From Candidatus Rifleibacteriota bacterium (lineage in GTDB: Bacteria; Muiribacteriota; Ozemobacteria; Ozemobacterales; Ozemobacteraceae), in contig JADFYG010000033.1 in assembly GCA_015233155.1 (NCBI GenBank), forward strand, positions 1,093 through 65,092: a stretch of DNA of 64,000 nucleotides. The letters run 5' to 3'. The translations under genes were made by a program, and so were the position numbers. The notes beneath the pieces were generated by a model. The model did no database searches. It was not told where the DNA came from and saw nothing but the letters and a program-made list of their open reading frames with translations. Below are positions 1-64,000 of the stretch, piece after piece (positions within the stretch are counted from its first letter, which is position 1; every line of letters begins with the position of its first letter).

Positions 1-1
1 T

Positions 2-133
2 ATTCGTCTTCTCTGCCCCGATTCCGAGGTCGAACAGGTTGTCAGCATTCTCAATCATTGCATGGGCTCGGTTGCCGACCAGATGATGCCAAAGTTTTCG
101 ACGCTGCCAGAGATTACCCGGATATCGTCTAAA
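2..133 (+). CDS. C-terminal fragment of an unidentified protein (truncated by window start)
   Basis: Frame 2 is open from base 2 to a TGA at about 131-133: IRLLCPDSEVEQVVSILNHCMGSVADQMMPKFSTLPEITRISSK*. Confidence 0.3.
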
Positions 134-430
134 TGAATTTTGAGCAGCGTGGCCAAAAGCTACGCGCTTACTTCGCGGTCAGGGTCGCAGTGCAACTAAG
201 ATCTTCAAATAGTGTCTCCCAGTATACACCCATAAAGTTGATGGCTATATACTGGGATCAGTTCAACTGTCTTCTGAAGCATCGTATAGTCACCGTCTTG
301 GCATATCTGCACAGCGTCATGCCCTCACCGGGCGAATGTCCGAGCAGTACAGGCCTGCCACCGATTGATCTGGAGTATTCCGAATATCAAAGAGCTTGCG
401 TTTTATACGTCAGTGACGTATATTAATAGT

Positions 431-742
431 ATGATCTTTATTGAAATGACAGTCTTTACGGAAGACTTGTTAGCACTTCTTTCGGATGATGAATATCGCG
501 AAATGCAAAGGGTACTTTTGCTCGATCCGATAAAAGGCGCTCTCATTAAGGGCAGTGGCGGATTCCGAAAACTACGTTGGCAGCAGGCCCATAAGGGAAA
601 ACGTGGCGGCACCCGGATTATTTATTACTGGGAAAAGTATTCTGAAAAACTCTATCTGATCTTTATTTACAAAAAAGCTGCCCAGGAAAACTTAACGCCG
701 GAGCAGGTGAAGTTATTAAAGTCCCTTGTGAAAGGAATATAG
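431..742 (+). CDS. RelE/HigB-like toxin of a type II TA module
   Basis: Internal Met at 431 (MIFIEMTVFTEDLLALLSDDEYREMQ...) with RelE/HigB-like GGFRKLRW...GGTRIIYYW...LIFIYKKAAQENLTPEQ; followed directly by an HTH gene. Confidence 0.8.
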   Translation: MIFIEMTVFTEDLLALLSDDEYREMQRVLLLDPIKGALIKGSGGFRKLRWQQAHKGKRGGTRIIYYWEKYSEKLYLIFIYKKAAQENLTPEQVKLLKSLVKGI

Positions 743-744
743 CC

Positions 745-1035
745 ATGGAATCTAAACTTTTTGACAGACTTGCTGAAGGTGTAGAACAATTTGTAAAAGT
801 CAGGCGCGGCGAAATGAAGCCCTCTCGGGTCTTCGAATTCACCGCCCTTGATGTAAAGGCACTCAGAGAAGGGCTGCATAAGTCTCAGTCGGAGTTCGCA
901 CACATGATCGGTGTAAGTATATCTACGCTCCAGAACTGGGAACAAGGCCGTCGCAAACCGGTCGGGCCTGCTCAAGCTCTTCTGCGAGTAGTTCAGAAAC
1001 AGCCCAAGGCTGTTCTTAAAGCGTTAAATGCGTAG
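745..1035 (+). CDS. XRE-family HTH antitoxin (HigA/NadS-like)
   Basis: LREGLHKSQSEFAHMIGVSISTLQNWEQGRRKPVGPA is a classic XRE HTH; starts 2 nt after the toxin stop. Confidence 0.85.
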   Translation: MESKLFDRLAEGVEQFVKVRRGEMKPSRVFEFTALDVKALREGLHKSQSEFAHMIGVSISTLQNWEQGRRKPVGPAQALLRVVQKQPKAVLKALNA

Positions 1036-1435
1036 GTGCAAACAAGCCGGATAACTTATTGCTGCACATTTTCATCTCAGAATCTGTAACCCTTACTGAC
1101 ATAAGTAATCTGCACTGCACACGTCACCCTGACTCCGGAGTTCAAATACGTGGCAGAATAGACTCTCCGAGCCATTATCTCCAAGCATTGATAAAACTGC
1201 ATTTTATAAGACAACCTTGCATTTTCCAAAATTCCTGATAGCTTCTATCCAGGTGGCAATGTGTTTTCTGCGGGATACATGAAATCAGCAAAAGCGGTCT
1301 GGCGACTCGAAATATCCGGAAATGAAAACAGGCCCCGAAATCGGAGCCCGGCTCTTTGTTAAATGAATCACCTACCAAATCACCCACCCATATTTGCAAT
1401 GGTCTGGGGAACCGCTTGTGATGCTTGTCGGGCGG

Positions 1436-1507
1436 TGCTCACTCTAGGATTTGAACCTGTGACCCCCGCCGTGTGAAGGCGATGCTCTTCCACTGAGCTA
1501 AGTGCCC
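1436..1507 (-). tRNA. tRNA-Val (anticodon CAC), possibly degenerate
   Basis: Reverse strand GGGCACTTAGCTCAGTGGAAGAGCATCGCCTTCACACGGCGGGGGTCACAGGTTCAAATCCTAGAGTGAGCA; D and anticodon arms intact, T-stem and acceptor stem each with about 2 mismatches. Confidence 0.7.
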
Positions 1508-1921
1508 GAACGACCTGATTCTAGCATGTTACACCGACCTTTGCAAGAGATGAGCAGGGCAATAATTGGACGTGATTTTTAGTTAAAGGGCGATTGAGTG
1601 GAGGACAATCGAACATGCAGCATCCGGGCTGGTTTGGCAGGGAAATGAGAACAAAGAGAGTGTTCCGGATTTTTACGAATCACACACCCAATCACCCCCC
1701 TCGAAATATTCATAAAAGGAGCTTTTGTAATGAAATGTATAATCAACTCGGGAGATCTGACAACTACCCGACTCTGATACCCACGTTTTAAATCACTTCG
1801 GAGCTTTAGTTAAAAGTCCCACAGATATGCAGCTGTTCTATTAAATCTCCTGATTTCTTGACAATAATTCTATTTTCGATCAGAATAAGTAAGACGCAAA
1901 CAATATCGATGCGGAGGTCGT

Positions 1922-2131
1922 ATGAACACTGTTACCGTTTCTCCAAAATTTCAGATCGTCATTCCAGCCCAAATTCGCGAGTCTATGGGAATCAAGGTTG
2001 GAACCAAAGTTCAAGTTATTCCTTACAAAGGACGGATTGAATTAGTTCCGGTCAGACCTATGAAGGAACTTTTTGGATCCTTGCCTCTGATCGATCCTGC
2101 CGTTAAAAGAGATGAACCAGACCGGCTATGA
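1922..2131 (+). CDS. AbrB/SpoVT-family antitoxin (VapB-like)
   Basis: MNTVTVSPKFQIVIPAQIRESMGIKVGTKVQV swapped-hairpin AbrB motif; overlaps the PIN gene by ATGA. Confidence 0.9.
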   Translation: MNTVTVSPKFQIVIPAQIRESMGIKVGTKVQVIPYKGRIELVPVRPMKELFGSLPLIDPAVKRDEPDRL

Positions 2132-2505
2132 GAAATTTCAACCTTGTAGATTCCTGTGGATGGCTGGAATATGTTGTCGGGTCAGCTCAGGGAAAAAAGT
2201 ATTTCGCCCCTATCAATGATCTTGAGAACCTTATTGTACCAACAATTTGTATTTATGAAGTCTTCAAGCGAATCATGAGTCAGCAGGACGAAGAAGAAGC
2301 ATTGCGAGTAGTCGCCAACATGCATCTTGGAAAGGTTGTAGATCTGGATTCGAGATTAGCTGTTGATGCTGCTCAACTGAGCCGGACTCTTCGAATTCCA
2401 ATGGCAGACGCCATTGTTGTTGCAACTGCTCATCTGGTTTCTGCAACCATTTGGACTCAAGACGAACACTTCAAGGACATGAAATCCGTGAAGTTTCTCG
2501 GCTGA
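2128..2505 (+). CDS. PIN-domain ribonuclease toxin (VapC-like)
   Basis: VDSCGWLEYV...E.FKR...MADAIVVATAHLVSATIWTQDEHFK, PIN acidic residues present. Confidence 0.88.
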   Translation: MRNFNLVDSCGWLEYVVGSAQGKKYFAPINDLENLIVPTICIYEVFKRIMSQQDEEEALRVVANMHLGKVVDLDSRLAVDAAQLSRTLRIPMADAIVVATAHLVSATIWTQDEHFKDMKSVKFLG

Positions 2506-2688
2506 ACGATGTCTATGTGTTTTTACAGGAGAAATGAAATCAGGGAACACAGTCGGGTAGCTCGAAAGAGCAGGAAACAAAAACAGGCTCCGAAATCGGA
2601 GCCCGAGTCTTTGTTAAACGATTTCCCATTAATCGCACCTTGATACAGCACCTGGAAGCCGCCGATTTATCAGAGCATCAGAAAAAAG

Positions 2689-5427
2689 CTACCGGACAGT
2701 ACCGTCTGGACCCGTAATCGCTAAAACAGCCTGATCAGGCTTCAAATATGTATTGGCAAGACGCTTAACATCCTCCGCCGTGGTCTTCCAGAGCTCCCCG
2801 GGATAAGCAAAATCATATGCAAAACCAACACCTATCGATTCAAACCAGGAAAGATACTGCGCCGACCGCAGACAGGTCCCGTGATCAATGGCATACTGAC
2901 CAGACGTAAACGATAGCGCCCGATCCAACTCTTCCTTTTTCACACCGTTCGCAGCAATATCCGCTATCTCAGCCAGTACAAGCTCTTTGACCCTGCCGGC
3001 AGACTTCGGATCCGTGCCAACAATGGCCGCAATGCCGCCTCCGTCTATGCGCGACGGAAACACTCCGGTAACCGCGTATGCCAGCCCCGCCTTGTTGCGT
3101 ATATTCATGAAATAGCGCGCGGACATGCCACCACCAAGAACCGCATTCAACACTTTCATTCCCGCGTAATCCGGATGCCCGATACACGGACCAATCCAAC
3201 CTAGCGCCACCATTGCCTGTTTCTTCGCCTTGACATCGAAGACTGTCGTGAAGGAAGCCGGCGCCGCGGGAATCCCGATTTTATGAACATTTTCAGGCGC
3301 GCTCGCGACCTTCTGAGAAATGTCGTCCACTGAAGATATCGCGCCACGATGCAAAGTTCCAAAAAAAGTCGAGGTGAGAGAAAGCGCGTCAGACGCGGTA
3401 ATATCTCCAACTATGGCCAGCACCATGTTTTCCGGTACATACCACTCGCCATGAAACTTTGACAGATTTTCCGTAGTCAGCTTATCCACTGTTCCAGCCT
3501 CTCCGAGCGGATATACGGAATATGGATGCCCCTTGAACAACGTCGCGTTGAAAAGTCGCCAGGTATTCTCAAACATGTCATCCGCAACAGCCTTTAGCCG
3601 CATAAGAACCTTGCCGCGCTCAATATTGAATGGAGCTGCCGGGAACGATGGATTGCGGATAACATCCGCGAGAATCTCGAATGCACGTCCAAAAGCAGCC
3701 TTCGAACAACTCAGATTGAACCGCACCAGATCAGGCTCCGCTGACGTCGATAATTCTGCTCCCAGACTTTCCAAGTCCCATAATATTTTCGTTCCGTCGC
3801 GTTTTGCCGTCCCCTTCATCATCATTTCAGCGGTCAGATTCGCGATTCCTTCCTGTCCCTTCGATTCCCGGCGAGAACCTGCATCGACAGCCAGCGAAAT
3901 ACCTATGAGACCGGTTCCCGGAAGCGGACGGTGAATGAGCCGCACTCCGTTTTCAAGTTCGTATTTCTTCGTTCCATTCGAATCGCCTTTTTCGACGTAT
4001 TTCGCGCGAGGACTGACCAGGACCATCGCATACCCCTCCTGAGACAGGAACTTGTTGGCAAGCACCTGAATCTGGGACGACGTAACCGCACGCATATTCT
4101 TCAGATAATTCTTTTCGGCGTTAAGCCTGGACATAACAATCGCCGAACCAAGCGTCTCAGCCTTCCCCTCAACTGATTCAGCGCCACGAATGTAAAGTGT
4201 CTCAAGATAATCTTTCGCTTTCTGCAACTCCTCAGAAGAAACCGGCTCGTGCACTATACGTCGAATCTCTTCACGAATCCCCTTTATTACCTCTTCCTCA
4301 TCAATAGGATCGAATTCAGAGCGCACCATAAACAAACCATCATCAATCAGCCCCTGTTGCCCGGCTCCGATCGATGTGACAATACCACGATTCTCCTTCA
4401 ACGCCATCGATAATCGACTTGAACGCCCCTGCCCGAGAACTATTCCCAATAAATCGAGACCAACAGACTCCTCATCGGCGGAAGCCGGAACGGTTCGATA
4501 CGCCATCAACAGATACTCCCGCGCAACGTCCAAATGCCGGCGCACGATGCGGGGACTCTTCATTTCCGGGTCCCGATCGAACTTCGCGACAGGCACCGCC
4601 GCCCCGACGTGACCGGAATAAAGCGTCTTCACTTTGGCAAGAATAGCCTTCGGATCAACATCTCCGACAACAATCAACGTCATGTTCTCAGGTCCATACC
4701 AGGTCTTGAAAAAAGATACCATATCATCACGCGAAATACCGGTACAAGACGTGGCGACGCCAGGAGCTCCTCCGGTCGACGCGTTAGGGGAAGATGGACC
4801 CGTGGCGATGTTTTCCTTAGGTCCAAGCGTCGGACGTCTGTACGGATGGTTCGTATAAATTGTATGAAAAAGGGTTTCCCAGAGAAGGTGCCCCGGGTCA
4901 TCGGCAGCGCGCTTAATTTCTTCTATGATGACCGGACGCTCATTATCTATTGCGCTCTGATCGAAAGCCGAATTCATGAAAACATCGGCAAAGATGTCAA
5001 GAGCTTTTTCTATATGTCGGCTCTCACATGAAATGTAGTAATGCGTGTAATCAAGCGACGTCCCGGCATTTGTTCGACCGCCGAATGCCTCAATGTCACG
5101 AGCGACCTGCCCGACACCACGCGTTTTAGTTCCCTTGAACATTGTGTGTTCGAGAAAATGCGCAATGCCATTGGTTCTGTCGCTTTCATTCCGGCTTCCG
5201 GTGCGAAACCAGACATCGGTTACAGCAAGCGGCGTCGTATGGTCTTCCTTGATGACAATCGTCATGCCATTCGAAAGCTTCTCGATAACCACGGGGTCCC
5301 AGGAAAACGCCGGCTCATCTCCGGAAACACCGCCAGAAACCCCGCTAGTAACATCAGCAGCGGAAACAGCGGCAATCATCATAAACATCAACAAAAAACA
5401 CTTGCACATAGATTCATTCCTTTCCAT
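2689..5427 (-). CDS. M16-family zinc peptidase, two fused M16 units, N-terminal signal-like sequence
   Basis: HFLEHTMFKG (HxxEH) Zn motif; duplicated M16 architecture; hydrophobic N-terminus MCKCFLLMFMMIAAVSAA. Start could be 5427 or 5409. Confidence 0.9.
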   Translation of the reverse strand: MERNESMCKCFLLMFMMIAAVSAADVTSGVSGGVSGDEPAFSWDPVVIEKLSNGMTIVIKEDHTTPLAVTDVWFRTGSRNESDRTNGIAHFLEHTMFKGTKTRGVGQVARDIEAFGGRTNAGTSLDYTHYYISCESRHIEKALDIFADVFMNSAFDQSAIDNERPVIIEEIKRAADDPGHLLWETLFHTIYTNHPYRRPTLGPKENIATGPSSPNASTGGAPGVATSCTGISRDDMVSFFKTWYGPENMTLIVVGDVDPKAILAKVKTLYSGHVGAAVPVAKFDRDPEMKSPRIVRRHLDVAREYLLMAYRTVPASADEESVGLDLLGIVLGQGRSSRLSMALKENRGIVTSIGAGQQGLIDDGLFMVRSEFDPIDEEEVIKGIREEIRRIVHEPVSSEELQKAKDYLETLYIRGAESVEGKAETLGSAIVMSRLNAEKNYLKNMRAVTSSQIQVLANKFLSQEGYAMVLVSPRAKYVEKGDSNGTKKYELENGVRLIHRPLPGTGLIGISLAVDAGSRRESKGQEGIANLTAEMMMKGTAKRDGTKILWDLESLGAELSTSAEPDLVRFNLSCSKAAFGRAFEILADVIRNPSFPAAPFNIERGKVLMRLKAVADDMFENTWRLFNATLFKGHPYSVYPLGEAGTVDKLTTENLSKFHGEWYVPENMVLAIVGDITASDALSLTSTFFGTLHRGAISSVDDISQKVASAPENVHKIGIPAAPASFTTVFDVKAKKQAMVALGWIGPCIGHPDYAGMKVLNAVLGGGMSARYFMNIRNKAGLAYAVTGVFPSRIDGGGIAAIVGTDPKSAGRVKELVLAEIADIAANGVKKEELDRALSFTSGQYAIDHGTCLRSAQYLSWFESIGVGFAYDFAYPGELWKTTAEDVKRLANTYLKPDQAVLAITGPDGTVR

Positions 5428-5462
5428 GCTATCCGGGTATGGAATACTGCCTGTTGTAATGA

Positions 5463-6698
5463 TCAAGGTTCAGCAATCGGCAGAAATGGAAACACGCACG
5501 GCACACCCAGCTTGCTGGATATGCGTTCCAGGAGCTGAAGAGGCTTGCCCCAGATCAACTTGGGACGCCCCCCGACAAGCACTTCGGAAAATTGGTCAAA
5601 TTCGACAAAACAGGCATTTCTGAAAGCCTCATCTCCAAATACCAGGACTCCCCGATGCGTCAGAATCGTTACATCCCTGGGTGTAAGAGCAAAAAAACTT
5701 TCGAACGGATCACCCTTCAGGTCTTCAAAAATGAGCAGATCCGCAAACTTTCCCTCAGCTATCGTTCCACGCTGGGCCCCGACACGAAACACCTGCGCCG
5801 CACGACGCGTCACCATGTCAATCAGATCGACAGACTTCAAGCGATCGCCTAAATGATCATGCGAGATCGCCCGCGCCAGTCGCAGCTCATCAAATAGGTT
5901 CGCCGAGCCTTTCATCGGACTGTCGGTGCCAAGCACGACAGGAATACCCATGTCGAGCATCTTCGCAACCGGAGCCATACTTCCGAATATATGCCGGTTC
6001 GCCTCAGGGGTCCAGACAACTGAAGCTTTTTTTGCCGCAATCAACTCCAGATCAGAATCTGAAAATCCTATGCCATTTACAAGAACCGTGTTCTCCGCAA
6101 GCGCGCCAAGCCGGTTCAACACCTCTATCTCTTCGACAATATCGGAATCAAACCCTTCTTCCATATGCAGAATAAAGGGCAATACTCCGCGCGACTGGCA
6201 GAATTCCTCATAAAGCCCCTCGCCCCATTCCAGGGCGTGAGATGACACTGAGTGTGCCAGAAAAAAATGCTCCAGCATAGCCAGAAGAGGTTTCCCAAGA
6301 AAAGTTCCGGAAACTTCACGCGGAAAATGATCGACTACGAGCCCAACCCCGGAAATAGCATTCCGGTACATACCAAGCGCATACAAATCGGCAATGGAAA
6401 GATACTGCTTCAGGCGATGAATGGGAGATTCTAAAAAATCGCGTTCCCAGTCGAACCAATTCCTGAAGTGCCCATCTTCACCGCGTGGACCAAAGGTTTC
6501 ATACATGTGATCATGACAATTGATCAGAGCCGGAAACACTATCCGACCTTCAAGATTGATGGTTAATTCACTGACCTTCGGAAGCGGATCGTCAGGACCG
6601 TACACCCCGGTGATGATATCGTCGCAGATTAACACCTTCCCCGGACGAATCTCGAATTCAGGAGTCAAGATACGACCGTTTTCAAGGAGCTTATACAT
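5463..6698 (-). CDS. Amidohydrolase family protein
   Basis: LINCHDHMYE, ILHMEEG, VVLGTDSPMKGS, AEGKFADLLIFE amidohydrolase motifs. Confidence 0.85.
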   Translation of the reverse strand: MYKLLENGRILTPEFEIRPGKVLICDDIITGVYGPDDPLPKVSELTINLEGRIVFPALINCHDHMYETFGPRGEDGHFRNWFDWERDFLESPIHRLKQYLSIADLYALGMYRNAISGVGLVVDHFPREVSGTFLGKPLLAMLEHFFLAHSVSSHALEWGEGLYEEFCQSRGVLPFILHMEEGFDSDIVEEIEVLNRLGALAENTVLVNGIGFSDSDLELIAAKKASVVWTPEANRHIFGSMAPVAKMLDMGIPVVLGTDSPMKGSANLFDELRLARAISHDHLGDRLKSVDLIDMVTRRAAQVFRVGAQRGTIAEGKFADLLIFEDLKGDPFESFFALTPRDVTILTHRGVLVFGDEAFRNACFVEFDQFSEVLVGGRPKLIWGKPLQLLERISSKLGVPCVFPFLPIAEP

Positions 6699-6726
6699 CT
6701 CGTTTTCCTTTCGAACAGTTCGCGAT

Positions 6727-7347
6727 TCAGACAGCTTCGATACGCTTCAGATCGCTCTTGATCTCACGGTAGAACAACGGCCATGTCTTCTCAGAAAAGG
6801 CCAGTTCGGAAAAATTATCCCCGAGCTTTTTCAGGAATTCCAAAAACGAAATCCGCTGAAAATCAGGCTCGAGAGTTTTGACATGTTTAAAACTCGCAAA
6901 AAAAGGCTCCAGATCATGAAGTCCAACCGAACGAGCGGCTATTCCAAAAGCTCCATCAATTGCGGATCGATCGGAAAGCCTCTGCGGCATAATCTGCGCC
7001 CCAAGAATTGTCCCGATCATTTCACCCTGAAGTTCGATGGGTACCGCAAATATCAGGAAGCCTGCCCAGCATATATTTACAAACGGTGTCTTTCGCCGAA
7101 GTAACTTTTCCTCAATGTTCGCGTATGTGCGGCGACAACGTAAACGTCCAGGCTCCGTGCCACGCAAAATAGAGCATGGTCCGCCAAAATAATCGGTCTT
7201 GCACACCACTTCGCCGGACGAAGACCGAAGAGAAAGCGGTACACCGAGGAATTCTTCAAGTCGCCGCAGAATATCCGGAACCTGTCCCTTGGCGAAGGTC
7301 ACCGATGTATTCACATTAGGAACAACAGGGATCTTGCCTTCACTCAT
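6727..7347 (-). CDS. PocR ligand-binding domain protein without a recognisable output domain
   Basis: LEEFLGVPLSLRSSSGEVV...CSILRGTEPGRLRCRRTYA...CWAGFLIFAVPIELQGEMIGTILGAQIM typical of PocR domains. Confidence 0.7.
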   Translation of the reverse strand: MSEGKIPVVPNVNTSVTFAKGQVPDILRRLEEFLGVPLSLRSSSGEVVCKTDYFGGPCSILRGTEPGRLRCRRTYANIEEKLLRRKTPFVNICWAGFLIFAVPIELQGEMIGTILGAQIMPQRLSDRSAIDGAFGIAARSVGLHDLEPFFASFKHVKTLEPDFQRISFLEFLKKLGDNFSELAFSEKTWPLFYREIKSDLKRIEAV

Positions 7348-7389
7348 ATCTCATCCACCTCACTCAAAACTGCTGATAAACAAACAAGG

Positions 7390-8304
7390 TCAGGAACCGC
7401 CGGAACGCGCGTTTCTCCACAATGTCACACCGAGCAGCAGAGAGAAGAACTTTGTCTCGTTGCTATCGGAACGCGACGTAAGAACCACCGGACACTGCGC
7501 ACCGAAAACCACTCCGCCAAGATTTGCGCCGGAAAAATATTGAAGAGACTTGTACAAAACGTTGCCGACCTCGATACGCGGAACAACCAGAATGTCTGCG
7601 TCACCTTGAATTTTTCCCTTGTATTTCTTGATACGCGCCGATTCGGCACTTACTGAAAGATCGAGTGAAACGGGCCCTTCCACGATAGCTTCCATGCAGC
7701 CGGAAAACTTTGCCGCGACCGCTTGCGCCAGAACAGTACCGGGAATTTTATCAGAAACTTTTTCATTCGCGGACAAAAGGGCGACCTTCGGAATGTCAGG
7801 CTTGAAAAGGTGAAATGCCTCTATCGCATTGCGAACGATCTTTTCCAGAGCATCCGGATCGGGAGCGATATTGATCCCAACGTCGGTAATCATACGCATT
7901 CCAGGCTGCTCTTTCAGCTCGAAAAAAGTTATATGAGAAAGCAGAGGGCTTTTCTTCAATCCAGCCTCGGAGTTCAGTATGGCCTTCAAAATCGTCGATG
8001 TCGGAACAAGCCCCTTCATCAACAAATCCACCCGGCCTTCACGAACCATGCTGACGGCGATTTTACAGGCTTTCACCGAGTCGGTTTCATGAACAATCGT
8101 GACGTTCTTCGATGAAGCCAAATCGGCGTAGATGACGCTGATCTTATCTGAATCACCGATCAATACGGCGTCGATAAACCCATCCCTCACTCCGCGCTCT
8201 ACAGCATACGCAACCGCTTCGTCTTCGGCCATCGGAACCGCAATACGAGCTTTGCCAACTTTCCCGGCATTTTTCGTCAGATCCTCGAAAAAAGAACTGG
8301 TCAT
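7390..8304 (-). CDS. ptb: Phosphate butyryltransferase (phosphate acetyl/butyryl transferase family)
   Basis: LLMKGLVPTSTILKAILN...DVGINIAPD...EGPVSLDLSVS...ADILVVPRIEVGNVLYKSLQYF. Confidence 0.85.
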   Translation of the reverse strand: MTSSFFEDLTKNAGKVGKARIAVPMAEDEAVAYAVERGVRDGFIDAVLIGDSDKISVIYADLASSKNVTIVHETDSVKACKIAVSMVREGRVDLLMKGLVPTSTILKAILNSEAGLKKSPLLSHITFFELKEQPGMRMITDVGINIAPDPDALEKIVRNAIEAFHLFKPDIPKVALLSANEKVSDKIPGTVLAQAVAAKFSGCMEAIVEGPVSLDLSVSAESARIKKYKGKIQGDADILVVPRIEVGNVLYKSLQYFSGANLGGVVFGAQCPVVLTSRSDSNETKFFSLLLGVTLWRNARSGGS

Positions 8305-8350
8305 TCCCGTTCTATCCTTTCGCCTGCTGAACCGGCCTGTATTTCCCTGG

Positions 8351-9493
8351 TCATTTCAGGACGTGCGATGCGATTACCATACGCTGAATCTCGCTCGTGC
8401 CCTCATACAGTTCGGTAATTCGCGCATCACGATAAAATCTTTCAACCGGATAATCCTTGATGAAACCGTAACCGCCATGAATCTGGATCGCGGCATGACA
8501 AACGCGAGTCGCCATTTCTGATCCATACAGTTTCGCCATCGCCGCATCCTTTGCATATCTTTTCTTTTGATCTTTCAACCATGCGGCTTTCCAGGTCAAA
8601 AGACGTGCAGTCTCTATTTCCATCTGCATCTCGACTAATTTATGAGCCAGTCCCTGAAAGTCGATCAAAGGCGATCCAAACTGTTTGCGCTCCCGAGCGT
8701 ATTTTAATGCCGCCTCGAAGGCGGCTCGCGCAATCCCGACTCCCTGCGCGCCAACTCCTACGCGACCACCGTCGAGGGTGTCCATGGCAATTCGGAAGCC
8801 GCGTCCAGGCCCTCCGATGATGTTCGCTTTTGGAATGCGACAATTCTGAAAAACCAGTTCAGCTGTATTGGAAGCCCTGATGCCAAGCTTATTCTCTTTG
8901 ACCCCGACAGTAAAACCCGGCGTTCCCTTCTCAACGATAAACGCCGTCAAACCGCGAATCTTCGCGGCCCGATCCGTACTGGCTATTACAATCGCGAAAT
9001 CGGCCACTCCACCATTGGAAATAAAGATCTTGGTACCATTAAGTATCCATTCGTCACCATCGAGAACAGCGGTGGTTTCCTGGTTCGCCGAGTCTGAACC
9101 CGCGTTCGGCTCTGTCAATGCAAAGCAACAAAGTTTTTCGCCCCTCGCCAGAGGGGGAAGATACTTTTTTTTCTGCTCGTCACTGCCAAAATTGATGATC
9201 GGGCCCGCAACCAGCGAGTTCGTCAGTGACATGGTGACGCTCTGCGCCGCGCACGCCCGGGAAATCTCTTCAATAATAAGGCAATATGTCATTACGTCGG
9301 CGCCAGCACCGCCGTATTCCCGTGGAACTATAATACCCATATAGCCCTGCTTCGCGATTTTGGAGGTCAGTTCACGCGAAAATTCCTGCTTTTCATCGAG
9401 TTCTCCCGCAATCGGAAGGATATGAGTCTCGGCAAACTCGCGAGCCGACGCGCGGATCAATTCCTGTTCCGGAGTAAGTTTAAATGTGATCAC
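8351..9493 (-). CDS. Acyl-CoA dehydrogenase (short-chain/butyryl type)
   Basis: ACAD motifs CFALTEPNAGSDSA, IHGGYGFIKDYPVERFYRDARITELYEGTSEIQR; catalytic Glu in YEGTSE present; GTG start at 9493 overlaps the upstream stop (GTGA). Confidence 0.93.
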   Translation of the reverse strand: MITFKLTPEQELIRASAREFAETHILPIAGELDEKQEFSRELTSKIAKQGYMGIIVPREYGGAGADVMTYCLIIEEISRACAAQSVTMSLTNSLVAGPIINFGSDEQKKKYLPPLARGEKLCCFALTEPNAGSDSANQETTAVLDGDEWILNGTKIFISNGGVADFAIVIASTDRAAKIRGLTAFIVEKGTPGFTVGVKENKLGIRASNTAELVFQNCRIPKANIIGGPGRGFRIAMDTLDGGRVGVGAQGVGIARAAFEAALKYARERKQFGSPLIDFQGLAHKLVEMQMEIETARLLTWKAAWLKDQKKRYAKDAAMAKLYGSEMATRVCHAAIQIHGGYGFIKDYPVERFYRDARITELYEGTSEIQRMVIASHVLK

Positions 9494-10692
9494 CGGACAG
9501 CCTCCTTCTTCAGACTTCGAATCTCGGCCGCCAGCAATGGGATAACCTGATGAAGGTCTCCGATGATGGCCACATCGGCCGCTTTCACCATCGGGCACTC
9601 CGGATCACGGTTTACCGCAACAACATAGTCCGCACCGGCTATTCCCGCAAGATGCTGAACGGCGCCGCTGATTCCGCAGGCGATATATAACCTGGGACTG
9701 ACGGACTTGCCCGTCTGTCCAATCTGATGGTAATGTGCCACCCAGCCGGACTCGACAGCAGCTCGTGAAGCCCCAACCTGACCGCCGAAAGCATCCGCAA
9801 GTTCTTCGATAAGTCCAAACTGGGCTTTGCCCCCCACCCCACGTCCACCGGCAATGATGACTTCTGCTTCGGAAAGATCGGCTCGCAGAGTCGTTTCCAA
9901 TGCGACCTCTCTAATTATCGCCGTCAGATCAGCTGGTTTCAGGCTGATCTTCATTTTCTTCACTTCGCCCTTACGGCTTTTGTCCGCCGGAAGAGGTTTC
10001 ATCACTCCAGGGCGCACAGTCGACATCTGCGGTCTGTGATTCGGGCACACGATCGTCGCCATGACGTTTCCGCCGAACGCCGGACGAGTCTGCAACAGCA
10101 AGCCAGTTCCCTCTTCGATATCCAGGGATGTACAGTCAGCGGTCAGCCCGGTCCGGAGTCGATTCGCCACGCGCGGAGCCAGATCGCGACCCGTCGGAGT
10201 AGCACCTATGAGTACAAGTTCAGGCTTTGCCTCGCGAATGACGCCTGTCAGCACACGTGCATAAGGCGCCGTGCGATACTCCACAAGCTCGGGATCTTCG
10301 ACCAGATATACCATGTCCGCGCCATGAGCGATCAACTGCGCCGCGCTCTCATCAAGTCGCATGCCTGCAACCACGGCGCTTAAAGTTGCACCCCTTGCAT
10401 CGGCCAGAGCGCGACCACGCCCCAGAAGCTCAAGACCCACCTTGGCGAGGACTTCCCCACGACGCTCCGCAAAAACCATAACACCCTTGAAACCTGACAG
10501 ATCCGTCTTTCCGACACTCCCGGCCACGGAGTCGATCGCCTTGAAAGAGCAGCTGTCGACGCATGAACCACAATGAACACAAGAAGCGTTCAGAAAGGCC
10601 TTCCTGTCGATCATGTCAATGGCATCATAGGGACAAGCCCTGAGGCAGGCGGAACAACCAACGCACTTCTCTTTATTTATGCGAATCGTCAT
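9490..10692 (-). CDS. etfA: Electron transfer flavoprotein alpha subunit with N-terminal 2x[4Fe-4S] ferredoxin domain
   Basis: CVGCSACLRACP and CVHCGSCVDSC ferredoxin motifs followed by EtfA domain (SRAAVESGWVAHYHQIGQTGKSVSPRLYIACGISGAVQHLAG). Confidence 0.93.
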   Translation of the reverse strand: MTIRINKEKCVGCSACLRACPYDAIDMIDRKAFLNASCVHCGSCVDSCSFKAIDSVAGSVGKTDLSGFKGVMVFAERRGEVLAKVGLELLGRGRALADARGATLSAVVAGMRLDESAAQLIAHGADMVYLVEDPELVEYRTAPYARVLTGVIREAKPELVLIGATPTGRDLAPRVANRLRTGLTADCTSLDIEEGTGLLLQTRPAFGGNVMATIVCPNHRPQMSTVRPGVMKPLPADKSRKGEVKKMKISLKPADLTAIIREVALETTLRADLSEAEVIIAGGRGVGGKAQFGLIEELADAFGGQVGASRAAVESGWVAHYHQIGQTGKSVSPRLYIACGISGAVQHLAGIAGADYVVAVNRDPECPMVKAADVAIIGDLHQVIPLLAAEIRSLKKEAVR

Positions 10693-10704
10693 ATCTTCTC
10701 CCGG

Positions 10705-11496
10705 TCAGACCAGGCCTCTTTCATGTATCAGACCGACGAGTCTGAGCACGCAGTCCTGTGCGTCACCAGTAAGTAAAAATCCGTTGCCGCGTGGAGACGG
10801 CTGGAAAGTGCGCCGCACCTGAGTTGGTGACCCCCTCAAACCTATATCATCGACAGGGGCCCCGATGTATGAGGCATCCCAGACATGAAACGGCCGCTCG
10901 CGATAGGCGTCCATGCAGCCACGCAGGGTGGGAATCCTTGGGCGATTGGCCTCTTTGAGGCATGTAACCAGTGCCGGCAGCGGAACCGCGATGGTCTGAA
11001 AACCAACATCAGTCATTCGTTTCACCAGCAACGTCTTTGAATTTTCAAGTCTGGCACCCACCGAATACGTGACCTGCGGAATATTCAGGAACTCGGCCAG
11101 TTGTGGCCCGACCTGGGCTGTATCGCCATCGATAGCCTGTCGCCCACAGATGATCAGATCGAAAACGCCGATTTTTTTCACGGCATGATAAAGTGTACAA
11201 GCCGTTGCAAGCGTATCCGCGCCGGCAAACGCCCGATCGGACAACAGAACAGCTTCATCCGCGCCCATGGCAAGAACCTGGCGAAGAGCCACCTCTGCTT
11301 GCGGCGGCCCCATACTGATTACGGTGACCTTGCCTCCGCCAGCCTCATCGCGTAAGGAGAGACCCAGTTCGACAGCGTGACGGTCCTCCGGATTCACTAT
11401 GCTGGGAACTCCCTCGCGAATCAGAGTACCGGTAATCGGATCTATCCGGACGTCATTAGTGTCTGGAACCTGTTTGATGGTAACGATGATGTTCAT
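10705..11496 (-). CDS. etfB: Electron transfer flavoprotein beta subunit
   Basis: MNIIVTIKQVPDTNDVRIDPITGTLIREGVPSIVNPEDRHAVE; IICGRQAIDGDTAQVGPQLAE. Confidence 0.94.
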   Translation of the reverse strand: MNIIVTIKQVPDTNDVRIDPITGTLIREGVPSIVNPEDRHAVELGLSLRDEAGGGKVTVISMGPPQAEVALRQVLAMGADEAVLLSDRAFAGADTLATACTLYHAVKKIGVFDLIICGRQAIDGDTAQVGPQLAEFLNIPQVTYSVGARLENSKTLLVKRMTDVGFQTIAVPLPALVTCLKEANRPRIPTLRGCMDAYRERPFHVWDASYIGAPVDDIGLRGSPTQVRRTFQPSPRGNGFLLTGDAQDCVLRLVGLIHERGLV

Positions 11497-11534
11497 CGAT
11501 GGTCCTTGTTATAAATACATATTATATTCATTCC

Positions 11535-11562
11535 GTGGGGTGGGGTTGAAACCCGCCCCTAC
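11535..11562. repeat. Palindromic element gtggggtggggttgaaacccgcccctac
   Basis: Imperfect inverted repeat related to 24774-24797; contains the stop codon of the 11559 CDS. Confidence 0.65.
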
Positions 11563-12701
11563 AACCGCGTCGAAACGAGATTACGCAATGTTTCTGAAGT
11601 ACCGAAACCGATCTTCAGAAAACGTGCATCCCGAAACAATCGCTCGCTGAGGCTTCCGCGAAGGTATCCCTGACTGCCCATTGCCTGGACAGCAAAATCC
11701 GTGACTGCGCACGCACTCTCAGTCGCGAAGATCTTTGCCATGGCAGCGAAGGTATAAACCGGATTTTTCTCGGCCGCCTGCTCGACTGCACGCCAGACAT
11801 GCATCCGACTGCCGTCGATACGTACAGCCGCGTCGGAAAACCGCCACTGGAGACTCTGGAACGTGTTCAAAGATTTTCCCTGCTGTTTCTTTTTTTTGGT
11901 ATGTTGTGCGGCCTCATCGAAGGCGCCCTGGGAGATCCCGACTGCGATGGCACCTATAGCTATCCGCATCTCATGCATTATCTGGTTGTACAAATCATAC
12001 CCGAAACCGTGAACCCCGGCCAGCGCATCGGCGGAAACCATCACTTCGCGAAATTCAACCGGTGCCGCCTCGAGGCCGGCCATACCCATTGTCAGAAGAG
12101 CGTCTCCAATTCTGACACCGGGTGTATCACGCGGAACAAAAAACATGGATGCGGACGGAGGCTCTTTGCCCTCGAGCCTGGCCATGGTCAGAAATGCGCG
12201 GGCGCGTCCGGCCTGATTGACATAGGATTTGCCACCCCTTATCGTGAAACTTCCGTCACTGTCCGCGGGGCAAGCGCTACAGACGGTCTCGATACTGTGC
12301 AAGTCCGATCCGGCGGCCGACTCCGTTGCCGCTATCGGAAACAACATACGGAAGGAAGCGGCTTCACGCGCCCATTCCTGACGCTGGGGATGGTTTGATA
12401 CACGCAATAAAGCCCTGATACCGACAATGACCTGCTGAGCCATCAATATCGCAACTACAGGAGAAGTCTTCCCGACTTCTTCCAATAGAAGCGCAAGGCT
12501 CATCAGACCACATCCTTCGCCCCCCAGCTCCGCAGGTAGAAAGGGCTTGAGCAGTTCGCTTTTTTCGAGCACGTCAAGCAGCTCGTCAAAAAGGGAAGCA
12601 TTTTGATCGACCTTCTGTGAAAGCGGGCCGATGCGATTTTTCGCAAGGTCCCGCCAGATGTCCAGGAGTTCCTTGTCCCGGGATTCGAGTTCAAGATTCA
12701 C
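11559..12701 (-). CDS. Acyl-CoA dehydrogenase paralogue lacking the usual catalytic Glu
   Basis: ACAD fold motifs (AVQAMGSQGYLRGSLSERLFRDARFLKIGFGTSETLRN) but GFGTSE instead of YEGTSE. Confidence 0.85.
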   Translation of the reverse strand: MNLELESRDKELLDIWRDLAKNRIGPLSQKVDQNASLFDELLDVLEKSELLKPFLPAELGGEGCGLMSLALLLEEVGKTSPVVAILMAQQVIVGIRALLRVSNHPQRQEWAREAASFRMLFPIAATESAAGSDLHSIETVCSACPADSDGSFTIRGGKSYVNQAGRARAFLTMARLEGKEPPSASMFFVPRDTPGVRIGDALLTMGMAGLEAAPVEFREVMVSADALAGVHGFGYDLYNQIMHEMRIAIGAIAVGISQGAFDEAAQHTKKKKQQGKSLNTFQSLQWRFSDAAVRIDGSRMHVWRAVEQAAEKNPVYTFAAMAKIFATESACAVTDFAVQAMGSQGYLRGSLSERLFRDARFLKIGFGTSETLRNLVSTRL

Positions 12702-12762
12702 CGCGATAAGTTCCTTTCTGCGAAGGTATCAATCTAAAATTTACTCAAAACTGATACTAAGT

Positions 12763-13329
12763 TCATTTCTGATATATTTCCGGTTTTAAAACACCTATGT
12801 ATGGCAGATTTCGATAATAATCCCTGTAATCAAGGCCAAATCCGACGACGAACTCCTGTGGCAATATAAAACCACAGTAATCAATCTGCACGGGGGTTTT
12901 ATGGCATTGGGGTTTGTTCGACAATGTACAGATGCGAATACTATTGGGTTTGCGAGCTTCCAGCAGTTGTTCCAGGTAGGAGACGGTTAATCCTGTGTCC
13001 ACTATGTCCTCAATTATCAGAACATTGCGGCCGGCGATACTCTCATTTAAATCTTTCAGAATACGCACAACTCCGGAAGACTCCGTCGAATGCCCATAAG
13101 AACTGATTGCCATGAACTCTGTATTAACCGGAACCCTGATGTGCCTGCAAAGATCGGCCATAAACAGAAATGCGCCCTTCAGAATGCAGACCAGGACAAT
13201 GTCTTCATTCTGATAATCCACCGTGATTTCTTCTCCGAGAACTTTGATCCGCGCCTGAATCTCATCAGCGGAAATAAGAACTCGCGAAATATCCTGATGA
13301 ATATCACTCATGATTGCTATCTGTGACAA
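12763..13329 (-). CDS. hpt: Hypoxanthine phosphoribosyltransferase
   Basis: VLICILKGAFLFMADL-like core, VLIIEDIVDTGLT PRPP-binding motif, VVGFGLDYRDYYRNLPYIGVL. Confidence 0.95.
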   Translation of the reverse strand: MSQIAIMSDIHQDISRVLISADEIQARIKVLGEEITVDYQNEDIVLVCILKGAFLFMADLCRHIRVPVNTEFMAISSYGHSTESSGVVRILKDLNESIAGRNVLIIEDIVDTGLTVSYLEQLLEARKPNSIRICTLSNKPQCHKTPVQIDYCGFILPQEFVVGFGLDYRDYYRNLPYIGVLKPEIYQK

Positions 13330-14268
13330 TCAGCAAGGGCTTACCACAGTTCGCGCCCAGGCCACGGTTTTTTCGAGGCCTTCCTGGAGCGTAACCTTTG
13401 GCTCCCAATCAAGCATTGTCTTGGCTCGCGTGATGTCCGGGCGCCGTCGGCGCGGATCGTCAACGGGAAGAGGCCGTTCGACAATCCTGGTTTTCCCGCC
13501 GACAATGTCCCGGATGCGCTCCGCGAACTCACGAATCGTTATTTCAGAAGGATTGCCTATATTGCAGGGGTTTTCATCACCTTTGTCCATCAGTGAGATA
13601 AGGCCTGAAACCAGATCGCTCACGTAGCAGAATGAACGCGTCTGGGAACCGTCCCCGAACACTGTCAGGTCTTCCCCGGCAAGGACTTGTGAAATGAAAG
13701 CCGGAACCACGCGGCCGTCGTTCAGACGCATGCGGGGGCCATATGTATTGAAGATTCTTACGATACGCGTATCGACCTTATGATATGTGTGGTATGCCAT
13801 CATCAGGGCTTCCGCAAAACGCTTCGATTCATCGTAACAACCGCGTGGCCCCACCGGATTCACGTGACCCCAGTATGTCTCTTTCTGCGGGTGCTCTTCG
13901 GGATCTCCATAGACTTCGGACGTCGAAGCAAGAAGAACGCGCGCCTTTTTCAACTTGGCCATGCCCAATATGTTGTGTGTTCCCAGGGCACCTACCTTGA
14001 GCGTCGGAATGGGCAGTTTCTGATAATCGATCGGACTGGCCGGTGAGGCCAGATGAAAGATACGATCGACTCCCTCCGCCAGATATATCGGCTTGGAAAT
14101 GTCATGCTCGACGATAGTGACAGCATCATTGCCCTTGTGCTGCGCCAGATTACCGGGGCACCCGGTAATGAAATTGTCGATGACGACAATACGATGTCCC
14201 TGTTCGACCAGTCGGTCGACGAGATGTGATCCTATGAAGCCAGCTCCGCCGGTCACTACGATGCGCAT
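13330..14268 (-). CDS. NAD-dependent epimerase/dehydratase, UDP-glucuronate decarboxylase-like
   Basis: [56 protein letters not shown]-extended motifs. Confidence 0.88.
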
Positions 14269-14391
14269 ACCCGACCTCCTGATCTTGGTGCCCGAACTGT
14301 TAAATTTTGAGGCTCTTATACAACCACAATCCAACGATAGAAATCAAGCATTGGTTTCATAACGGAAACAAATCGGGAATCAACAAATTCG

Positions 14392-14419
14392 GGAACTTTT
14401 TCACGGCGAAGTTGTCAAA
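14392..14419 (+). promoter_or_regulatory. ECF/sigmaE-like promoter upstream of the HtrA gene
   Basis: GGAACTT (14392-14398), 16 nt spacer, TCAAA (14415-14419); about 80 nt upstream of ATG 14500. Confidence 0.5.
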
Positions 14420-14499
14420 CAATCGTGAATCAGCTGCCGCCGGTCTTATGATTAAGGGCTCAGCATAAGCTTTTCATGAGCAACACAGGAGGTTTTACC

Positions 14500-16065
14500 A
14501 TGTATTACAGTTTTCGAACGTTGTCCAGATGGCAACTTCTTTCCCTTGCACTTGTTCTCGCAATCATACTGCCCGCCACTGTCCAGGCCGCTGCCATCGA
14601 AAGCACCGCGGCCGGCGCTTCATCCCGGGGGTCCTCCGCGGCACGTGAGATGCAGAATGCGTTCATCGTGGTTGCGCGTGAATTAAGACCCAGCGTGGTC
14701 AATATCCGCGTCGAACGTTCGGAAAGTGCGCAGGAAGGCCCTTCAATGGACCTCTTCGGCGCGCCGGAAGATTCCCCTTTCGGCGACTTCTTCAACAAGT
14801 TCTTTAAGGAACACCCCGGCAAGCATCATTTCAAGACGCCCCACTCCCCTTTCAAGTCAGAAGGCGCCGGATCAGGTGTTATTTTCGATGAAAAAGGCAC
14901 CATCCTGACCAACAACCACGTGGTCAAGGGTGCGACCACCATCACTGTGAAACTACAGGATGGGCGTGAACTGAAAGCCAAAGTTGTCGGACAGGATCCA
15001 CAAAGCGATCTGGCAGTCGTGCGCGTTGAATCGCCGACTCCACTTCCCGCAGCAAAATTTGCCGACTCCGACGGTGTTCAGGTCGGAGAATGGGCAATAG
15101 CGATAGGCAGCCCGATGGGCCTGGAGCAGACAGTCACGGTCGGCGTCGTCAGTGCTGTCGGCCGCTCCGGTCTCGGCGCATCGCCTATTGAAGATTTCAT
15201 CCAGACTGACGCGGGAATAAATCCGGGCAACTCCGGCGGGCCACTCGTCGACATTGATGGCAACGTAATGGGCATCAACACACTGATCTTCAATGCTCCG
15301 GGTGCCGGAATCGGTTTTGCCATTCCATCTAACATGTGCAAGCGCGTAGCGGCACAAATCGTAAGCAGCGGATCAGTCGAGCGTCCGTATGTCGGGATCA
15401 CGATGTCGGCAGTTACTCCGGAACTCGCTGAGCATTATTCTCTTCCAGACAAGAACGGCACCGTCGTCATGGAGGTGAGCCCTAATACCCCCGCATCCAA
15501 GGCAGGTTTACAGCAGATGGATATTATCCGATCGATCGACGACAAACCGATGAACAGCTCGAATGATGTGCAGAAGCTCGTTCTGAGTCACAAGGTGGAC
15601 GATGTTCTTCAGCTGAAAATTCTACGAGCCGGAGCCGAGAAAACACTCGCGGTCAAACTCGAACGTATGCCGCGCACCTTCGGTTTGAAAGACCCGGAAG
15701 ACCTCGCGGAAACTCCGAAAGCCAAGGAAAAGGCCGATGAACCCGAGCCTCAGGAAAAGCTGGGCTTCGTCTATAAAAAACTTACTCCGGAAGTATGCAA
15801 ATCGATGAGACTCGAAGAGTCCATCAAGGGGCTTCTGGTAACCGAGATCGAGGAAGGGTCCTCTGCCGATCGTGGCGGACTGCAGGAGTCAGATGTAATC
15901 ACGCAGGTAAATAATCAGCCGGTTTCTGATGAAGCAAGCCTGAAAACAGCTCTGAAAGCTGGAAATACGACCAAGAAGAGTTCTGTGTTTGTCGTAATGC
16001 GAGAGGGATCACCAATGTTTCTGGTCATCCCGGAAGAAGCTGCCGCATCGAAAAAAGAAAAATGA
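14500..16065 (+). CDS. degP: HtrA/DegP-type periplasmic serine protease with two PDZ domains
   Basis: Signal peptide, catalytic triad contexts TNNHV, SDLAVV, GNSGGP; AGGAGG Shine-Dalgarno before ATG 14500. Confidence 0.92.
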   Translation: MYYSFRTLSRWQLLSLALVLAIILPATVQAAAIESTAAGASSRGSSAAREMQNAFIVVARELRPSVVNIRVERSESAQEGPSMDLFGAPEDSPFGDFFNKFFKEHPGKHHFKTPHSPFKSEGAGSGVIFDEKGTILTNNHVVKGATTITVKLQDGRELKAKVVGQDPQSDLAVVRVESPTPLPAAKFADSDGVQVGEWAIAIGSPMGLEQTVTVGVVSAVGRSGLGASPIEDFIQTDAGINPGNSGGPLVDIDGNVMGINTLIFNAPGAGIGFAIPSNMCKRVAAQIVSSGSVERPYVGITMSAVTPELAEHYSLPDKNGTVVMEVSPNTPASKAGLQQMDIIRSIDDKPMNSSNDVQKLVLSHKVDDVLQLKILRAGAEKTLAVKLERMPRTFGLKDPEDLAETPKAKEKADEPEPQEKLGFVYKKLTPEVCKSMRLEESIKGLLVTEIEEGSSADRGGLQESDVITQVNNQPVSDEASLKTALKAGNTTKKSSVFVVMREGSPMFLVIPEEAAASKKEK

Positions 16066-16124
16066 GTTGAGCAGGGGTGAACACAAACGACAGAATAACG
16101 ATAAAGCATCGCGAATATATCAAG

Positions 16125-16154
16125 CGAAGGGGCACGGCGCGCCGTGCCCCTTCG
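16125..16154. repeat. Perfect 14-bp inverted repeat between convergent genes
   Basis: cgaaggggcacggc-gc-gccgtgccccttcg; no T-tract. Confidence 0.8.
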
Positions 16155-16176
16155 TCGCAATTAAATGCGCTCTTTG

Positions 16177-17082
16177 TTAATCCTGCCTTGGCATATCAGA
16201 GGATGGGTCTTGAATGCGAGTGGTAAAAGCAATAGTGGCGGTGAGGTTGGCGCCAAGCAAAATGACCAGACTGTAGAGATACATCCAGAACATGAACCCA
16301 GCCACGGCGCCCATGCCACCATATACATTCCGCAGGCCCTCGGCTCCGAGAAAAAAATACCAGTAAACGAAGGCCACTTTGGTAAATTCTCCGACGATTG
16401 TTGAAAACAGTGCTCCCCATGCTGCTTCCCGCCAGTAAACCCGCGTATTTGGAATGAATCTGTACATCAGAATAAAAACGGTGAATGTGAAAAGCATCGG
16501 AATAAGCCAGATCAGAAACCCCGTGGAATTCTTTTCAAAAGGCATGAGAATTTGAAGAATTGATTGTTGGGAAAACCAGCCGTGATAAAATTGCAGGGCG
16601 GTCGTCAAGAACAGCGTAACGCCCAGCAAAATGGTAAGAGAAACGATCATAATGACTGCAATCACTCTCTCAAGAAGAAAGTGACGCGAATTTGCCTGAT
16701 GCCAGGCCTGATTGATGTTTTGAACGAGGCCGGCAAAAACGCCAGTGGCCGACCAAAGCAGGGCACCGAATCCCAATAAACCACCCAGGGTCCAGAAAGA
16801 GGTCCCCTTGATCAGAATCAGTTGATCCATGGTGGCTTTCAGCAGGTCCTCGGAGGTGGGCAGAAATTCACGCGTAAAATTTATTATTTTGCCATAGATT
16901 TCCGGATTTCCAAATAAAGTGGCGGAAGGAACTATGACCAATACCAACAATGGGAACAGGGAAAACAAAGCGTAATAGGCAATCGCCGCCGCCGCTTCCG
17001 AGCCCTCCACTTCTGAGAAACGTTGCCAGGTGGCCCACCCAAGAGCCGCAATATATTTTACGCCCCGCCAAAAACTCTTCAC
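16177..17082 (-). CDS. YihY/BrkB family membrane protein
   Basis: AAAIAYYALFSLFPLLVLVI...GGMGAVAGFMFWMYLYSLVILLGANLTATI. Confidence 0.9.
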   Translation of the reverse strand: MKSFWRGVKYIAALGWATWQRFSEVEGSEAAAAIAYYALFSLFPLLVLVIVPSATLFGNPEIYGKIINFTREFLPTSEDLLKATMDQLILIKGTSFWTLGGLLGFGALLWSATGVFAGLVQNINQAWHQANSRHFLLERVIAVIMIVSLTILLGVTLFLTTALQFYHGWFSQQSILQILMPFEKNSTGFLIWLIPMLFTFTVFILMYRFIPNTRVYWREAAWGALFSTIVGEFTKVAFVYWYFFLGAEGLRNVYGGMGAVAGFMFWMYLYSLVILLGANLTATIAFTTRIQDPSSDMPRQD

Positions 17083-17106
17083 GCCCAGCCTCCGATAGCC
17101 GCCCCC

Positions 17107-19392
17107 CTACATTTTCTTGCCCATTTTCATCATGGACATGATCATGCTGAGCGTCTCTTTTGCTGCATCAACCGGCGAATAGGCTGTATCGGAAATGCCG
17201 CTGATCACCATGGATATATCATGGTCCACCGTCTTTTTTGCCCAGACACCCGCCTTGGGGCCGGTCAGATAGACTGAATAATTTCGATGCTCGGTACCCG
17301 GCCTTTCCCCGATAACATGCACAATAATTCTGGGTTTCTCCGGATCAGACTTGCCGAACAGAATACTCCCTATTTCATACCCCGCTCTTACTCGACCTGA
17401 TTTCACCACAATGTATTTCTCGCTGGCAGTCAACCCTGATTTTGACAATTCCTCGCGAATCGTCTTTAAATAGGGCGCAAGATGCCCCTCGTCCATGATT
17501 GCGCGACCATTCAAACCGTCCGAAATGACGATCTGGACATCGGGGATCTTGTCGCCCCAAGAGTCACGAAGTTTTTCAACGGCGGCGGTGGCTTCGGAGT
17601 TGAGCTTCTCCCCGGATTCGGGATGAGCAACATAATCTTCACGATCTTTTGAGTTCGTGGAAATAAAAACGGAATTCGGGAGCGTTTTCAAAAACTCAGG
17701 AGTGAACTCCGTCCAGATGCACATCTTCGCATCGTCGTAAAGTTTCTGAACTTTTGCCGCCAGTTCCGGCTGAAGATCCCACAGTTTTTTTCCATGACCG
17801 CGAGCAATGAAGCATCCTCGGGCCTCAACGCGCTTGATAATTGCTTCGCCTTCAGCATAGATCTCTTCGCGTGAGCGTTTATCGCCTTTGGCCAGACGAT
17901 ACTGATAATAAACCCAGACAGGATCTCCGAAATGTTCTGTGTATCTGTTCTGCTGGTCTACGATCTGTATGCGCTTGAAAAAATCCTGCATGGCATCATT
18001 GACTTTGTATCCGAATTTCTCCCGCAACCGCACGTGATCCTGAAAAGCTGTGGTCAGATAGCTCAGCATCGGGTCATTTTTGGTTGGAAGGCCCATGAGA
18101 TAGGCCGGATTTGCGGGCATAATCTGATCCATGCACCAGTCCAGGTCTTCCAGGCTGATGGGCATGTGCAATGTAGAGCATATATCCAGGCCAAGGCACA
18201 ATCCATGGAGTTTTCCCATGACAATATCTTCAAGACAACAGCGGACCAATTGTTCCCGACACTTGAACACCTCGGGGCCGATAAAGCCGGCAACGTCATT
18301 GGTGTGCTGCCACATGCGTCCCTGGGGCGCCACCTTGGCTATGTCCTTCTTTAATGCCCGGGAAAAGCCATACTTTCTGGATTCATGAATGACCATGTCA
18401 AAACCGTGACCAGCGCCATTCGTGAAGTCAGCTCCCTGGCCGGTTTCAAAATACATGCCAAATGAGCCGACACGCATGGATGCATAGTTTCGCATTTTTT
18501 CAACCGTAACATCAAAGGTCTGATTGGCATCATCGCAACTGGCAAGACTTTGAAACCAAAGAGCTGTCGAGCCCGGGTATTTCTTCTCTACCTCGTTCTG
18601 CTTGTCAATATGGGATAAAACACACCAGGGAATTACATCCTGCAAACCAAAAGTAACGATAATGTCCTTGAGGGCTTCTTCTATGTTTTTCAGATCGTCA
18701 ATGGAGCCGGAAACCGGATTGGTGCCAAGAACGACGTCTCCGGTTCCATAGCACCATCCGTCGAAGACCTGCCAAACGATGTCTTCCGGGTTGTCTGTAG
18801 GGGAATTCGGCTGAAGACGGGCTCCCATATAGCCTTTGGCGCCGATTTTGCTACCGGGCAGGGGGTTGAAGATTTTCTGGCCAACCACCGTTAATTCAGA
18901 ATTATTCATGAGCTTAACCACGCAACCTATTACGTCACTATCCAGTCCCGGCATTATTTCTCTGATTTCAGTTTCAGTTTTGGTCAGCAGAAACTGTTCA
19001 AGCTCTCCAAGAGTCCAGTTTTTGATCTTTTCATAAGCGGCAGTATCAGTTGTTTCCCAAATGAATTTCTGAACTTTGTCTTCGAGCATCGGATGCTCAT
19101 GAATAACGTTGATTTTTGTGTTTGTCAGCAGCATCCAGGCATGAATGCGGCTGGCGTCATCCTGGGCGGCCACCCCTACGGTTTCATCACCTTCCTTGAA
19201 ATAGTTGCCAGCGCCGATGACCTGACGATACAAGGTCTGATCGAAGTTCCCCTTCGTTCGCTGCACGTACTGCAACACGTCTTCGCCATTCCTGGGCAGA
19301 TCAATGGCAACTGCCCATACTGAAGAAATACCCAGGAAAATCCCAAGACAAGCCATTCTGACGGAAGAAGAAAAACAAAATGAATCCCTCAC
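17107..19392 (-). CDS. eutBC: Ethanolamine ammonia-lyase, EutB-EutC fusion with N-terminal signal peptide
   Basis: EutB motifs ARLQPN, VLGTNPVS, CVLSHIDKQ, LWFQSLA, MYFETGQGADFTNGAGHG, FIGPEVFKCREQLVRCCLEDIVMGKLHG; EutC motifs VQIVISDGLNGRAI, VKSGRVRAGYEIG, VHVIGERPG, SVYLTGPKAG; GTG start at 19392 preceded by AAAGGGGG. Confidence 0.88.
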   Translation of the reverse strand: MRDSFCFSSSVRMACLGIFLGISSVWAVAIDLPRNGEDVLQYVQRTKGNFDQTLYRQVIGAGNYFKEGDETVGVAAQDDASRIHAWMLLTNTKINVIHEHPMLEDKVQKFIWETTDTAAYEKIKNWTLGELEQFLLTKTETEIREIMPGLDSDVIGCVVKLMNNSELTVVGQKIFNPLPGSKIGAKGYMGARLQPNSPTDNPEDIVWQVFDGWCYGTGDVVLGTNPVSGSIDDLKNIEEALKDIIVTFGLQDVIPWCVLSHIDKQNEVEKKYPGSTALWFQSLASCDDANQTFDVTVEKMRNYASMRVGSFGMYFETGQGADFTNGAGHGFDMVIHESRKYGFSRALKKDIAKVAPQGRMWQHTNDVAGFIGPEVFKCREQLVRCCLEDIVMGKLHGLCLGLDICSTLHMPISLEDLDWCMDQIMPANPAYLMGLPTKNDPMLSYLTTAFQDHVRLREKFGYKVNDAMQDFFKRIQIVDQQNRYTEHFGDPVWVYYQYRLAKGDKRSREEIYAEGEAIIKRVEARGCFIARGHGKKLWDLQPELAAKVQKLYDDAKMCIWTEFTPEFLKTLPNSVFISTNSKDREDYVAHPESGEKLNSEATAAVEKLRDSWGDKIPDVQIVISDGLNGRAIMDEGHLAPYLKTIREELSKSGLTASEKYIVVKSGRVRAGYEIGSILFGKSDPEKPRIIVHVIGERPGTEHRNYSVYLTGPKAGVWAKKTVDHDISMVISGISDTAYSPVDAAKETLSMIMSMMKMGKKM

Positions 19393-19593
19393 GACAGATC
19401 CCCCTTTGATCTTTAATAACCTGTTCATCTGAGTTTGAATCATGCACCGCAGGAGCATGAAACGCCGGCCCCAAAAAACAAAATTCTATATGCCTATATC
19501 CGAATAAGATCCCCATTTTTCATGCGGTCAGTATATCAGCCATTCTGAAAAAATCAATCAACTTGAAGTGCTGCCGGCAATTCTCCGTGGATT

Positions 19594-20472
19594 TTACCAG
19601 GCGGCAAGTGCGAGAAGAATACCGATTCCGAGCCAGGAATTCCAGAGTCTGAAAAACCGTCTGCCATAATTATTCAGGCTGCTGATCGTGGTTGCAAGAA
19701 AGAACATGATTATTGCGAACTGAACCCACTGAATCCAAAATCGAATCAATTCCGGAATATTTCCGCCGGCCTGGATTGCCGCAAAAAAGCAGAAAAACAT
19801 GCTAACCAAAGTGGTCAGCACCACTCCAGACTTTCCAAGATATTTATACAAATTCGATTTCGCTGATATTTCATAATCTCCGGAATATGCAATTAATAGA
19901 AGCCCAAAATGGGCAATCTGCCAGAAATAGGCAAATCCGAGCCCTATCCAGAGAGAATAACTGAAAATTTCTCCACCACCTGCAATCCATCCCATAAGGG
20001 GCGGGAGACAACCGGCTATTGCACCGAAAAAAATGGCAAAAGGAGTTCTGGATTTTAGCGGAGTGTATCCAAAATTATAGATAAGCAAGCCGACAATACC
20101 AATTAAAGTAATCACGGCTGATTGGAAAACCATGAGCAATAAAAGCCCAAAGCAAATCATGGCCAAGGCCGAATGAAAAACAAAGGCCGGACTGACTTTC
20201 CTGGCCGGCAAGGGGCGATTTCTCGTTCTGGCCATTTCCTGATCGTCAGCGCGTTCCTGAAACTGATTCAAAGCCGAACAACCTGCAGCAAGAAAAAAAA
20301 CGCCGAGAAAAATGCTGAATTCAAGAGTCATATTGCCGGGATGGGGGATGATCCTGCTTCCTGCGGCAAGAAATCCAAGAAGAGCTGAAAGCGCGATGGG
20401 CAATGAAGAAGATATTTTAATAATTATGCCGAATACATAAACAAATTTCATTGCGCCTCTGTATAAATCCAC
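19594..20472 (-). CDS. ctaB: Protoheme IX farnesyltransferase (UbiA family)
   Basis: NQFQERADDQEMARTRNRPLPARKVSP prenyltransferase motif; in the cytochrome oxidase operon. Confidence 0.9.
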   Translation of the reverse strand: MDLYRGAMKFVYVFGIIIKISSSLPIALSALLGFLAAGSRIIPHPGNMTLEFSIFLGVFFLAAGCSALNQFQERADDQEMARTRNRPLPARKVSPAFVFHSALAMICFGLLLLMVFQSAVITLIGIVGLLIYNFGYTPLKSRTPFAIFFGAIAGCLPPLMGWIAGGGEIFSYSLWIGLGFAYFWQIAHFGLLLIAYSGDYEISAKSNLYKYLGKSGVVLTTLVSMFFCFFAAIQAGGNIPELIRFWIQWVQFAIIMFFLATTISSLNNYGRRFFRLWNSWLGIGILLALAAW

Positions 20473-20478
20473 GGGCCA

Positions 20479-21390
20479 TTAAGGCAGGCTTTTTAGACAG
20501 TTGATTATAGTATTCAGATCTTCAGGGGAAATATCCATTGGTGGCGGCATAAGATCAGGAAAGCCTTTTACGATTTCCGCCTTTGGATCGAGAATCGAGC
20601 GTCTCAAATACGCTTCATCAGCAGTGAGTGATTCTTCCTGGCCACCCTTGATCACAAATGTCTTGCGGCCAAAAATACCTTTGAACGTGGGCCCTGCCTT
20701 CACGCTTCCATCAAGAGAGTGACAGCCGAGACAACCCTTGTCAAAGAGAATCTTTTGCGGTCCGGTGGCGACCACGGCTCCGGGTGTGGTGAAATCATTT
20801 ACCCACTCATCGAATTCAGTCTGAGTGGCGACGACCACTTTCGCGGACATATCCGCATGTTTGAGGCCGCAATACTCCGCGCAAAAAACTGTAAATTCCC
20901 CGGTTTTCATGGGGAGAAACCATGTATATGTCTCTCTTCCCGGAAGAGCGTCCATCTTTATGCGATAGGCCGGCATATAAAAACTATGAATGACATCAAG
21001 GGATTGAAGAATTATCTTGATAGGTTTCCCCTGCGGAACCCACAGGGTGTCAGCTATTTTTCCGTTCGGATATTCAAAATTCCATGCCCACATCCTGGCA
21101 GTGGTCTTTATCGGATAAGCGCCAACAGGCACGGTGCGGGCGGCTTTGAAACCAGTCCAGCCGGAAACAAACATTCCCGATACCAAAATAACAGGGATTA
21201 TTGTCCAGACAAACTCAAGGAGCAGATTTCCTTCTATGGGGTCGGGGTCAGGATTTCGTGTATGGTGATACCTGAAAAGAAAATAAATGCTCAGCCCGCT
21301 GATTCCAAGCAGAATAAAAGCGGAGATGCTGAAAATAATCAAAAACGTATGGTCAATTTGTTCCATTGGATTGAGAATCTGTGGAATCAT
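20479..21390 (-). CDS. coxB: Cytochrome c oxidase subunit II with C-terminal cytochrome c domain (caa3 type)
   Basis: CuA motif CAEYCGLKHADM and heme motif CLGCH. Confidence 0.94.
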   Translation of the reverse strand: MIPQILNPMEQIDHTFLIIFSISAFILLGISGLSIYFLFRYHHTRNPDPDPIEGNLLLEFVWTIIPVILVSGMFVSGWTGFKAARTVPVGAYPIKTTARMWAWNFEYPNGKIADTLWVPQGKPIKIILQSLDVIHSFYMPAYRIKMDALPGRETYTWFLPMKTGEFTVFCAEYCGLKHADMSAKVVVATQTEFDEWVNDFTTPGAVVATGPQKILFDKGCLGCHSLDGSVKAGPTFKGIFGRKTFVIKGGQEESLTADEAYLRRSILDPKAEIVKGFPDLMPPPMDISPEDLNTIINCLKSLP

Positions 21391-21396
21391 CGTTTC

Positions 21397-21675
21397 TTAC
21401 CGGTACAAAACGTCAAAAAATGTTAAGCCAATGAAAATGGCCAGGACAATCAGTGCCACCAGAAAAGCATATTTTATAAAGGACTGTTCATCCTTGAGAT
21501 GCATGAAAAAAAGAAGGACCAGACTTCCTTTTATTGTCGCAATTGTCAATGCAATCCAGATAGCCGGGTGACCGAGCTGCAGCGTTGAGCAGAATACCGT
21601 CAGCGCGGTTAAACAAAGCAGAATGATCCAGATAAATACATACGACATATAAGACTTGTTCAAATTATCCGTCAT
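21397..21675 (-). CDS. Cytochrome c oxidase subunit IV (caa3/DUF4149-like small membrane subunit)
   Basis: Small three-TM protein, ATIKGSLVLLFFMHLKDE, within the cox operon. Confidence 0.85.
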   Translation of the reverse strand: MTDNLNKSYMSYVFIWIILLCLTALTVFCSTLQLGHPAIWIALTIATIKGSLVLLFFMHLKDEQSFIKYAFLVALIVLAIFIGLTFFDVLYR

Positions 21676-22265
21676 GGGACCACCAGATAAAACAGGGGAA
21701 ATATGTAAATCCAGATCAGATCAACCAGGTGCCAGTAAAGCCCGGAATTTTCAAGGCTCACGTAATCATTGGAACTTGTTTTTCCGGAGTATACAGACCA
21801 CGTAATAATGCCGAGAACGATCGCCCCGATGATGATATGAATTGCATGAAGGCCTGTAATAGTAAAGTAGAGATTGAAAAAAACTATTTCGCCTTTCGGC
21901 TTTGCAAGCAGTGTCGGAGTGTTAGGAAAAAGCCCGTGGTGGTATTTTTCCGACCATTCAACTGATTTTACCCCGAGGAATATCCCTGCACAGGCTATTG
22001 TGGCAAGCAAAAAGGCCACGGTGTGCCGAGGTTTGTTATTTCGGATTCCGGCAACCGCAAGAACGACAAACAGGCTCGAAGTCAACAGAACGACAGTATT
22101 CAAACTTCCCATGATCGTGGAAAGTTCTTTCGAGGCACGGGAGAATTCTGCCGGATACCTATTGGAATAGACGGCATAGAGAAGGAACAAACCGCCAAAA
22201 AGCATGAGTTCCGTAAAAAGAAACAACCACATTCCAAGTCTGGAACCGACAGAATCATTCTGCAT
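21672..22265 (-). CDS. coxC: Cytochrome c oxidase subunit III
   Basis: LFLFTELMLFGGLFLLYAVY...GLHAIHIIIGAIV...YWHLVDLIWIYIFPLFYL. Confidence 0.93.
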   Translation of the reverse strand: MQNDSVGSRLGMWLFLFTELMLFGGLFLLYAVYSNRYPAEFSRASKELSTIMGSLNTVVLLTSSLFVVLAVAGIRNNKPRHTVAFLLATIACAGIFLGVKSVEWSEKYHHGLFPNTPTLLAKPKGEIVFFNLYFTITGLHAIHIIIGAIVLGIITWSVYSGKTSSNDYVSLENSGLYWHLVDLIWIYIFPLFYLVVP

Positions 22266-23883
22266 GGGGTGCTTTTATATCCTTGAAATCATAAGGTGAG
22301 CGAGTGAGAACCGGCTCTCCCTCAAAATTTTCGGCCGGAGGCGGGGAAGAAACGGTCCACTCGAGAGTTGCTCCTCCCCATGGATTGTCTCCAGCCTTTT
22401 CACCGTAACGCATACCATAAAACAGATTGATGACCATCATTATGATACCAGCGGCTAGAATCCAGGAGCCCACAGTGGAAATCACCTGCAGGTTTTGAAA
22501 CTCGGGAAGATAATCATAATAACGGCGGGGCATTCCCTGCACGCCCATAATCAACATTGTAAAGTAAAGAAGATTGAACCCTATGAACTTCAAAAACAGT
22601 GCGGCCGTTGCCCATTCATAGTTGTAAAGTCTGCCAAACATCTTGGGAAGCCAGTAGTGCAGGGCGGCAAAAAAACCGAAAATTGCTCCCCCGAACACCA
22701 CATAATGAAAATGGCCGACAACGAAATATGTGTCGTGAACATGCATGTCAGTACCCGCTGAACCTAAAATCAATCCTTGAAGGCCACCCAAAGAAAAAAG
22801 AAAGATAAAAGCGAGCGCATAAAGTAGTGGCGGGCCTAAATAAATCGAACCTTTGTACAATGTGGCCGTCCAGTTGAAAACTTTTATTGCGCTCGGAATC
22901 GCCACGACGAAAGTCAGAAACGAAAATACCATGACCGCTGTATCGCTGATTCCAGCAACAAACATATGGTGCGCCCATACCATTGAGCCGGCAGTGGCGA
23001 TCACAAAACCGCTGAAGACAATGGCGCGGTATCCGAAGGCGGGTTTTCTGGCAAAAACCGGAACGATCTCAGAGATTACGCCCATCGCGGGAAGAATCAT
23101 GATATAAACAGCCGGATGTGAATAGATCCAAAAAAGATGCTGGTACAACAGCGGATCGCCGCCCTTGGTCGGATCGAAAAGGCCTAAACCGATCACTCGC
23201 TCAAGGATGATCAAAAGCAGGGTAATAGCAAGAATCGGAGTCACTAAAACCTGAATCCAGGCAGTGAAATAGAGAGACCAGGTAAAAAGCGGCAGCTTCA
23301 TCCACGGCGTTGTTGACGGCTTCAGACGATGTACTGTTGTAATGAAATTCAGTCCGGTCAGAATTCCGGAGAAACCGAGTATGAAAACTCCGAATACCGA
23401 AAGGGTGGTGTTGGATTTCGTCATTGTGCTGAACGGGACGTAGAAGGTCCAGCCTGTATCCGGAGGGCCACCACCAGTGAAAAGGGATATGACGGCTACT
23501 CCGGCCCCGAACATGTAAAGCCACCATGAAAGAAGGTTCAGGCGTGGGAAAAAGACGTCTTTCGCTCCAAGTTGGATAGGCAATATCATATTTCCGAATA
23601 CCGCCGGAATGCTTGGAATGACGACAAGGAAAATCATTATGACCCCATGCACGGTGAATAAGGCATTATATGTTTGAGGCCCCATGATGATTCCGCCGGG
23701 AGCAATGAGTTCGAGGCGCATCAGAAGACCAAGACATAGCCCAACCAGGAAAAAAGTGGAGATGGCAACCAAATACAGGATGCCTATTCGTTTATGATCG
23801 GTGGAAAAAATCCATGACCCCAACCAGGAACGGTCAGGCTGCGGTGCCAAAAAGTTCAGATGATGATTTGATTCCATGGTCAT
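22255..23883 (-). CDS. coxA: Cytochrome c oxidase subunit I
   Basis: HHMFVAGI, HDTYFVVGHFHYV, WIYSHPAVYIMILPAMGVISE heme-copper motifs. Confidence 0.96.
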   Translation of the reverse strand: MTMESNHHLNFLAPQPDRSWLGSWIFSTDHKRIGILYLVAISTFFLVGLCLGLLMRLELIAPGGIIMGPQTYNALFTVHGVIMIFLVVIPSIPAVFGNMILPIQLGAKDVFFPRLNLLSWWLYMFGAGVAVISLFTGGGPPDTGWTFYVPFSTMTKSNTTLSVFGVFILGFSGILTGLNFITTVHRLKPSTTPWMKLPLFTWSLYFTAWIQVLVTPILAITLLLIILERVIGLGLFDPTKGGDPLLYQHLFWIYSHPAVYIMILPAMGVISEIVPVFARKPAFGYRAIVFSGFVIATAGSMVWAHHMFVAGISDTAVMVFSFLTFVVAIPSAIKVFNWTATLYKGSIYLGPPLLYALAFIFLFSLGGLQGLILGSAGTDMHVHDTYFVVGHFHYVVFGGAIFGFFAALHYWLPKMFGRLYNYEWATAALFLKFIGFNLLYFTMLIMGVQGMPRRYYDYLPEFQNLQVISTVGSWILAAGIIMMVINLFYGMRYGEKAGDNPWGGATLEWTVSSPPPAENFEGEPVLTRSPYDFKDIKAPHAE

Positions 23884-24767
23884 TTCTTCTCTTCCCGTTT
23901 CCCGGACTTAAACAGGAAAAATAAAAGCGTAACCACAAGAAGCAGGATAGCCAGCCCGGAGATTCGCATAATGTTTAATACGTACTTCTTTCCCGCCGAA
24001 TCATACGAGAAACAAAAAGTAACTACGGATTTTATGGAAAATCCCACTCTGTTTTCAGCGGCTTCCGTTAATGCCAGAGTAACATTCAGAGGCAGGAATT
24101 GTGTTCCGTGCAGATACCGGACAATTTTGCCCTCGGAAGAAACGAATATCAAAGCAGCCGGATGCACAATCGAACCGTCTACCCGCGTAAAGTAAAATCC
24201 GGCGGCCTCAGTGACTGCCTTAATATTCTCTTTTGAGCCAAAAAGGAATTTCCAGGCGGAATCCGGAAATTTTCCGCCAACAAGATTATTGAAAAATTCA
24301 TTCTTCTTTTTGCCGGCTGTGGTGGCATCATCTAACTCGTCAATGCTTATGGAAAGAACATTGTAATCCTGACCGGGTTTCAATGTGATTTTATTTATCG
24401 CCTCGGCAATGCTTCCTTGTACAAGGTTGCAGACTACGGGGCATCGATAAAAAACGAATGCTATGATCGTAGGCTTGGTGATTCGTTCTCTTAAAGTCTT
24501 TGTAGCGCCGGTTTCATCCGTAAATGAAAGATCCAGGGGAAGAATAGCTCCAAGTTTTTCATCAACTCCAGGCTGAACCGCTTTTTCGTTTACGGACGAA
24601 ACCAGTTTCGCCGTCTCCGTGGCTGTGCGGCAACACGCCGGAAGAGATGCAATCTCAGAACCCGGAGTTTGTCCTTCCACAGCACCTTGCCCGATATTTG
24701 CCATGATGAAAAGACAAATAAAAGCATTTCTTAATAATTTGAGGGACTTGCAATATTCACGAAACAT
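23880..24767 (-). CDS. SCO1/SenC copper chaperone family protein
   Basis: FYRCPVVCNLVQGS (CxxxC), C-terminal TM. Start at 24767 preferred because the longer ORF reads through a palindromic repeat. Confidence 0.88.
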   Translation of the reverse strand: MFREYCKSLKLLRNAFICLFIMANIGQGAVEGQTPGSEIASLPACCRTATETAKLVSSVNEKAVQPGVDEKLGAILPLDLSFTDETGATKTLRERITKPTIIAFVFYRCPVVCNLVQGSIAEAINKITLKPGQDYNVLSISIDELDDATTAGKKKNEFFNNLVGGKFPDSAWKFLFGSKENIKAVTEAAGFYFTRVDGSIVHPAALIFVSSEGKIVRYLHGTQFLPLNVTLALTEAAENRVGFSIKSVVTFCFSYDSAGKKYVLNIMRISGLAILLLVVTLLFFLFKSGKREEKK

Positions 24768-24773
24768 CACGCA

Positions 24774-24797
24774 AGGGCGGGTTTGAAACCCGCCCGT
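24774..24797. repeat. Palindromic intergenic repeat (agggcgggtttgaaacccgcccgt)
   Basis: Near-perfect inverted repeat, related to the element at 11535. Confidence 0.7.
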
Positions 24798-24883
24798 ACA
24801 AATGGAGGATGCGTATTCTCTCATGATTGCCATATAATTTTGCAAGTTGCTCAATTTAATAGTCATTATTCGCATCATTGATA

Positions 24884-25705
24884 CTATTGTGACTTGTTTT
24901 CAGGATCATCAAAACTTTTCCTGAAAAAGTGCAGAATCAAAGCCAATGCAAATATTATGCTGATGGCCAAAACTCCAATTTTCTCTCGTGATGACTTTTC
25001 TCTGTCTATCAGGAGATGGCTGGCTTCAGCCTTATCAAGACCGGGTTTAATTTTGGCAATCGATTCCTTGACTTTGACTATGTTCACTTCATGTATTACT
25101 GAGTGCAAGTCGTTTCTGGATGAAAAAATCCCCTTTTCAACTCCCTCAACATCGAAACCCTCCATTTTCAAAACGCTGTTTTTTTTCTGTAGAGTATCAA
25201 TGAGGTCCTCGGTTTCCTTGAAAGCATTCTTCAATATCCTGGAGCCCTCATAAGAGTGGCATTTTGAACAAAGCTGTTCATTTATTATTTCGATAGACGC
25301 CTTCTTGGCGGCATGACTCCCGTGGCAATCAATGCAGACAGGACCACTGGCCAAATCGGCTTTCCCATGGGCGCTGGCAAGATAATTCTCAAGAACTCCA
25401 ACGTGGCACTTGCCGCAAAATTTCGGAATATCAGCCCGCTTGGGAGCCCCCAGAAAGCCACGGGAGGGACTCATTGCATTTACGGCATCACTTGGGTCGC
25501 CACCATGGCAAGAATTACAAAATACTCCATTTTCGGCATGAATACTTGTCTTCCATAAATTGACAGGCGCAAGTGCCCGCCCCGTTTGTGTGCTGTGGCA
25601 ATCGATACACACAATTGCACAAATGGAATCAGTAAAAAATACGGTCATGAAAAGAACGGCCAGAATCAGATGTATCAGACGCCTGCTTCTTTGGTATTTT
25701 TTCAC
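24884..25705 (-). CDS. Membrane-anchored multiheme cytochrome c (five CxxCH)
   Basis: CIDCH, CNSCH, CGKCH, CIDCH, CSKCH; N-terminal signal and C-terminal TM; GTG start at 25705 overlaps the cyt b stop (GTGA). Confidence 0.9.
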   Translation of the reverse strand: MKKYQRSRRLIHLILAVLFMTVFFTDSICAIVCIDCHSTQTGRALAPVNLWKTSIHAENGVFCNSCHGGDPSDAVNAMSPSRGFLGAPKRADIPKFCGKCHVGVLENYLASAHGKADLASGPVCIDCHGSHAAKKASIEIINEQLCSKCHSYEGSRILKNAFKETEDLIDTLQKKNSVLKMEGFDVEGVEKGIFSSRNDLHSVIHEVNIVKVKESIAKIKPGLDKAEASHLLIDREKSSREKIGVLAISIIFALALILHFFRKSFDDPENKSQ

Positions 25706-26802
25706 GAAAAGTGTCCCCAAATCATCAGACCAATGAACGTGAAAATACCAAGCATGACGCAGGTCAGAAAAAGCGGCCGTTTCAGGAAGTTGCGCTTGGG
25801 CCATATGTCGATGAATGGAAGGGCGGCAAGAAAAGTCATGGCAATTCCCTGTACAATAAGCCCAATAAACTCGTTGGGGAAAATCTTCAATACCTGATAA
25901 TTTGGAAGAAAATACCATTCAGGCTTGATATGAGCAGGAGTTTCAAATGGATTGGCAGGAAAGAAAGCCTCTGCCGGAAAAAAAATATTCGGGACAAAGA
26001 AGACGATGGCGAAGAAGAAAATGGCATAAATACAATTGGCTACAAGATCCTGCACTAAAAAGTGAGGGAAGAATGGTATTCCGTCTGGATGTTTTTCATA
26101 CTCATACTGTTCACCTTTCCAATGCTCAACAGGACCGTCATACGATGGCGGGGTGGAAACTCCTGTGCGCTGAAGAAGAAACAGATGTATCCCAATCAAG
26201 CCGGCAATTCCTGCCGGCAATACAATGACATGAAGAACAAAAAAACGGCCCAAAGTGGGAGCCCCAACCAATTTTCCTCCGCGAACAAATTCGAGGATAT
26301 ACTCACCGATAAATGGAACGCTGCCGGCTCCACTCGTGGCAACAGTTGTTGCCCAAAATGAAAGCTGGCTCCATGGCAAAAGATAGCCGGTCAGGCAGAT
26401 TCCAAAAACCATGTTCAGCAGGCCAAACCCGGAAAGCCAGTTGAACTCCCTGGGAGCCTTGTAGCTTCCCATGAAAATAACTGAAATCATGTGAATCAAA
26501 AGGAAAAGAACCATCATGTTGGCACCCACCGCATGGCATGTGCGTATCAGCCATCCAAAGGGGACCTGGTTCATAATGAAGGTAATGCTCTTGAATGCCG
26601 TTTCTATGCTCGGTGAGTAATAAACCAGCAGAAGGATTCCCGTTAAAACCTGAACCCCAAAGATAAGCAACAGGATGCTTCCCATGGAGTACCAGATGTT
26701 GATGTTGCGAGGCAAAAGATAGCCGGTGAGATACTTCGCCGTAAGATCATTCAGACCGATTCGGCGGTCGATCCAATCATAGATGAATGTGACTGGATTC
26801 AT
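25702..26802 (-). CDS. Cytochrome b (bc1/b6f-type, full-length)
   Basis: RTCHAVGANMMVLFLLIHM, GYLLPWSQLSFWATTV, VLPAGIAGLIGIHLFLLQRTGVS, ETPAHIKPEWYFLPNYQVLK. Confidence 0.95.
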   Translation of the reverse strand: MNPVTFIYDWIDRRIGLNDLTAKYLTGYLLPRNINIWYSMGSILLLIFGVQVLTGILLLVYYSPSIETAFKSITFIMNQVPFGWLIRTCHAVGANMMVLFLLIHMISVIFMGSYKAPREFNWLSGFGLLNMVFGICLTGYLLPWSQLSFWATTVATSGAGSVPFIGEYILEFVRGGKLVGAPTLGRFFVLHVIVLPAGIAGLIGIHLFLLQRTGVSTPPSYDGPVEHWKGEQYEYEKHPDGIPFFPHFLVQDLVANCIYAIFFFAIVFFVPNIFFPAEAFFPANPFETPAHIKPEWYFLPNYQVLKIFPNEFIGLIVQGIAMTFLAALPFIDIWPKRNFLKRPLFLTCVMLGIFTFIGLMIWGHFS

Positions 26803-26805
26803 ATG

Positions 26806-27216
26806 CTATCCGACATTGACGGATCCATCTTTAACAACGAATGGAAGTTGTTCGAGCGGCTTCGGGGGAGGCCCGCCAAGAACCGTTCCGTCCGGGGAAA
26901 ATCTTCCTCCGTGGCAAGGACAAAGGAATTCCTCCTTTTCTTTTTCCCACTTCACGATACAGCCCAGGTGAGTACAAACCGCTGAAAGCAGGCTCAGATT
27001 ACCGTTTTTACGCTTGATGAGTACGGCCGCTCTTCCCTGAAACTCAAAAAATTTAGCTTCACCTTCGGGAAGGTTTTCCAAAGAAATGGCAACCTTTGCT
27101 CCGTGGCTATCAACAGAAAGAGGAGACAAAAAACGAAAAATAGGATAAACGGTTCCTGCTCCTATTAGGGTAAGCAGCCCGCCAGAACAAACCCCCAAAA
27201 AATCCCTGCGTCTCAT
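26806..27216 (-). CDS. Rieske 2Fe-2S protein
   Basis: CTHLGCIVKW...FLCPCHGGRFSPDG, N-terminal TAT/TM-like MRRRDFLGV. Confidence 0.95.
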   Translation of the reverse strand: MRRRDFLGVCSGGLLTLIGAGTVYPIFRFLSPLSVDSHGAKVAISLENLPEGEAKFFEFQGRAAVLIKRKNGNLSLLSAVCTHLGCIVKWEKEKEEFLCPCHGGRFSPDGTVLGGPPPKPLEQLPFVVKDGSVNVG

Positions 27217-27449
27217 AGACCTAATTTTATCACAAATGAAGTTACGAAGTAATACTTTCGGTCAATAATAGTTGCTTTTAACCACTTTTTTGAGCTGAAC
27301 AATGGATATTCACGTTTCTATTTATGGGTAAGAATGAGTCATCCAGAAAAAGAAGGAGCTTTTTTGATGAGTGAAATTTTTTGATTATGCCAACATATTC
27401 CCGGGGTACAAAATCCGATCATTGCGACAAAACAACGAAGAGGTGATTC

Positions 27450-27650
27450 ATGAACAAATTCGTCTTGAGTATGCTTGTTTTGAGTATGATGTCCCTGGTT
27501 GGCTGTGGCTCAACGCCACTGCCCACTCCGAGCCTCGCGACCCTCGCCTCTGCCACTTCCACGTTAGCGAAGGAGCCGGCTGCTTTCGCGGCTGCAGCCT
27601 CCACGGTAGCCGGCATCGGATCTGGCACGGCAACGAGTACCCCGAAGTAG
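27450..27650 (+). CDS. Small putative lipoprotein
   Basis: MNKFVLSMLVLSMMSLVGCGS lipobox (LVGC), then low-complexity Ala/Thr/Ser tail; GAGGTG ribosome-binding site. Confidence 0.65.
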   Translation: MNKFVLSMLVLSMMSLVGCGSTPLPTPSLATLASATSTLAKEPAAFAAAASTVAGIGSGTATSTPK

Positions 27651-27817
27651 CTCTCCGGCTGGGAAATACCTAAAAGAGCTGTTCCGTCGATAAGCCTTCG
27701 CCATTAGGGGGGGGAACTGTTTGTCCGATTCTCAAGAACCACGAAAGTCTCGCCCCGCCACAAATCCGCTGGTCGATATTTAAATATACTGTCCCCAAAA
27801 CTTCAGAACTCATGGAG

Positions 27818-28477
27818 TTAGGCAGCCCACGTCGGGAGCCCCTCGGCCTCGTCAGCAATAACGCCGCATCGACGAATGTCGCCCATTTTCGCCTTCCAGA
27901 TCTTCTCCGCAAACCATTCGCGCGCCCGGGAGATATTCGGTTCGATCCGCCAACTCACGCGACAGATTACCGCGTTCACAACTATGTGTTCACGAGATGG
28001 GTCGTCGGCGCGCCGGTATTCTATCCGCGCGGTCGATACCGCTGCCAGGGTTGTCTGGGCGAACTCGACGGCATTGGCGTGCGTTTGGCCCCGGAGAGTG
28101 ACCAGGAATTCGTCACCACCAATCCTGAACGCGGGAAGATCCAACGTCGCAGCTCGCTCTTGAATTATGCGCCCCACGCGAATGATGGCTTCGTCCGACG
28201 CGCGGAAACCACACATATCCGTGAGTCGAACAAGGGCATCAATGTCGAAGAAAACCGCAATTGGCGAGGCTGACACGGAGAGCTGTCGCGCCAACTCCAA
28301 GTGCGTCGGAAGTCCTGTAAGCCCGTCGATGAACAATGTATCCTTGTTGACCGCTCCAACCGTTCTGCCGCCATCTTGCATCCGATTTTGATTGTCCTCG
28401 ATCGCGGAATTGTCCGATTGTCCTTTTGTCTGATTTTTTACACCCTCAATATACCAGCCCCGCTGCGCTCTCTGCAA
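27818..28477 (-). CDS. GGDEF-domain protein (putative diguanylate cyclase)
   Basis: DGLTGLPTHLELA...VFFDIDALVRLTD...FRIGGDEFLVTL. Confidence 0.85.
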   Translation of the reverse strand: MQRAQRGWYIEGVKNQTKGQSDNSAIEDNQNRMQDGGRTVGAVNKDTLFIDGLTGLPTHLELARQLSVSASPIAVFFDIDALVRLTDMCGFRASDEAIIRVGRIIQERAATLDLPAFRIGGDEFLVTLRGQTHANAVEFAQTTLAAVSTARIEYRRADDPSREHIVVNAVICRVSWRIEPNISRAREWFAEKIWKAKMGDIRRCGVIADEAEGLPTWAA

Positions 28478-28678
28478 TCCCCGTTTACTCCAGGAGTTTT
28501 GCCTTTTGGAACCTTAAAATCAGGGAAGCTTCCTCATGTGCTCCATGCGCGGAACCATTTTGTCAAAGCTCATCGGTCGCCCCTTACTTTAAGGAGCCGA
28601 AACGTGAGTCCCGGCTCCGGAAGACCGGGGCAAGCTCGATAACGGCTTCGTGCAGCGAGAGATCCAGGGGATTGATGT

Positions 28679-29485
28679 TCAATCAGCGTGGTGGCCGTCA
28701 AACAGAACGCTCCGGACAAGGGGGGCCGAAACTGTGAGGAAAGGACGGCGCGAAGGATTTAAACTCTTCAACAACGCCGACCGTGGATGGTTTCCCAGTC
28801 GGAATTTGGAATCCGGAGAGCACAGCGAAACACCTGCCTCGCCCTCCGTTCGAACCATGGTGCGAAGAATTCGGCCTTCGTGCCAGGTATATGTAGGATA
28901 TGGATTTGCATCTACCCGCGGAGGAAGAATTTTTACCCGAAGCGAGAGAACTTCCTGCTCTTGTTCACTGACGCTGCAAATCACCCACCCGTCAAGTTTT
29001 CGGAAAGTAATGGTGGCCTGACACTTAGGGTAACCCCACACTTCCCGGCCAAACGCTTCGGCCTGGAGAGTAGTAACCGGGAGATACTGAACGAACCACC
29101 CAAAATCAGAAAACTTGCCCGGAAACAGAACAGGCAGGAGCGGCAGATTGATACGAGGGCGCAATCTTACTGGAAACATTACGCCAAACTCCTGGTACCG
29201 GGGCAGGCCTTCAACCTCTTGATAATCCATGGCTGCCATACCGACCAAGGTTCTGCCTGATATCGCTGGAACTGGTACAAGGAGCGGGCTGGGCAGCAGT
29301 TGTTTCACTGAGGCCGAGTCCACGGTGAAACAGGCGAAGATTGAACTCCAACGTCTGAAAAAGACCGGTACCTTCACGAGAAGGTCGTTGTTCAGGCGTC
29401 GCTCAGTGACTTCGATACCGGAAAAAAAACGTTTTCCGCCTGTGGCGAACGCCTTCGCAGCTTCCGGTGCGAGATTCCAGTCCAT
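28679..29485 (-). CDS. Acetoacetate decarboxylase family protein
   Basis: YLPVTTLQAEAFGREVWGYPKCQATI and preceding ADC-like region. Confidence 0.75.
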   Translation of the reverse strand: MDWNLAPEAAKAFATGGKRFFSGIEVTERRLNNDLLVKVPVFFRRWSSIFACFTVDSASVKQLLPSPLLVPVPAISGRTLVGMAAMDYQEVEGLPRYQEFGVMFPVRLRPRINLPLLPVLFPGKFSDFGWFVQYLPVTTLQAEAFGREVWGYPKCQATITFRKLDGWVICSVSEQEQEVLSLRVKILPPRVDANPYPTYTWHEGRILRTMVRTEGEAGVSLCSPDSKFRLGNHPRSALLKSLNPSRRPFLTVSAPLVRSVLFDGHHAD

Positions 29486-29562
29486 AATTTACCTCATCAA
29501 CTATTTTTTCTGTTCAGACATGCCTCTTCAGTTCATCAGTAACATTTATAAGCATGATGTCA

Positions 29563-30795
29563 TCAGATGGCATCCAGGTACGTTTTCTGCAGGAAATCCC
29601 GAATCTTCAACGGAATGGATGTGAAATAAACCTTGAATGTCGAGGACGATTCAGCGGGTGATTCTGTGACTTTGACGTACAAATCATCCTCCATTTCTCG
29701 GCCGTCACTCCCGATGAGAGCAAGCTTGAGGTTTCCAAAGCGTTCCGCCTTCATATTCGACCTGATAACGGCCGACCTGGCGCTAAGTCTAATGATTTCA
29801 CCCTCAATGGTTTCGTCTCCGGCGTGCTTGCCTTCCAGCACTGAGATCCTGACGCCTAATCCGGAAGTAATTTCCGTCATATTTTCCGGGGCTTTCTCGG
29901 GCAGATAAAGATTGAAGTCACCTTCGATTCCACACACCTCATAGATTTTAATTGGCGTCCTGATCCCCTTGGGATGCACTTCCTGGCAGGCAACTATCTT
30001 CAGGATAGATCCGCAGGCCTTGAGAGTACTCTCGGATATGAAAATCTGACCGCCAAGCGTATATGATTCCACACGCGCAGTGAGATTCACATTCTTGCCG
30101 ACGGCGCCGTATTTGGTCCTTTTGTCGGAGCCGATATTTCCCACGACCAGTTCGCCTGTATTAAGTCCTATCCCCTGTTCTACTTCCGGATAGCCACGCT
30201 CACGGCATTCACGGTTCACGTCACCCATTGCCCTCTGCATCTCGATTGCACACGCTGTTGCCTGCTGTGCATCGTCACTTCTGAACACAGGAGCTCCGAA
30301 AACAACGAAAATGGAATCTCCGATGAATTCAATTATCGTGCCGTTATAACGCATAATGATGTCGGTCATCTTTGACAGATAAATATTGATGATATTCATG
30401 ACTGTCTCTGCGGGGAGACTCTCGCTGATGGCCGTGAAACCGCGCAGATCGCTCATCAATATGGTTACAATGCGCGTCTCACCTCCCAGAACAAGTCCTT
30501 CACTGGAAAGGATCCCCTTGACAACATCGTCCGAAAGATAACGGCCGAAGGTCTTGCGTATGAGGTTGTTGGCAATTTCGAGCTTATTGTTGAGGTTGTT
30601 CAGTTTTTCCTGCTGTTTGTCGCTCAACCTTATCAGCCTGCGGAGCTGTTTGAACATATTCTTATACTGCTGAAGAAGATATGCATATTTGGAGAAGAGT
30701 GGTGAACCGTGATATTGCTCGTCTTTCAATACTCCTTCGGCTTCATCGATTGTTATCTCTTCAGTTTCGTAAAGGGTATTTTCGCTCTTCTCCAT
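29563..30795 (-). CDS. Class III nucleotidyl cyclase with C-terminal PilZ-like extension
   Basis: ILMSDLRGFTAISESLPAETVMNIIN, GTIIEFIGDSIFVVFGAP, GIGLNTGELVVGNIGS, TKYGAVGKNVNLTARVESYTLGGQIFIS. Confidence 0.92.
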   Translation of the reverse strand: MEKSENTLYETEEITIDEAEGVLKDEQYHGSPLFSKYAYLLQQYKNMFKQLRRLIRLSDKQQEKLNNLNNKLEIANNLIRKTFGRYLSDDVVKGILSSEGLVLGGETRIVTILMSDLRGFTAISESLPAETVMNIINIYLSKMTDIIMRYNGTIIEFIGDSIFVVFGAPVFRSDDAQQATACAIEMQRAMGDVNRECRERGYPEVEQGIGLNTGELVVGNIGSDKRTKYGAVGKNVNLTARVESYTLGGQIFISESTLKACGSILKIVACQEVHPKGIRTPIKIYEVCGIEGDFNLYLPEKAPENMTEITSGLGVRISVLEGKHAGDETIEGEIIRLSARSAVIRSNMKAERFGNLKLALIGSDGREMEDDLYVKVTESPAESSSTFKVYFTSIPLKIRDFLQKTYLDAI

Positions 30796-30820
30796 TATCT
30801 TTCCTTCCGTACCATTCTAT

Positions 30821-31204
30821 TCAACCTTTCTTCACGAGATTGAATTTCAACGATGTCATATCTTCCTTGAACTCCTCGCCATATTCGAGGGAACTTTCGT
30901 TTTCCTTGTCATAAATCCAGTTAACGACGATATTCTTGCCCCCTTCAACATTTGTTTCAAGCCTGTCAAACAAATTCATCAGTATCTTTGAAGAACTGCT
31001 GTTGAAGTATATCAGTTCGATACTCACGGTGAAGCACTCGTCATGCAGCCCGTCGAGATGCTTATTGAGCCACTTGAAGAATGGATCGTAAAATTCCGAT
31101 GTGTTTTCAGGATACGATTCGCCTGTGATCTCCAGAACGTTTTTTCCTTCGTCGAAAAAAATCCTCGGAGTGCTCTTTGTAGAATCTATTGCAAATGCCG
31201 CCAT
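30821..31204 (-). CDS. SiaC-like DUF1987 regulatory phosphoprotein
   Basis: About 127 aa; ITGESYPENTSEFYDPFFKWLNKHLD...FTVSIELIYFNSSSSKILMNLFDRLE typical DUF1987. Confidence 0.85.
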   Translation of the reverse strand: MAAFAIDSTKSTPRIFFDEGKNVLEITGESYPENTSEFYDPFFKWLNKHLDGLHDECFTVSIELIYFNSSSSKILMNLFDRLETNVEGGKNIVVNWIYDKENESSLEYGEEFKEDMTSLKFNLVKKG

Positions 31205-31207
31205 ATC

Positions 31208-31777
31208 TCACTCCCTGCTTATCAGAGTTACTAAAGTGAAGAAAGACTCACGCTCACTTAACTCGGAAAACTCGAATTCAAGCGGTTTGCTGGCATTTCT
31301 GGCCATTTCTATGAAGCCTAGTCCGGCTCCCTTGGAGTCTTCAGGGATCTCTTTTTTTCTCATTTCCTTATAATATGCCCTTAGCTGATCTTTATCCATT
31401 GAACGGATTTTTTCAAGCTTTTCCCTTATCCTGGCAACTTCTACTGTGTCCACCTTGTTGCCGCTGGCAACAAAATAATTACTTCCATCAAAACCTACTG
31501 ACAGGACTCCGACCTGCTGTTCCGCCAAATCGGGGGGAACGTTAGTTCCGCCGGAAACTGAGTAACGGATAATGTTTTGCATTTGTTCTACAAACATGGA
31601 AAAGACCTTCATGCTTGTTTGCGACTTCACTTCTTCCGTTTTCAATTTCTGTTTCAGGGTATCGCCAAGTTGAACCAGCAATTCCTGCGATATCTGCCCG
31701 TTGAAATACAAAAACACACCTTTTTCATCAAGATCTTTTTTCAAATCCAGTAGCTTGATCATGTCTGATTTTTCCAT
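31208..31777 (-). CDS. SiaB-family protein kinase (HATPase-like)
   Basis: FVEQMQNIIRYS...KGAGLGFIEMARNASKPLEFEFSEL; between SiaC-like and SiaA-like genes. Confidence 0.82.
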   Translation of the reverse strand: MEKSDMIKLLDLKKDLDEKGVFLYFNGQISQELLVQLGDTLKQKLKTEEVKSQTSMKVFSMFVEQMQNIIRYSVSGGTNVPPDLAEQQVGVLSVGFDGSNYFVASGNKVDTVEVARIREKLEKIRSMDKDQLRAYYKEMRKKEIPEDSKGAGLGFIEMARNASKPLEFEFSELSERESFFTLVTLISRE

Positions 31778-31798
31778 TCTCCCTTGAAATCGAATCGT

Positions 31799-34018
31799 TC
31801 AGATGCTGAACCCTATTACAGTTACATCATCCAGTCGTTCATTGTCACCGATATGCTCGTTGAAGGCGTTAAGAAGCATTTCCCTCTGCTGGTGGAAAGG
31901 GCGTTTGCCTATCTCATTCAATAGCGCTCTGAAGCGTCTGTTTCCAAATGAAAAACCGTTCTTGCCTCCGGTCTGATCGACATAACCGTCTGTCGAAAGG
32001 TAAAACGACATATCATCGGACATCGCCACCTTTATGTTCGTGAAATTAAGATCCGAAGACGATGCTTTGTATCCGATGCTCTGCCTGTCGCCCTTCAGGA
32101 CTTCAACATAGCCATTACTGATGCAGTAAAGCGGCAATCTCGCCCCGGAAAACTCCAGTTCCTTCTCACGAGGTTTTACAATGCACACGGCGGCATCCAT
32201 CCCGACGTCGAAGAGATCATGTTCGGAGTTAGTCAGTAACAGGGATTTTACCGCACGGTTCAGCCTCTTTAGTATCTCCGCCGGATCATGACAGCGGTCC
32301 TCGTTGATTATCTTTTTCAGGCTTGACGACGCAATCATCGTCATAAAAGCGCCCGGTACCCCGTGGCCGGTGCAGTCCACTATTGCGACGATATAACTGT
32401 GCTCAAGAATCTCGGCAAAATAGATGTCCCCGCCGACGATGTCCTTCGGCATCCATATGAACAGACTGTTCGGAAGATGCGCCATGACCGTATCGCTATC
32501 CGGCAGGAGCGAACCCTGTATCATCTTTGCATAACGAATACCGTTAAGGATTTTGTTGTTGGCTGCATTGACCTCCGTCAGTGAGGCTTGCAGCTCGGAC
32601 GTTCTTTCGGCCACCCTTTGTTCCAGTGTCCTGTTATGCTCCGCCAACTCTTCTATGAGCGCCTTGTTTGTCGCATCGCTGGCCCTGAGATCAGAGAGCA
32701 TGCTGTTGAATATCTCTCCCAGTTCCCTCGTTTCCACAGTGCCCGCCACGGGAGATTCTCCAGAGTATATTCCCTCACTCTTGATCTTTCCGATCGAGTC
32801 AGCAAGCCTGCTGATCGGCACTGTAAGACTTTTCGCGAAAAGAATGACGGTCACTATCCCCGCGATAAGCACGATTACCGAGATCAAAAGGAACTTTTCG
32901 ATGACCTTACTGATCTGGTTATTAATCAACAAGGCCTTCATGGAAGTTTCTTTTACTATGTTGTCGATATAGACGCCTGTCCCGATAATCCATCCCCATG
33001 GCTTGAATACTTTTACAAATGACAATTTAGGAACCGGGTCACTCATGCCTTCCTTTGTAGGCTTTGGCCAGACATAATCCACAAAACCCTCACCCTCATC
33101 ATTTTTGCATGCCTCTGCCATCGCCTGGAAAAGGTTCTTCCTGATGCTCAATGCGTTGTTGAATTTCGGATCATCCAGGATCTTGCCGTCAAGCTCTGGC
33201 ATAGTCGGGTGCATAATCATGCTGGGGTATGGAAGCGCAGTGTCGTTGATCCAGAAATAGCCGGTCCCGTCGTCATACCTTATTTTGCTTATGTCTCCTT
33301 TGCTTTTTTCCTTGGCATCGACAAGTGCGTCATCGATATAGATACCGGTTCCGATTATTATGTCCCATTCAGTGAATAGTTTTACATATGAAAGCTTTGG
33401 CACCTGAGCGCTAAGCCCGTCGTTTGTCGGTTTCGGCCAGAAATAGTCGATGAAACCTTCTCCTTTTGCCTTCGTGACCTCTGCGAAGGCCTGAAAGAGG
33501 TTCTTCTTTATTCCAAGTGCGCAGTTGAATTTCGGGTCGTCAAGCACGGTGCCGTCTAGCGCTGGCAGCGTCGGGTGCATAATCATCCGCGGGTATGGAA
33601 GCGTAGTGTCGTTGATCCAGAAATAGCCTGTCCCGTTGTCATACCTTATGCCACTGATCGTACTGAAAGCCTCTTTTTTGGCCTGATCGAGAGATATTTT
33701 CCCTTCCTTCGCCATTTTAGAGTACATTCTGAGAATCGGCTCAACGATGCTGATCGCGTCTTTCAGTCGCACACCGTAGCTTTCTTCGAGAAACTTCTTG
33801 TCATGAGCTATAGCGTCATTCTTCTCCAAAATCCCGTAGGCCATGTATGCCAGATTCTTGAGATTATGCCTGACTTTCGCAAGTTCATCCGCCTGGTATT
33901 TCTGTATGTCATCCTCTCCCTGCTTCTTGATCGTAAACACCGCAACCAAAGTTACGGTCACCATAGATACGATCACGATTGCAGTAGTTATTATAATAAG
34001 CAAACTTCTGATCTTCAT
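31799..34018 (-). CDS. SiaA-like receptor phosphatase: tandem Cache domains, HAMP, coiled coil, SpoIIE/PP2C phosphatase
   Basis: Two DDGTGYFWIND Cache units, HAMP region, phosphatase motifs WMPKDIVGGDIYF, VAIVDCTGHGVPGAFMTMIA, LSTDGYVDQTGG. Confidence 0.92.
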   Translation of the reverse strand: MKIRSLLIIITTAIVIVSMVTVTLVAVFTIKKQGEDDIQKYQADELAKVRHNLKNLAYMAYGILEKNDAIAHDKKFLEESYGVRLKDAISIVEPILRMYSKMAKEGKISLDQAKKEAFSTISGIRYDNGTGYFWINDTTLPYPRMIMHPTLPALDGTVLDDPKFNCALGIKKNLFQAFAEVTKAKGEGFIDYFWPKPTNDGLSAQVPKLSYVKLFTEWDIIIGTGIYIDDALVDAKEKSKGDISKIRYDDGTGYFWINDTALPYPSMIMHPTMPELDGKILDDPKFNNALSIRKNLFQAMAEACKNDEGEGFVDYVWPKPTKEGMSDPVPKLSFVKVFKPWGWIIGTGVYIDNIVKETSMKALLINNQISKVIEKFLLISVIVLIAGIVTVILFAKSLTVPISRLADSIGKIKSEGIYSGESPVAGTVETRELGEIFNSMLSDLRASDATNKALIEELAEHNRTLEQRVAERTSELQASLTEVNAANNKILNGIRYAKMIQGSLLPDSDTVMAHLPNSLFIWMPKDIVGGDIYFAEILEHSYIVAIVDCTGHGVPGAFMTMIASSSLKKIINEDRCHDPAEILKRLNRAVKSLLLTNSEHDLFDVGMDAAVCIVKPREKELEFSGARLPLYCISNGYVEVLKGDRQSIGYKASSSDLNFTNIKVAMSDDMSFYLSTDGYVDQTGGKNGFSFGNRRFRALLNEIGKRPFHQQREMLLNAFNEHIGDNERLDDVTVIGFSI

Positions 34019-34357
34019 TATTCCTGCACCCGTCTTGATTGAAAATTACCCCCGCTTGCTACCCGGCCATCGAAAGCGTCCGTCTCAGAATTTTAACCGT
34101 TGCCAAATCGACGATGATAAACTCACAAAACGCTGACAGACCAATTCTAATGCCACTCTCAGAGGTATTCAGGCTACCACGCACATCACACGATGTCAAA
34201 AATCTTGTTTCTATGATATTCTTGGATAATTGAAGGACTTACAATTTACCGAGCTATTCGGAGCCAGTCAGATTGATGTGTGAGACCGATTTGAAATACC
34301 CCGAAGAACGAATCGATTCGTTGCGATTAACGATAAGCGAGGGGGCTGAAGACTAAA

Positions 34358-36937
34358 ATGATTGCCCTGCCCGATCTTCTGAATATCAATATTTTTCGCG
34401 ACTTCCTTCAGGAAGATCTTGAAAAGATCTTCCCCAGCCTGACTGAGAGAACTTTTTCGTCCGAGGAGATGATCATTTTCCGGGGTGATCCGGGATACTC
34501 GCTGTTCCTGATTCTCAGCGGAACTGTTGCCGTGACTCTCATTAATGATGAGGGGATCGAGTATACGATCAATACCCAGGGTCCGGGGGATAATTTTGGC
34601 GAAATGGCGCTGATGACGGGCGAACCGCGCTCAGCCAATGTGAAGGCTGTTACGGACGTTCGTCTGGCGGAGCTCTCCCAGGAAGCATTTTTTGAACTGC
34701 TCTCAAACTTCCCCAAACTGGGCGACGACTTTCTTCATCAGCTGGCTCAGAGGCGAGGGAAAACTCTGGCGCGACAGCATTTTGCCGATCTTGAACGCGC
34801 TGAGATCATTGCAACACTTTTTGCTCAGCAGCCTCCCGATATCAACTGCTTTCTCGGGAAATCCAGCTGGACAAAAGAGACCAATGACTCTATCGACAGA
34901 ATTGCCAACTCGACAACGAATATTCTGATTCTCGGCGAAAGGGGAACCGGCAAGGATCTTGCCGCACGACTGATTCATTTTCACAGTGCAGCCGGATCTC
35001 GCCCTCTGTTCCATCTGGATTGCGCTAATCCCCCTCCCATTCAACGCAAATCCGTTACTGAAAAAGCGAATAACGCGGATGAATGCCATCAGGAAATTGC
35101 CCAGGAATCGGCTCTGTTCGGCCACGCAGCCGATGCGGGGAGCTTTGCCAGAGGGTTCAGGAAGGGATACCTGGAGTTGGCGAACGGTGGGACTGTAATT
35201 CTGGAAAATATAGAATCGATGACGGCTCATGTACAGCAACTTTTCAAGCAGTATCTCAAGGGAGGAACCTTTGCCCGCCTGGGGGAATCGCGACAGATAT
35301 ATTCCAAGACCCGTCTTATTGCCACTTCCACCAGAACACTCGAGGAATTGAATACCCGTGGAGTGCTTGATCCAGAGCTTCTGCCGCTTTTCAACGCGGA
35401 ATTTCTACAGATGAAGCCCCTTCGCGAACGCAAGAAGGATATTCCGGTGTTGGCGGAACACCTCGTCCAGGAATACAATAAAAAATTCGCCAAGAAAGTT
35501 ATCGGCTTTTCAAATGAGGCTCTCAATCTCATGGTCGATCATGAATGGCCGCTGAATGTAGATGAAATGCATCAGGTGCTGGAACGCGCTATTGTAGTAG
35601 CCGACGCCGAAACAATTATGGAGAGTCAGCTATTCCTGAATATCCCGACTTTTTCCACTACCGGGAAATTCAACCTGCTGAAGGTTCCGTTCATCAGGGA
35701 ACTGGCGAATCTTGATTCATTTCCGGCGGGATTGCGTATTGTCACGTTCCCGTTCATCATCGGCCTGATATTACTGACACTACTCGGTCCAACACAAAAT
35801 AATCCGGCAAACCTTGTCGTATGGGCAATATGGTGGCCGTTCCTGATCTTCTCGATAATTTTCGGTGCGCGGAGCTGGTGCGGCTATTGCCCAATGCCGG
35901 TTCTAAGTGACGGTGTGAACTACTTCAAGAAGAGATTCCATTCGGTGCCGGATATACTCGCCAAATATGGTTTATGGATCGGGATTGCCGGATTTGCCCT
36001 GATCCTTACAGCCGAGCATGCCACGCACATGTTTACTGAGGCACGTGCGACCAGTGTTCTGCTCATCTGCATTCTTGCCGGCACGACCATGACCAATTTC
36101 ATCTTCGGCAAACGCAGCTGGTGCAAATACTTCTGCCCGCTGGGAAGGATGGTTTCAAGCTCCACCGCAGTTTCCCTGATTGAACTTGGAAGCAACAGCA
36201 ATGTCTGTTCGAGTCAGTGCCACAATCATGACTGCGTTAAAGCGGGAAACTGTCCCATGGGCATTCATCCCGCCACTGCCGTGATCAGCAAGGATTGCAT
36301 TCTGTGCCTTTCCTGCCTGAAGAGATGCAAGCATCAATCTGTGAGAATCGACCTTCGTTTCCCCTGGTATGAACTGTCAGCCAGGGAAAAATGGAACGCG
36401 GCGGAGGCTTTCTTTGCCGTGTTATTGACTGCCCTGGTTCTTGCCTTGAAACTGCCCTCCTGGGGGCCTCTTGCCGACTTAGCAAAACATCAGATGTTTA
36501 ATGGTTCCGGCATTGGAGATGTTTCACTTTCTGTATTAATCGGAGTTCTCTATATTTTCATTTTTGTCGCAGCTTCCGGCTTCTTTACTGAAGACTCCTG
36601 GAAAAAGAATTTCGCAATTCTGGGATCCGCCTATCTGTTTTTGGCTTTCTCCGGTTTTTTCAACATATATTTTCATGAATTCGTTTATCACGGAGGCAAT
36701 CTCCTCCCATGGATTCAGGAGATGGCCGGGTTCGGGACTATTATTCCAAACGAATGGATTACGCCGGAATTGGGTACATTAAAAGCCGTCATTCCCATGG
36801 TTACTCTTCTCAGTTCCACGGCTTCATTTCTGCTTCTCACCAGATTGCACAGGAAATATTCACTTTCCCGGTTCGTGTTGCTGGCTCACAGGGGTATGAT
36901 CATTATCACGACCTTGATATTTCTCGTTATACTTTAA
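34358..36937 (+). CDS. cNMP-binding domain + degenerate sigma54-type AAA+ domain + membrane NapH/NosR-like 4Fe-4S protein
   Basis: GDNFGEMALMTGEPRSANVKA (CNB), GERGTGKD Walker A, GTVILENIE altered Walker B, multiple TM segments, SWCGYCPMPV, SWCKYFCPLGR, CILCLSCLKRCKH. Confidence 0.9.
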   Translation: MIALPDLLNINIFRDFLQEDLEKIFPSLTERTFSSEEMIIFRGDPGYSLFLILSGTVAVTLINDEGIEYTINTQGPGDNFGEMALMTGEPRSANVKAVTDVRLAELSQEAFFELLSNFPKLGDDFLHQLAQRRGKTLARQHFADLERAEIIATLFAQQPPDINCFLGKSSWTKETNDSIDRIANSTTNILILGERGTGKDLAARLIHFHSAAGSRPLFHLDCANPPPIQRKSVTEKANNADECHQEIAQESALFGHAADAGSFARGFRKGYLELANGGTVILENIESMTAHVQQLFKQYLKGGTFARLGESRQIYSKTRLIATSTRTLEELNTRGVLDPELLPLFNAEFLQMKPLRERKKDIPVLAEHLVQEYNKKFAKKVIGFSNEALNLMVDHEWPLNVDEMHQVLERAIVVADAETIMESQLFLNIPTFSTTGKFNLLKVPFIRELANLDSFPAGLRIVTFPFIIGLILLTLLGPTQNNPANLVVWAIWWPFLIFSIIFGARSWCGYCPMPVLSDGVNYFKKRFHSVPDILAKYGLWIGIAGFALILTAEHATHMFTEARATSVLLICILAGTTMTNFIFGKRSWCKYFCPLGRMVSSSTAVSLIELGSNSNVCSSQCHNHDCVKAGNCPMGIHPATAVISKDCILCLSCLKRCKHQSVRIDLRFPWYELSAREKWNAAEAFFAVLLTALVLALKLPSWGPLADLAKHQMFNGSGIGDVSLSVLIGVLYIFIFVAASGFFTEDSWKKNFAILGSAYLFLAFSGFFNIYFHEFVYHGGNLLPWIQEMAGFGTIIPNEWITPELGTLKAVIPMVTLLSSTASFLLLTRLHRKYSLSRFVLLAHRGMIIITTLIFLVIL

Positions 36938-37450
36938 CCAGCTGTATTGAAATTGCTGTGCCCTGAACTTCGATGCTGCTGCTATCGGTCTTTTTATAAT
37001 ATATTATGTAGCAAAATTATCACTTATGGCATTGACCAGTTTTTCCCGGTTAGCTCTAACATTTATAAGATTATCAAATGGGTCAGAAATCGCACGAAAA
37101 CAATGGTATCATATATCGAGCGAGCTCGTCGATGTTCGATCTCGCTTCGAATATGTGTTTAACTATTTTTTTCTCCACTTGCGGCGGCCGCACAGAAATC
37201 GAAACAAAAGGGACGGAAGGGCTCCAGCGGCCAACCCCCAATTCCATTTTTATTTTCCGCAGAAAAGGCTGCTCAAAATCAGGAATAGACAGGAGGACGA
37301 CGGTCAACGTGATTGGTCACTGTCTCACAACGGCTGTGATAATGCGGTGGGAAGGCGAGTTCCCCGAGTTTCCGCCCCGGGACACCGGCTCCTCATACGC
37401 AGTTGGAGTAAGACTTACGATGGACGTTAACTTGCTACGCGAGACAAGGT

Positions 37451-38560
37451 ATGGATTATAAGCTCGTTTTGATGATAACCGGCAAGTGCAATCTTGCTTG
37501 CGATTATTGTTATAATAGACATCACGTTGATGAGAACACAATGTCGATGGAAATCGCATGTCGGGCCATTCGTTTGGCAGCGGAAAAAGTGAACGCGGGC
37601 GAATCGCTTACATTGCATTTCTTCGGCGGCGAGCCGCTGACGGCTTACGAACTAATGACGGATATTCAAAAAGAAGCGACCGGAATCTGCCGCTCACGTG
37701 ATATTTCTCTCGTTTCATCGTGTTCGACCAACGGAACCTTGTTAACGGCGGAAAAATATAAGAATTTGGAGGATTTGGGGATCGAGACCATGCTGAGCCT
37801 GGACGGCATAAAGGTTGCCCAGGACACGCATCGGCGATTTCCGGATGGCGGATCTTCATATGAAGTCATCAAACGCTTATGGGAAGAAAAGATAATCGAT
37901 GCCGAAAAAATCTTGGTAAATATCGTACTAACGCCTAAGAATATTGTCGAACTTACCGCAAGTGTCTCAGGCTTGGTGGAAATCGGGTTCAGAAAACTTT
38001 CATTCAGCCCGGATTATTCGGCGGATTGGAATGAGAATGCCAGGCAGGCGGCGAAAGAGGCTTTTGTCGAATTGATAAGGAGATATTCGATCTGGATGCG
38101 CGATGAACTGCCTGTATATTTTTCCTTCGTCGAGGAAAAAATTCGCAGACTACTGATGAATGGACGATATGAGTGGGTGAACCCATGTTCCTTCGGGACG
38201 CGTGAGATTGCTGTTGCGCCGGACGGAAGCATATTTCCATGCGAACGGTTCATCTGCAAGGGAGCGAAGTCGGGCTTTTGTATCGGCAACATTATGATTA
38301 TTTCAGGCATCGATTTGAATGCCGACTCGGGCCGGATTGACGCAGGCCATGGGAAGGAAGATTCCAAAATACGGGGCCACAAACGGTGTGGACTACCGAA
38401 CATATGTCTGAACTGTAATTTCAGAGCTGCATGTACGAATGCATGCGGCTGTGTCAATTTCGAGCGCACCGGGGACATAGATTGTCCGGATGAACTGATA
38501 TGTTTCTTCGAGCGGCTTTTCATCGAGTCTGCGCAATTAGCGATGAAAATGATGTCTTGA
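37451..38560 (+). CDS. Radical SAM/SPASM protein (peptide-maturase-like)
   Basis: CNLACDYCYNR (CxxxCxxC), FFGGEPL, C-terminal Cys-rich CGLPNICLNCNFRAACTNACGCVN...CPDELIC. Confidence 0.9.
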   Translation: MDYKLVLMITGKCNLACDYCYNRHHVDENTMSMEIACRAIRLAAEKVNAGESLTLHFFGGEPLTAYELMTDIQKEATGICRSRDISLVSSCSTNGTLLTAEKYKNLEDLGIETMLSLDGIKVAQDTHRRFPDGGSSYEVIKRLWEEKIIDAEKILVNIVLTPKNIVELTASVSGLVEIGFRKLSFSPDYSADWNENARQAAKEAFVELIRRYSIWMRDELPVYFSFVEEKIRRLLMNGRYEWVNPCSFGTREIAVAPDGSIFPCERFICKGAKSGFCIGNIMIISGIDLNADSGRIDAGHGKEDSKIRGHKRCGLPNICLNCNFRAACTNACGCVNFERTGDIDCPDELICFFERLFIESAQLAMKMMS

Positions 38561-38655
38561 GATGGCAGCCTGAGATTGAGGCAAAGATAACGGAGAGCGA
38601 AGCTGCGGATCTTGCAGCGTGCATAGCTAAAGTGAAAAAGCCGGGAGAAGATTAA
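38557..38655 (+). CDS. Small coupled ORF (32 aa), candidate peptide
   Basis: TTG start overlaps the rSAM stop (TTGA); (M)RWQPEIEAKITESEAADLAACIAKVKKPGED, stop adjacent to next ATG. Confidence 0.3.
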   Translation: MRWQPEIEAKITESEAADLAACIAKVKKPGED

Positions 38656-38865
38656 ATGGATATCTCAACAGTCGTGCTTCACGTGATTCCACGTCAGTCG
38701 CGTTACGCCTGCAAAAAGTTCGAGTTCGCCCTGTTTACGATTTTGAATTGCCGAAAAGAATTTGATATGTGGTATAATCTGATAGAATATCGTGTTTCAA
38801 TGATGCTTTGCAGCAGGTATTGGAAATATCGCTTGAAAGCGCATTCCGATGAGAAAAGGATTTGA
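38656..38865 (+). CDS. Small Cys-containing hypothetical ORF
   Basis: ATG immediately follows the upstream TAA; MDISTVVLHVIPRQSRYACKKFEFALFTILNCRKEF... Confidence 0.3.
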   Translation: MDISTVVLHVIPRQSRYACKKFEFALFTILNCRKEFDMWYNLIEYRVSMMLCSRYWKYRLKAHSDEKRI

Positions 38866-38869
38866 CTAA

Positions 38870-39211
38870 ATGGATGAGTTGGCTGTGAATAAGAACAACG
38901 GAGATTCAGTAGATTCCGGTGAGGTTATTTCACGCTGGCATAGAAAGGGAAACTCCGAATGGAAGAGGGATCCGATAATATATAATGAAAATGCTGTTGA
39001 TACTAATTTCCCATTGAATATCCTTGGAATTAGTGTAATCGGACTTGGAGCTCTCGGTGTTCTATCTTTCGCCATGATTCCAACCTTTGGATCCAATGCC
39101 ACCTCCTGGAGCGATTCCAACGGGAAACCGATACTCCAGCAACTGAAAAACTGCCGCATTGTAAGCCAAGAAAATTCTTCCCGCGATGCGACGACATTTC
39201 ACAGATCATAG
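38870..39211 (+). CDS. Hypothetical single-TM protein
   Basis: Starts 5 nt after upstream stop; one TM segment NILGISVIGLGALGVLSFAMI. Confidence 0.45.
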   Translation: MDELAVNKNNGDSVDSGEVISRWHRKGNSEWKRDPIIYNENAVDTNFPLNILGISVIGLGALGVLSFAMIPTFGSNATSWSDSNGKPILQQLKNCRIVSQENSSRDATTFHRS

Positions 39212-39448
39212 TCAGACAAGACGTTTGAGATATCAAGTTTTGTGCGGAGAAGCCATCCTCAGGGAAACCAACCTTCCATTCGAGATGGCGATTCGGTGAA
39301 CGTAGCGCCCAAGATACTTCTATGGGCCTTCCAAGCCCTGCATGGCCGGTTTTATAACCTACTTTAAACTCAGGGATTCACATATCGGGAAAGCGAGCTG
39401 AAGCGATTCATCAGCACATGAACAGAAGCAATCATTGGGGAGACTTAC

Positions 39449-40534
39449 ATGAATGACGGTTTGACAATTACTCAAAGTATTGTGCAGTATCTGGCGCCGG
39501 CCAGCGTGACCATCCCGATTGCGGCGGAGAACTTCGATCGGACTCCGACACCACTGATTGTAGTCCTGGAGATCATTACCGTTTGCGTCTCCGTGATGCT
39601 CGTAAAGTATCTGAAAAGAATCAGGCCCGACATTATCGGCAGATTCGCCGTAATGATGGCGGCGGTCGGTTCCTTCGAAGTATTCACGATGTCCATGTGG
39701 AACAACTTCAAACTGGGTTTCTGGGCATACGTGTATCGCGATGTCAGTTGGATTCTTATGCTGGCCTGGACATCACTGATAATGTCAGTAATCTTTCTGG
39801 TGGATCGATGGAAGAAGGAGTGGCGACCGGAATGGAGATTCCCGTTGATCCTGGCGATTCTGACGCTTGCGGTTCTGCCCCTTGATTCCCTGCTAATCAA
39901 GGTCGGCGTCCGAAGCTATACTCCGGAAGTCGAAGCAGTGATTTGGGGCCGAATGCCTGGCCTCGAGGTTCCGTGGAACATCCTTTATTACGTGCCTGTA
40001 TTCTGCGGCCTGATCCTCGGATTTTACCGATACTGGGAGCTAATACTGGATAACGTGCCGGTAATGCCCTTCCCGAATCGGCTTTGGCTGAGAGACTTCA
40101 CAATAGCGGCCATTGCCGTGTTCATGTTCGAGGTCATGATAGAACCGATGGTCGAAAACGTTGGATTTCCATCATGGAGCTATGTATACAGAGACATCAG
40201 CTTCCTGCTCACGCTTGGGTGGGTCGTGATGATCGGGTTGGGACTCAAGGCAGTAGATACCTTTTTCATACATTACGATTCCATAAAGCGGTTCTTACTC
40301 TATGTATCCCTTCTCACCTGCATGGCCGTTCCACTCGAAGCATACATGATGGCCAAGGGAATCAGGGTATACAGCCCAACCACAGCCATGAATTTTTCCG
40401 GTTTCAGGGTTCCGATACTAGATGTGCCTATCGAGGTCGTTGGCGGTTTCATGCTGTATTTCAGCCTCGTCGTCGGCTTCATCCGATACTGGGAGATAAT
40501 CCTGGACCAGAGGAGACTGGGTCATGAAAAATGA
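39449..40534 (+). CDS. Polytopic membrane protein of unknown family with internal duplication
   Basis: Repeated FEV...YVYRD(V/I)S...PL(D/E)...K.G(V/I)R.Y(T/S)P...GF.RYWE(L/I)ILD; GGGGAGA ribosome-binding site. Confidence 0.8.
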   Translation: MNDGLTITQSIVQYLAPASVTIPIAAENFDRTPTPLIVVLEIITVCVSVMLVKYLKRIRPDIIGRFAVMMAAVGSFEVFTMSMWNNFKLGFWAYVYRDVSWILMLAWTSLIMSVIFLVDRWKKEWRPEWRFPLILAILTLAVLPLDSLLIKVGVRSYTPEVEAVIWGRMPGLEVPWNILYYVPVFCGLILGFYRYWELILDNVPVMPFPNRLWLRDFTIAAIAVFMFEVMIEPMVENVGFPSWSYVYRDISFLLTLGWVVMIGLGLKAVDTFFIHYDSIKRFLLYVSLLTCMAVPLEAYMMAKGIRVYSPTTAMNFSGFRVPILDVPIEVVGGFMLYFSLVVGFIRYWEIILDQRRLGHEK

Positions 40535-41093
40535 AACCGGAATACCGGAGCAGGTCAACACTGGCATGGGCAACCCAGTTTCTTGGTTGATCAGTACGAT
40601 CTTTTTTACATTCGGCTCACTTTTTACGGGATATTTTTTGTTGATTCCCGTGTATATCTCCAGTGTCGTCAACGCGCCTCCGATCACACAGGGCATGTGC
40701 GGCCCGACGGGCGGATTCGGCATCCTGGATTTTATTATTCTGACGATAAAACTGTTCCCGATCGCATTAATTCTGGGAATACTATCCGGGGCCATAATTG
40801 CTGCCCTCAGGGCGAAAGATAACTATGCTCCCGAGAAGACGGACAAGCCAACGCTGAGACTGCCGCCGAAGATGCCGAAGGCGCCGGCGGCGTCGACGAC
40901 GTCGAAGAAGCTCCTGGCCTTATGCCGATTTATCGAGGATTCGCGTAAAGCTGGCTATTCAGAAGAAAGAATTGACAGCGATATGAAGATCGCCGGATGG
41001 CCAGAGAAGGATATCGGGGCGGCTCAGGCGATTTCAAACAGGAATGAATGGGGACTGCCGACACAGCCTTCAACGAGGCCGGGGTCCCAATGA
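40524..41093 (+). CDS. Hypothetical membrane protein
   Basis: Overlaps upstream gene by 11 nt; two TM segments and soluble C-terminus. Confidence 0.7.
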   Translation: MKNETGIPEQVNTGMGNPVSWLISTIFFTFGSLFTGYFLLIPVYISSVVNAPPITQGMCGPTGGFGILDFIILTIKLFPIALILGILSGAIIAALRAKDNYAPEKTDKPTLRLPPKMPKAPAASTTSKKLLALCRFIEDSRKAGYSEERIDSDMKIAGWPEKDIGAAQAISNRNEWGLPTQPSTRPGSQ

Positions 41094-41095
41094 AT

Positions 41096-42346
41096 TCATG
41101 TAATTCGGGGCGTCTCGACCATTTCCCGGACCTTCGCCACGATATGTTTGCCGATCGGAATGGCTGACGTGGCCGCCGGGGACGGAGCGTTGCATACAGC
41201 CAGTGCCCGCGCGGTGTTGACGAACAGAAAGTCGTTGATCAGCACACCATCACGTGTGATCGCCTGGGCGCGAATGCCCGCCGGATAGTCGAGCAGATCA
41301 TCCAGGGACAGGCTCGGGCAGTATTTTTGCACCAAGGCCAGATAGCCTTTTTTGTACAGGCTGTTTTTCAATTCCATTACGCTGACCTTGAAGTGTTTGC
41401 ACAGCACTTTGAGCAGGCCTGGATAGGTCAGGATTTCGAAACATTCCCGCAGACTGATATCGGTTTTGAGATAACCTTCGCGTTTGAATGCCAGGACCGC
41501 GTTGGGTCCAACGGTGACAGTGCCGTCGATCATCCGAGTCAGATGAACACCGAGAAACGGGAGTTCCGGATCGGGGATCGGGTAAATGAGGTGCCGGACA
41601 ATCTGGTTGTGACGGGGGCTCAACAGAAAGTAGTCGCCACGGAATGGAATAATCTTGAACTCCGGTTTGATACCTATCATGGAGACTATCCGATCTGCCA
41701 TCAGTCCGGCGCAGGCCACCAGATAACGCCCTGCGACGCGCCCCTTGCAGGTTTTTACGATTATCCCGTCAGGTTGTTCGTCGATTCCCAAGACCCTCGC
41801 CCCAAACCTTACCTCCCCCCCTCCTTGCTGCACAAGTGTCACCATTTTGGCCGTAATCGCACTGTAACTCACGATGCCTGTAGACGGCACCAGAATGGCC
41901 CCGAGACCTGCAATGCCAGGTTCCTGCAGATGCAATTGCCTGGCCGTCAGCACATCAATGGGAATCCGGTTGTCGGCACAGCGGGTCACAAGACTCTGCA
42001 TTCTTTGCAGCTCAGGCTCGGTGGTGGCTACCAGTAACTTGCCACACTCGACATACGGAATATCGTGTTCCTTACAGAAGGCTTTGGTCGCAATATTGCC
42101 TTCCCGACAAAATGCGGCCTTCAGGCTTCCCGGTGTGTAGTAAACCCCGGCATGAATCACCCCGGAATTGTGTCCGGTTTGATGGCAGGCGGGGCCGGCC
42201 TCTTTTTCCAGAACCAGGACGGATCGGCCGGGAAAGGCCAGCTGGAGCTGCCAGGCGGTGGACATGCCAATGATTCCCGCACCGATTACGATGAAATCAT
42301 GGATCATCTGCATATTCTTACGGTTGCCGAGGCAATAACGCCGCAC
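41096..42346 (-). CDS. lhgO: L-2-hydroxyglutarate oxidase-like FAD-dependent oxidoreductase
   Basis: DFIVIGAGIIGMSTAWQL, CHQTGHNSGVIHAGVYYTPGSLKA, PFRGDYFLL, YPAGIRAQAI; real start probably MIHDF near 42307. Confidence 0.9.
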   Translation of the reverse strand: MRRYCLGNRKNMQMIHDFIVIGAGIIGMSTAWQLQLAFPGRSVLVLEKEAGPACHQTGHNSGVIHAGVYYTPGSLKAAFCREGNIATKAFCKEHDIPYVECGKLLVATTEPELQRMQSLVTRCADNRIPIDVLTARQLHLQEPGIAGLGAILVPSTGIVSYSAITAKMVTLVQQGGGEVRFGARVLGIDEQPDGIIVKTCKGRVAGRYLVACAGLMADRIVSMIGIKPEFKIIPFRGDYFLLSPRHNQIVRHLIYPIPDPELPFLGVHLTRMIDGTVTVGPNAVLAFKREGYLKTDISLRECFEILTYPGLLKVLCKHFKVSVMELKNSLYKKGYLALVQKYCPSLSLDDLLDYPAGIRAQAITRDGVLINDFLFVNTARALAVCNAPSPAATSAIPIGKHIVAKVREMVETPRIT

Positions 42347-42733
42347 AAATATCCATCATACGCTCTAACAATATCATGATATAGGATCGCCGGCAAATAT
42401 TCACGTCCCGGGAGACTTAAACCATCCAGCGCCTCACATATCTTGGCAGCTGCATTTGCAAGCAATAACGGCTTCCGGATGAAATGACTTCAACTGAAAT
42501 TCATCACAATGGAGCGAGATTCCGTTCTGGCCGGGCAGGCTGGCGAGATCGCACACCCGCTCAGCCTCTTTCTCTATCCGAAGGTATTCCATATTTCCGG
42601 CCCGGGTTACTGGAAATACAAATTCCGTCATGTTATCCTTTGTTCGTTCTCCCCATTATTCGGGGAATGAAGCAGAAGTCTGGCACCTATGCCGGACAGC
42701 CTTCATTGAAATCTATTTAAGGACAGAGGAAAA

Positions 42734-44074
42734 ATGGAACTGAACACCAGGTTGAAGAATGTTGCGGTGGTAGGTGCCGCGGGGAAAATGGGTCGGGGCA
42801 TATGTCTTCTGATGACCGACCTGATTGCCAATCTGCAGTTGAATTCCCCGAACAAGCTCGGATACAAGATCACCATGGTTGACGTTTCCGATGACGCTCT
42901 TTCCGGTCTCCTGGAATACCTTCGCTCTCAACTCCGAAAATACGCAGAAAAAAACATCAACAATCTCCGAAAAGCATATGCTTCCAGAAAAGACCTCGTG
43001 GAAAACGGAGAAATGATTGATGAGTTCATCAACGGCGCAATGCTGCTGCCGCGGCCAACCACACTCCTGGAAGCCGCCAAGGATGCAACTATCGTATTCG
43101 AGGCCGCCATCGAGAACATTGACATCAAGAATCAGATCTATGCGACCCTGGACAAGGTCTGTTCGAAGGATACCTTCTATTACACCAACACTTCATCCAT
43201 GCCCATCGCTGAACTGGAAAAAGTCGGCGGTTTGAAAGGCCGGATCATGGGAGTTCATTTTTACAACCCTCCGCCGGTACAAAAACTCGTCGAGATGATC
43301 ATTTCCAAAAACACCAGGCCCGAAGTAAAAGAAGCCGCCTACGAAATAGGAAAAATGCTGAAGAAGACCCTCATTCCATCCAACGACGTTGCCGGCTTCA
43401 TCGGAAACGGTCATTTCATGAGAGACGGTCTCCATGCCATCGGTGAGGTCGAAGCCCTTCAAAAAATCGGCATGAAAATGTATGAGGGAATATACGCTTT
43501 GAATCGGGTTTCTCAGGATTTCATGATCCGTCCCATGGGCATTTTCCAGCTCATCGACTACGTCGGACTGGACGTCTATCAACTGATTCTGCAGGTTATG
43601 AAAAAGCACCTTAATGATAAGGAACTGCATTCTCAACTCATTGACGAGATGATCAAACAGGACGTCAAAGGCGGACAGTTCGCGGATGGATCTCAAAAAG
43701 ACGGATTCCTGAAATACGAAAAGAACAGACCGGTTGGCGTCTATTGTACCAAAGAAAAAAAATACATCCTTTTCACGGAAAACAATTGGACAAAGGCTAT
43801 AGACGAGAAACTTGGAGAAGTTCCGACGGGTTACCAGCCATGGAAGGCTCTCTTGTCCGACAAGGGGAAGGATAAGAAGCTTGAAGCTTATTTCACATCA
43901 ATGAAATCCATGAACACTACGGGCGCCACACTCGCCTGGAAGTACCTCCTGAGATCCAAGGAAATTGCTCATTTCCTGAAAAATTCCGGGGTCACCGATG
44001 ATGTCGAAAATGTCAATGGGGTCCTGATGAATGGTTTTTATCACTTGTACGGCCCGGTCAACAAATACTACTGA
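42734..44074 (+). CDS. 3-hydroxyacyl-CoA dehydrogenase family protein
   Basis: VAVVGAAGKMGRGI Rossmann motif; VFEAAIENIDIKNQIYATLDKVC...YTNTSSMPI; GVHFYNPPPVQKLVEMI. Confidence 0.9.
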   Translation: MELNTRLKNVAVVGAAGKMGRGICLLMTDLIANLQLNSPNKLGYKITMVDVSDDALSGLLEYLRSQLRKYAEKNINNLRKAYASRKDLVENGEMIDEFINGAMLLPRPTTLLEAAKDATIVFEAAIENIDIKNQIYATLDKVCSKDTFYYTNTSSMPIAELEKVGGLKGRIMGVHFYNPPPVQKLVEMIISKNTRPEVKEAAYEIGKMLKKTLIPSNDVAGFIGNGHFMRDGLHAIGEVEALQKIGMKMYEGIYALNRVSQDFMIRPMGIFQLIDYVGLDVYQLILQVMKKHLNDKELHSQLIDEMIKQDVKGGQFADGSQKDGFLKYEKNRPVGVYCTKEKKYILFTENNWTKAIDEKLGEVPTGYQPWKALLSDKGKDKKLEAYFTSMKSMNTTGATLAWKYLLRSKEIAHFLKNSGVTDDVENVNGVLMNGFYHLYGPVNKYY

Positions 44075-44213
44075 AATCATTCAAGGATCACGCGAAATCG
44101 GGAGAATGATTATTTCGACATACGGACACACCTCTATATTTTACGATAATGTCGCATGTTGCTTGTCATCTTAGATCATCTTCAGCAACGTATTTGAAAT
44201 CAAATTATCTTTC

Positions 44214-45476
44214 ATGGAGTGCAATATGACCAGAAAATTTCCCAAAGACGTTTTCATCACCGCTGGGTTCAATACCATTTCCCTCGGCTCCGGAAGAAAA
44301 GAATTCAACCCCAAAAAGCCACGCCCCGGAATAGCCCAATATGTGGCTGAAGCCGGCAAGGGCGCGGTTAAGCAAATAAACTCACCCGCCAATATTGACG
44401 AGTGTGTAGTGGCGAATTTTATGGCGGGACGATTCGTTCATCAGGGCCACCTTGGTGCTTTCGCGGCTTTGATAGATGATTCCCTCGAATACAAGCCATC
44501 GACACGGGTCGAAGGAGCATGCTGTTCCGGTGGACTGGGCCTGGTCGCTTCGATGAAAAATGTTCTTTCCGGCCTGTCCGATGTTTCAATGACCGTCGGA
44601 ATCGAAGTCCAGAACTCGGTTAAAGCCATCTATGGAGCAGACATTCTGGCGGGCGCGGGATATTACGACGGCACGCGCAAAGATGGACACGCGTTCTATT
44701 TTCCCAGCCTCTTTGCTGATAAGGCCAAGGCATTCTATCAGAAATACGGCGAAGAAAAGGCGCGCAAGGCTATGGCCACCTGGTATGCGAACGCCATTCA
44801 GAACGCCCGACTTTGTCCTGAGGCCCAGGAAAACCACAACACTGATCCCGACCCATTTTCTACTGGCATGACTCCACCGAACCCAAAGGCATTCCTGGAT
44901 GGCATTAACGTATTCGACTGTTCAAAAGTTTCGGACGGCGGATCCGCAATTATCCTGGCCACCCGTGAAGGTCTGAAGAAAATCGGAAAAAGCGAAAAAG
45001 ATTCGGTCCAGATAGCCGGCTATGGCCATTGCGTTGCCGATATCACAAAAGTCGCCTCTGATTTGACCTGCCTGGAAACCACCAGACGCGCTGTTGAACA
45101 AGCTTACGCCATGGCCGGAGTAACGCCAGCCGATATCGGCATCTTTGAATGCCACGACTGCTTCACGATAACCGGCTTGTTATCCCTGGAAGCCGCTGGC
45201 TTCTGCACCGCCGGCAAAAGCACGGAGTTTGTCATCGACGGCAAGAGCCGGCGGGACGGGATACTCCCGACAAATTCTTCCGGAGGACTGATCGGATTCG
45301 GACACTATACCGGCGGAACGGGTGTACGACAGGCAGTCGATATTCTTCGCCACCTGACCGGCACAGCCGGAACGTATCAGGTTGCGGTTGATCCGAAGCG
45401 GCCATACGGGCTCATGATCAGCATGGGTGGAAACGACAGGACAGTTGTAGCCTTCGTTTTCAAAAAGGTTGCCTGA
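44214..45476 (+). CDS. Thiolase family protein (acetyl-CoA acetyltransferase-like)
   Basis: VEGACCSGGLG active-site Cys, FECHDCFTIT, NSSGGLIGFGHYTGGTGVRQ. Confidence 0.9.
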   Translation: MECNMTRKFPKDVFITAGFNTISLGSGRKEFNPKKPRPGIAQYVAEAGKGAVKQINSPANIDECVVANFMAGRFVHQGHLGAFAALIDDSLEYKPSTRVEGACCSGGLGLVASMKNVLSGLSDVSMTVGIEVQNSVKAIYGADILAGAGYYDGTRKDGHAFYFPSLFADKAKAFYQKYGEEKARKAMATWYANAIQNARLCPEAQENHNTDPDPFSTGMTPPNPKAFLDGINVFDCSKVSDGGSAIILATREGLKKIGKSEKDSVQIAGYGHCVADITKVASDLTCLETTRRAVEQAYAMAGVTPADIGIFECHDCFTITGLLSLEAAGFCTAGKSTEFVIDGKSRRDGILPTNSSGGLIGFGHYTGGTGVRQAVDILRHLTGTAGTYQVAVDPKRPYGLMISMGGNDRTVVAFVFKKVA

Positions 45477-45669
45477 ACGCATAGTGGCTCACAGGCAAAG
45501 GCGGGATGCCGCACTATGGAGATCAGACGGCGCTTGATGCGGCGCGCCCGGCTGTCACGCTCTGCTTTTGCATATAATCAATAGTTTCGAAGACGGATTG
45601 GTGAAGCGTAATCCGCCGATTTGCAGTGGCTATTTGACGAATCGACAAGTGTTTACCAGGGAGATAATA

Positions 45670-46443
45670 ATGGAAAATCTCGTTTTTGAAAAATCGGGAA
45701 AGATCGGAACTTTGACCGTAAATCGGCCGAAGGCACTCAATGCTTTGAACACGCAGACTCTCCGGGAGTTGAAGGATTTTCTGTCAAATCACGTTCAAAA
45801 AGAGGAGCTGACGGTCCTGATCATTACTGGCGGCGGCGAAAAGGCGTTTATCGCCGGCGCAGACATCAAGGAAATGCTGGAGATGACCCACGTGGATATG
45901 CTCCGGTTTTGTGACCTTGGCCAGGAAGTCACGAAATTACTTGAACAGGCCGCATTCGTGACCATCGCAGCAGTTAATGGCTATGCTTTGGGCGGCGGCC
46001 TGGAAGTAGCGCTTGCCTGTGATTTCATTTATGCCTCTGATAACGCCAAACTTGGCCTCCCGGAAGTTACTCTGGGCCTGATTCCAGGCTTTGGCGGAAC
46101 TCAGCGGCTGTTGCGTGCCGTAGGTACCCGCTGGGGCAAGGAGCTCGTCTTCTCCGGCAAGAGCCTCTCCGCTGCCGAAGGATTGAATATCGGGCTGGTG
46201 AACAAGGTGTTTCCGCTGGCCGATCTGCAGAAACAGGTGAGAGACCTGGGTGAAGCCATCTGTCGCAACGGCAGATTCTCTGTCCTGGAAGCCAAGAAAG
46301 CCATAAATCATGGCGAAGGAATGAATCTCAATGACGGGCTCGAATTCGAGAAACAGCTTTGCGCCGTATGTTTTGCCACGGAAGACCGCAAAGAAGGAAT
46401 GAAAGCCTTCGTCGAAAAACGAAAACCTGAATTTCGAATGTAA
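45670..46443 (+). CDS. Enoyl-CoA hydratase/isomerase
   Basis: GEKAFIAGADIKEM, AAVNGYALGGGLEVALACDF, LPEVTLGLIPGFGGTQRL. Confidence 0.95.
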   Translation: MENLVFEKSGKIGTLTVNRPKALNALNTQTLRELKDFLSNHVQKEELTVLIITGGGEKAFIAGADIKEMLEMTHVDMLRFCDLGQEVTKLLEQAAFVTIAAVNGYALGGGLEVALACDFIYASDNAKLGLPEVTLGLIPGFGGTQRLLRAVGTRWGKELVFSGKSLSAAEGLNIGLVNKVFPLADLQKQVRDLGEAICRNGRFSVLEAKKAINHGEGMNLNDGLEFEKQLCAVCFATEDRKEGMKAFVEKRKPEFRM

Positions 46444-46535
46444 CAGGAAAAAAGCTTGCCAAGTAAGATTTAACGATATATGTTTATTCATTCGTTTTTT
46501 TGTCTAAATTTTTTACTTTTTTCAGGAGGTTTTAG

Positions 46536-47582
46536 ATGGTTGGTATTTCAGGTTATGGGACCCAAATTCCGCGGTACAGAATAAAGGTCGAGGAAATTGC
46601 AAAAGTCTGGGGTACCGACGCCCCCGCTTACCGCAGAGGAATGAATTTAAACGAGAAATCCGTTCCGGCACCAGATGAAGATGTAGGAACGTTGTCCGTC
46701 AATGCGGCTTACAATGCGTTGGCAAGATCAGGCATTGCCCCCAAGGATATCGGGGCTGTCTACGTCGGCAGCGAATCTCATCCATATGCGGTGAAACCCA
46801 CCGGAACGATGGTCGCGGAAGCTATCGGAGCATGTCCACATGTACATACGGCATCTCTGGAATTCGCCTGCAAGGCCGGAACCGAAGGAATGTTCATCGG
46901 GACTCAGATGGTACAGGCCGGCAGAGTCGCGAATGTGCTTGCCATTGGCGCCGATACATCCCAGGGAGCCCCCGGAGACGCGCTTGAATACTCCGCAGCA
47001 GCCGGAGCCGCCGCTTTCGTGATCAGCACCAAAAATATCGTTGCGGAATTGCTCGATACAGATTGCTATATGACCGACACTCCTGATTTCTGGCGACGGC
47101 CTTATTCTCATTATCCAGCTCACGGCGGAAGATTCACCGGAGAACCCGCGTATTTCAAACATGTTGAAGGGGCGACAAATGCAATGCTCGCAAGAGCAAA
47201 GATGAAGCCTTCCGACTTTGATTACGTCATTTTCCATCAGCCGAACGGAAAATTCCCCGTCGTCGTTGCCAAAAAGCTCGGATTCAAAGAACCACAGTAC
47301 AGGCATGGACTCTTAACGCCGGTTCTTGGCAATACATACTCTGGTTCCTCCCCATTGGGCCTGGCTGCCACCCTTGATGAAGCCAAGCCGGGACAATTGA
47401 TTCTCCTGGTTTCTTACGGTTCCGGCGCTGGAAGCGACGCCTTTATTTTCAAAACCACGAAACGCCTTCTTGAAGTTCGCGATCTTGCCCCAAGAGTCAG
47501 AAAGCAACTCGATGAACACAAATATTATCTGGAATACGGGCAATACGCCAAAAATCGCGGAAAAATCCTGAGAGCGGAGTAG
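46536..47582 (+). CDS. Hydroxymethylglutaryl-CoA synthase, archaeal-like
   Basis: [74 protein letters not shown]. Confidence 0.92.
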
Positions 47583-47593
47583 GAGAAAGAAAT

Positions 47594-48751
47594 ATGCGAG
47601 ATGTAGCAATTGTTGGCGTTGGACTCATGAAATGGGGAGAACTCTGGGAAAAATCGATTCGCGACCTGTGTGTCGAGGCTGCTTTGAGCTGCTTCGAGGA
47701 TGCGGGAAATGATAAGATAGATTCCATCGTTGTCGGAACAATGGCCAGCGGCCTATTGACCGGCCAGGAACACATGGCCAATATGGTTCCGGATTATCTT
47801 GGAAAAAAACACGTTCCAGCCATGCGCGTTGAATCGGCATGTTGTTCAGGCAGTCAGGCGGTTCGCACCGCCTTCATGGAAGTCGCCTCCGGAATGTCGG
47901 ACTGCGTTCTCGCTCTCGGAGTCGAAAAAATGACTGATGTGAGCGGAAATGACGCTACCTATGCATTGGCAACCGCTTCCGATCAGGAATTCGAAGCTTT
48001 TCACGGCGTTACGTTTCCCGGCCTTTATGCAATGATGGCCAGAAAGCACATGGAACAATACGGTACGACAAGAGAGCAACTTGCTGAAGTTTCTTCGAAA
48101 AATCACAGAAACGGAAGCCTGAATCCTCATGCTCAGTACCCGTTCCCGATGACCCGCGAGCAGGTAATGAATTCCACCCTGGTTGCGGATCCGCTTCGTC
48201 TGATGGACTGTTCCCCAATCACGGACGGAGCAGCCGCGGTTCTTCTTGTACCGGCAACTGATGCGAAAAAGTATAAAAAACATGGAATGGTCGTGATTTC
48301 CGGAGTCGGCCATGCCACGGACACCATCGCACTATGTCAGCGCAAGGATATGCTGAAAATGGAAGCGGTGACCCTGGCTGCAAAAGCGGCGTTAAAAATG
48401 GCCGGAAAAACAATAAAAGACGTTAATTTTGCTGAGGTTCATGACTGCTTTACAATCGCGGAAATAATGATCATGGAAGCCCTTGGCATTGTAAAACCCG
48501 GCCAAGGCGGACCGGCAACCCTCAAGGGACTGACCGCCCTGGAAGGCAAATTCCCGGTCAATCCTTCTGGCGGTTTGAAGTCTAAGGGGCATCCGGTGGG
48601 AGCCACTGGCGTTGCCCAGATTTGTGAAGCGGTTTATCAATTACGGGGCGAAGCCGGAAAACGACAGGTAAAAAATGCGAAAGTCGGACTGACACAAAAC
48701 ATGGGCGGAACCGGCGGAACGAGCGTAGTTCACATTCTGGAGGCTAAATAA
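47594..48751 (+). CDS. Thiolase/acetyl-CoA acetyltransferase, paired with HMG-CoA synthase
   Basis: [60 protein letters not shown]. Confidence 0.93.
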
Positions 48752-49149
48752 TGTCCATACCACGACATTGGAGAGAAATACCCCGACGATATCGCCTGGA
48801 AGCAGGCAAGTGCAAAAAATGTAAAGTTATCAACTTTCCCAGCCGGCTCGTTTGCCCGGAATGCGGAGGCAAGACATTCGAAACCGTTAAGCTCTCCGGA
48901 AAAGGGAAGCTGGATACCTTCACCATCATCCGGGTTGCCCCGGAAGGCTTCGGCGACGAGGTTCCATACGCAGTCGGAATCATCGACCTGAAGGATGGCG
49001 TTCGACTCATGGCCCAGATCACCGATTGCGATCCGACTACATTGAAAACCGGCGACAAATTAGTAGCCAAGTTCCGTAAAGTCCAGGAGGACGGGAAAAA
49101 CGGAATAATCAAGTACGGCTACAAATTTGTTCCTGACGTAGGAGTTTAA
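48751..49149 (+). CDS. DUF35 Zn-ribbon OB-fold acyl-CoA-associated protein
   Basis: CKKCKVINFPSRLVCPECGG Zn ribbon; OB-fold; overlaps thiolase stop. Confidence 0.93.
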   Translation: MSIPRHWREIPRRYRLEAGKCKKCKVINFPSRLVCPECGGKTFETVKLSGKGKLDTFTIIRVAPEGFGDEVPYAVGIIDLKDGVRLMAQITDCDPTTLKTGDKLVAKFRKVQEDGKNGIIKYGYKFVPDVGV

Positions 49150-49155
49150 TTGCCA

Positions 49156-49189
49156 AAAGGGCACACGTATCCTTACGTGTGCCCTTTTT
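49156..49189 (+). terminator. Rho-independent terminator-like hairpin
   Basis: aaagggcacacgta-tcct-tacgtgtgcccttttt. Confidence 0.8.
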
Positions 49190-49221
49190 AGGTTTTGAGA
49201 ATATCCGCCTGAGGAGTTCGC

Positions 49222-50829
49222 ATGCGCCGCATCCAAACAAAGATTCAGCCGAGTTCCCCGGAATTCAGGGAGAACGTCGATTATCACAAGGGATTAGCCA
49301 GAGAGTTACAGGAAAAGCTTCAGAAGTTTGCTCAGGGCGGTCCCAAACATGCCCGTGAAAAGCATACCGCACGAGGCAAACTGCTGGTCAGAGACAGATT
49401 AGCTCACCTTTTCGACCCGAACACCCCATTTCTTGAATTATGTCCATTAGCGGCGCTTAGTATGTATGAGGATTCCGCCCCGGCCGCTGGAATGGTCACC
49501 GGCATCGGAGTCGTGAATGGCCGGGAAGTCATGATTGTAGCCAATGACGCCACAGTCAAGGGCGGCACATATTTCCCGATGACGATAAAGAAGCATCTTC
49601 GAGCCCAGGAAGTAGCCATGGAAAACAATCTTCCATGCATCTACCTCGTGGATTCCGGTGGAATTTTCCTGCCTCACCAAAGTGAGACGTTCCCGGACAG
49701 AGAACATTTTGGTCGAATTTTCTATAACCAGGCTCGAATGTCAGCCATGGGAATTCCTCAGATTTCAGTCGTTATGGGGTCATGTACCGCCGGTGGAGCC
49801 TATGTTCCGGCAATGAGCGACGAGAGTGTCATTGTCAAGAACCAGGGCACTATTTTCATTGGAGGCCCGCCACTCGTTAAGGCGGCCACGGGTGAAATCG
49901 TGACCGAGGAAGAGTTGGGCGGAGCGGATGTTCATTGCCGCATCTCCGGCGTTGCTGATCATTACGCGGAAAACGACGCTCACGCAATTTCAATCGCGCG
50001 TGACATCGTTGAGGCCTTGGCTCCACAGAATCGCACCGATATAGGCAGAATGACTCCGGAAGACCCTTTCTATGATCCGGAAGAACTTTACGGAATCGTC
50101 CCAAAAGATGATAGAAAGCCGTTCGATGTCAGGGAAATAATTGCGCGTATCGTCGATGGAAGCCGTTTTCAGGAGTTCAAGGCCCTGTATGGTTTGACCG
50201 TTGTCTGCGGCTTTGCCAGAATAATGGGATATCCGGTCGGAATAATCGGGAATAACGGAGTCCTCTTCTCTGAATCCTCTCTGAAAGCAGCTCATTTTGT
50301 AACATTGTGTTCTATGCGAAAAATTCCGCTCATTTTCCTTCAGAATATCACTGGTTTCATTGTCGGAAAACAGTATGAGCATGGAGGAATTGCCAGAGAC
50401 GGCGCAAAACTGGTTCATGCGGTTTCCAATGCGGACGTACCTAAATTCACGATCGTCATCGGGGGCTCCTATGGCGCAGGAAATTACGGTATGTGCGGTC
50501 GCGCATTCGGTCCCAGATTCATGTGGATGTGGCCCAACTCAAAGATTTGTGTCATGGGCGGCAAGCAGGCTGCCGGCGTGCTTTCGACTGTAAAAGTTGA
50601 GCAACTGAAAAAGCAGGGACAGGAAATCACTCCTGAAATGCTCGAACAAATCCAGGCGCCGATTCTTGCCAGATACGAAGAAGAGGCCAACTGCTATTAT
50701 TCGACCGGGAGAATCTGGGACGATGGAATAATCGACTTGAAGAACACCAGAAATATATTGGGGCTTGGAATTCCTGTTACATTGAATAGCCAGATTCCCA
50801 ATTATAAACTCGGAATTATGAGGATGTGA
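49222..50829 (+). CDS. Acyl-CoA carboxylase carboxyltransferase, methylcrotonyl-CoA carboxylase beta-like
   Basis: [77 protein letters not shown]. Confidence 0.93.
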
Positions 50830-50833
50830 GTAA

Positions 50834-51637
50834 ATGACTGCAGAAAAGGCTTTTGAAACGATAATTTATCAACAGGAAGGACCTGTTGCACGGGTAACTC
50901 TCAACAGGCCCGTGGTCCATAATGCATTCAATAGCGCCATGATAGAAGAACTGATCCGAATTTTCACTTCTATCTCTAATGATAAATCAGTAAGGGTCGT
51001 AGTATTTGGCGGATCCGGTAAATCATTCTGCGCCGGGGCCGATCTGAACTGGATGCGGGAAATAATAAAATTTTCCTATGAGGAAAACCTTCGCGACTCA
51101 AACCGCGTCGCGGATATGATGGAAGCGATCAATTTCTGCCGTAAACCGGTAATAGCTAAAGTACAAGGTGCTACTCTCGGCGGCGGAACAGGACTTGCAG
51201 CCGCCTGCGACCTTGTTATCGCATCTGAAGCCGCTTTTTTCAGTTTATCAGAGGTGAAGATCGGTCTTGTTCCGGCATGTATTGCCCCTTACGTCATAGC
51301 ACGAATCGGCCCCGGAAAAGCCCGTGAATGTTTCATAACCGGCGAACGCCTTTCGGCATTAAAGGCTGTTCAAATCGGCCTTGCCACAGAAGTAGTCTCC
51401 GCGGACAAACTCGACAGTCGGGTAAACGAAAGAGTCGCCGAAATTCTCAATAACGGTCCGGAAGCAATTGCGGAGGCCAAGGCTCTCGTGGCGTCAGTCA
51501 CCGGAATGCCCATCGCTGAAGCGAAAAAACATACTGCGGAAATCATTGCGCGGCTTCGAATCAGCCCGGAAGGCCAGGAAGGAATGGACGCCTTCCTGAG
51601 CATGCGCAAACCTAAATGGGTAGTGGCAAATGATTAA
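50834..51637 (+). CDS. Enoyl-CoA hydratase family, probable methylglutaconyl-CoA hydratase
   Basis: SFCAGADLNWMREI, KVQGATLGGGTGLAAACDLVIA, LSEVKIGLVPACIAPYV; adjacent to MCC genes. Confidence 0.9.
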   Translation: MTAEKAFETIIYQQEGPVARVTLNRPVVHNAFNSAMIEELIRIFTSISNDKSVRVVVFGGSGKSFCAGADLNWMREIIKFSYEENLRDSNRVADMMEAINFCRKPVIAKVQGATLGGGTGLAAACDLVIASEAAFFSLSEVKIGLVPACIAPYVIARIGPGKARECFITGERLSALKAVQIGLATEVVSADKLDSRVNERVAEILNNGPEAIAEAKALVASVTGMPIAEAKKHTAEIIARLRISPEGQEGMDAFLSMRKPKWVVAND

Positions 51638-53117
51638 AAAGGTTCTTATAGCAAATCGATCTGAAATTGCCGTTCGAATTATCAGAGCTGCCAGAGAAGA
51701 AGGTATTTCGTCCGTTGCCGTTTATTCCGATGTGGACAAGGATGCTCTTCATGTCCGAATGGCCGATGAAAGTTACAATATAGGCCTTCCGCCTGCAAAA
51801 GAGAGTTATCTTAACGCGGATAAAATAATTGAAACCGCCTTGAAGGCAAATTGTCAGGCAATTCATCCGGGATATGGCTTTTTAGCGGAAAATGCTGATT
51901 TCGCAAAAAAAGTTGAGGATGCAGGCCTGATATTCGTCGGACCGTCTCATGCATCGGTTTTAGCTATGGGCGATAAAATTCAGGCTCGTAACCTGATGAC
52001 TAAAGCCGGGGTTCCGGTTGTACCAGGCATTCTTGCAAAAATTGATTCGTTCAGTCATGCAAAAAAAGAGGCCGAACAACTTGGGTATCCGATACTTGTA
52101 AAAGCCGCCGGAGGCGGAGGAGGAAAAGGGATACGGCTGGTCAGCAATTCGAACGAGCTCGAAGCCGCATTGGAAGCCGCCGCCCGGGAGGCGACTTCCG
52201 CATTCAGTGACCCCAGAGTTTATCTGGAAAAATATCTGGAGAAGCCCAGGCATATCGAAGTACAAGTTCTTGCTGATTCATTTGGAAACACCGTCCATCT
52301 GTTCGAAAGAGAATGCTCAATCCAGAGGCGCCATCAAAAGGTCATAGAAGAATCTCCCTCTTTCATCGTGGATGATGATTTGCGGGCGAAAATGGGCAAT
52401 GCGGCTGTCCGGGCTGCAAAAGCGGTAAATTATCGAAGTGCCGGAACCATCGAATTTCTGGTCGATCAGAATAAAAACTTTTTTTTCCTCGAGATGAACA
52501 CCCGCATCCAGGTCGAGCACCCTTTAACTGAGTTGATTACCGGCCTCGATCTTGTTCGGCTCCAGTTCAGGATCGCCAATGGCGCGAAAATTCCGTTTAC
52601 ACAGGATCAGATCCATAGACACGGACATGCTATTGAATGCCGGATTTATGCGGAAGATCCCGAGAACAACTTCCTCCCCTCCCCCGGAAAACTGCACCTG
52701 GTCAGAATGCCGCAAGGCCCCGGAATTCGCGTGGACTCCGGAATTGAGACCGGCCTCGAAATATCAATTTATTATGACCCTATTCTCAGCAAAATAATTG
52801 CATGGGGAGAAAACCGGGAAACAGCGCGGCAGAGAATGCTTATCGCCCTCCGGGAAACAGTAGTATTAGGCGTACAAACCCCGGTCTCATTCCTGCTGGA
52901 TGTCCTGAATGACCCGAATTTTATATCCGGACATACGCATACGGGTTTCCTGGAAGAACATGGCTTCATAAACAAGCCGCCGACGGACAAAGAGGTTCCC
53001 CTGGAAGTCCTCGTCGCCGCAGCGTTGTATCGACCCGAAAGAGCTGTTGCCGCGGAAGGAAAAACTCTTTCCTCGACACCATGGACCGAAATCGGGCCAT
53101 GGAAAATCGGAGGATGA
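51630..53117 (+). CDS. Biotin carboxylase subunit (acyl-CoA carboxylase)
   Basis: KKVLIANRSEIAVRIIRAARE, AAGGGGGKGIRLV, FLEMNTRIQVEHPLTE. Confidence 0.95.
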   Translation: MIKKVLIANRSEIAVRIIRAAREEGISSVAVYSDVDKDALHVRMADESYNIGLPPAKESYLNADKIIETALKANCQAIHPGYGFLAENADFAKKVEDAGLIFVGPSHASVLAMGDKIQARNLMTKAGVPVVPGILAKIDSFSHAKKEAEQLGYPILVKAAGGGGGKGIRLVSNSNELEAALEAAAREATSAFSDPRVYLEKYLEKPRHIEVQVLADSFGNTVHLFERECSIQRRHQKVIEESPSFIVDDDLRAKMGNAAVRAAKAVNYRSAGTIEFLVDQNKNFFFLEMNTRIQVEHPLTELITGLDLVRLQFRIANGAKIPFTQDQIHRHGHAIECRIYAEDPENNFLPSPGKLHLVRMPQGPGIRVDSGIETGLEISIYYDPILSKIIAWGENRETARQRMLIALRETVVLGVQTPVSFLLDVLNDPNFISGHTHTGFLEEHGFINKPPTDKEVPLEVLVAAALYRPERAVAAEGKTLSSTPWTEIGPWKIGG

Positions 53118-53120
53118 CCA

Positions 53121-53648
53121 ATGGAAAGAAGTTTCAAGGTAGGGGAAAAGGTATATATAGTTCAGATTTCAAGCCAGACACAGGCCCCGGAAGCGGGAGA
53201 ATGCGCCATCAAGGCAACCGTTGACGGCAAGGAAATAGAAATTTCCCTGAATCGCGTTGCGAATGGAGAATTCATAATCAACAAGGCGGGAAAGCAGACT
53301 CGTCTTTTTCTGGCCCAGGGAAAATCCGGAGAGATTTTTGTTCATCGACAGGGCAGGGTTTATACCGTCGCTCCTGTGGAAAAAGATTTCGGAGCTGGTG
53401 AAAATGCTGGCCCGGTCAGCAGTCGTCTTGTCGCGACGATGCCTGGAAAGATTCTGAAAGTTCTGGTTGAACTTGGGCAAACTGTTGAAAAGAACCAGCC
53501 TGTTTTAATCATGGAATCAATGAAAATGGAAATGACTCAAACCGTTCACTTTCACGGGAAAGTTGAAGAGATCTGTGTTAAAGCCGGAGATCAGGTCAAT
53601 GCCGGAGCTTTGATGGTCCGCATCGAACCGACGCCGAAGGACAATTAA
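53121..53648 (+). CDS. Biotin carboxyl carrier (biotinyl-domain) protein
   Basis: VLIMESMKMEMTQTV biotinylation motif. Confidence 0.92.
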   Translation: MERSFKVGEKVYIVQISSQTQAPEAGECAIKATVDGKEIEISLNRVANGEFIINKAGKQTRLFLAQGKSGEIFVHRQGRVYTVAPVEKDFGAGENAGPVSSRLVATMPGKILKVLVELGQTVEKNQPVLIMESMKMEMTQTVHFHGKVEEICVKAGDQVNAGALMVRIEPTPKDN

Positions 53649-53680
53649 CCACAGATGAATACAGATTATAAGGAGTAAAT

Positions 53681-54868
53681 ATGGATTTTGATTGGACAAA
53701 CGATCAGATTGAATTTCGGAAAATGGCCAGAGATTTCGCGGAGCGCGAAATTCGACCAGTTGCCGCATGGATTGAGGGGCGGGATCAACCAAATGGGTTA
53801 GGAAACTTTCCCAGAGAGCTCCTTCAAAAAATGGGCAAAGCAGGGTTCATGAGTTGTCTTCATGACAAGGAGTTCGGAGGCAATGGAAAAGGGTTGCTGT
53901 ACGAATGTATTATCGCCGAAGAATTCGGAGCTGTCAGCCCTGCCGCTGAGCTGGCCCGACTGGTTTCATGCGCCCTTTTTGGAATGCCACTGGCAATGTT
54001 CGGAACGAAAGAGCAGAAAGCCGAATTTCTGCCAAAGATTCTGGCCGGAGAATTAATCGGCGCAATCGGAATTACCGAACCCAACGTGGGCTCAGATACT
54101 GCGGGAATGAAAACGACAGCTATACTCGATGGCGATACATGGGTAATAAACGGGGAAAAACGTTTCATTACGAATGGCAGTCAGGCCGATGTATTAAGCC
54201 TTTTTGCAATCACGGATCCAACAGTAAAAGCACATAAAGGAATGAGCACATTTCTTTTTGAAACGAAAACTCCCGGCTTTTCAGTAGTCAAGAATTATGA
54301 AATGCATGGTATGCATGGAATGCGTGTTTCTCATCTGGCTTTCAATAACTGCAGAATTCCCAGGCATCGCCTGCTTGGCCAGTTAAACCAGGGTTTCAAA
54401 CAGCTGATGATGGAACTCGACAAAGAGCGTATAGCCCTTGCGGCGGAATCTCTCGGCATGGGAAGAGCCTGCATTGAAGCCGCGCTGAAATTTTCGCAGG
54501 AAAGAGTGCAATTTGGTAAGCCAATTAAGGATTTCGAGGGAATATCCTTCAAAATTGCCGAAAATGCAACCTTGCTGGAAGCATCTCAACTGATGGTTCA
54601 TCGTGCAGCCTGTAAAGCCGACAAAAATTTACCTTGTACAAAAGAAGCCGCTATGGCGAAGCTTTTCGCATGCGATGAAGTCATCAGGATTTGTGACGAC
54701 TGCATCCAGATTCTTGGCGGAACCGGGTACACCTGCGATAGTTTCGTTGAACAATTTTACCGGGATGCGCGTCTGATGTCGATCGGCGGCGGAACTCGCG
54801 AAATCATGAAATATCTTATTTCCCGTGAAGTTTATTCACAAGCCGGCTATTCTTCAAAGGGCGCCTGA
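53681..54868 (+). CDS. Acyl-CoA dehydrogenase, isovaleryl/long-chain-like
   Basis: ACAD motifs; MMELDKERIALAAESLG and SIGGGTREIM pattern, consistent with the IVD/LCAD catalytic arrangement. Confidence 0.9.
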   Translation: MDFDWTNDQIEFRKMARDFAEREIRPVAAWIEGRDQPNGLGNFPRELLQKMGKAGFMSCLHDKEFGGNGKGLLYECIIAEEFGAVSPAAELARLVSCALFGMPLAMFGTKEQKAEFLPKILAGELIGAIGITEPNVGSDTAGMKTTAILDGDTWVINGEKRFITNGSQADVLSLFAITDPTVKAHKGMSTFLFETKTPGFSVVKNYEMHGMHGMRVSHLAFNNCRIPRHRLLGQLNQGFKQLMMELDKERIALAAESLGMGRACIEAALKFSQERVQFGKPIKDFEGISFKIAENATLLEASQLMVHRAACKADKNLPCTKEAAMAKLFACDEVIRICDDCIQILGGTGYTCDSFVEQFYRDARLMSIGGGTREIMKYLISREVYSQAGYSSKGA

Positions 54869-54877
54869 AAACATAAA

Positions 54878-55942
54878 ATGGAAACATTTGAATTGATGCA
54901 TGGAGCAGGCCTGGAACAGATCATCTTTTTCAGGGAAGATTCGGTTGATTTAAAAGCGGTTGTAGCCATTCACAATACTCTCCTCGGGCCTGCGATCGGT
55001 GGTATACGGGTAATGGATTATCCAGACCAGGAAAGCATGTTGAAGGATGCTACAGAGCTGGCACGCGAGATGACCCTGCGCACTGGTCTTTCCGACTGCG
55101 ACTTCGGAGGAGGCAGCGCCATACTCTGCGGAAACTCCAGGAAGGGCGAAGCTTATTTCCGGGCTTTCGGAAGATTTATCAATCGTCTGGCCGGCCAGTT
55201 CTATGCCATCATGGAAGTCGGAACAGACAGCAAGGATTTGAAACACATCAAAAGAGAAACAAACTACGTACTGGCGCTTCCCGAAGCTTTCGGAGGTATC
55301 GCCGACCCTACCAGCATTACTGCCCAGGGTCTTCTTCACGGTATCAGGGCCACTGCAAAAATAGTCTTCGGACAATCAAGTCTGGAAAATGTCACTTGTT
55401 TAGTGCAAGGTGCCGGGCGAATTGGAAGCAACATAGTCGAGCTGCTCGTCCAGGCAAAGGCAAAACTTCTGGTCAGCGATAAAAATTACGACAGGATCAA
55501 GAACATCCAGGACCGCTATCCCGAAGTGTCCATGGTCCGCCCCGAGGAAGTCGTGGATACAAAGTGCGATTTGATCGTTCCGTGTGCTCTCGGAAATCTG
55601 GTTAATTCCCAGACTGTAGAACGCCTTAAATGTCGTGCTATCGCAGGTGGTGCCAGTAATATAATTCCGGATATGGAAACCGGCGAGCTTCTGCACAAAC
55701 ACAATATCCTGTATACACCTCATTTTTTAATTGATTCAGGAGAAGTAATTCAGGCTGATTATGAGTTGAAAAAGCGTTCACGCACTCTCCTGCAATCCGC
55801 AATCGGAGAGATTTACGGACGCACCCTTGAGCTTCTTGAATCGGCAAGGGAGAACAGGGAACCGCCTGTCAAAACAGCGTTGAGATTGGCAACAGAACGT
55901 TTCGCCAATATAGGCAGTATCGGCCGCCGGATTTCCATCTGA
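54878..55942 (+). CDS. Leu/Val/Phe (Glu/Leu family) dehydrogenase
   Basis: LLGPAIGGIRVMDY...LAREMTLRTGLSDCDFGGGSAIL...VQGAGRIGSNIVELLV. Confidence 0.9.
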   Translation: METFELMHGAGLEQIIFFREDSVDLKAVVAIHNTLLGPAIGGIRVMDYPDQESMLKDATELAREMTLRTGLSDCDFGGGSAILCGNSRKGEAYFRAFGRFINRLAGQFYAIMEVGTDSKDLKHIKRETNYVLALPEAFGGIADPTSITAQGLLHGIRATAKIVFGQSSLENVTCLVQGAGRIGSNIVELLVQAKAKLLVSDKNYDRIKNIQDRYPEVSMVRPEEVVDTKCDLIVPCALGNLVNSQTVERLKCRAIAGGASNIIPDMETGELLHKHNILYTPHFLIDSGEVIQADYELKKRSRTLLQSAIGEIYGRTLELLESARENREPPVKTALRLATERFANIGSIGRRISI

Positions 55943-55959
55943 GAAAAGACGAAGTAAAC

Positions 55960-57966
55960 ATGAAAAGCAGTAAGAGTTTCCTTATTCTCGTTATAAATCC
56001 TGGTTCTACCTCCACAAAAATCGGAATCTTCGAAGATGAACTCTGCAAGTCTGAAAAGATACTTCGACATAGTTCCACCGAGCTGGAGAAATTCGAGAAA
56101 ATATGGGATCAATATGAGTTTCGTAAGCGGGAAATTCTGGCTTTTCTGAAGTCTACCAACGTCGATCTTACTAAATTTCATTGCGTCGTAGGACGCGGTG
56201 GGCCGCTTAAACCAATAGAAAGCGGCACATATCGCGTCGATGAAAGAATGATCAACGACCTGCGATGCGGTATCCAGGGGCAACACGCTTCAAATCTCGG
56301 CGGTGTCCTCGCCTATGGCATAGGCTGGGATTATTCCATCCCCTCCTTCATTGTCGATCCTATTTCAGTCGATGAATTGGAGCCTGTTTCACGTTACTCC
56401 GGCATTGCCGAAATCCCTCGATACAGCCTGGTTCACGCACTCAATATCAAGGCTACGGCAAGAAAAGTCGCCAGGGATATCAAACGCCCGCTTGAAGATT
56501 TGAATCTCATCGTCGCACATCTGGGCGGCGGAATCACCGTCGCCGCGCTGAAAAAAGGGCGCATTGTCGATGTAAATAACGGACTTTGCGAGGGACCTTT
56601 CACTCCGGAACGTTCCGGGTCAGTGCCCCTGATTCCGCTCGTCGAAATGTGTTTCTCCGGGAAATACGACAAAAAGAGTATATTGAAGAAAATTGTCGGG
56701 AAGGGCGGACTGACAAGTTATCTCAATACAAACAGCTGCGCGGAAGTCGAAGCGCTCATCCGCGCAGGCAACACCCGCGCAAAGATCATTTTTGAAGCGA
56801 TGGCCTACCAGATTTCCACTGAAATCGGCGCCCGAGCAGTGACACTTTTCGGAAAAGTCGATGGAATCATTCTGACTGGTGGCATGGCTCATTCCGCTAT
56901 GCTTACCAACCTGATCGAGGAACGTTGTTCTTTTCTGGGAAACGTTCAGCGTTACCCGGGGGAGGACGAATTGGAAGCCCTTGCCCTGGGCGGACTTCGC
57001 GTCCTTCGCGGAGAAGAGGCGGCCAAAACATACGATGCGAAAAAGAAAAGTATCGGTATTTTCTTCTCCGAGAATCTCCAGGAATATGATCTGGCAATAC
57101 AAGCCCTTGAAAGGGAGTTGCGTGAGCACGGGTATAGATTCCGGCAGAGCGACGAAAATCTGGAGATCATCGTTCGCAACGCCCACGGGAATACAGCCAT
57201 TATGCATGACGCCGCGGAGGAATTCCTTGCACGAAATGTCGATCTTGTCGTTTCTATAGGCTCCCCGGCCGCGGCCGCCACAAAGTTGTATTTGAAAGGG
57301 CATGTGATTCCCGTAATCTGCGTTGCCTGCTTCGACCCGGTGGTCATGGGGTTGGCTGAGAGTTATGCGGGGTCCGGCAACAATATTGCGGGCAACTGTT
57401 ATCGAATCGATATCGAGAATCAGATCAAAGAAGGGCTGTGCCCATTGATCCCGGGTCTGAAACGTTTAGGTGTAATTTATAAATCAGGAGAATTACAGTC
57501 AGAGATCCAACTGGACGAAACCAGGGAAGTGGGACAGAAATTGGGATTCGAAGTGATTTGTTTCGATTGCCAGACTCCCGAGGATCTGACCAGCGGCGCC
57601 GTATTTTTCCGCAAGCAGCTGGTTCAGGCTGTTTTCCTCGCATCCGACACAACTGCTGCCGGAGCAACCGAGCAACATTTAATGCCCTTGACCGAAAAAA
57701 TTCCGACTCTCTGCGCCCTCGAATCGACAGTAAAAAAGGGGGGGCTTGTCGGGCGGGTTGCCGACTGGGACTCTCTATGCAAAGACTCGGTCGGAATCGG
57801 CCTGGACATCCTGGAAGGTGCAGCTCCCGCAAAAATCCCGATCTCTCGAAATCCGAATGCAAGAACGATAATCAATCTTCGCACGGCTAAGATGCTCGGA
57901 ATCAAACCCTCAGAAGAATTCATGAAATCCGCGGAAGAAAAACTGTTCGCAGACGTGGAGCAATAG
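55960..57966 (+). CDS. buk: Butyrate kinase fused to C-terminal ABC-transporter-substrate-binding-like domain
   Basis: LVINPGSTSTKIGIFEDE, VAHLGGGITVAALKKGRIVDVNNGL, ILTGGMAHS; then KSIGIFFSENLQEYDLAIQALEREL...VVSIGSPAAAATKLYLKG..PVICVACFDPV...KRLGVIYKSGELQSEIQLDE. Confidence 0.87.
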   Translation: MKSSKSFLILVINPGSTSTKIGIFEDELCKSEKILRHSSTELEKFEKIWDQYEFRKREILAFLKSTNVDLTKFHCVVGRGGPLKPIESGTYRVDERMINDLRCGIQGQHASNLGGVLAYGIGWDYSIPSFIVDPISVDELEPVSRYSGIAEIPRYSLVHALNIKATARKVARDIKRPLEDLNLIVAHLGGGITVAALKKGRIVDVNNGLCEGPFTPERSGSVPLIPLVEMCFSGKYDKKSILKKIVGKGGLTSYLNTNSCAEVEALIRAGNTRAKIIFEAMAYQISTEIGARAVTLFGKVDGIILTGGMAHSAMLTNLIEERCSFLGNVQRYPGEDELEALALGGLRVLRGEEAAKTYDAKKKSIGIFFSENLQEYDLAIQALERELREHGYRFRQSDENLEIIVRNAHGNTAIMHDAAEEFLARNVDLVVSIGSPAAAATKLYLKGHVIPVICVACFDPVVMGLAESYAGSGNNIAGNCYRIDIENQIKEGLCPLIPGLKRLGVIYKSGELQSEIQLDETREVGQKLGFEVICFDCQTPEDLTSGAVFFRKQLVQAVFLASDTTAAGATEQHLMPLTEKIPTLCALESTVKKGGLVGRVADWDSLCKDSVGIGLDILEGAAPAKIPISRNPNARTIINLRTAKMLGIKPSEEFMKSAEEKLFADVEQ

Positions 57967-57970
57967 GCGC

Positions 57971-59224
57971 ATGCTGAAAAATCCACGAACACCCCAGCAA
58001 AAATCGCCCATACCGGTGATTTTGACCGGGAAAAAGTGGGCTCCTTCAACCGAAGGTTCAACCAAATCAGGTAAGAATTATGGATATATTGTCGTCGTTA
58101 TTTTTTGTCTTGCCGCCTTTCTGCTCTGGCGGATATTTTCAGGAGGAGCTCCGACACAAGCCGTCATAACGCCAATTGCCGCGCCTCAAACCGCTTCACC
58201 AACCATTGCCTCTGCTTCTGTCACAGACAAGGCTATTTCGACTCCGCTCCCGGACAGGATAGCTTCAGCTACAATAACGGAGAAGACGGCTTCGGCTACG
58301 ATCCAGGACAAGATAGCCTCAGCTTCGATTCCAGGCAGCATAACCTCGACTCTGCTCTCAGACAAGATCGCCTCGGCTAAGATTCCGGACAAAACAGCCT
58401 CAACGCCGATACAAGTTAATATTGCATCGATGACAATCCCGCCAATGGTTGCAGTGCCCGTGGCCAGCCATGTTATGCATGTAAAAACAGATAACCAGGA
58501 TATTTCGGGCGTTCCATCACTGAAGAGGCATTCCAGACTTCTCATGGGCTTGCGGCCGGTTCTTCAGGCTGACGGTTGGAAGATCACATGGGTTAGCCGT
58601 AAAAAGGGAGTCTCGTGCAGAAACGACGCAGGGAGTTCCCTTATCATCATCCCCGGGAATAAACGGGCTATCTTGAATGGAAAGCCTCTCTATTCGAGTG
58701 AAAAGCCACTCGTCACAAAAAACGGGCAGCTTTTCGTTTCCATAGAACTGTTGAATGATATCCTTGATGGCAGACTTTCCATAGTCGGCGGTCGCTCGTC
58801 TCGTGAACTGAAAGTTCGTCTGGCCGCGACAAAAACAAATGCTGGCACCGACATGCAGGCATCGAAAAATATATTGTCTGCAACCAGAGAACTGTCCGGA
58901 ATTACCGCCGTTCGACGGAAAGGGCACCTCATGATCAGTCTTCGTCAGGTCCTTGAGGCCGATGGCTGGACGATTACCTGGAAAGACATGAAAATGGGCG
59001 CGATGTGTAATAAAGGTGATTCCCGGGTCTTTGCTGTTGCCCCCGGGAAAATCAAAAGTAAGCTGAATGATACGACGATCAGAAACAGGCGGACTCCAAT
59101 CATCCATCGTAAACGTCTTCTTGTTGCCGCGACCACTCTTGAAAAGGTGTTGGAATGCAGGATTACCCTGCTAAGCTTCAGCAGAAAGTCTCATGAGGCC
59201 GAAATCCGGCTTTCCGGTGGCTAG
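57971..59224 (+). CDS. Membrane-anchored protein with 9-aa repeats and two stalk (Cu-amine-oxidase N1-like) domains
   Basis: N-terminal TM, TASATIQDKI-type repeats, two GLRPVLQADGWKITW / SLRQVLEADGWTITW domains. Confidence 0.78.
   Translation: MLKNPRTPQQKSPIPVILTGKKWAPSTEGSTKSGKNYGYIVVVIFCLAAFLLWRIFSGGAPTQAVITPIAAPQTASPTIASASVTDKAISTPLPDRIASATITEKTASATIQDKIASASIPGSITSTLLSDKIASAKIPDKTASTPIQVNIASMTIPPMVAVPVASHVMHVKTDNQDISGVPSLKRHSRLLMGLRPVLQADGWKITWVSRKKGVSCRNDAGSSLIIIPGNKRAILNGKPLYSSEKPLVTKNGQLFVSIELLNDILDGRLSIVGGRSSRELKVRLAATKTNAGTDMQASKNILSATRELSGITAVRRKGHLMISLRQVLEADGWTITWKDMKMGAMCNKGDSRVFAVAPGKIKSKLNDTTIRNRRTPIIHRKRLLVAATTLEKVLECRITLLSFSRKSHEAEIRLSGG
58208..58450 (+). repeat. 27-bp (9-aa) imperfect in-frame tandem repeat, about 9 units
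   Basis: ASASVTDKA/ISTPLPDRI/ASATITEKT/ASATIQDKI/ASASIPGSI/TSTLLSDKI/ASAKIPDKT/ASTPIQVNI/ASMTIPPMV. Confidence 0.85.
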
Positions 59225-59269
59225 TTTCCAGCTGTTAATTATTAGATTGTTATATAAAGAGGTCTTTAA

Positions 59270-60337
59270 ATGTCCATAACCGGGTCAAACAGTGTTCCAA
59301 AGGATGATCAGATTATATCCATCCCCCGGAATCTTCTTTCCGGTGTTTTTAACCAGGTTTCCTACAGAAAGGATGGCCAGGAAGTAGAAGTTTTTTTTCA
59401 ATTCCTCATTCCCCCCGCGGATGATTGGAACACTGTCGTTGCAATCGATTCCAGCGAATCCATGCGGCCTCTTTTTGGAAAATCATTGATTGGAGACATC
59501 CCGCTTTCAGTTCAGGAGCGATACCATAGACAGAATCTCGTTATTGAAGAAACACGTGATGGATGCTCCCTTCTCCTTTATAAGCCCGAAGCCTACGAAG
59601 ACGCAGTTGCCAATGGCTTTTTGAAGTGGACTGACAATGAGATCGAGCCGAAAGCCCGGGAGATTATTGACTTCCTCGGAACACATATCGATGCCCGGAA
59701 ATCATGCAATCTTATGTACTGGGGCTGTGAAAAAAAACCTGGTTGGGTTGATACAGGTGAAATCAAGATTGAAGACTGCAATCGGGTCACAATCTCAGGC
59801 CCCGATACCTTCGGAACTGACTCCAGATTACTTCCAATTTTGAAATATCTTGTAGGCAGACTGAGTGTTGTTAAAAGAAGCATGGTCGTGATTTTGACCG
59901 ATGGCCTTTTTTCAGATGCTGAAGATGTAAAAACCTACTGCAGCAATCTGGCAATACTCATCAAGGCCAAAGAGCGGAATTTCATGAAATTAGTACTCAT
60001 CGGCATAGGAAAAAACATAGATAAAAAAGCGATGGCTTCATTTAATGACATGAAAATCGGACCGACTACGGAACTATGGGATTGTAGAATGGCTGAAGAC
60101 ATCAGTGAAATGTCTGAGATCTTCGTCGGAGATATATCTGATGAAAAAATCCTTGCCCCACGAGCCGTGGTTTTCGACTCAAAGGGAAACGTCGTAAAGG
60201 AATTTCCGGATGGGCTTCCGGCAAAGGGTTCCTTCAGAATGCCCATTGAAGAAACCTCTTTTACTTTCCAGATTTTCCCAAGTAACAAGAAAATCCAGCA
60301 ATCTCTCTTGATGTCCTTCAGAAAAAGCCTTATCTGA
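59270..60337 (+). CDS. VWA-domain protein
   Basis: VVAIDSSESM (DxSxS MIDAS), VVILTDGLFSD. Confidence 0.78.
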   Translation: MSITGSNSVPKDDQIISIPRNLLSGVFNQVSYRKDGQEVEVFFQFLIPPADDWNTVVAIDSSESMRPLFGKSLIGDIPLSVQERYHRQNLVIEETRDGCSLLLYKPEAYEDAVANGFLKWTDNEIEPKAREIIDFLGTHIDARKSCNLMYWGCEKKPGWVDTGEIKIEDCNRVTISGPDTFGTDSRLLPILKYLVGRLSVVKRSMVVILTDGLFSDAEDVKTYCSNLAILIKAKERNFMKLVLIGIGKNIDKKAMASFNDMKIGPTTELWDCRMAEDISEMSEIFVGDISDEKILAPRAVVFDSKGNVVKEFPDGLPAKGSFRMPIEETSFTFQIFPSNKKIQQSLLMSFRKSLI

Positions 60338-60364
60338 GTTTAACGAGTCTCGGTCACGCTGACA

Positions 60365-60428
60365 GGTAGGGCGCGACGGCCCGGCGCGCCGTATCAAAAA
60401 GCGGCGGGCCCGGCGGTCCCGCCCTACC
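60365..60428. repeat. GC-rich palindromic intergenic element between convergent genes
   Basis: ggtagggcgcgacggcccggcgcgccg-tatcaaaaag-cggcgggcccggcggtcccgccctacc. Confidence 0.75.
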
Positions 60429-62579
60429 TCAGAGAAGGCTGTCGCGAAGCAGCTCCGCGATATCCTTGGTCGGCATGTTATCCCGGTTCGCTGCTTTAAC
60501 GCCATCGTCAAGCATGGTCAGACAGTATGGACACGCTGAAACAATGCAATTGGCACCTGTATCGAGGCACTCTTTCGCGCGGAGCACGTTGATTTTCTCG
60601 CCTTCGGTTTCTTCCATCCACATGCGACCTCCGCCGGCTCCGCAACAGAAGCTGCGATCGAGGTTGCGGGGCATTTCTAGAGCGGGATTTCCGGTGGCGG
60701 CTTTTATCAACTCTCTTGGACTTTCATAAATTTTGTTGTACCGGCCAAGATAACATGAGTCATGGAATGCAACACGCGTCAGGGCATTGTTCGGATTCGC
60801 AGGTATCTGAAGCCTGCCTTCTTCCAGAAGTTTCGGCAAAAGCTCGGAGTGATGTACAACTTCATATTGGCCGCCAAAATCCGAATACTCGTTTTTCAAA
60901 GTATTGAAACAATGCGGACAGAGTGTAATGATTTTTTTGACTTTCAATTCCTTGAAAAGCTCGATATTGGTTTCCACCGCAGCCTGAAAAAGGCCTTCCT
61001 CGCCCATGCGCCGCGCGGTTTCTCCACAGCATTTTTCATCCTTGCCGAGAATGCCGTAAGATACTCCTGCCTTGTCGAGCAATTCACACAATGCATTGGC
61101 GACCTTCATATTCCTGGCATCGAAGGAGCCCGCACAACCGACATACAGGAGCCATTCGATATCTTCCGATTCGCCGAATGTGCGAATACTGCGTCCTTTG
61201 GCCCAATCGCCGCGCTGCTGCCAGCCGATTCCCCATGGATTTGAATTGCGCTGCACATTCTTCAGGAAACTCTTCACCTGCGGAGAATATGATTTCAACA
61301 TCAAAGTCAGATAGCGACGCATTTCAAAAATTTTATTCGTGTGCTCGATATAAAAAGGACAATGCTCAATGCAATAGCCGCAACTTGTACAAGCCCAGAT
61401 GACATCCTCACTGATGGCTTCTCCAACAAGTACTTTTACTTCTGAGGCAGGCGGTCCCGCCGCTACCATTGGTTGTGCAACGTCAGCGGTTTTCTCTTCA
61501 GGCTCTGCGAGTTTGATGAAACCTTCTTTTACAAGCAATTCTCTCTCAGACCGTGGAATCGGAACAGAGAGTCCCTTTTCGAGTATATATTGAAAAATAA
61601 GGGAACTCTTCGTCGCTTTCAGTTCCGGCCCGCGTGACAACAGATAATTCTTCAGATCGGCAATGAGGAATTTCGGATTCAACGCCTTTCCGGAGCGGGC
61701 CGCCGGACAATTTTCCATGCAGCGACCGCATTCAACGCAGGCAAAAAGATCTAACAGCTGCTTCCACGTATAATCTTCAATTTTTTCAACGCCGAAACTC
61801 TCGGAATTTTCGATATCGATCTTCGTCATACGGCCTTTGGGCCCGATATTCCGAAAATACTCGTTGAAAGCGCAGGCAATCAAATGCATGTGCTTTGAAC
61901 GCGGAATATATACAAGAAAGCTGAGAATGAGCAGAAGATGTCCCCACCACGCCACCCAATAAAGAACATGCAGAACGGAGCCTGAAAAACCAACAAAATA
62001 ATGTGAAAGAAAAGAACCTATCACAGCCCAATTCTGATAGGACAACGTAAACGGGGCGGCGGCAAATCGAAAGACATCGATAAAAAGAGCACAGGTCACG
62101 ATACATGTTATGAGCAGTATAATGACGGTGGCGTCTGACGATGAGCGTTCAAGTCTGTCAGGCCTGATTACATAGCGTCGATATGCCGCCATCGCCAGTC
62201 CGCAATAAACCAGAATGCAGAAAATGTCTTTCCCGAAAGAAACCAGGCCATACAAAGAAGAGTCCATGACTCCCCACATAAGAGACGGCGCCAGATACTC
62301 GCTGAAAAGGAAAATGTTTCCAATACCTAAAACCATGAAGCCGTAGAATATGAAAATATGGAGTATGCCCGGATAAGGCTCGCGTAACAGGGCGGAATGC
62401 ATGACGACATTCCGTATGACTCCGGTGGCGCGTTCCAAGGGCTGGTCAAGGCGCGAATCAGGTCTTCCCCGGGCAAGAAGACTGATTCTTCCGTATAAGG
62501 CGCTGGCGAACAGCCAAAGAGAAATACCCCATAAGATAAAAAAAACAGTGAACCCTACGGCTCCGTTCATTGCCCACAT
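60429..62579 (-). CDS. Membrane Fe-S oxidoreductase (NarI-like gamma domain + 4Fe-4S + CCG/HdrD-like domains), Etf-linked
   Basis: CVECGRCMENCP, CTSCGYCIEHCP, CCGETARRMGEEG, DSCYLGRYNKIYESPRELI, RSFCCGAGGGRMWME. Confidence 0.93.
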   Translation of the reverse strand: MWAMNGAVGFTVFFILWGISLWLFASALYGRISLLARGRPDSRLDQPLERATGVIRNVVMHSALLREPYPGILHIFIFYGFMVLGIGNIFLFSEYLAPSLMWGVMDSSLYGLVSFGKDIFCILVYCGLAMAAYRRYVIRPDRLERSSSDATVIILLITCIVTCALFIDVFRFAAAPFTLSYQNWAVIGSFLSHYFVGFSGSVLHVLYWVAWWGHLLLILSFLVYIPRSKHMHLIACAFNEYFRNIGPKGRMTKIDIENSESFGVEKIEDYTWKQLLDLFACVECGRCMENCPAARSGKALNPKFLIADLKNYLLSRGPELKATKSSLIFQYILEKGLSVPIPRSERELLVKEGFIKLAEPEEKTADVAQPMVAAGPPASEVKVLVGEAISEDVIWACTSCGYCIEHCPFYIEHTNKIFEMRRYLTLMLKSYSPQVKSFLKNVQRNSNPWGIGWQQRGDWAKGRSIRTFGESEDIEWLLYVGCAGSFDARNMKVANALCELLDKAGVSYGILGKDEKCCGETARRMGEEGLFQAAVETNIELFKELKVKKIITLCPHCFNTLKNEYSDFGGQYEVVHHSELLPKLLEEGRLQIPANPNNALTRVAFHDSCYLGRYNKIYESPRELIKAATGNPALEMPRNLDRSFCCGAGGGRMWMEETEGEKINVLRAKECLDTGANCIVSACPYCLTMLDDGVKAANRDNMPTKDIAELLRDSLL

Positions 62580-62582
62580 TAT

Positions 62583-63572
62583 CTAGTTTGCCCTTATTTT
62601 GAGAATCTCTTCGCGCAACACCGGAAGCACCTGGAACAAATCACCTACTATTCCGTAATTTGCCAGTTTGAAAATATTCGCATCCGGATCTTTGTTTATT
62701 GCCACAATGACCTTGGATGACGACATCCCGGCAAGATGCTGTATAGCGCCTGAAATGCCGCATGCTATATACAAGGTTGGGCTGACGGCTTTTCCGGTTT
62801 GTCCTACCTGATGCTCATGACTGATCCAGCCGGAATCGACTGCGGCCCTTGATGCTCCTACAGCGGCACCGATATCTTTGGCGAACTCAAACAACAGCTT
62901 GAAGTTTGCCCCGTCTTTCATGCCTCGTCCGCCTGAGACGATAATATCGGCCTCAGCAACATCCAGAATCGCCCCTGCTGACGCGATGATTTCACGGCAA
63001 ACGGTTTTCAGGGAATCCCGGGCCGCGGGCGTCGAAATCTTTTCCACTTCAGGTGCGGCCCCGGCGCCTTTCACTGCTGCCGCGAAAACATTTGGACGCA
63101 GGGAAAGAATGGGGATAGCACCGGCAGCAGCTCCCACTTCGGCAATCACCTTACCGGAATACATGGGTCGGCGCGCACTGATCTTGTCGCCATCAATGCT
63201 CATTCCTATGACATCGGCAATCAAAGCCCCTTTTACGCGCCCGGCAAGTCGCGCGGCGAGATCGCGCCCCGGAAAGGTGGCGCCCACTAATACCGCAACC
63301 GGCTTTACTTTTTCAATAATCGAGGCGAATATCCCCGTATATGGCTCGGTTGTATAATTTGCCAGAGAGGCATCATCAGCAAGATACACCTTCTCCACCC
63401 CTAGACATCCTAATTCACCCGTCAGGCCGGCAACTTCCTTCCCGATCAAAACCGCGGAAAGTTTTGCACCCATGGACTGACACATCTTCTTGCCTTCACC
63501 AGCAAGCTCAGCCGCTATTTTGAGAAGTTTCCCCTGACGAACCTGTACCCAGATGAGAATTTCTTTACTCAT
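62583..63572 (-). CDS. etfA: Electron transfer flavoprotein alpha subunit (no ferredoxin extension)
   Basis: SRAAVDSGWISHEHQVGQTGKAVSPTLYIACGISGAIQHLAG. Confidence 0.95.
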   Translation of the reverse strand: MSKEILIWVQVRQGKLLKIAAELAGEGKKMCQSMGAKLSAVLIGKEVAGLTGELGCLGVEKVYLADDASLANYTTEPYTGIFASIIEKVKPVAVLVGATFPGRDLAARLAGRVKGALIADVIGMSIDGDKISARRPMYSGKVIAEVGAAAGAIPILSLRPNVFAAAVKGAGAAPEVEKISTPAARDSLKTVCREIIASAGAILDVAEADIIVSGGRGMKDGANFKLLFEFAKDIGAAVGASRAAVDSGWISHEHQVGQTGKAVSPTLYIACGISGAIQHLAGMSSSKVIVAINKDPDANIFKLANYGIVGDLFQVLPVLREEILKIRAN

Positions 63573-63592
63573 GATTGTCCTATTCTCCAGTC

Positions 63593-64000
63593 CTAAATGA
63601 CTTTGGCTTCTTCGCGCAAAAGCTTCGCAAGTTCTTTGGCGGCAGTGCCGGAATCGCCTTTCAGAACCTTGCCGACCGGACGTGGCGGCGGAGAAGTGAA
63701 TTTCCCGATCTTAACACGCGGCCCGCTGAATCCTTCCAGATAAGACTTCGAATCAAAGGTTTCCAAAGCCTTCTTGTTGGCGCGCTTGATATCGATGATC
63801 GTTGGAAGCCGGGGCTCATTCAAGCCTTTCTGACATGATATAACCGCCGGAAGAGGGGCTTCCACAACCATCGTGCCACCTTCGATGTCGCGATGACAAA
63901 CGACCTTTTTGCCGTCTCCGGCAATTTCAACCTTCGTCACGACCAACACTTGAGCCAGTCCGAGATTCTCGGCCAGCATCGAACCTACTCCTGCCGTATC
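63593..64000 (-). CDS. etfB: Electron transfer flavoprotein beta subunit, truncated at window end
   Basis: GTMVVEAPLPAVISCQKGLNEPRLPTIIDIKRANKK; frame remains open to the window edge. Confidence 0.85.
   Translation of the reverse strand, partial: DTAGVGSMLAENLGLAQVLVVTKVEIAGDGKKVVCHRDIEGGTMVVEAPLPAVISCQKGLNEPRLPTIIDIKRANKKALETFDSKSYLEGFSGPRVKIGKFTSPPPRPVGKVLKGDSGTAAKELAKLLREEAKVI

Follow-up and report, generated by a model that had tools for sequence, protein, structure and literature searches.

A fused EutB-EutC ethanolamine ammonia-lyase with a predicted export signal in a Candidatus Rifleibacteriota genome

Organization of the eutBC gene

The window analysed here, a 64,000-nucleotide stretch of a Candidatus Rifleibacteriota contig, contains on its reverse strand a gene (17107..19392, stop included) in which the two subunits of ethanolamine ammonia-lyase, EutB and EutC, are fused in one chain. 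Translation from GTG 19392 to the stop at 17107 gives a 761-residue precursor, and an in-frame ATG at 19458 would yield 783 residues. The frame is open throughout, as a single stretch of 792 codons without stops. A Shine-Dalgarno-like sequence (AAAGGGGG; 19400..19407, reverse strand) can be read 7 nt 5' of the GTG. The protein begins with MRDSFCFSSSVRMACLGIFLGISSVWAVAIDLP, and its residues 1-29 (19306..19392, reverse strand) are assigned to a Sec-type signal peptide from their n/h/c anatomy, a fixed sequence rule described below and the N-termini of relatives.

The large subunit, EutB, occupies residues 55-486 (17935..19230, reverse strand), as judged by Pfam (PF06751, 4.2e-141), residue mapping, Foldseek and NCBIfam NF011649, whose cut-off of 554 bits is passed with 619. 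EutC follows at residues 542-758 (17119..17769, reverse strand) with its DGL, GRV and GERPG motifs, and is supported by Pfam (PF05985, 3.9e-32, 112 bits against a cut-off of 25.8), motif conservation and Foldseek; it stays under the NCBIfam EutC equivalog cut-off (80.6 versus 230 bits). The gap between the two Pfam matches defines a linker (residues 487-541; 17770..17934, reverse strand) that is largely helical and confident in the AlphaFold model. This model, computed for the mature chain with 33 relatives, has a pLDDT of 91.7 and a pTM of 0.88. Its best Foldseek match in the PDB is E. coli EutB (3abo_A, TM 0.88 by target) and that of its second domain is E. coli EutC (3abo_B, TM 0.69), so that an EutB fold followed by an EutC fold is predicted for the mature part.

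The residues that bind ethanolamine in E. coli EutB, which we take to be R160, Q162, N193, E287 and D362, align with R192, Q194, N225, E316 and D403 of the window protein, and all five are invariant in the 64 aligned members of its clade. The window protein contains the segments RLQPN, GTNPV and FETGQG, which align with the corresponding segments of E. coli EutB. In EutC, the motif residues G168, L169, R206, V207, G227-G231 and Y241 (E. coli numbering) are kept. A degraded EutB or pseudogene is ruled out by the open frame, the retained residues and the confident model. Divergence from the unfused proteins is nevertheless considerable. The window-type protein departs from unfused EutB at 43 of the 108 positions at which the latter is conserved, which could possibly alter its substrate range or kinetics, although this is inferred from sequence alone. 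In the fused protein the N-terminal part of EutC has been replaced. For the cobalamin site at the EutB/EutC interface the sequence gives a mixed picture: the three EutC motifs and Y241 are retained, while the chain departs from unfused EutC at 21 of its 35 conserved positions, mostly away from these motifs. Four cysteines (C157, C385, C386 and C420, precursor numbering) are conserved in the clade and absent from unfused EutB; that they form disulfides or a metal site is one possible, purely sequence-based inference.

A first-pass annotation, made from the window without database searches, had described one ORF at 17107-19392 with a GTG start at 19392, encoding EutB followed by EutC with its active-site motifs kept. 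These claims all hold: the coordinates match, the profile search that it proposed places both Pfam domains in one chain, and the three motifs align to E. coli EutB. Loss of substrate-binding residues, which it had named as grounds for refutation, is not seen in any of the 64 aligned members.

Relatives and phylogeny

Relatives of the fused protein occur in Desulfobacterota, rhizobia, Bacteroidota, Acidobacteriota, Planctomycetota and Riflebacteria. Plasmid-borne relatives fall into two clearly separate groups: copies in Sinorhizobium and Pararhizobium share 60-62% identity with it over nearly the whole chain, and all ordinary EutB about 30%. In a tree of 113 EutB regions, from which the signal part was left out, all 64 members of the window clade fall on one branch (SH-aLRT 99, length 1.36). 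Putatively exported EutB and unfused EutB were never found in one genome among those surveyed.

Two further lineages also have EutB and EutC in one chain without a signal. Clade B (L047, L107-L112) keeps all five substrate residues and is the sister of the window clade on the tree, the root of which is uncertain. In clade C (L046, L103, L104, L106, L145), the equivalent of D362 is A or S. D362 should bind the substrate amino group, and its replacement raises the possibility, again inferred, that clade C acts on another substrate. EutA is encoded directly upstream of the clade C eutBC in the genomes that were checked (G057, G101, G105 and G568).

Within the window clade, the closest sequences to the window protein are from Desulfobacterales (L007/L008, about 71% identity), and the other Riflebacteria copy (L002) is only 55-58% identical to it. 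The window protein is thus nearer to another phylum's sequences than to its own, which suggests horizontal transfer, a likely explanation that is inferred from these comparisons. EutB of any kind was found in only 2 of 40 genomes of the phylum, both times as the putatively exported fused type, and the window eutBC is the sole EutB of its genome.

Export signals across the clade

A signal was scored by a fixed rule that requires a positive n-region, an 11-residue uncharged hydrophobic window and small residues at -3/-1. This rule is passed by 60 of 66 members of the window clade and by none of 51 other EutB proteins (0/7 in clade B, 0/5 in clade C and 0/39 unfused), which rules out a chance hydrophobic start. 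Among the six failures, L021 and L102 are truncated where their contigs end. Inspection by eye reveals a signal in two more, of which L084 fails as an artefact of the rule and L105 because no usable start codon was found. The remaining two, L013 and L147/L025, lack a signal. By the rule together with reading by eye, signals of differing sequence are therefore present in 62 of 64 evaluable relatives. Many of the loci are close relatives, and the clade counts are not independent.

Signals of two kinds occur. Sec-type N-termini were read directly in the window protein, in L007 (MKNFNKYFALCFVFVLALSLGTSVSA|VTI), L008, L009, L010 and L015, and in most Desulfuromonadia. Twin-arginine N-termini are found in L004, L006, L012 (MKRRDFLKLCAAG), L014, L016, L017, L018, L020, L022, L023, L024 and L105, with motifs such as SRRNFL, KRRDFL and TRRDLL, and lipoboxes are present in L014, L017 and L121. 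The window signal has no RR and hence none of the twin-arginine motifs that about 12 relatives carry; TatC is encoded in its genome. Relatives' signals end in ..SVSA|VTIKEV, ..PASA|VSIPEV and ..FAGA|VTIHDA. The homologous cut in the window protein is therefore VWA|VAIDLP, after A27, two residues before the alternative AVA|IDLP (after A29). Both cuts satisfy the -3/-1 rule.

On the tree, a single change suffices to explain whether a protein is exported or not, and four are needed for the kind of signal (Sec, Tat or none, labelled by eye). This difference indicates that signals were swapped while export was kept. Replacement of Sec by Tat or the reverse with export retained is what selection for location predicts, and such selection seems likely, although it too is inferred from sequence alone. 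The signal-less L013 is a basal branch of the clade.

The first-pass annotation had proposed a textbook n/h/c signal peptide with cleavage before IDLP, and had concluded that an exported B12-dependent lyase would be unexpected, with a membrane-tethered or repurposed enzyme as the alternative. The signal is upheld by the rule and by its conservation in homologues, with the cut refined to A27; the suggested survey of homologues finds the fusion and signal recurring, and the homologues include a hydrophobic segment rather than starting after it. Its Sec-only picture must be amended, since many relatives carry Tat signals instead. Membrane tethering fits the lipobox subset of relatives and not the window protein. 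Comparative data support the exported lyase itself, with periplasmic location and activity remaining inferences.

Genomic context

Upstream of eutBC on the same strand lie genes for a Rieske protein, cytochrome b, multihaem cytochrome c, SCO1, COX1/3/4/2 and CtaB (19594..27213, reverse strand), with 201 bp separating ctaB from eutBC downstream. The run appears to be a bc-oxidase respiratory cluster of this Riflebacteria genome. The placement of eutBC downstream of a cytochrome oxidase operon, as first annotated, is correct and is peculiar to the window genome rather than family-wide. A functional link between the two is unsupported, as relatives are without these neighbours. No mobile genes were seen near the window eutBC. 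Elsewhere in the window, an acetoacetate decarboxylase-like protein (PF06314) is encoded at 28679-29485, between a GGDEF gene and an adenylate/guanylate cyclase gene.

A different arrangement is conserved in about 20 Desulfuromonadia loci, where a TorF-like porin and a solute-binding protein are encoded upstream of eutBC and a multi-helix membrane protein follows it. In these loci eutBC is usually no more than 250 bp from its nearest neighbour, a BtuFCD-like transporter comes next in 13-14 of them, and a MoxR ATPase is also present in some. Apart from the ATPases, these operon partners are envelope proteins, a setting that favours the export reading. The window eutBC stands outside this B12/porin operon, and there is consequently no local link to B12. 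No cobalamin riboswitch upstream of eutBC was found in the window, and among 24 relatives such riboswitches occur only in L079 and L084, downstream of eutBC.

Several neighbours of the relatives merit description in their own right. The multi-helix membrane protein (L115:7725-8504 and 21 similar genes) is conserved next to putatively exported eutBC and has no match in Pfam or NCBIfam. Its AlphaFold model (pLDDT 87.4) gives weak MFS-like half matches, the best with an E of 0.043. The solute-binding protein (L115:3164-4261 and relatives) is of the polyamine periplasmic type (SBP_bac_6), and no cognate permease or ATPase for it was seen in the stretch around the L115 locus. In Sinorhizobium meliloti pSymA (L004) and Rhizobium giardinii (L023), phosphoketolase and zinc alcohol dehydrogenase genes lie near eutBC, and their products could possibly handle acetaldehyde.

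EutA and microcompartment genes

EutA has a described role, and bacterial microcompartments (BMCs), which not all eut loci encode, have been proposed to shield the cytoplasm from acetaldehyde (PMC5821096). The absence of both from view in the window, noted at the outset, extends to the whole genome insofar as a 6.3 Mb draft that is 84% complete can show: it contains no match to BMC shell genes and no convincing match to EutA. One weak match of 44 positions to the EutA model is probably FtsA-like; the model also matches in the B. subtilis and Caulobacter controls.

Across the clade, 47 of 51 genomes are without BMC genes and 4 have any BMC gene. EutA is likewise found in 4 of 51, in each case beside a different, signal-less fused EutB of clade C and never beside the putatively exported eutBC. 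Genomes with unfused EutB contain both EutA and BMC genes in 17 cases out of 29 and neither in the other 12, so that this absence is not specific to the window clade.

A model for a periplasmic lyase

The reading that we favour is that the product of the window gene is an ethanolamine ammonia-lyase that consists of a single chain, depends on adenosylcobalamin (AdoCbl) and is exported, with the periplasm replacing the microcompartment. We consider this likely, with a probability of roughly 0.66. The fusion, the conserved catalytic residues, the predicted fold, the family-wide signals of two kinds and the lack of a paired EutA are shown by computation. It is inferred that the protein is actually exported, that it is loaded with AdoCbl outside the cytoplasm and that it acts on ethanolamine; the reason for its export is likewise an inference.

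According to this model, the Sec signal would carry the chain across the inner membrane and then be cleaved, and the fused protein would fold in the periplasm, with 1:1 subunits guaranteed by the fusion. AdoCbl entering by cobamide uptake may be bound there by the enzyme; Sec members would acquire it in the periplasm and Tat members before export. Outside the cytoplasm, ethanolamine would be split to acetaldehyde and ammonia; both products, being small, could pass through the inner membrane and undergo oxidation and assimilation in the cell interior. In this way the periplasm would stand in for the Eut microcompartment, because acetaldehyde would not be produced in the cytoplasm. The ATP-requiring EutA would go unused, and inactivated cofactor may be exchanged or the enzyme replaced.

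The weakest step, itself an inference, is the arrival of AdoCbl in the periplasm together with survival of the enzyme's inactivation without ATP. AdoCbl is made in the cytoplasm, and to our knowledge no AdoCbl radical enzyme operates outside it. Sec exports unfolded chains, and the cofactor must therefore be found in the periplasm, which counts against the model. The two members without a signal (L013 and L025/L147) also speak against export.

A bolder reading extends the proposal to the clade as a whole: across several phyla, an AdoCbl radical enzyme would be run outside the cytoplasm, exported unfolded by Sec or folded by Tat and served by a periplasmic AdoCbl pool, with the periplasm replacing the microcompartment. 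We lean only slightly towards this version. If it is true, the clade would provide the first known case of an AdoCbl-dependent enzyme at work outside the cytoplasm. A cytoplasmic location is assumed for such enzymes on the grounds that the cofactor is synthesised in that compartment and is light-sensitive, and that ATP-driven reactivases replace its damaged form; it would follow that loading and continued function of an AdoCbl enzyme are possible without ATP. Alongside microcompartments, the clade would also represent a second natural solution to the toxicity of acetaldehyde, and it would account for ethanolamine use by sediment bacteria that lack Eut shells or EutA. The model makes clear predictions for culturable hosts, namely the Pelobacter/Syntrophotalea relatives and Sinorhizobium.

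Alternative explanations

The protein might be exported and yet repurposed, either as a periplasmic cobamide holder or as a lyase for another small amino alcohol, without splitting ethanolamine. Several points favour this view: BtuFCD-like transporters adjoin eutBC in many relatives, numerous clade-specific substitutions affect positions that are invariable in unfused EutB, EutC has had its N-terminal part replaced, and choline has been suggested as the substrate of one of two Pelobacter copies (PMC3543383). It is nonetheless unlikely, since a mere binder would not need the five substrate residues that are invariant in 64 of 64 members, and growth of Pelobacter carbinolicus on ethanolamine has been reported with the fused genes alone named for it (PMC3543383).

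Two other explanations dispense with export. If the hydrophobic segment were an uncleaved anchor, the catalytic part could remain on the cytoplasmic face of the membrane. The segment is indeed fixed, no cleavage experiment exists and lipobox members would be tethered, but positive charges before the hydrophobic stretch favour the orientation that sends the C-terminus outward, small -3/-1 residues occur at the homologous place in relatives, and the Tat motifs of a dozen relatives serve translocation. We regard an anchor as very unlikely. An ordinary cytosolic enzyme, whose true start lies downstream of a fortuitously read hydrophobic segment, could be argued from the GTG start and from the two relatives that begin without a signal. 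The comparative data contradict it and all but exclude it: signals of differing sequence recur in 62 of 64 evaluable relatives, the Shine-Dalgarno sequence suits GTG 19392, and the stretch from the signal to the conserved GEDVL segment offers no ATG, GTG or TTG. The GEDVL segment has a GTG and a TTG of its own, and both fall inside the homologous core. The preferred reading remains a periplasmic AdoCbl-dependent lyase.

Comparison with known systems

The E. coli EutB and EutC (PDB 3ABO) and Listeria EutB (PDB 2QEZ) share with the window protein the same two domains, the predicted fold and the five substrate residues. In contrast, they are separate cytosolic or microcompartment proteins with no signal peptide and about 30% identity, and they work with the EutA reactivase and often a BMC shell. 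Clades B and C share the single EutB-EutC chain and lack the export signal.

The closest described system is that of Pelobacter carbinolicus, whose 2012 genome report lists two fused genes, EutBC1 and EutBC2 (Pcar_0491 and Pcar_0467), and no eutA (PMC3543383). Growth on ethanolamine is reported for the organism, only the fused genes were named for this, and one copy was suggested as possibly acting on choline. Neighbouring solute-binding, multi-membrane and cobalamin-transport genes were called uptake proteins, and the passages concerned are silent on any signal peptide or secretion of the lyase. The likeness to the present family thus extends to the single chain, the missing eutA and the solute-binding, multi-transmembrane and cobalamin transporter neighbours. 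Two-copy loci such as L079 show the Pelobacter layout and carry Sec signals, although a strain match between these loci and the published genes is unconfirmed. The window gene differs in belonging to another phylum and another neighbourhood.

The fusion as such is consequently not new, being known in P. carbinolicus (PMC3543383) and present also in the signal-less clades B and C. We found no report of an exported ethanolamine ammonia-lyase, and no localisation or activity data for any clade member, in the open-access literature searched, which does not cover subscription journals. Export across a multi-phylum clade, as inferred here, thus appears to be so far unreported. A precedent for the export of a cobamide enzyme is provided by the respiratory reductive dehalogenases (PceA/RdhA), which are Tat-exported to the outer face of the inner membrane (PMC10624902). 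Their fold and chemistry are unrelated, employing Co(I) and iron-sulphur clusters with no adenosyl radical.
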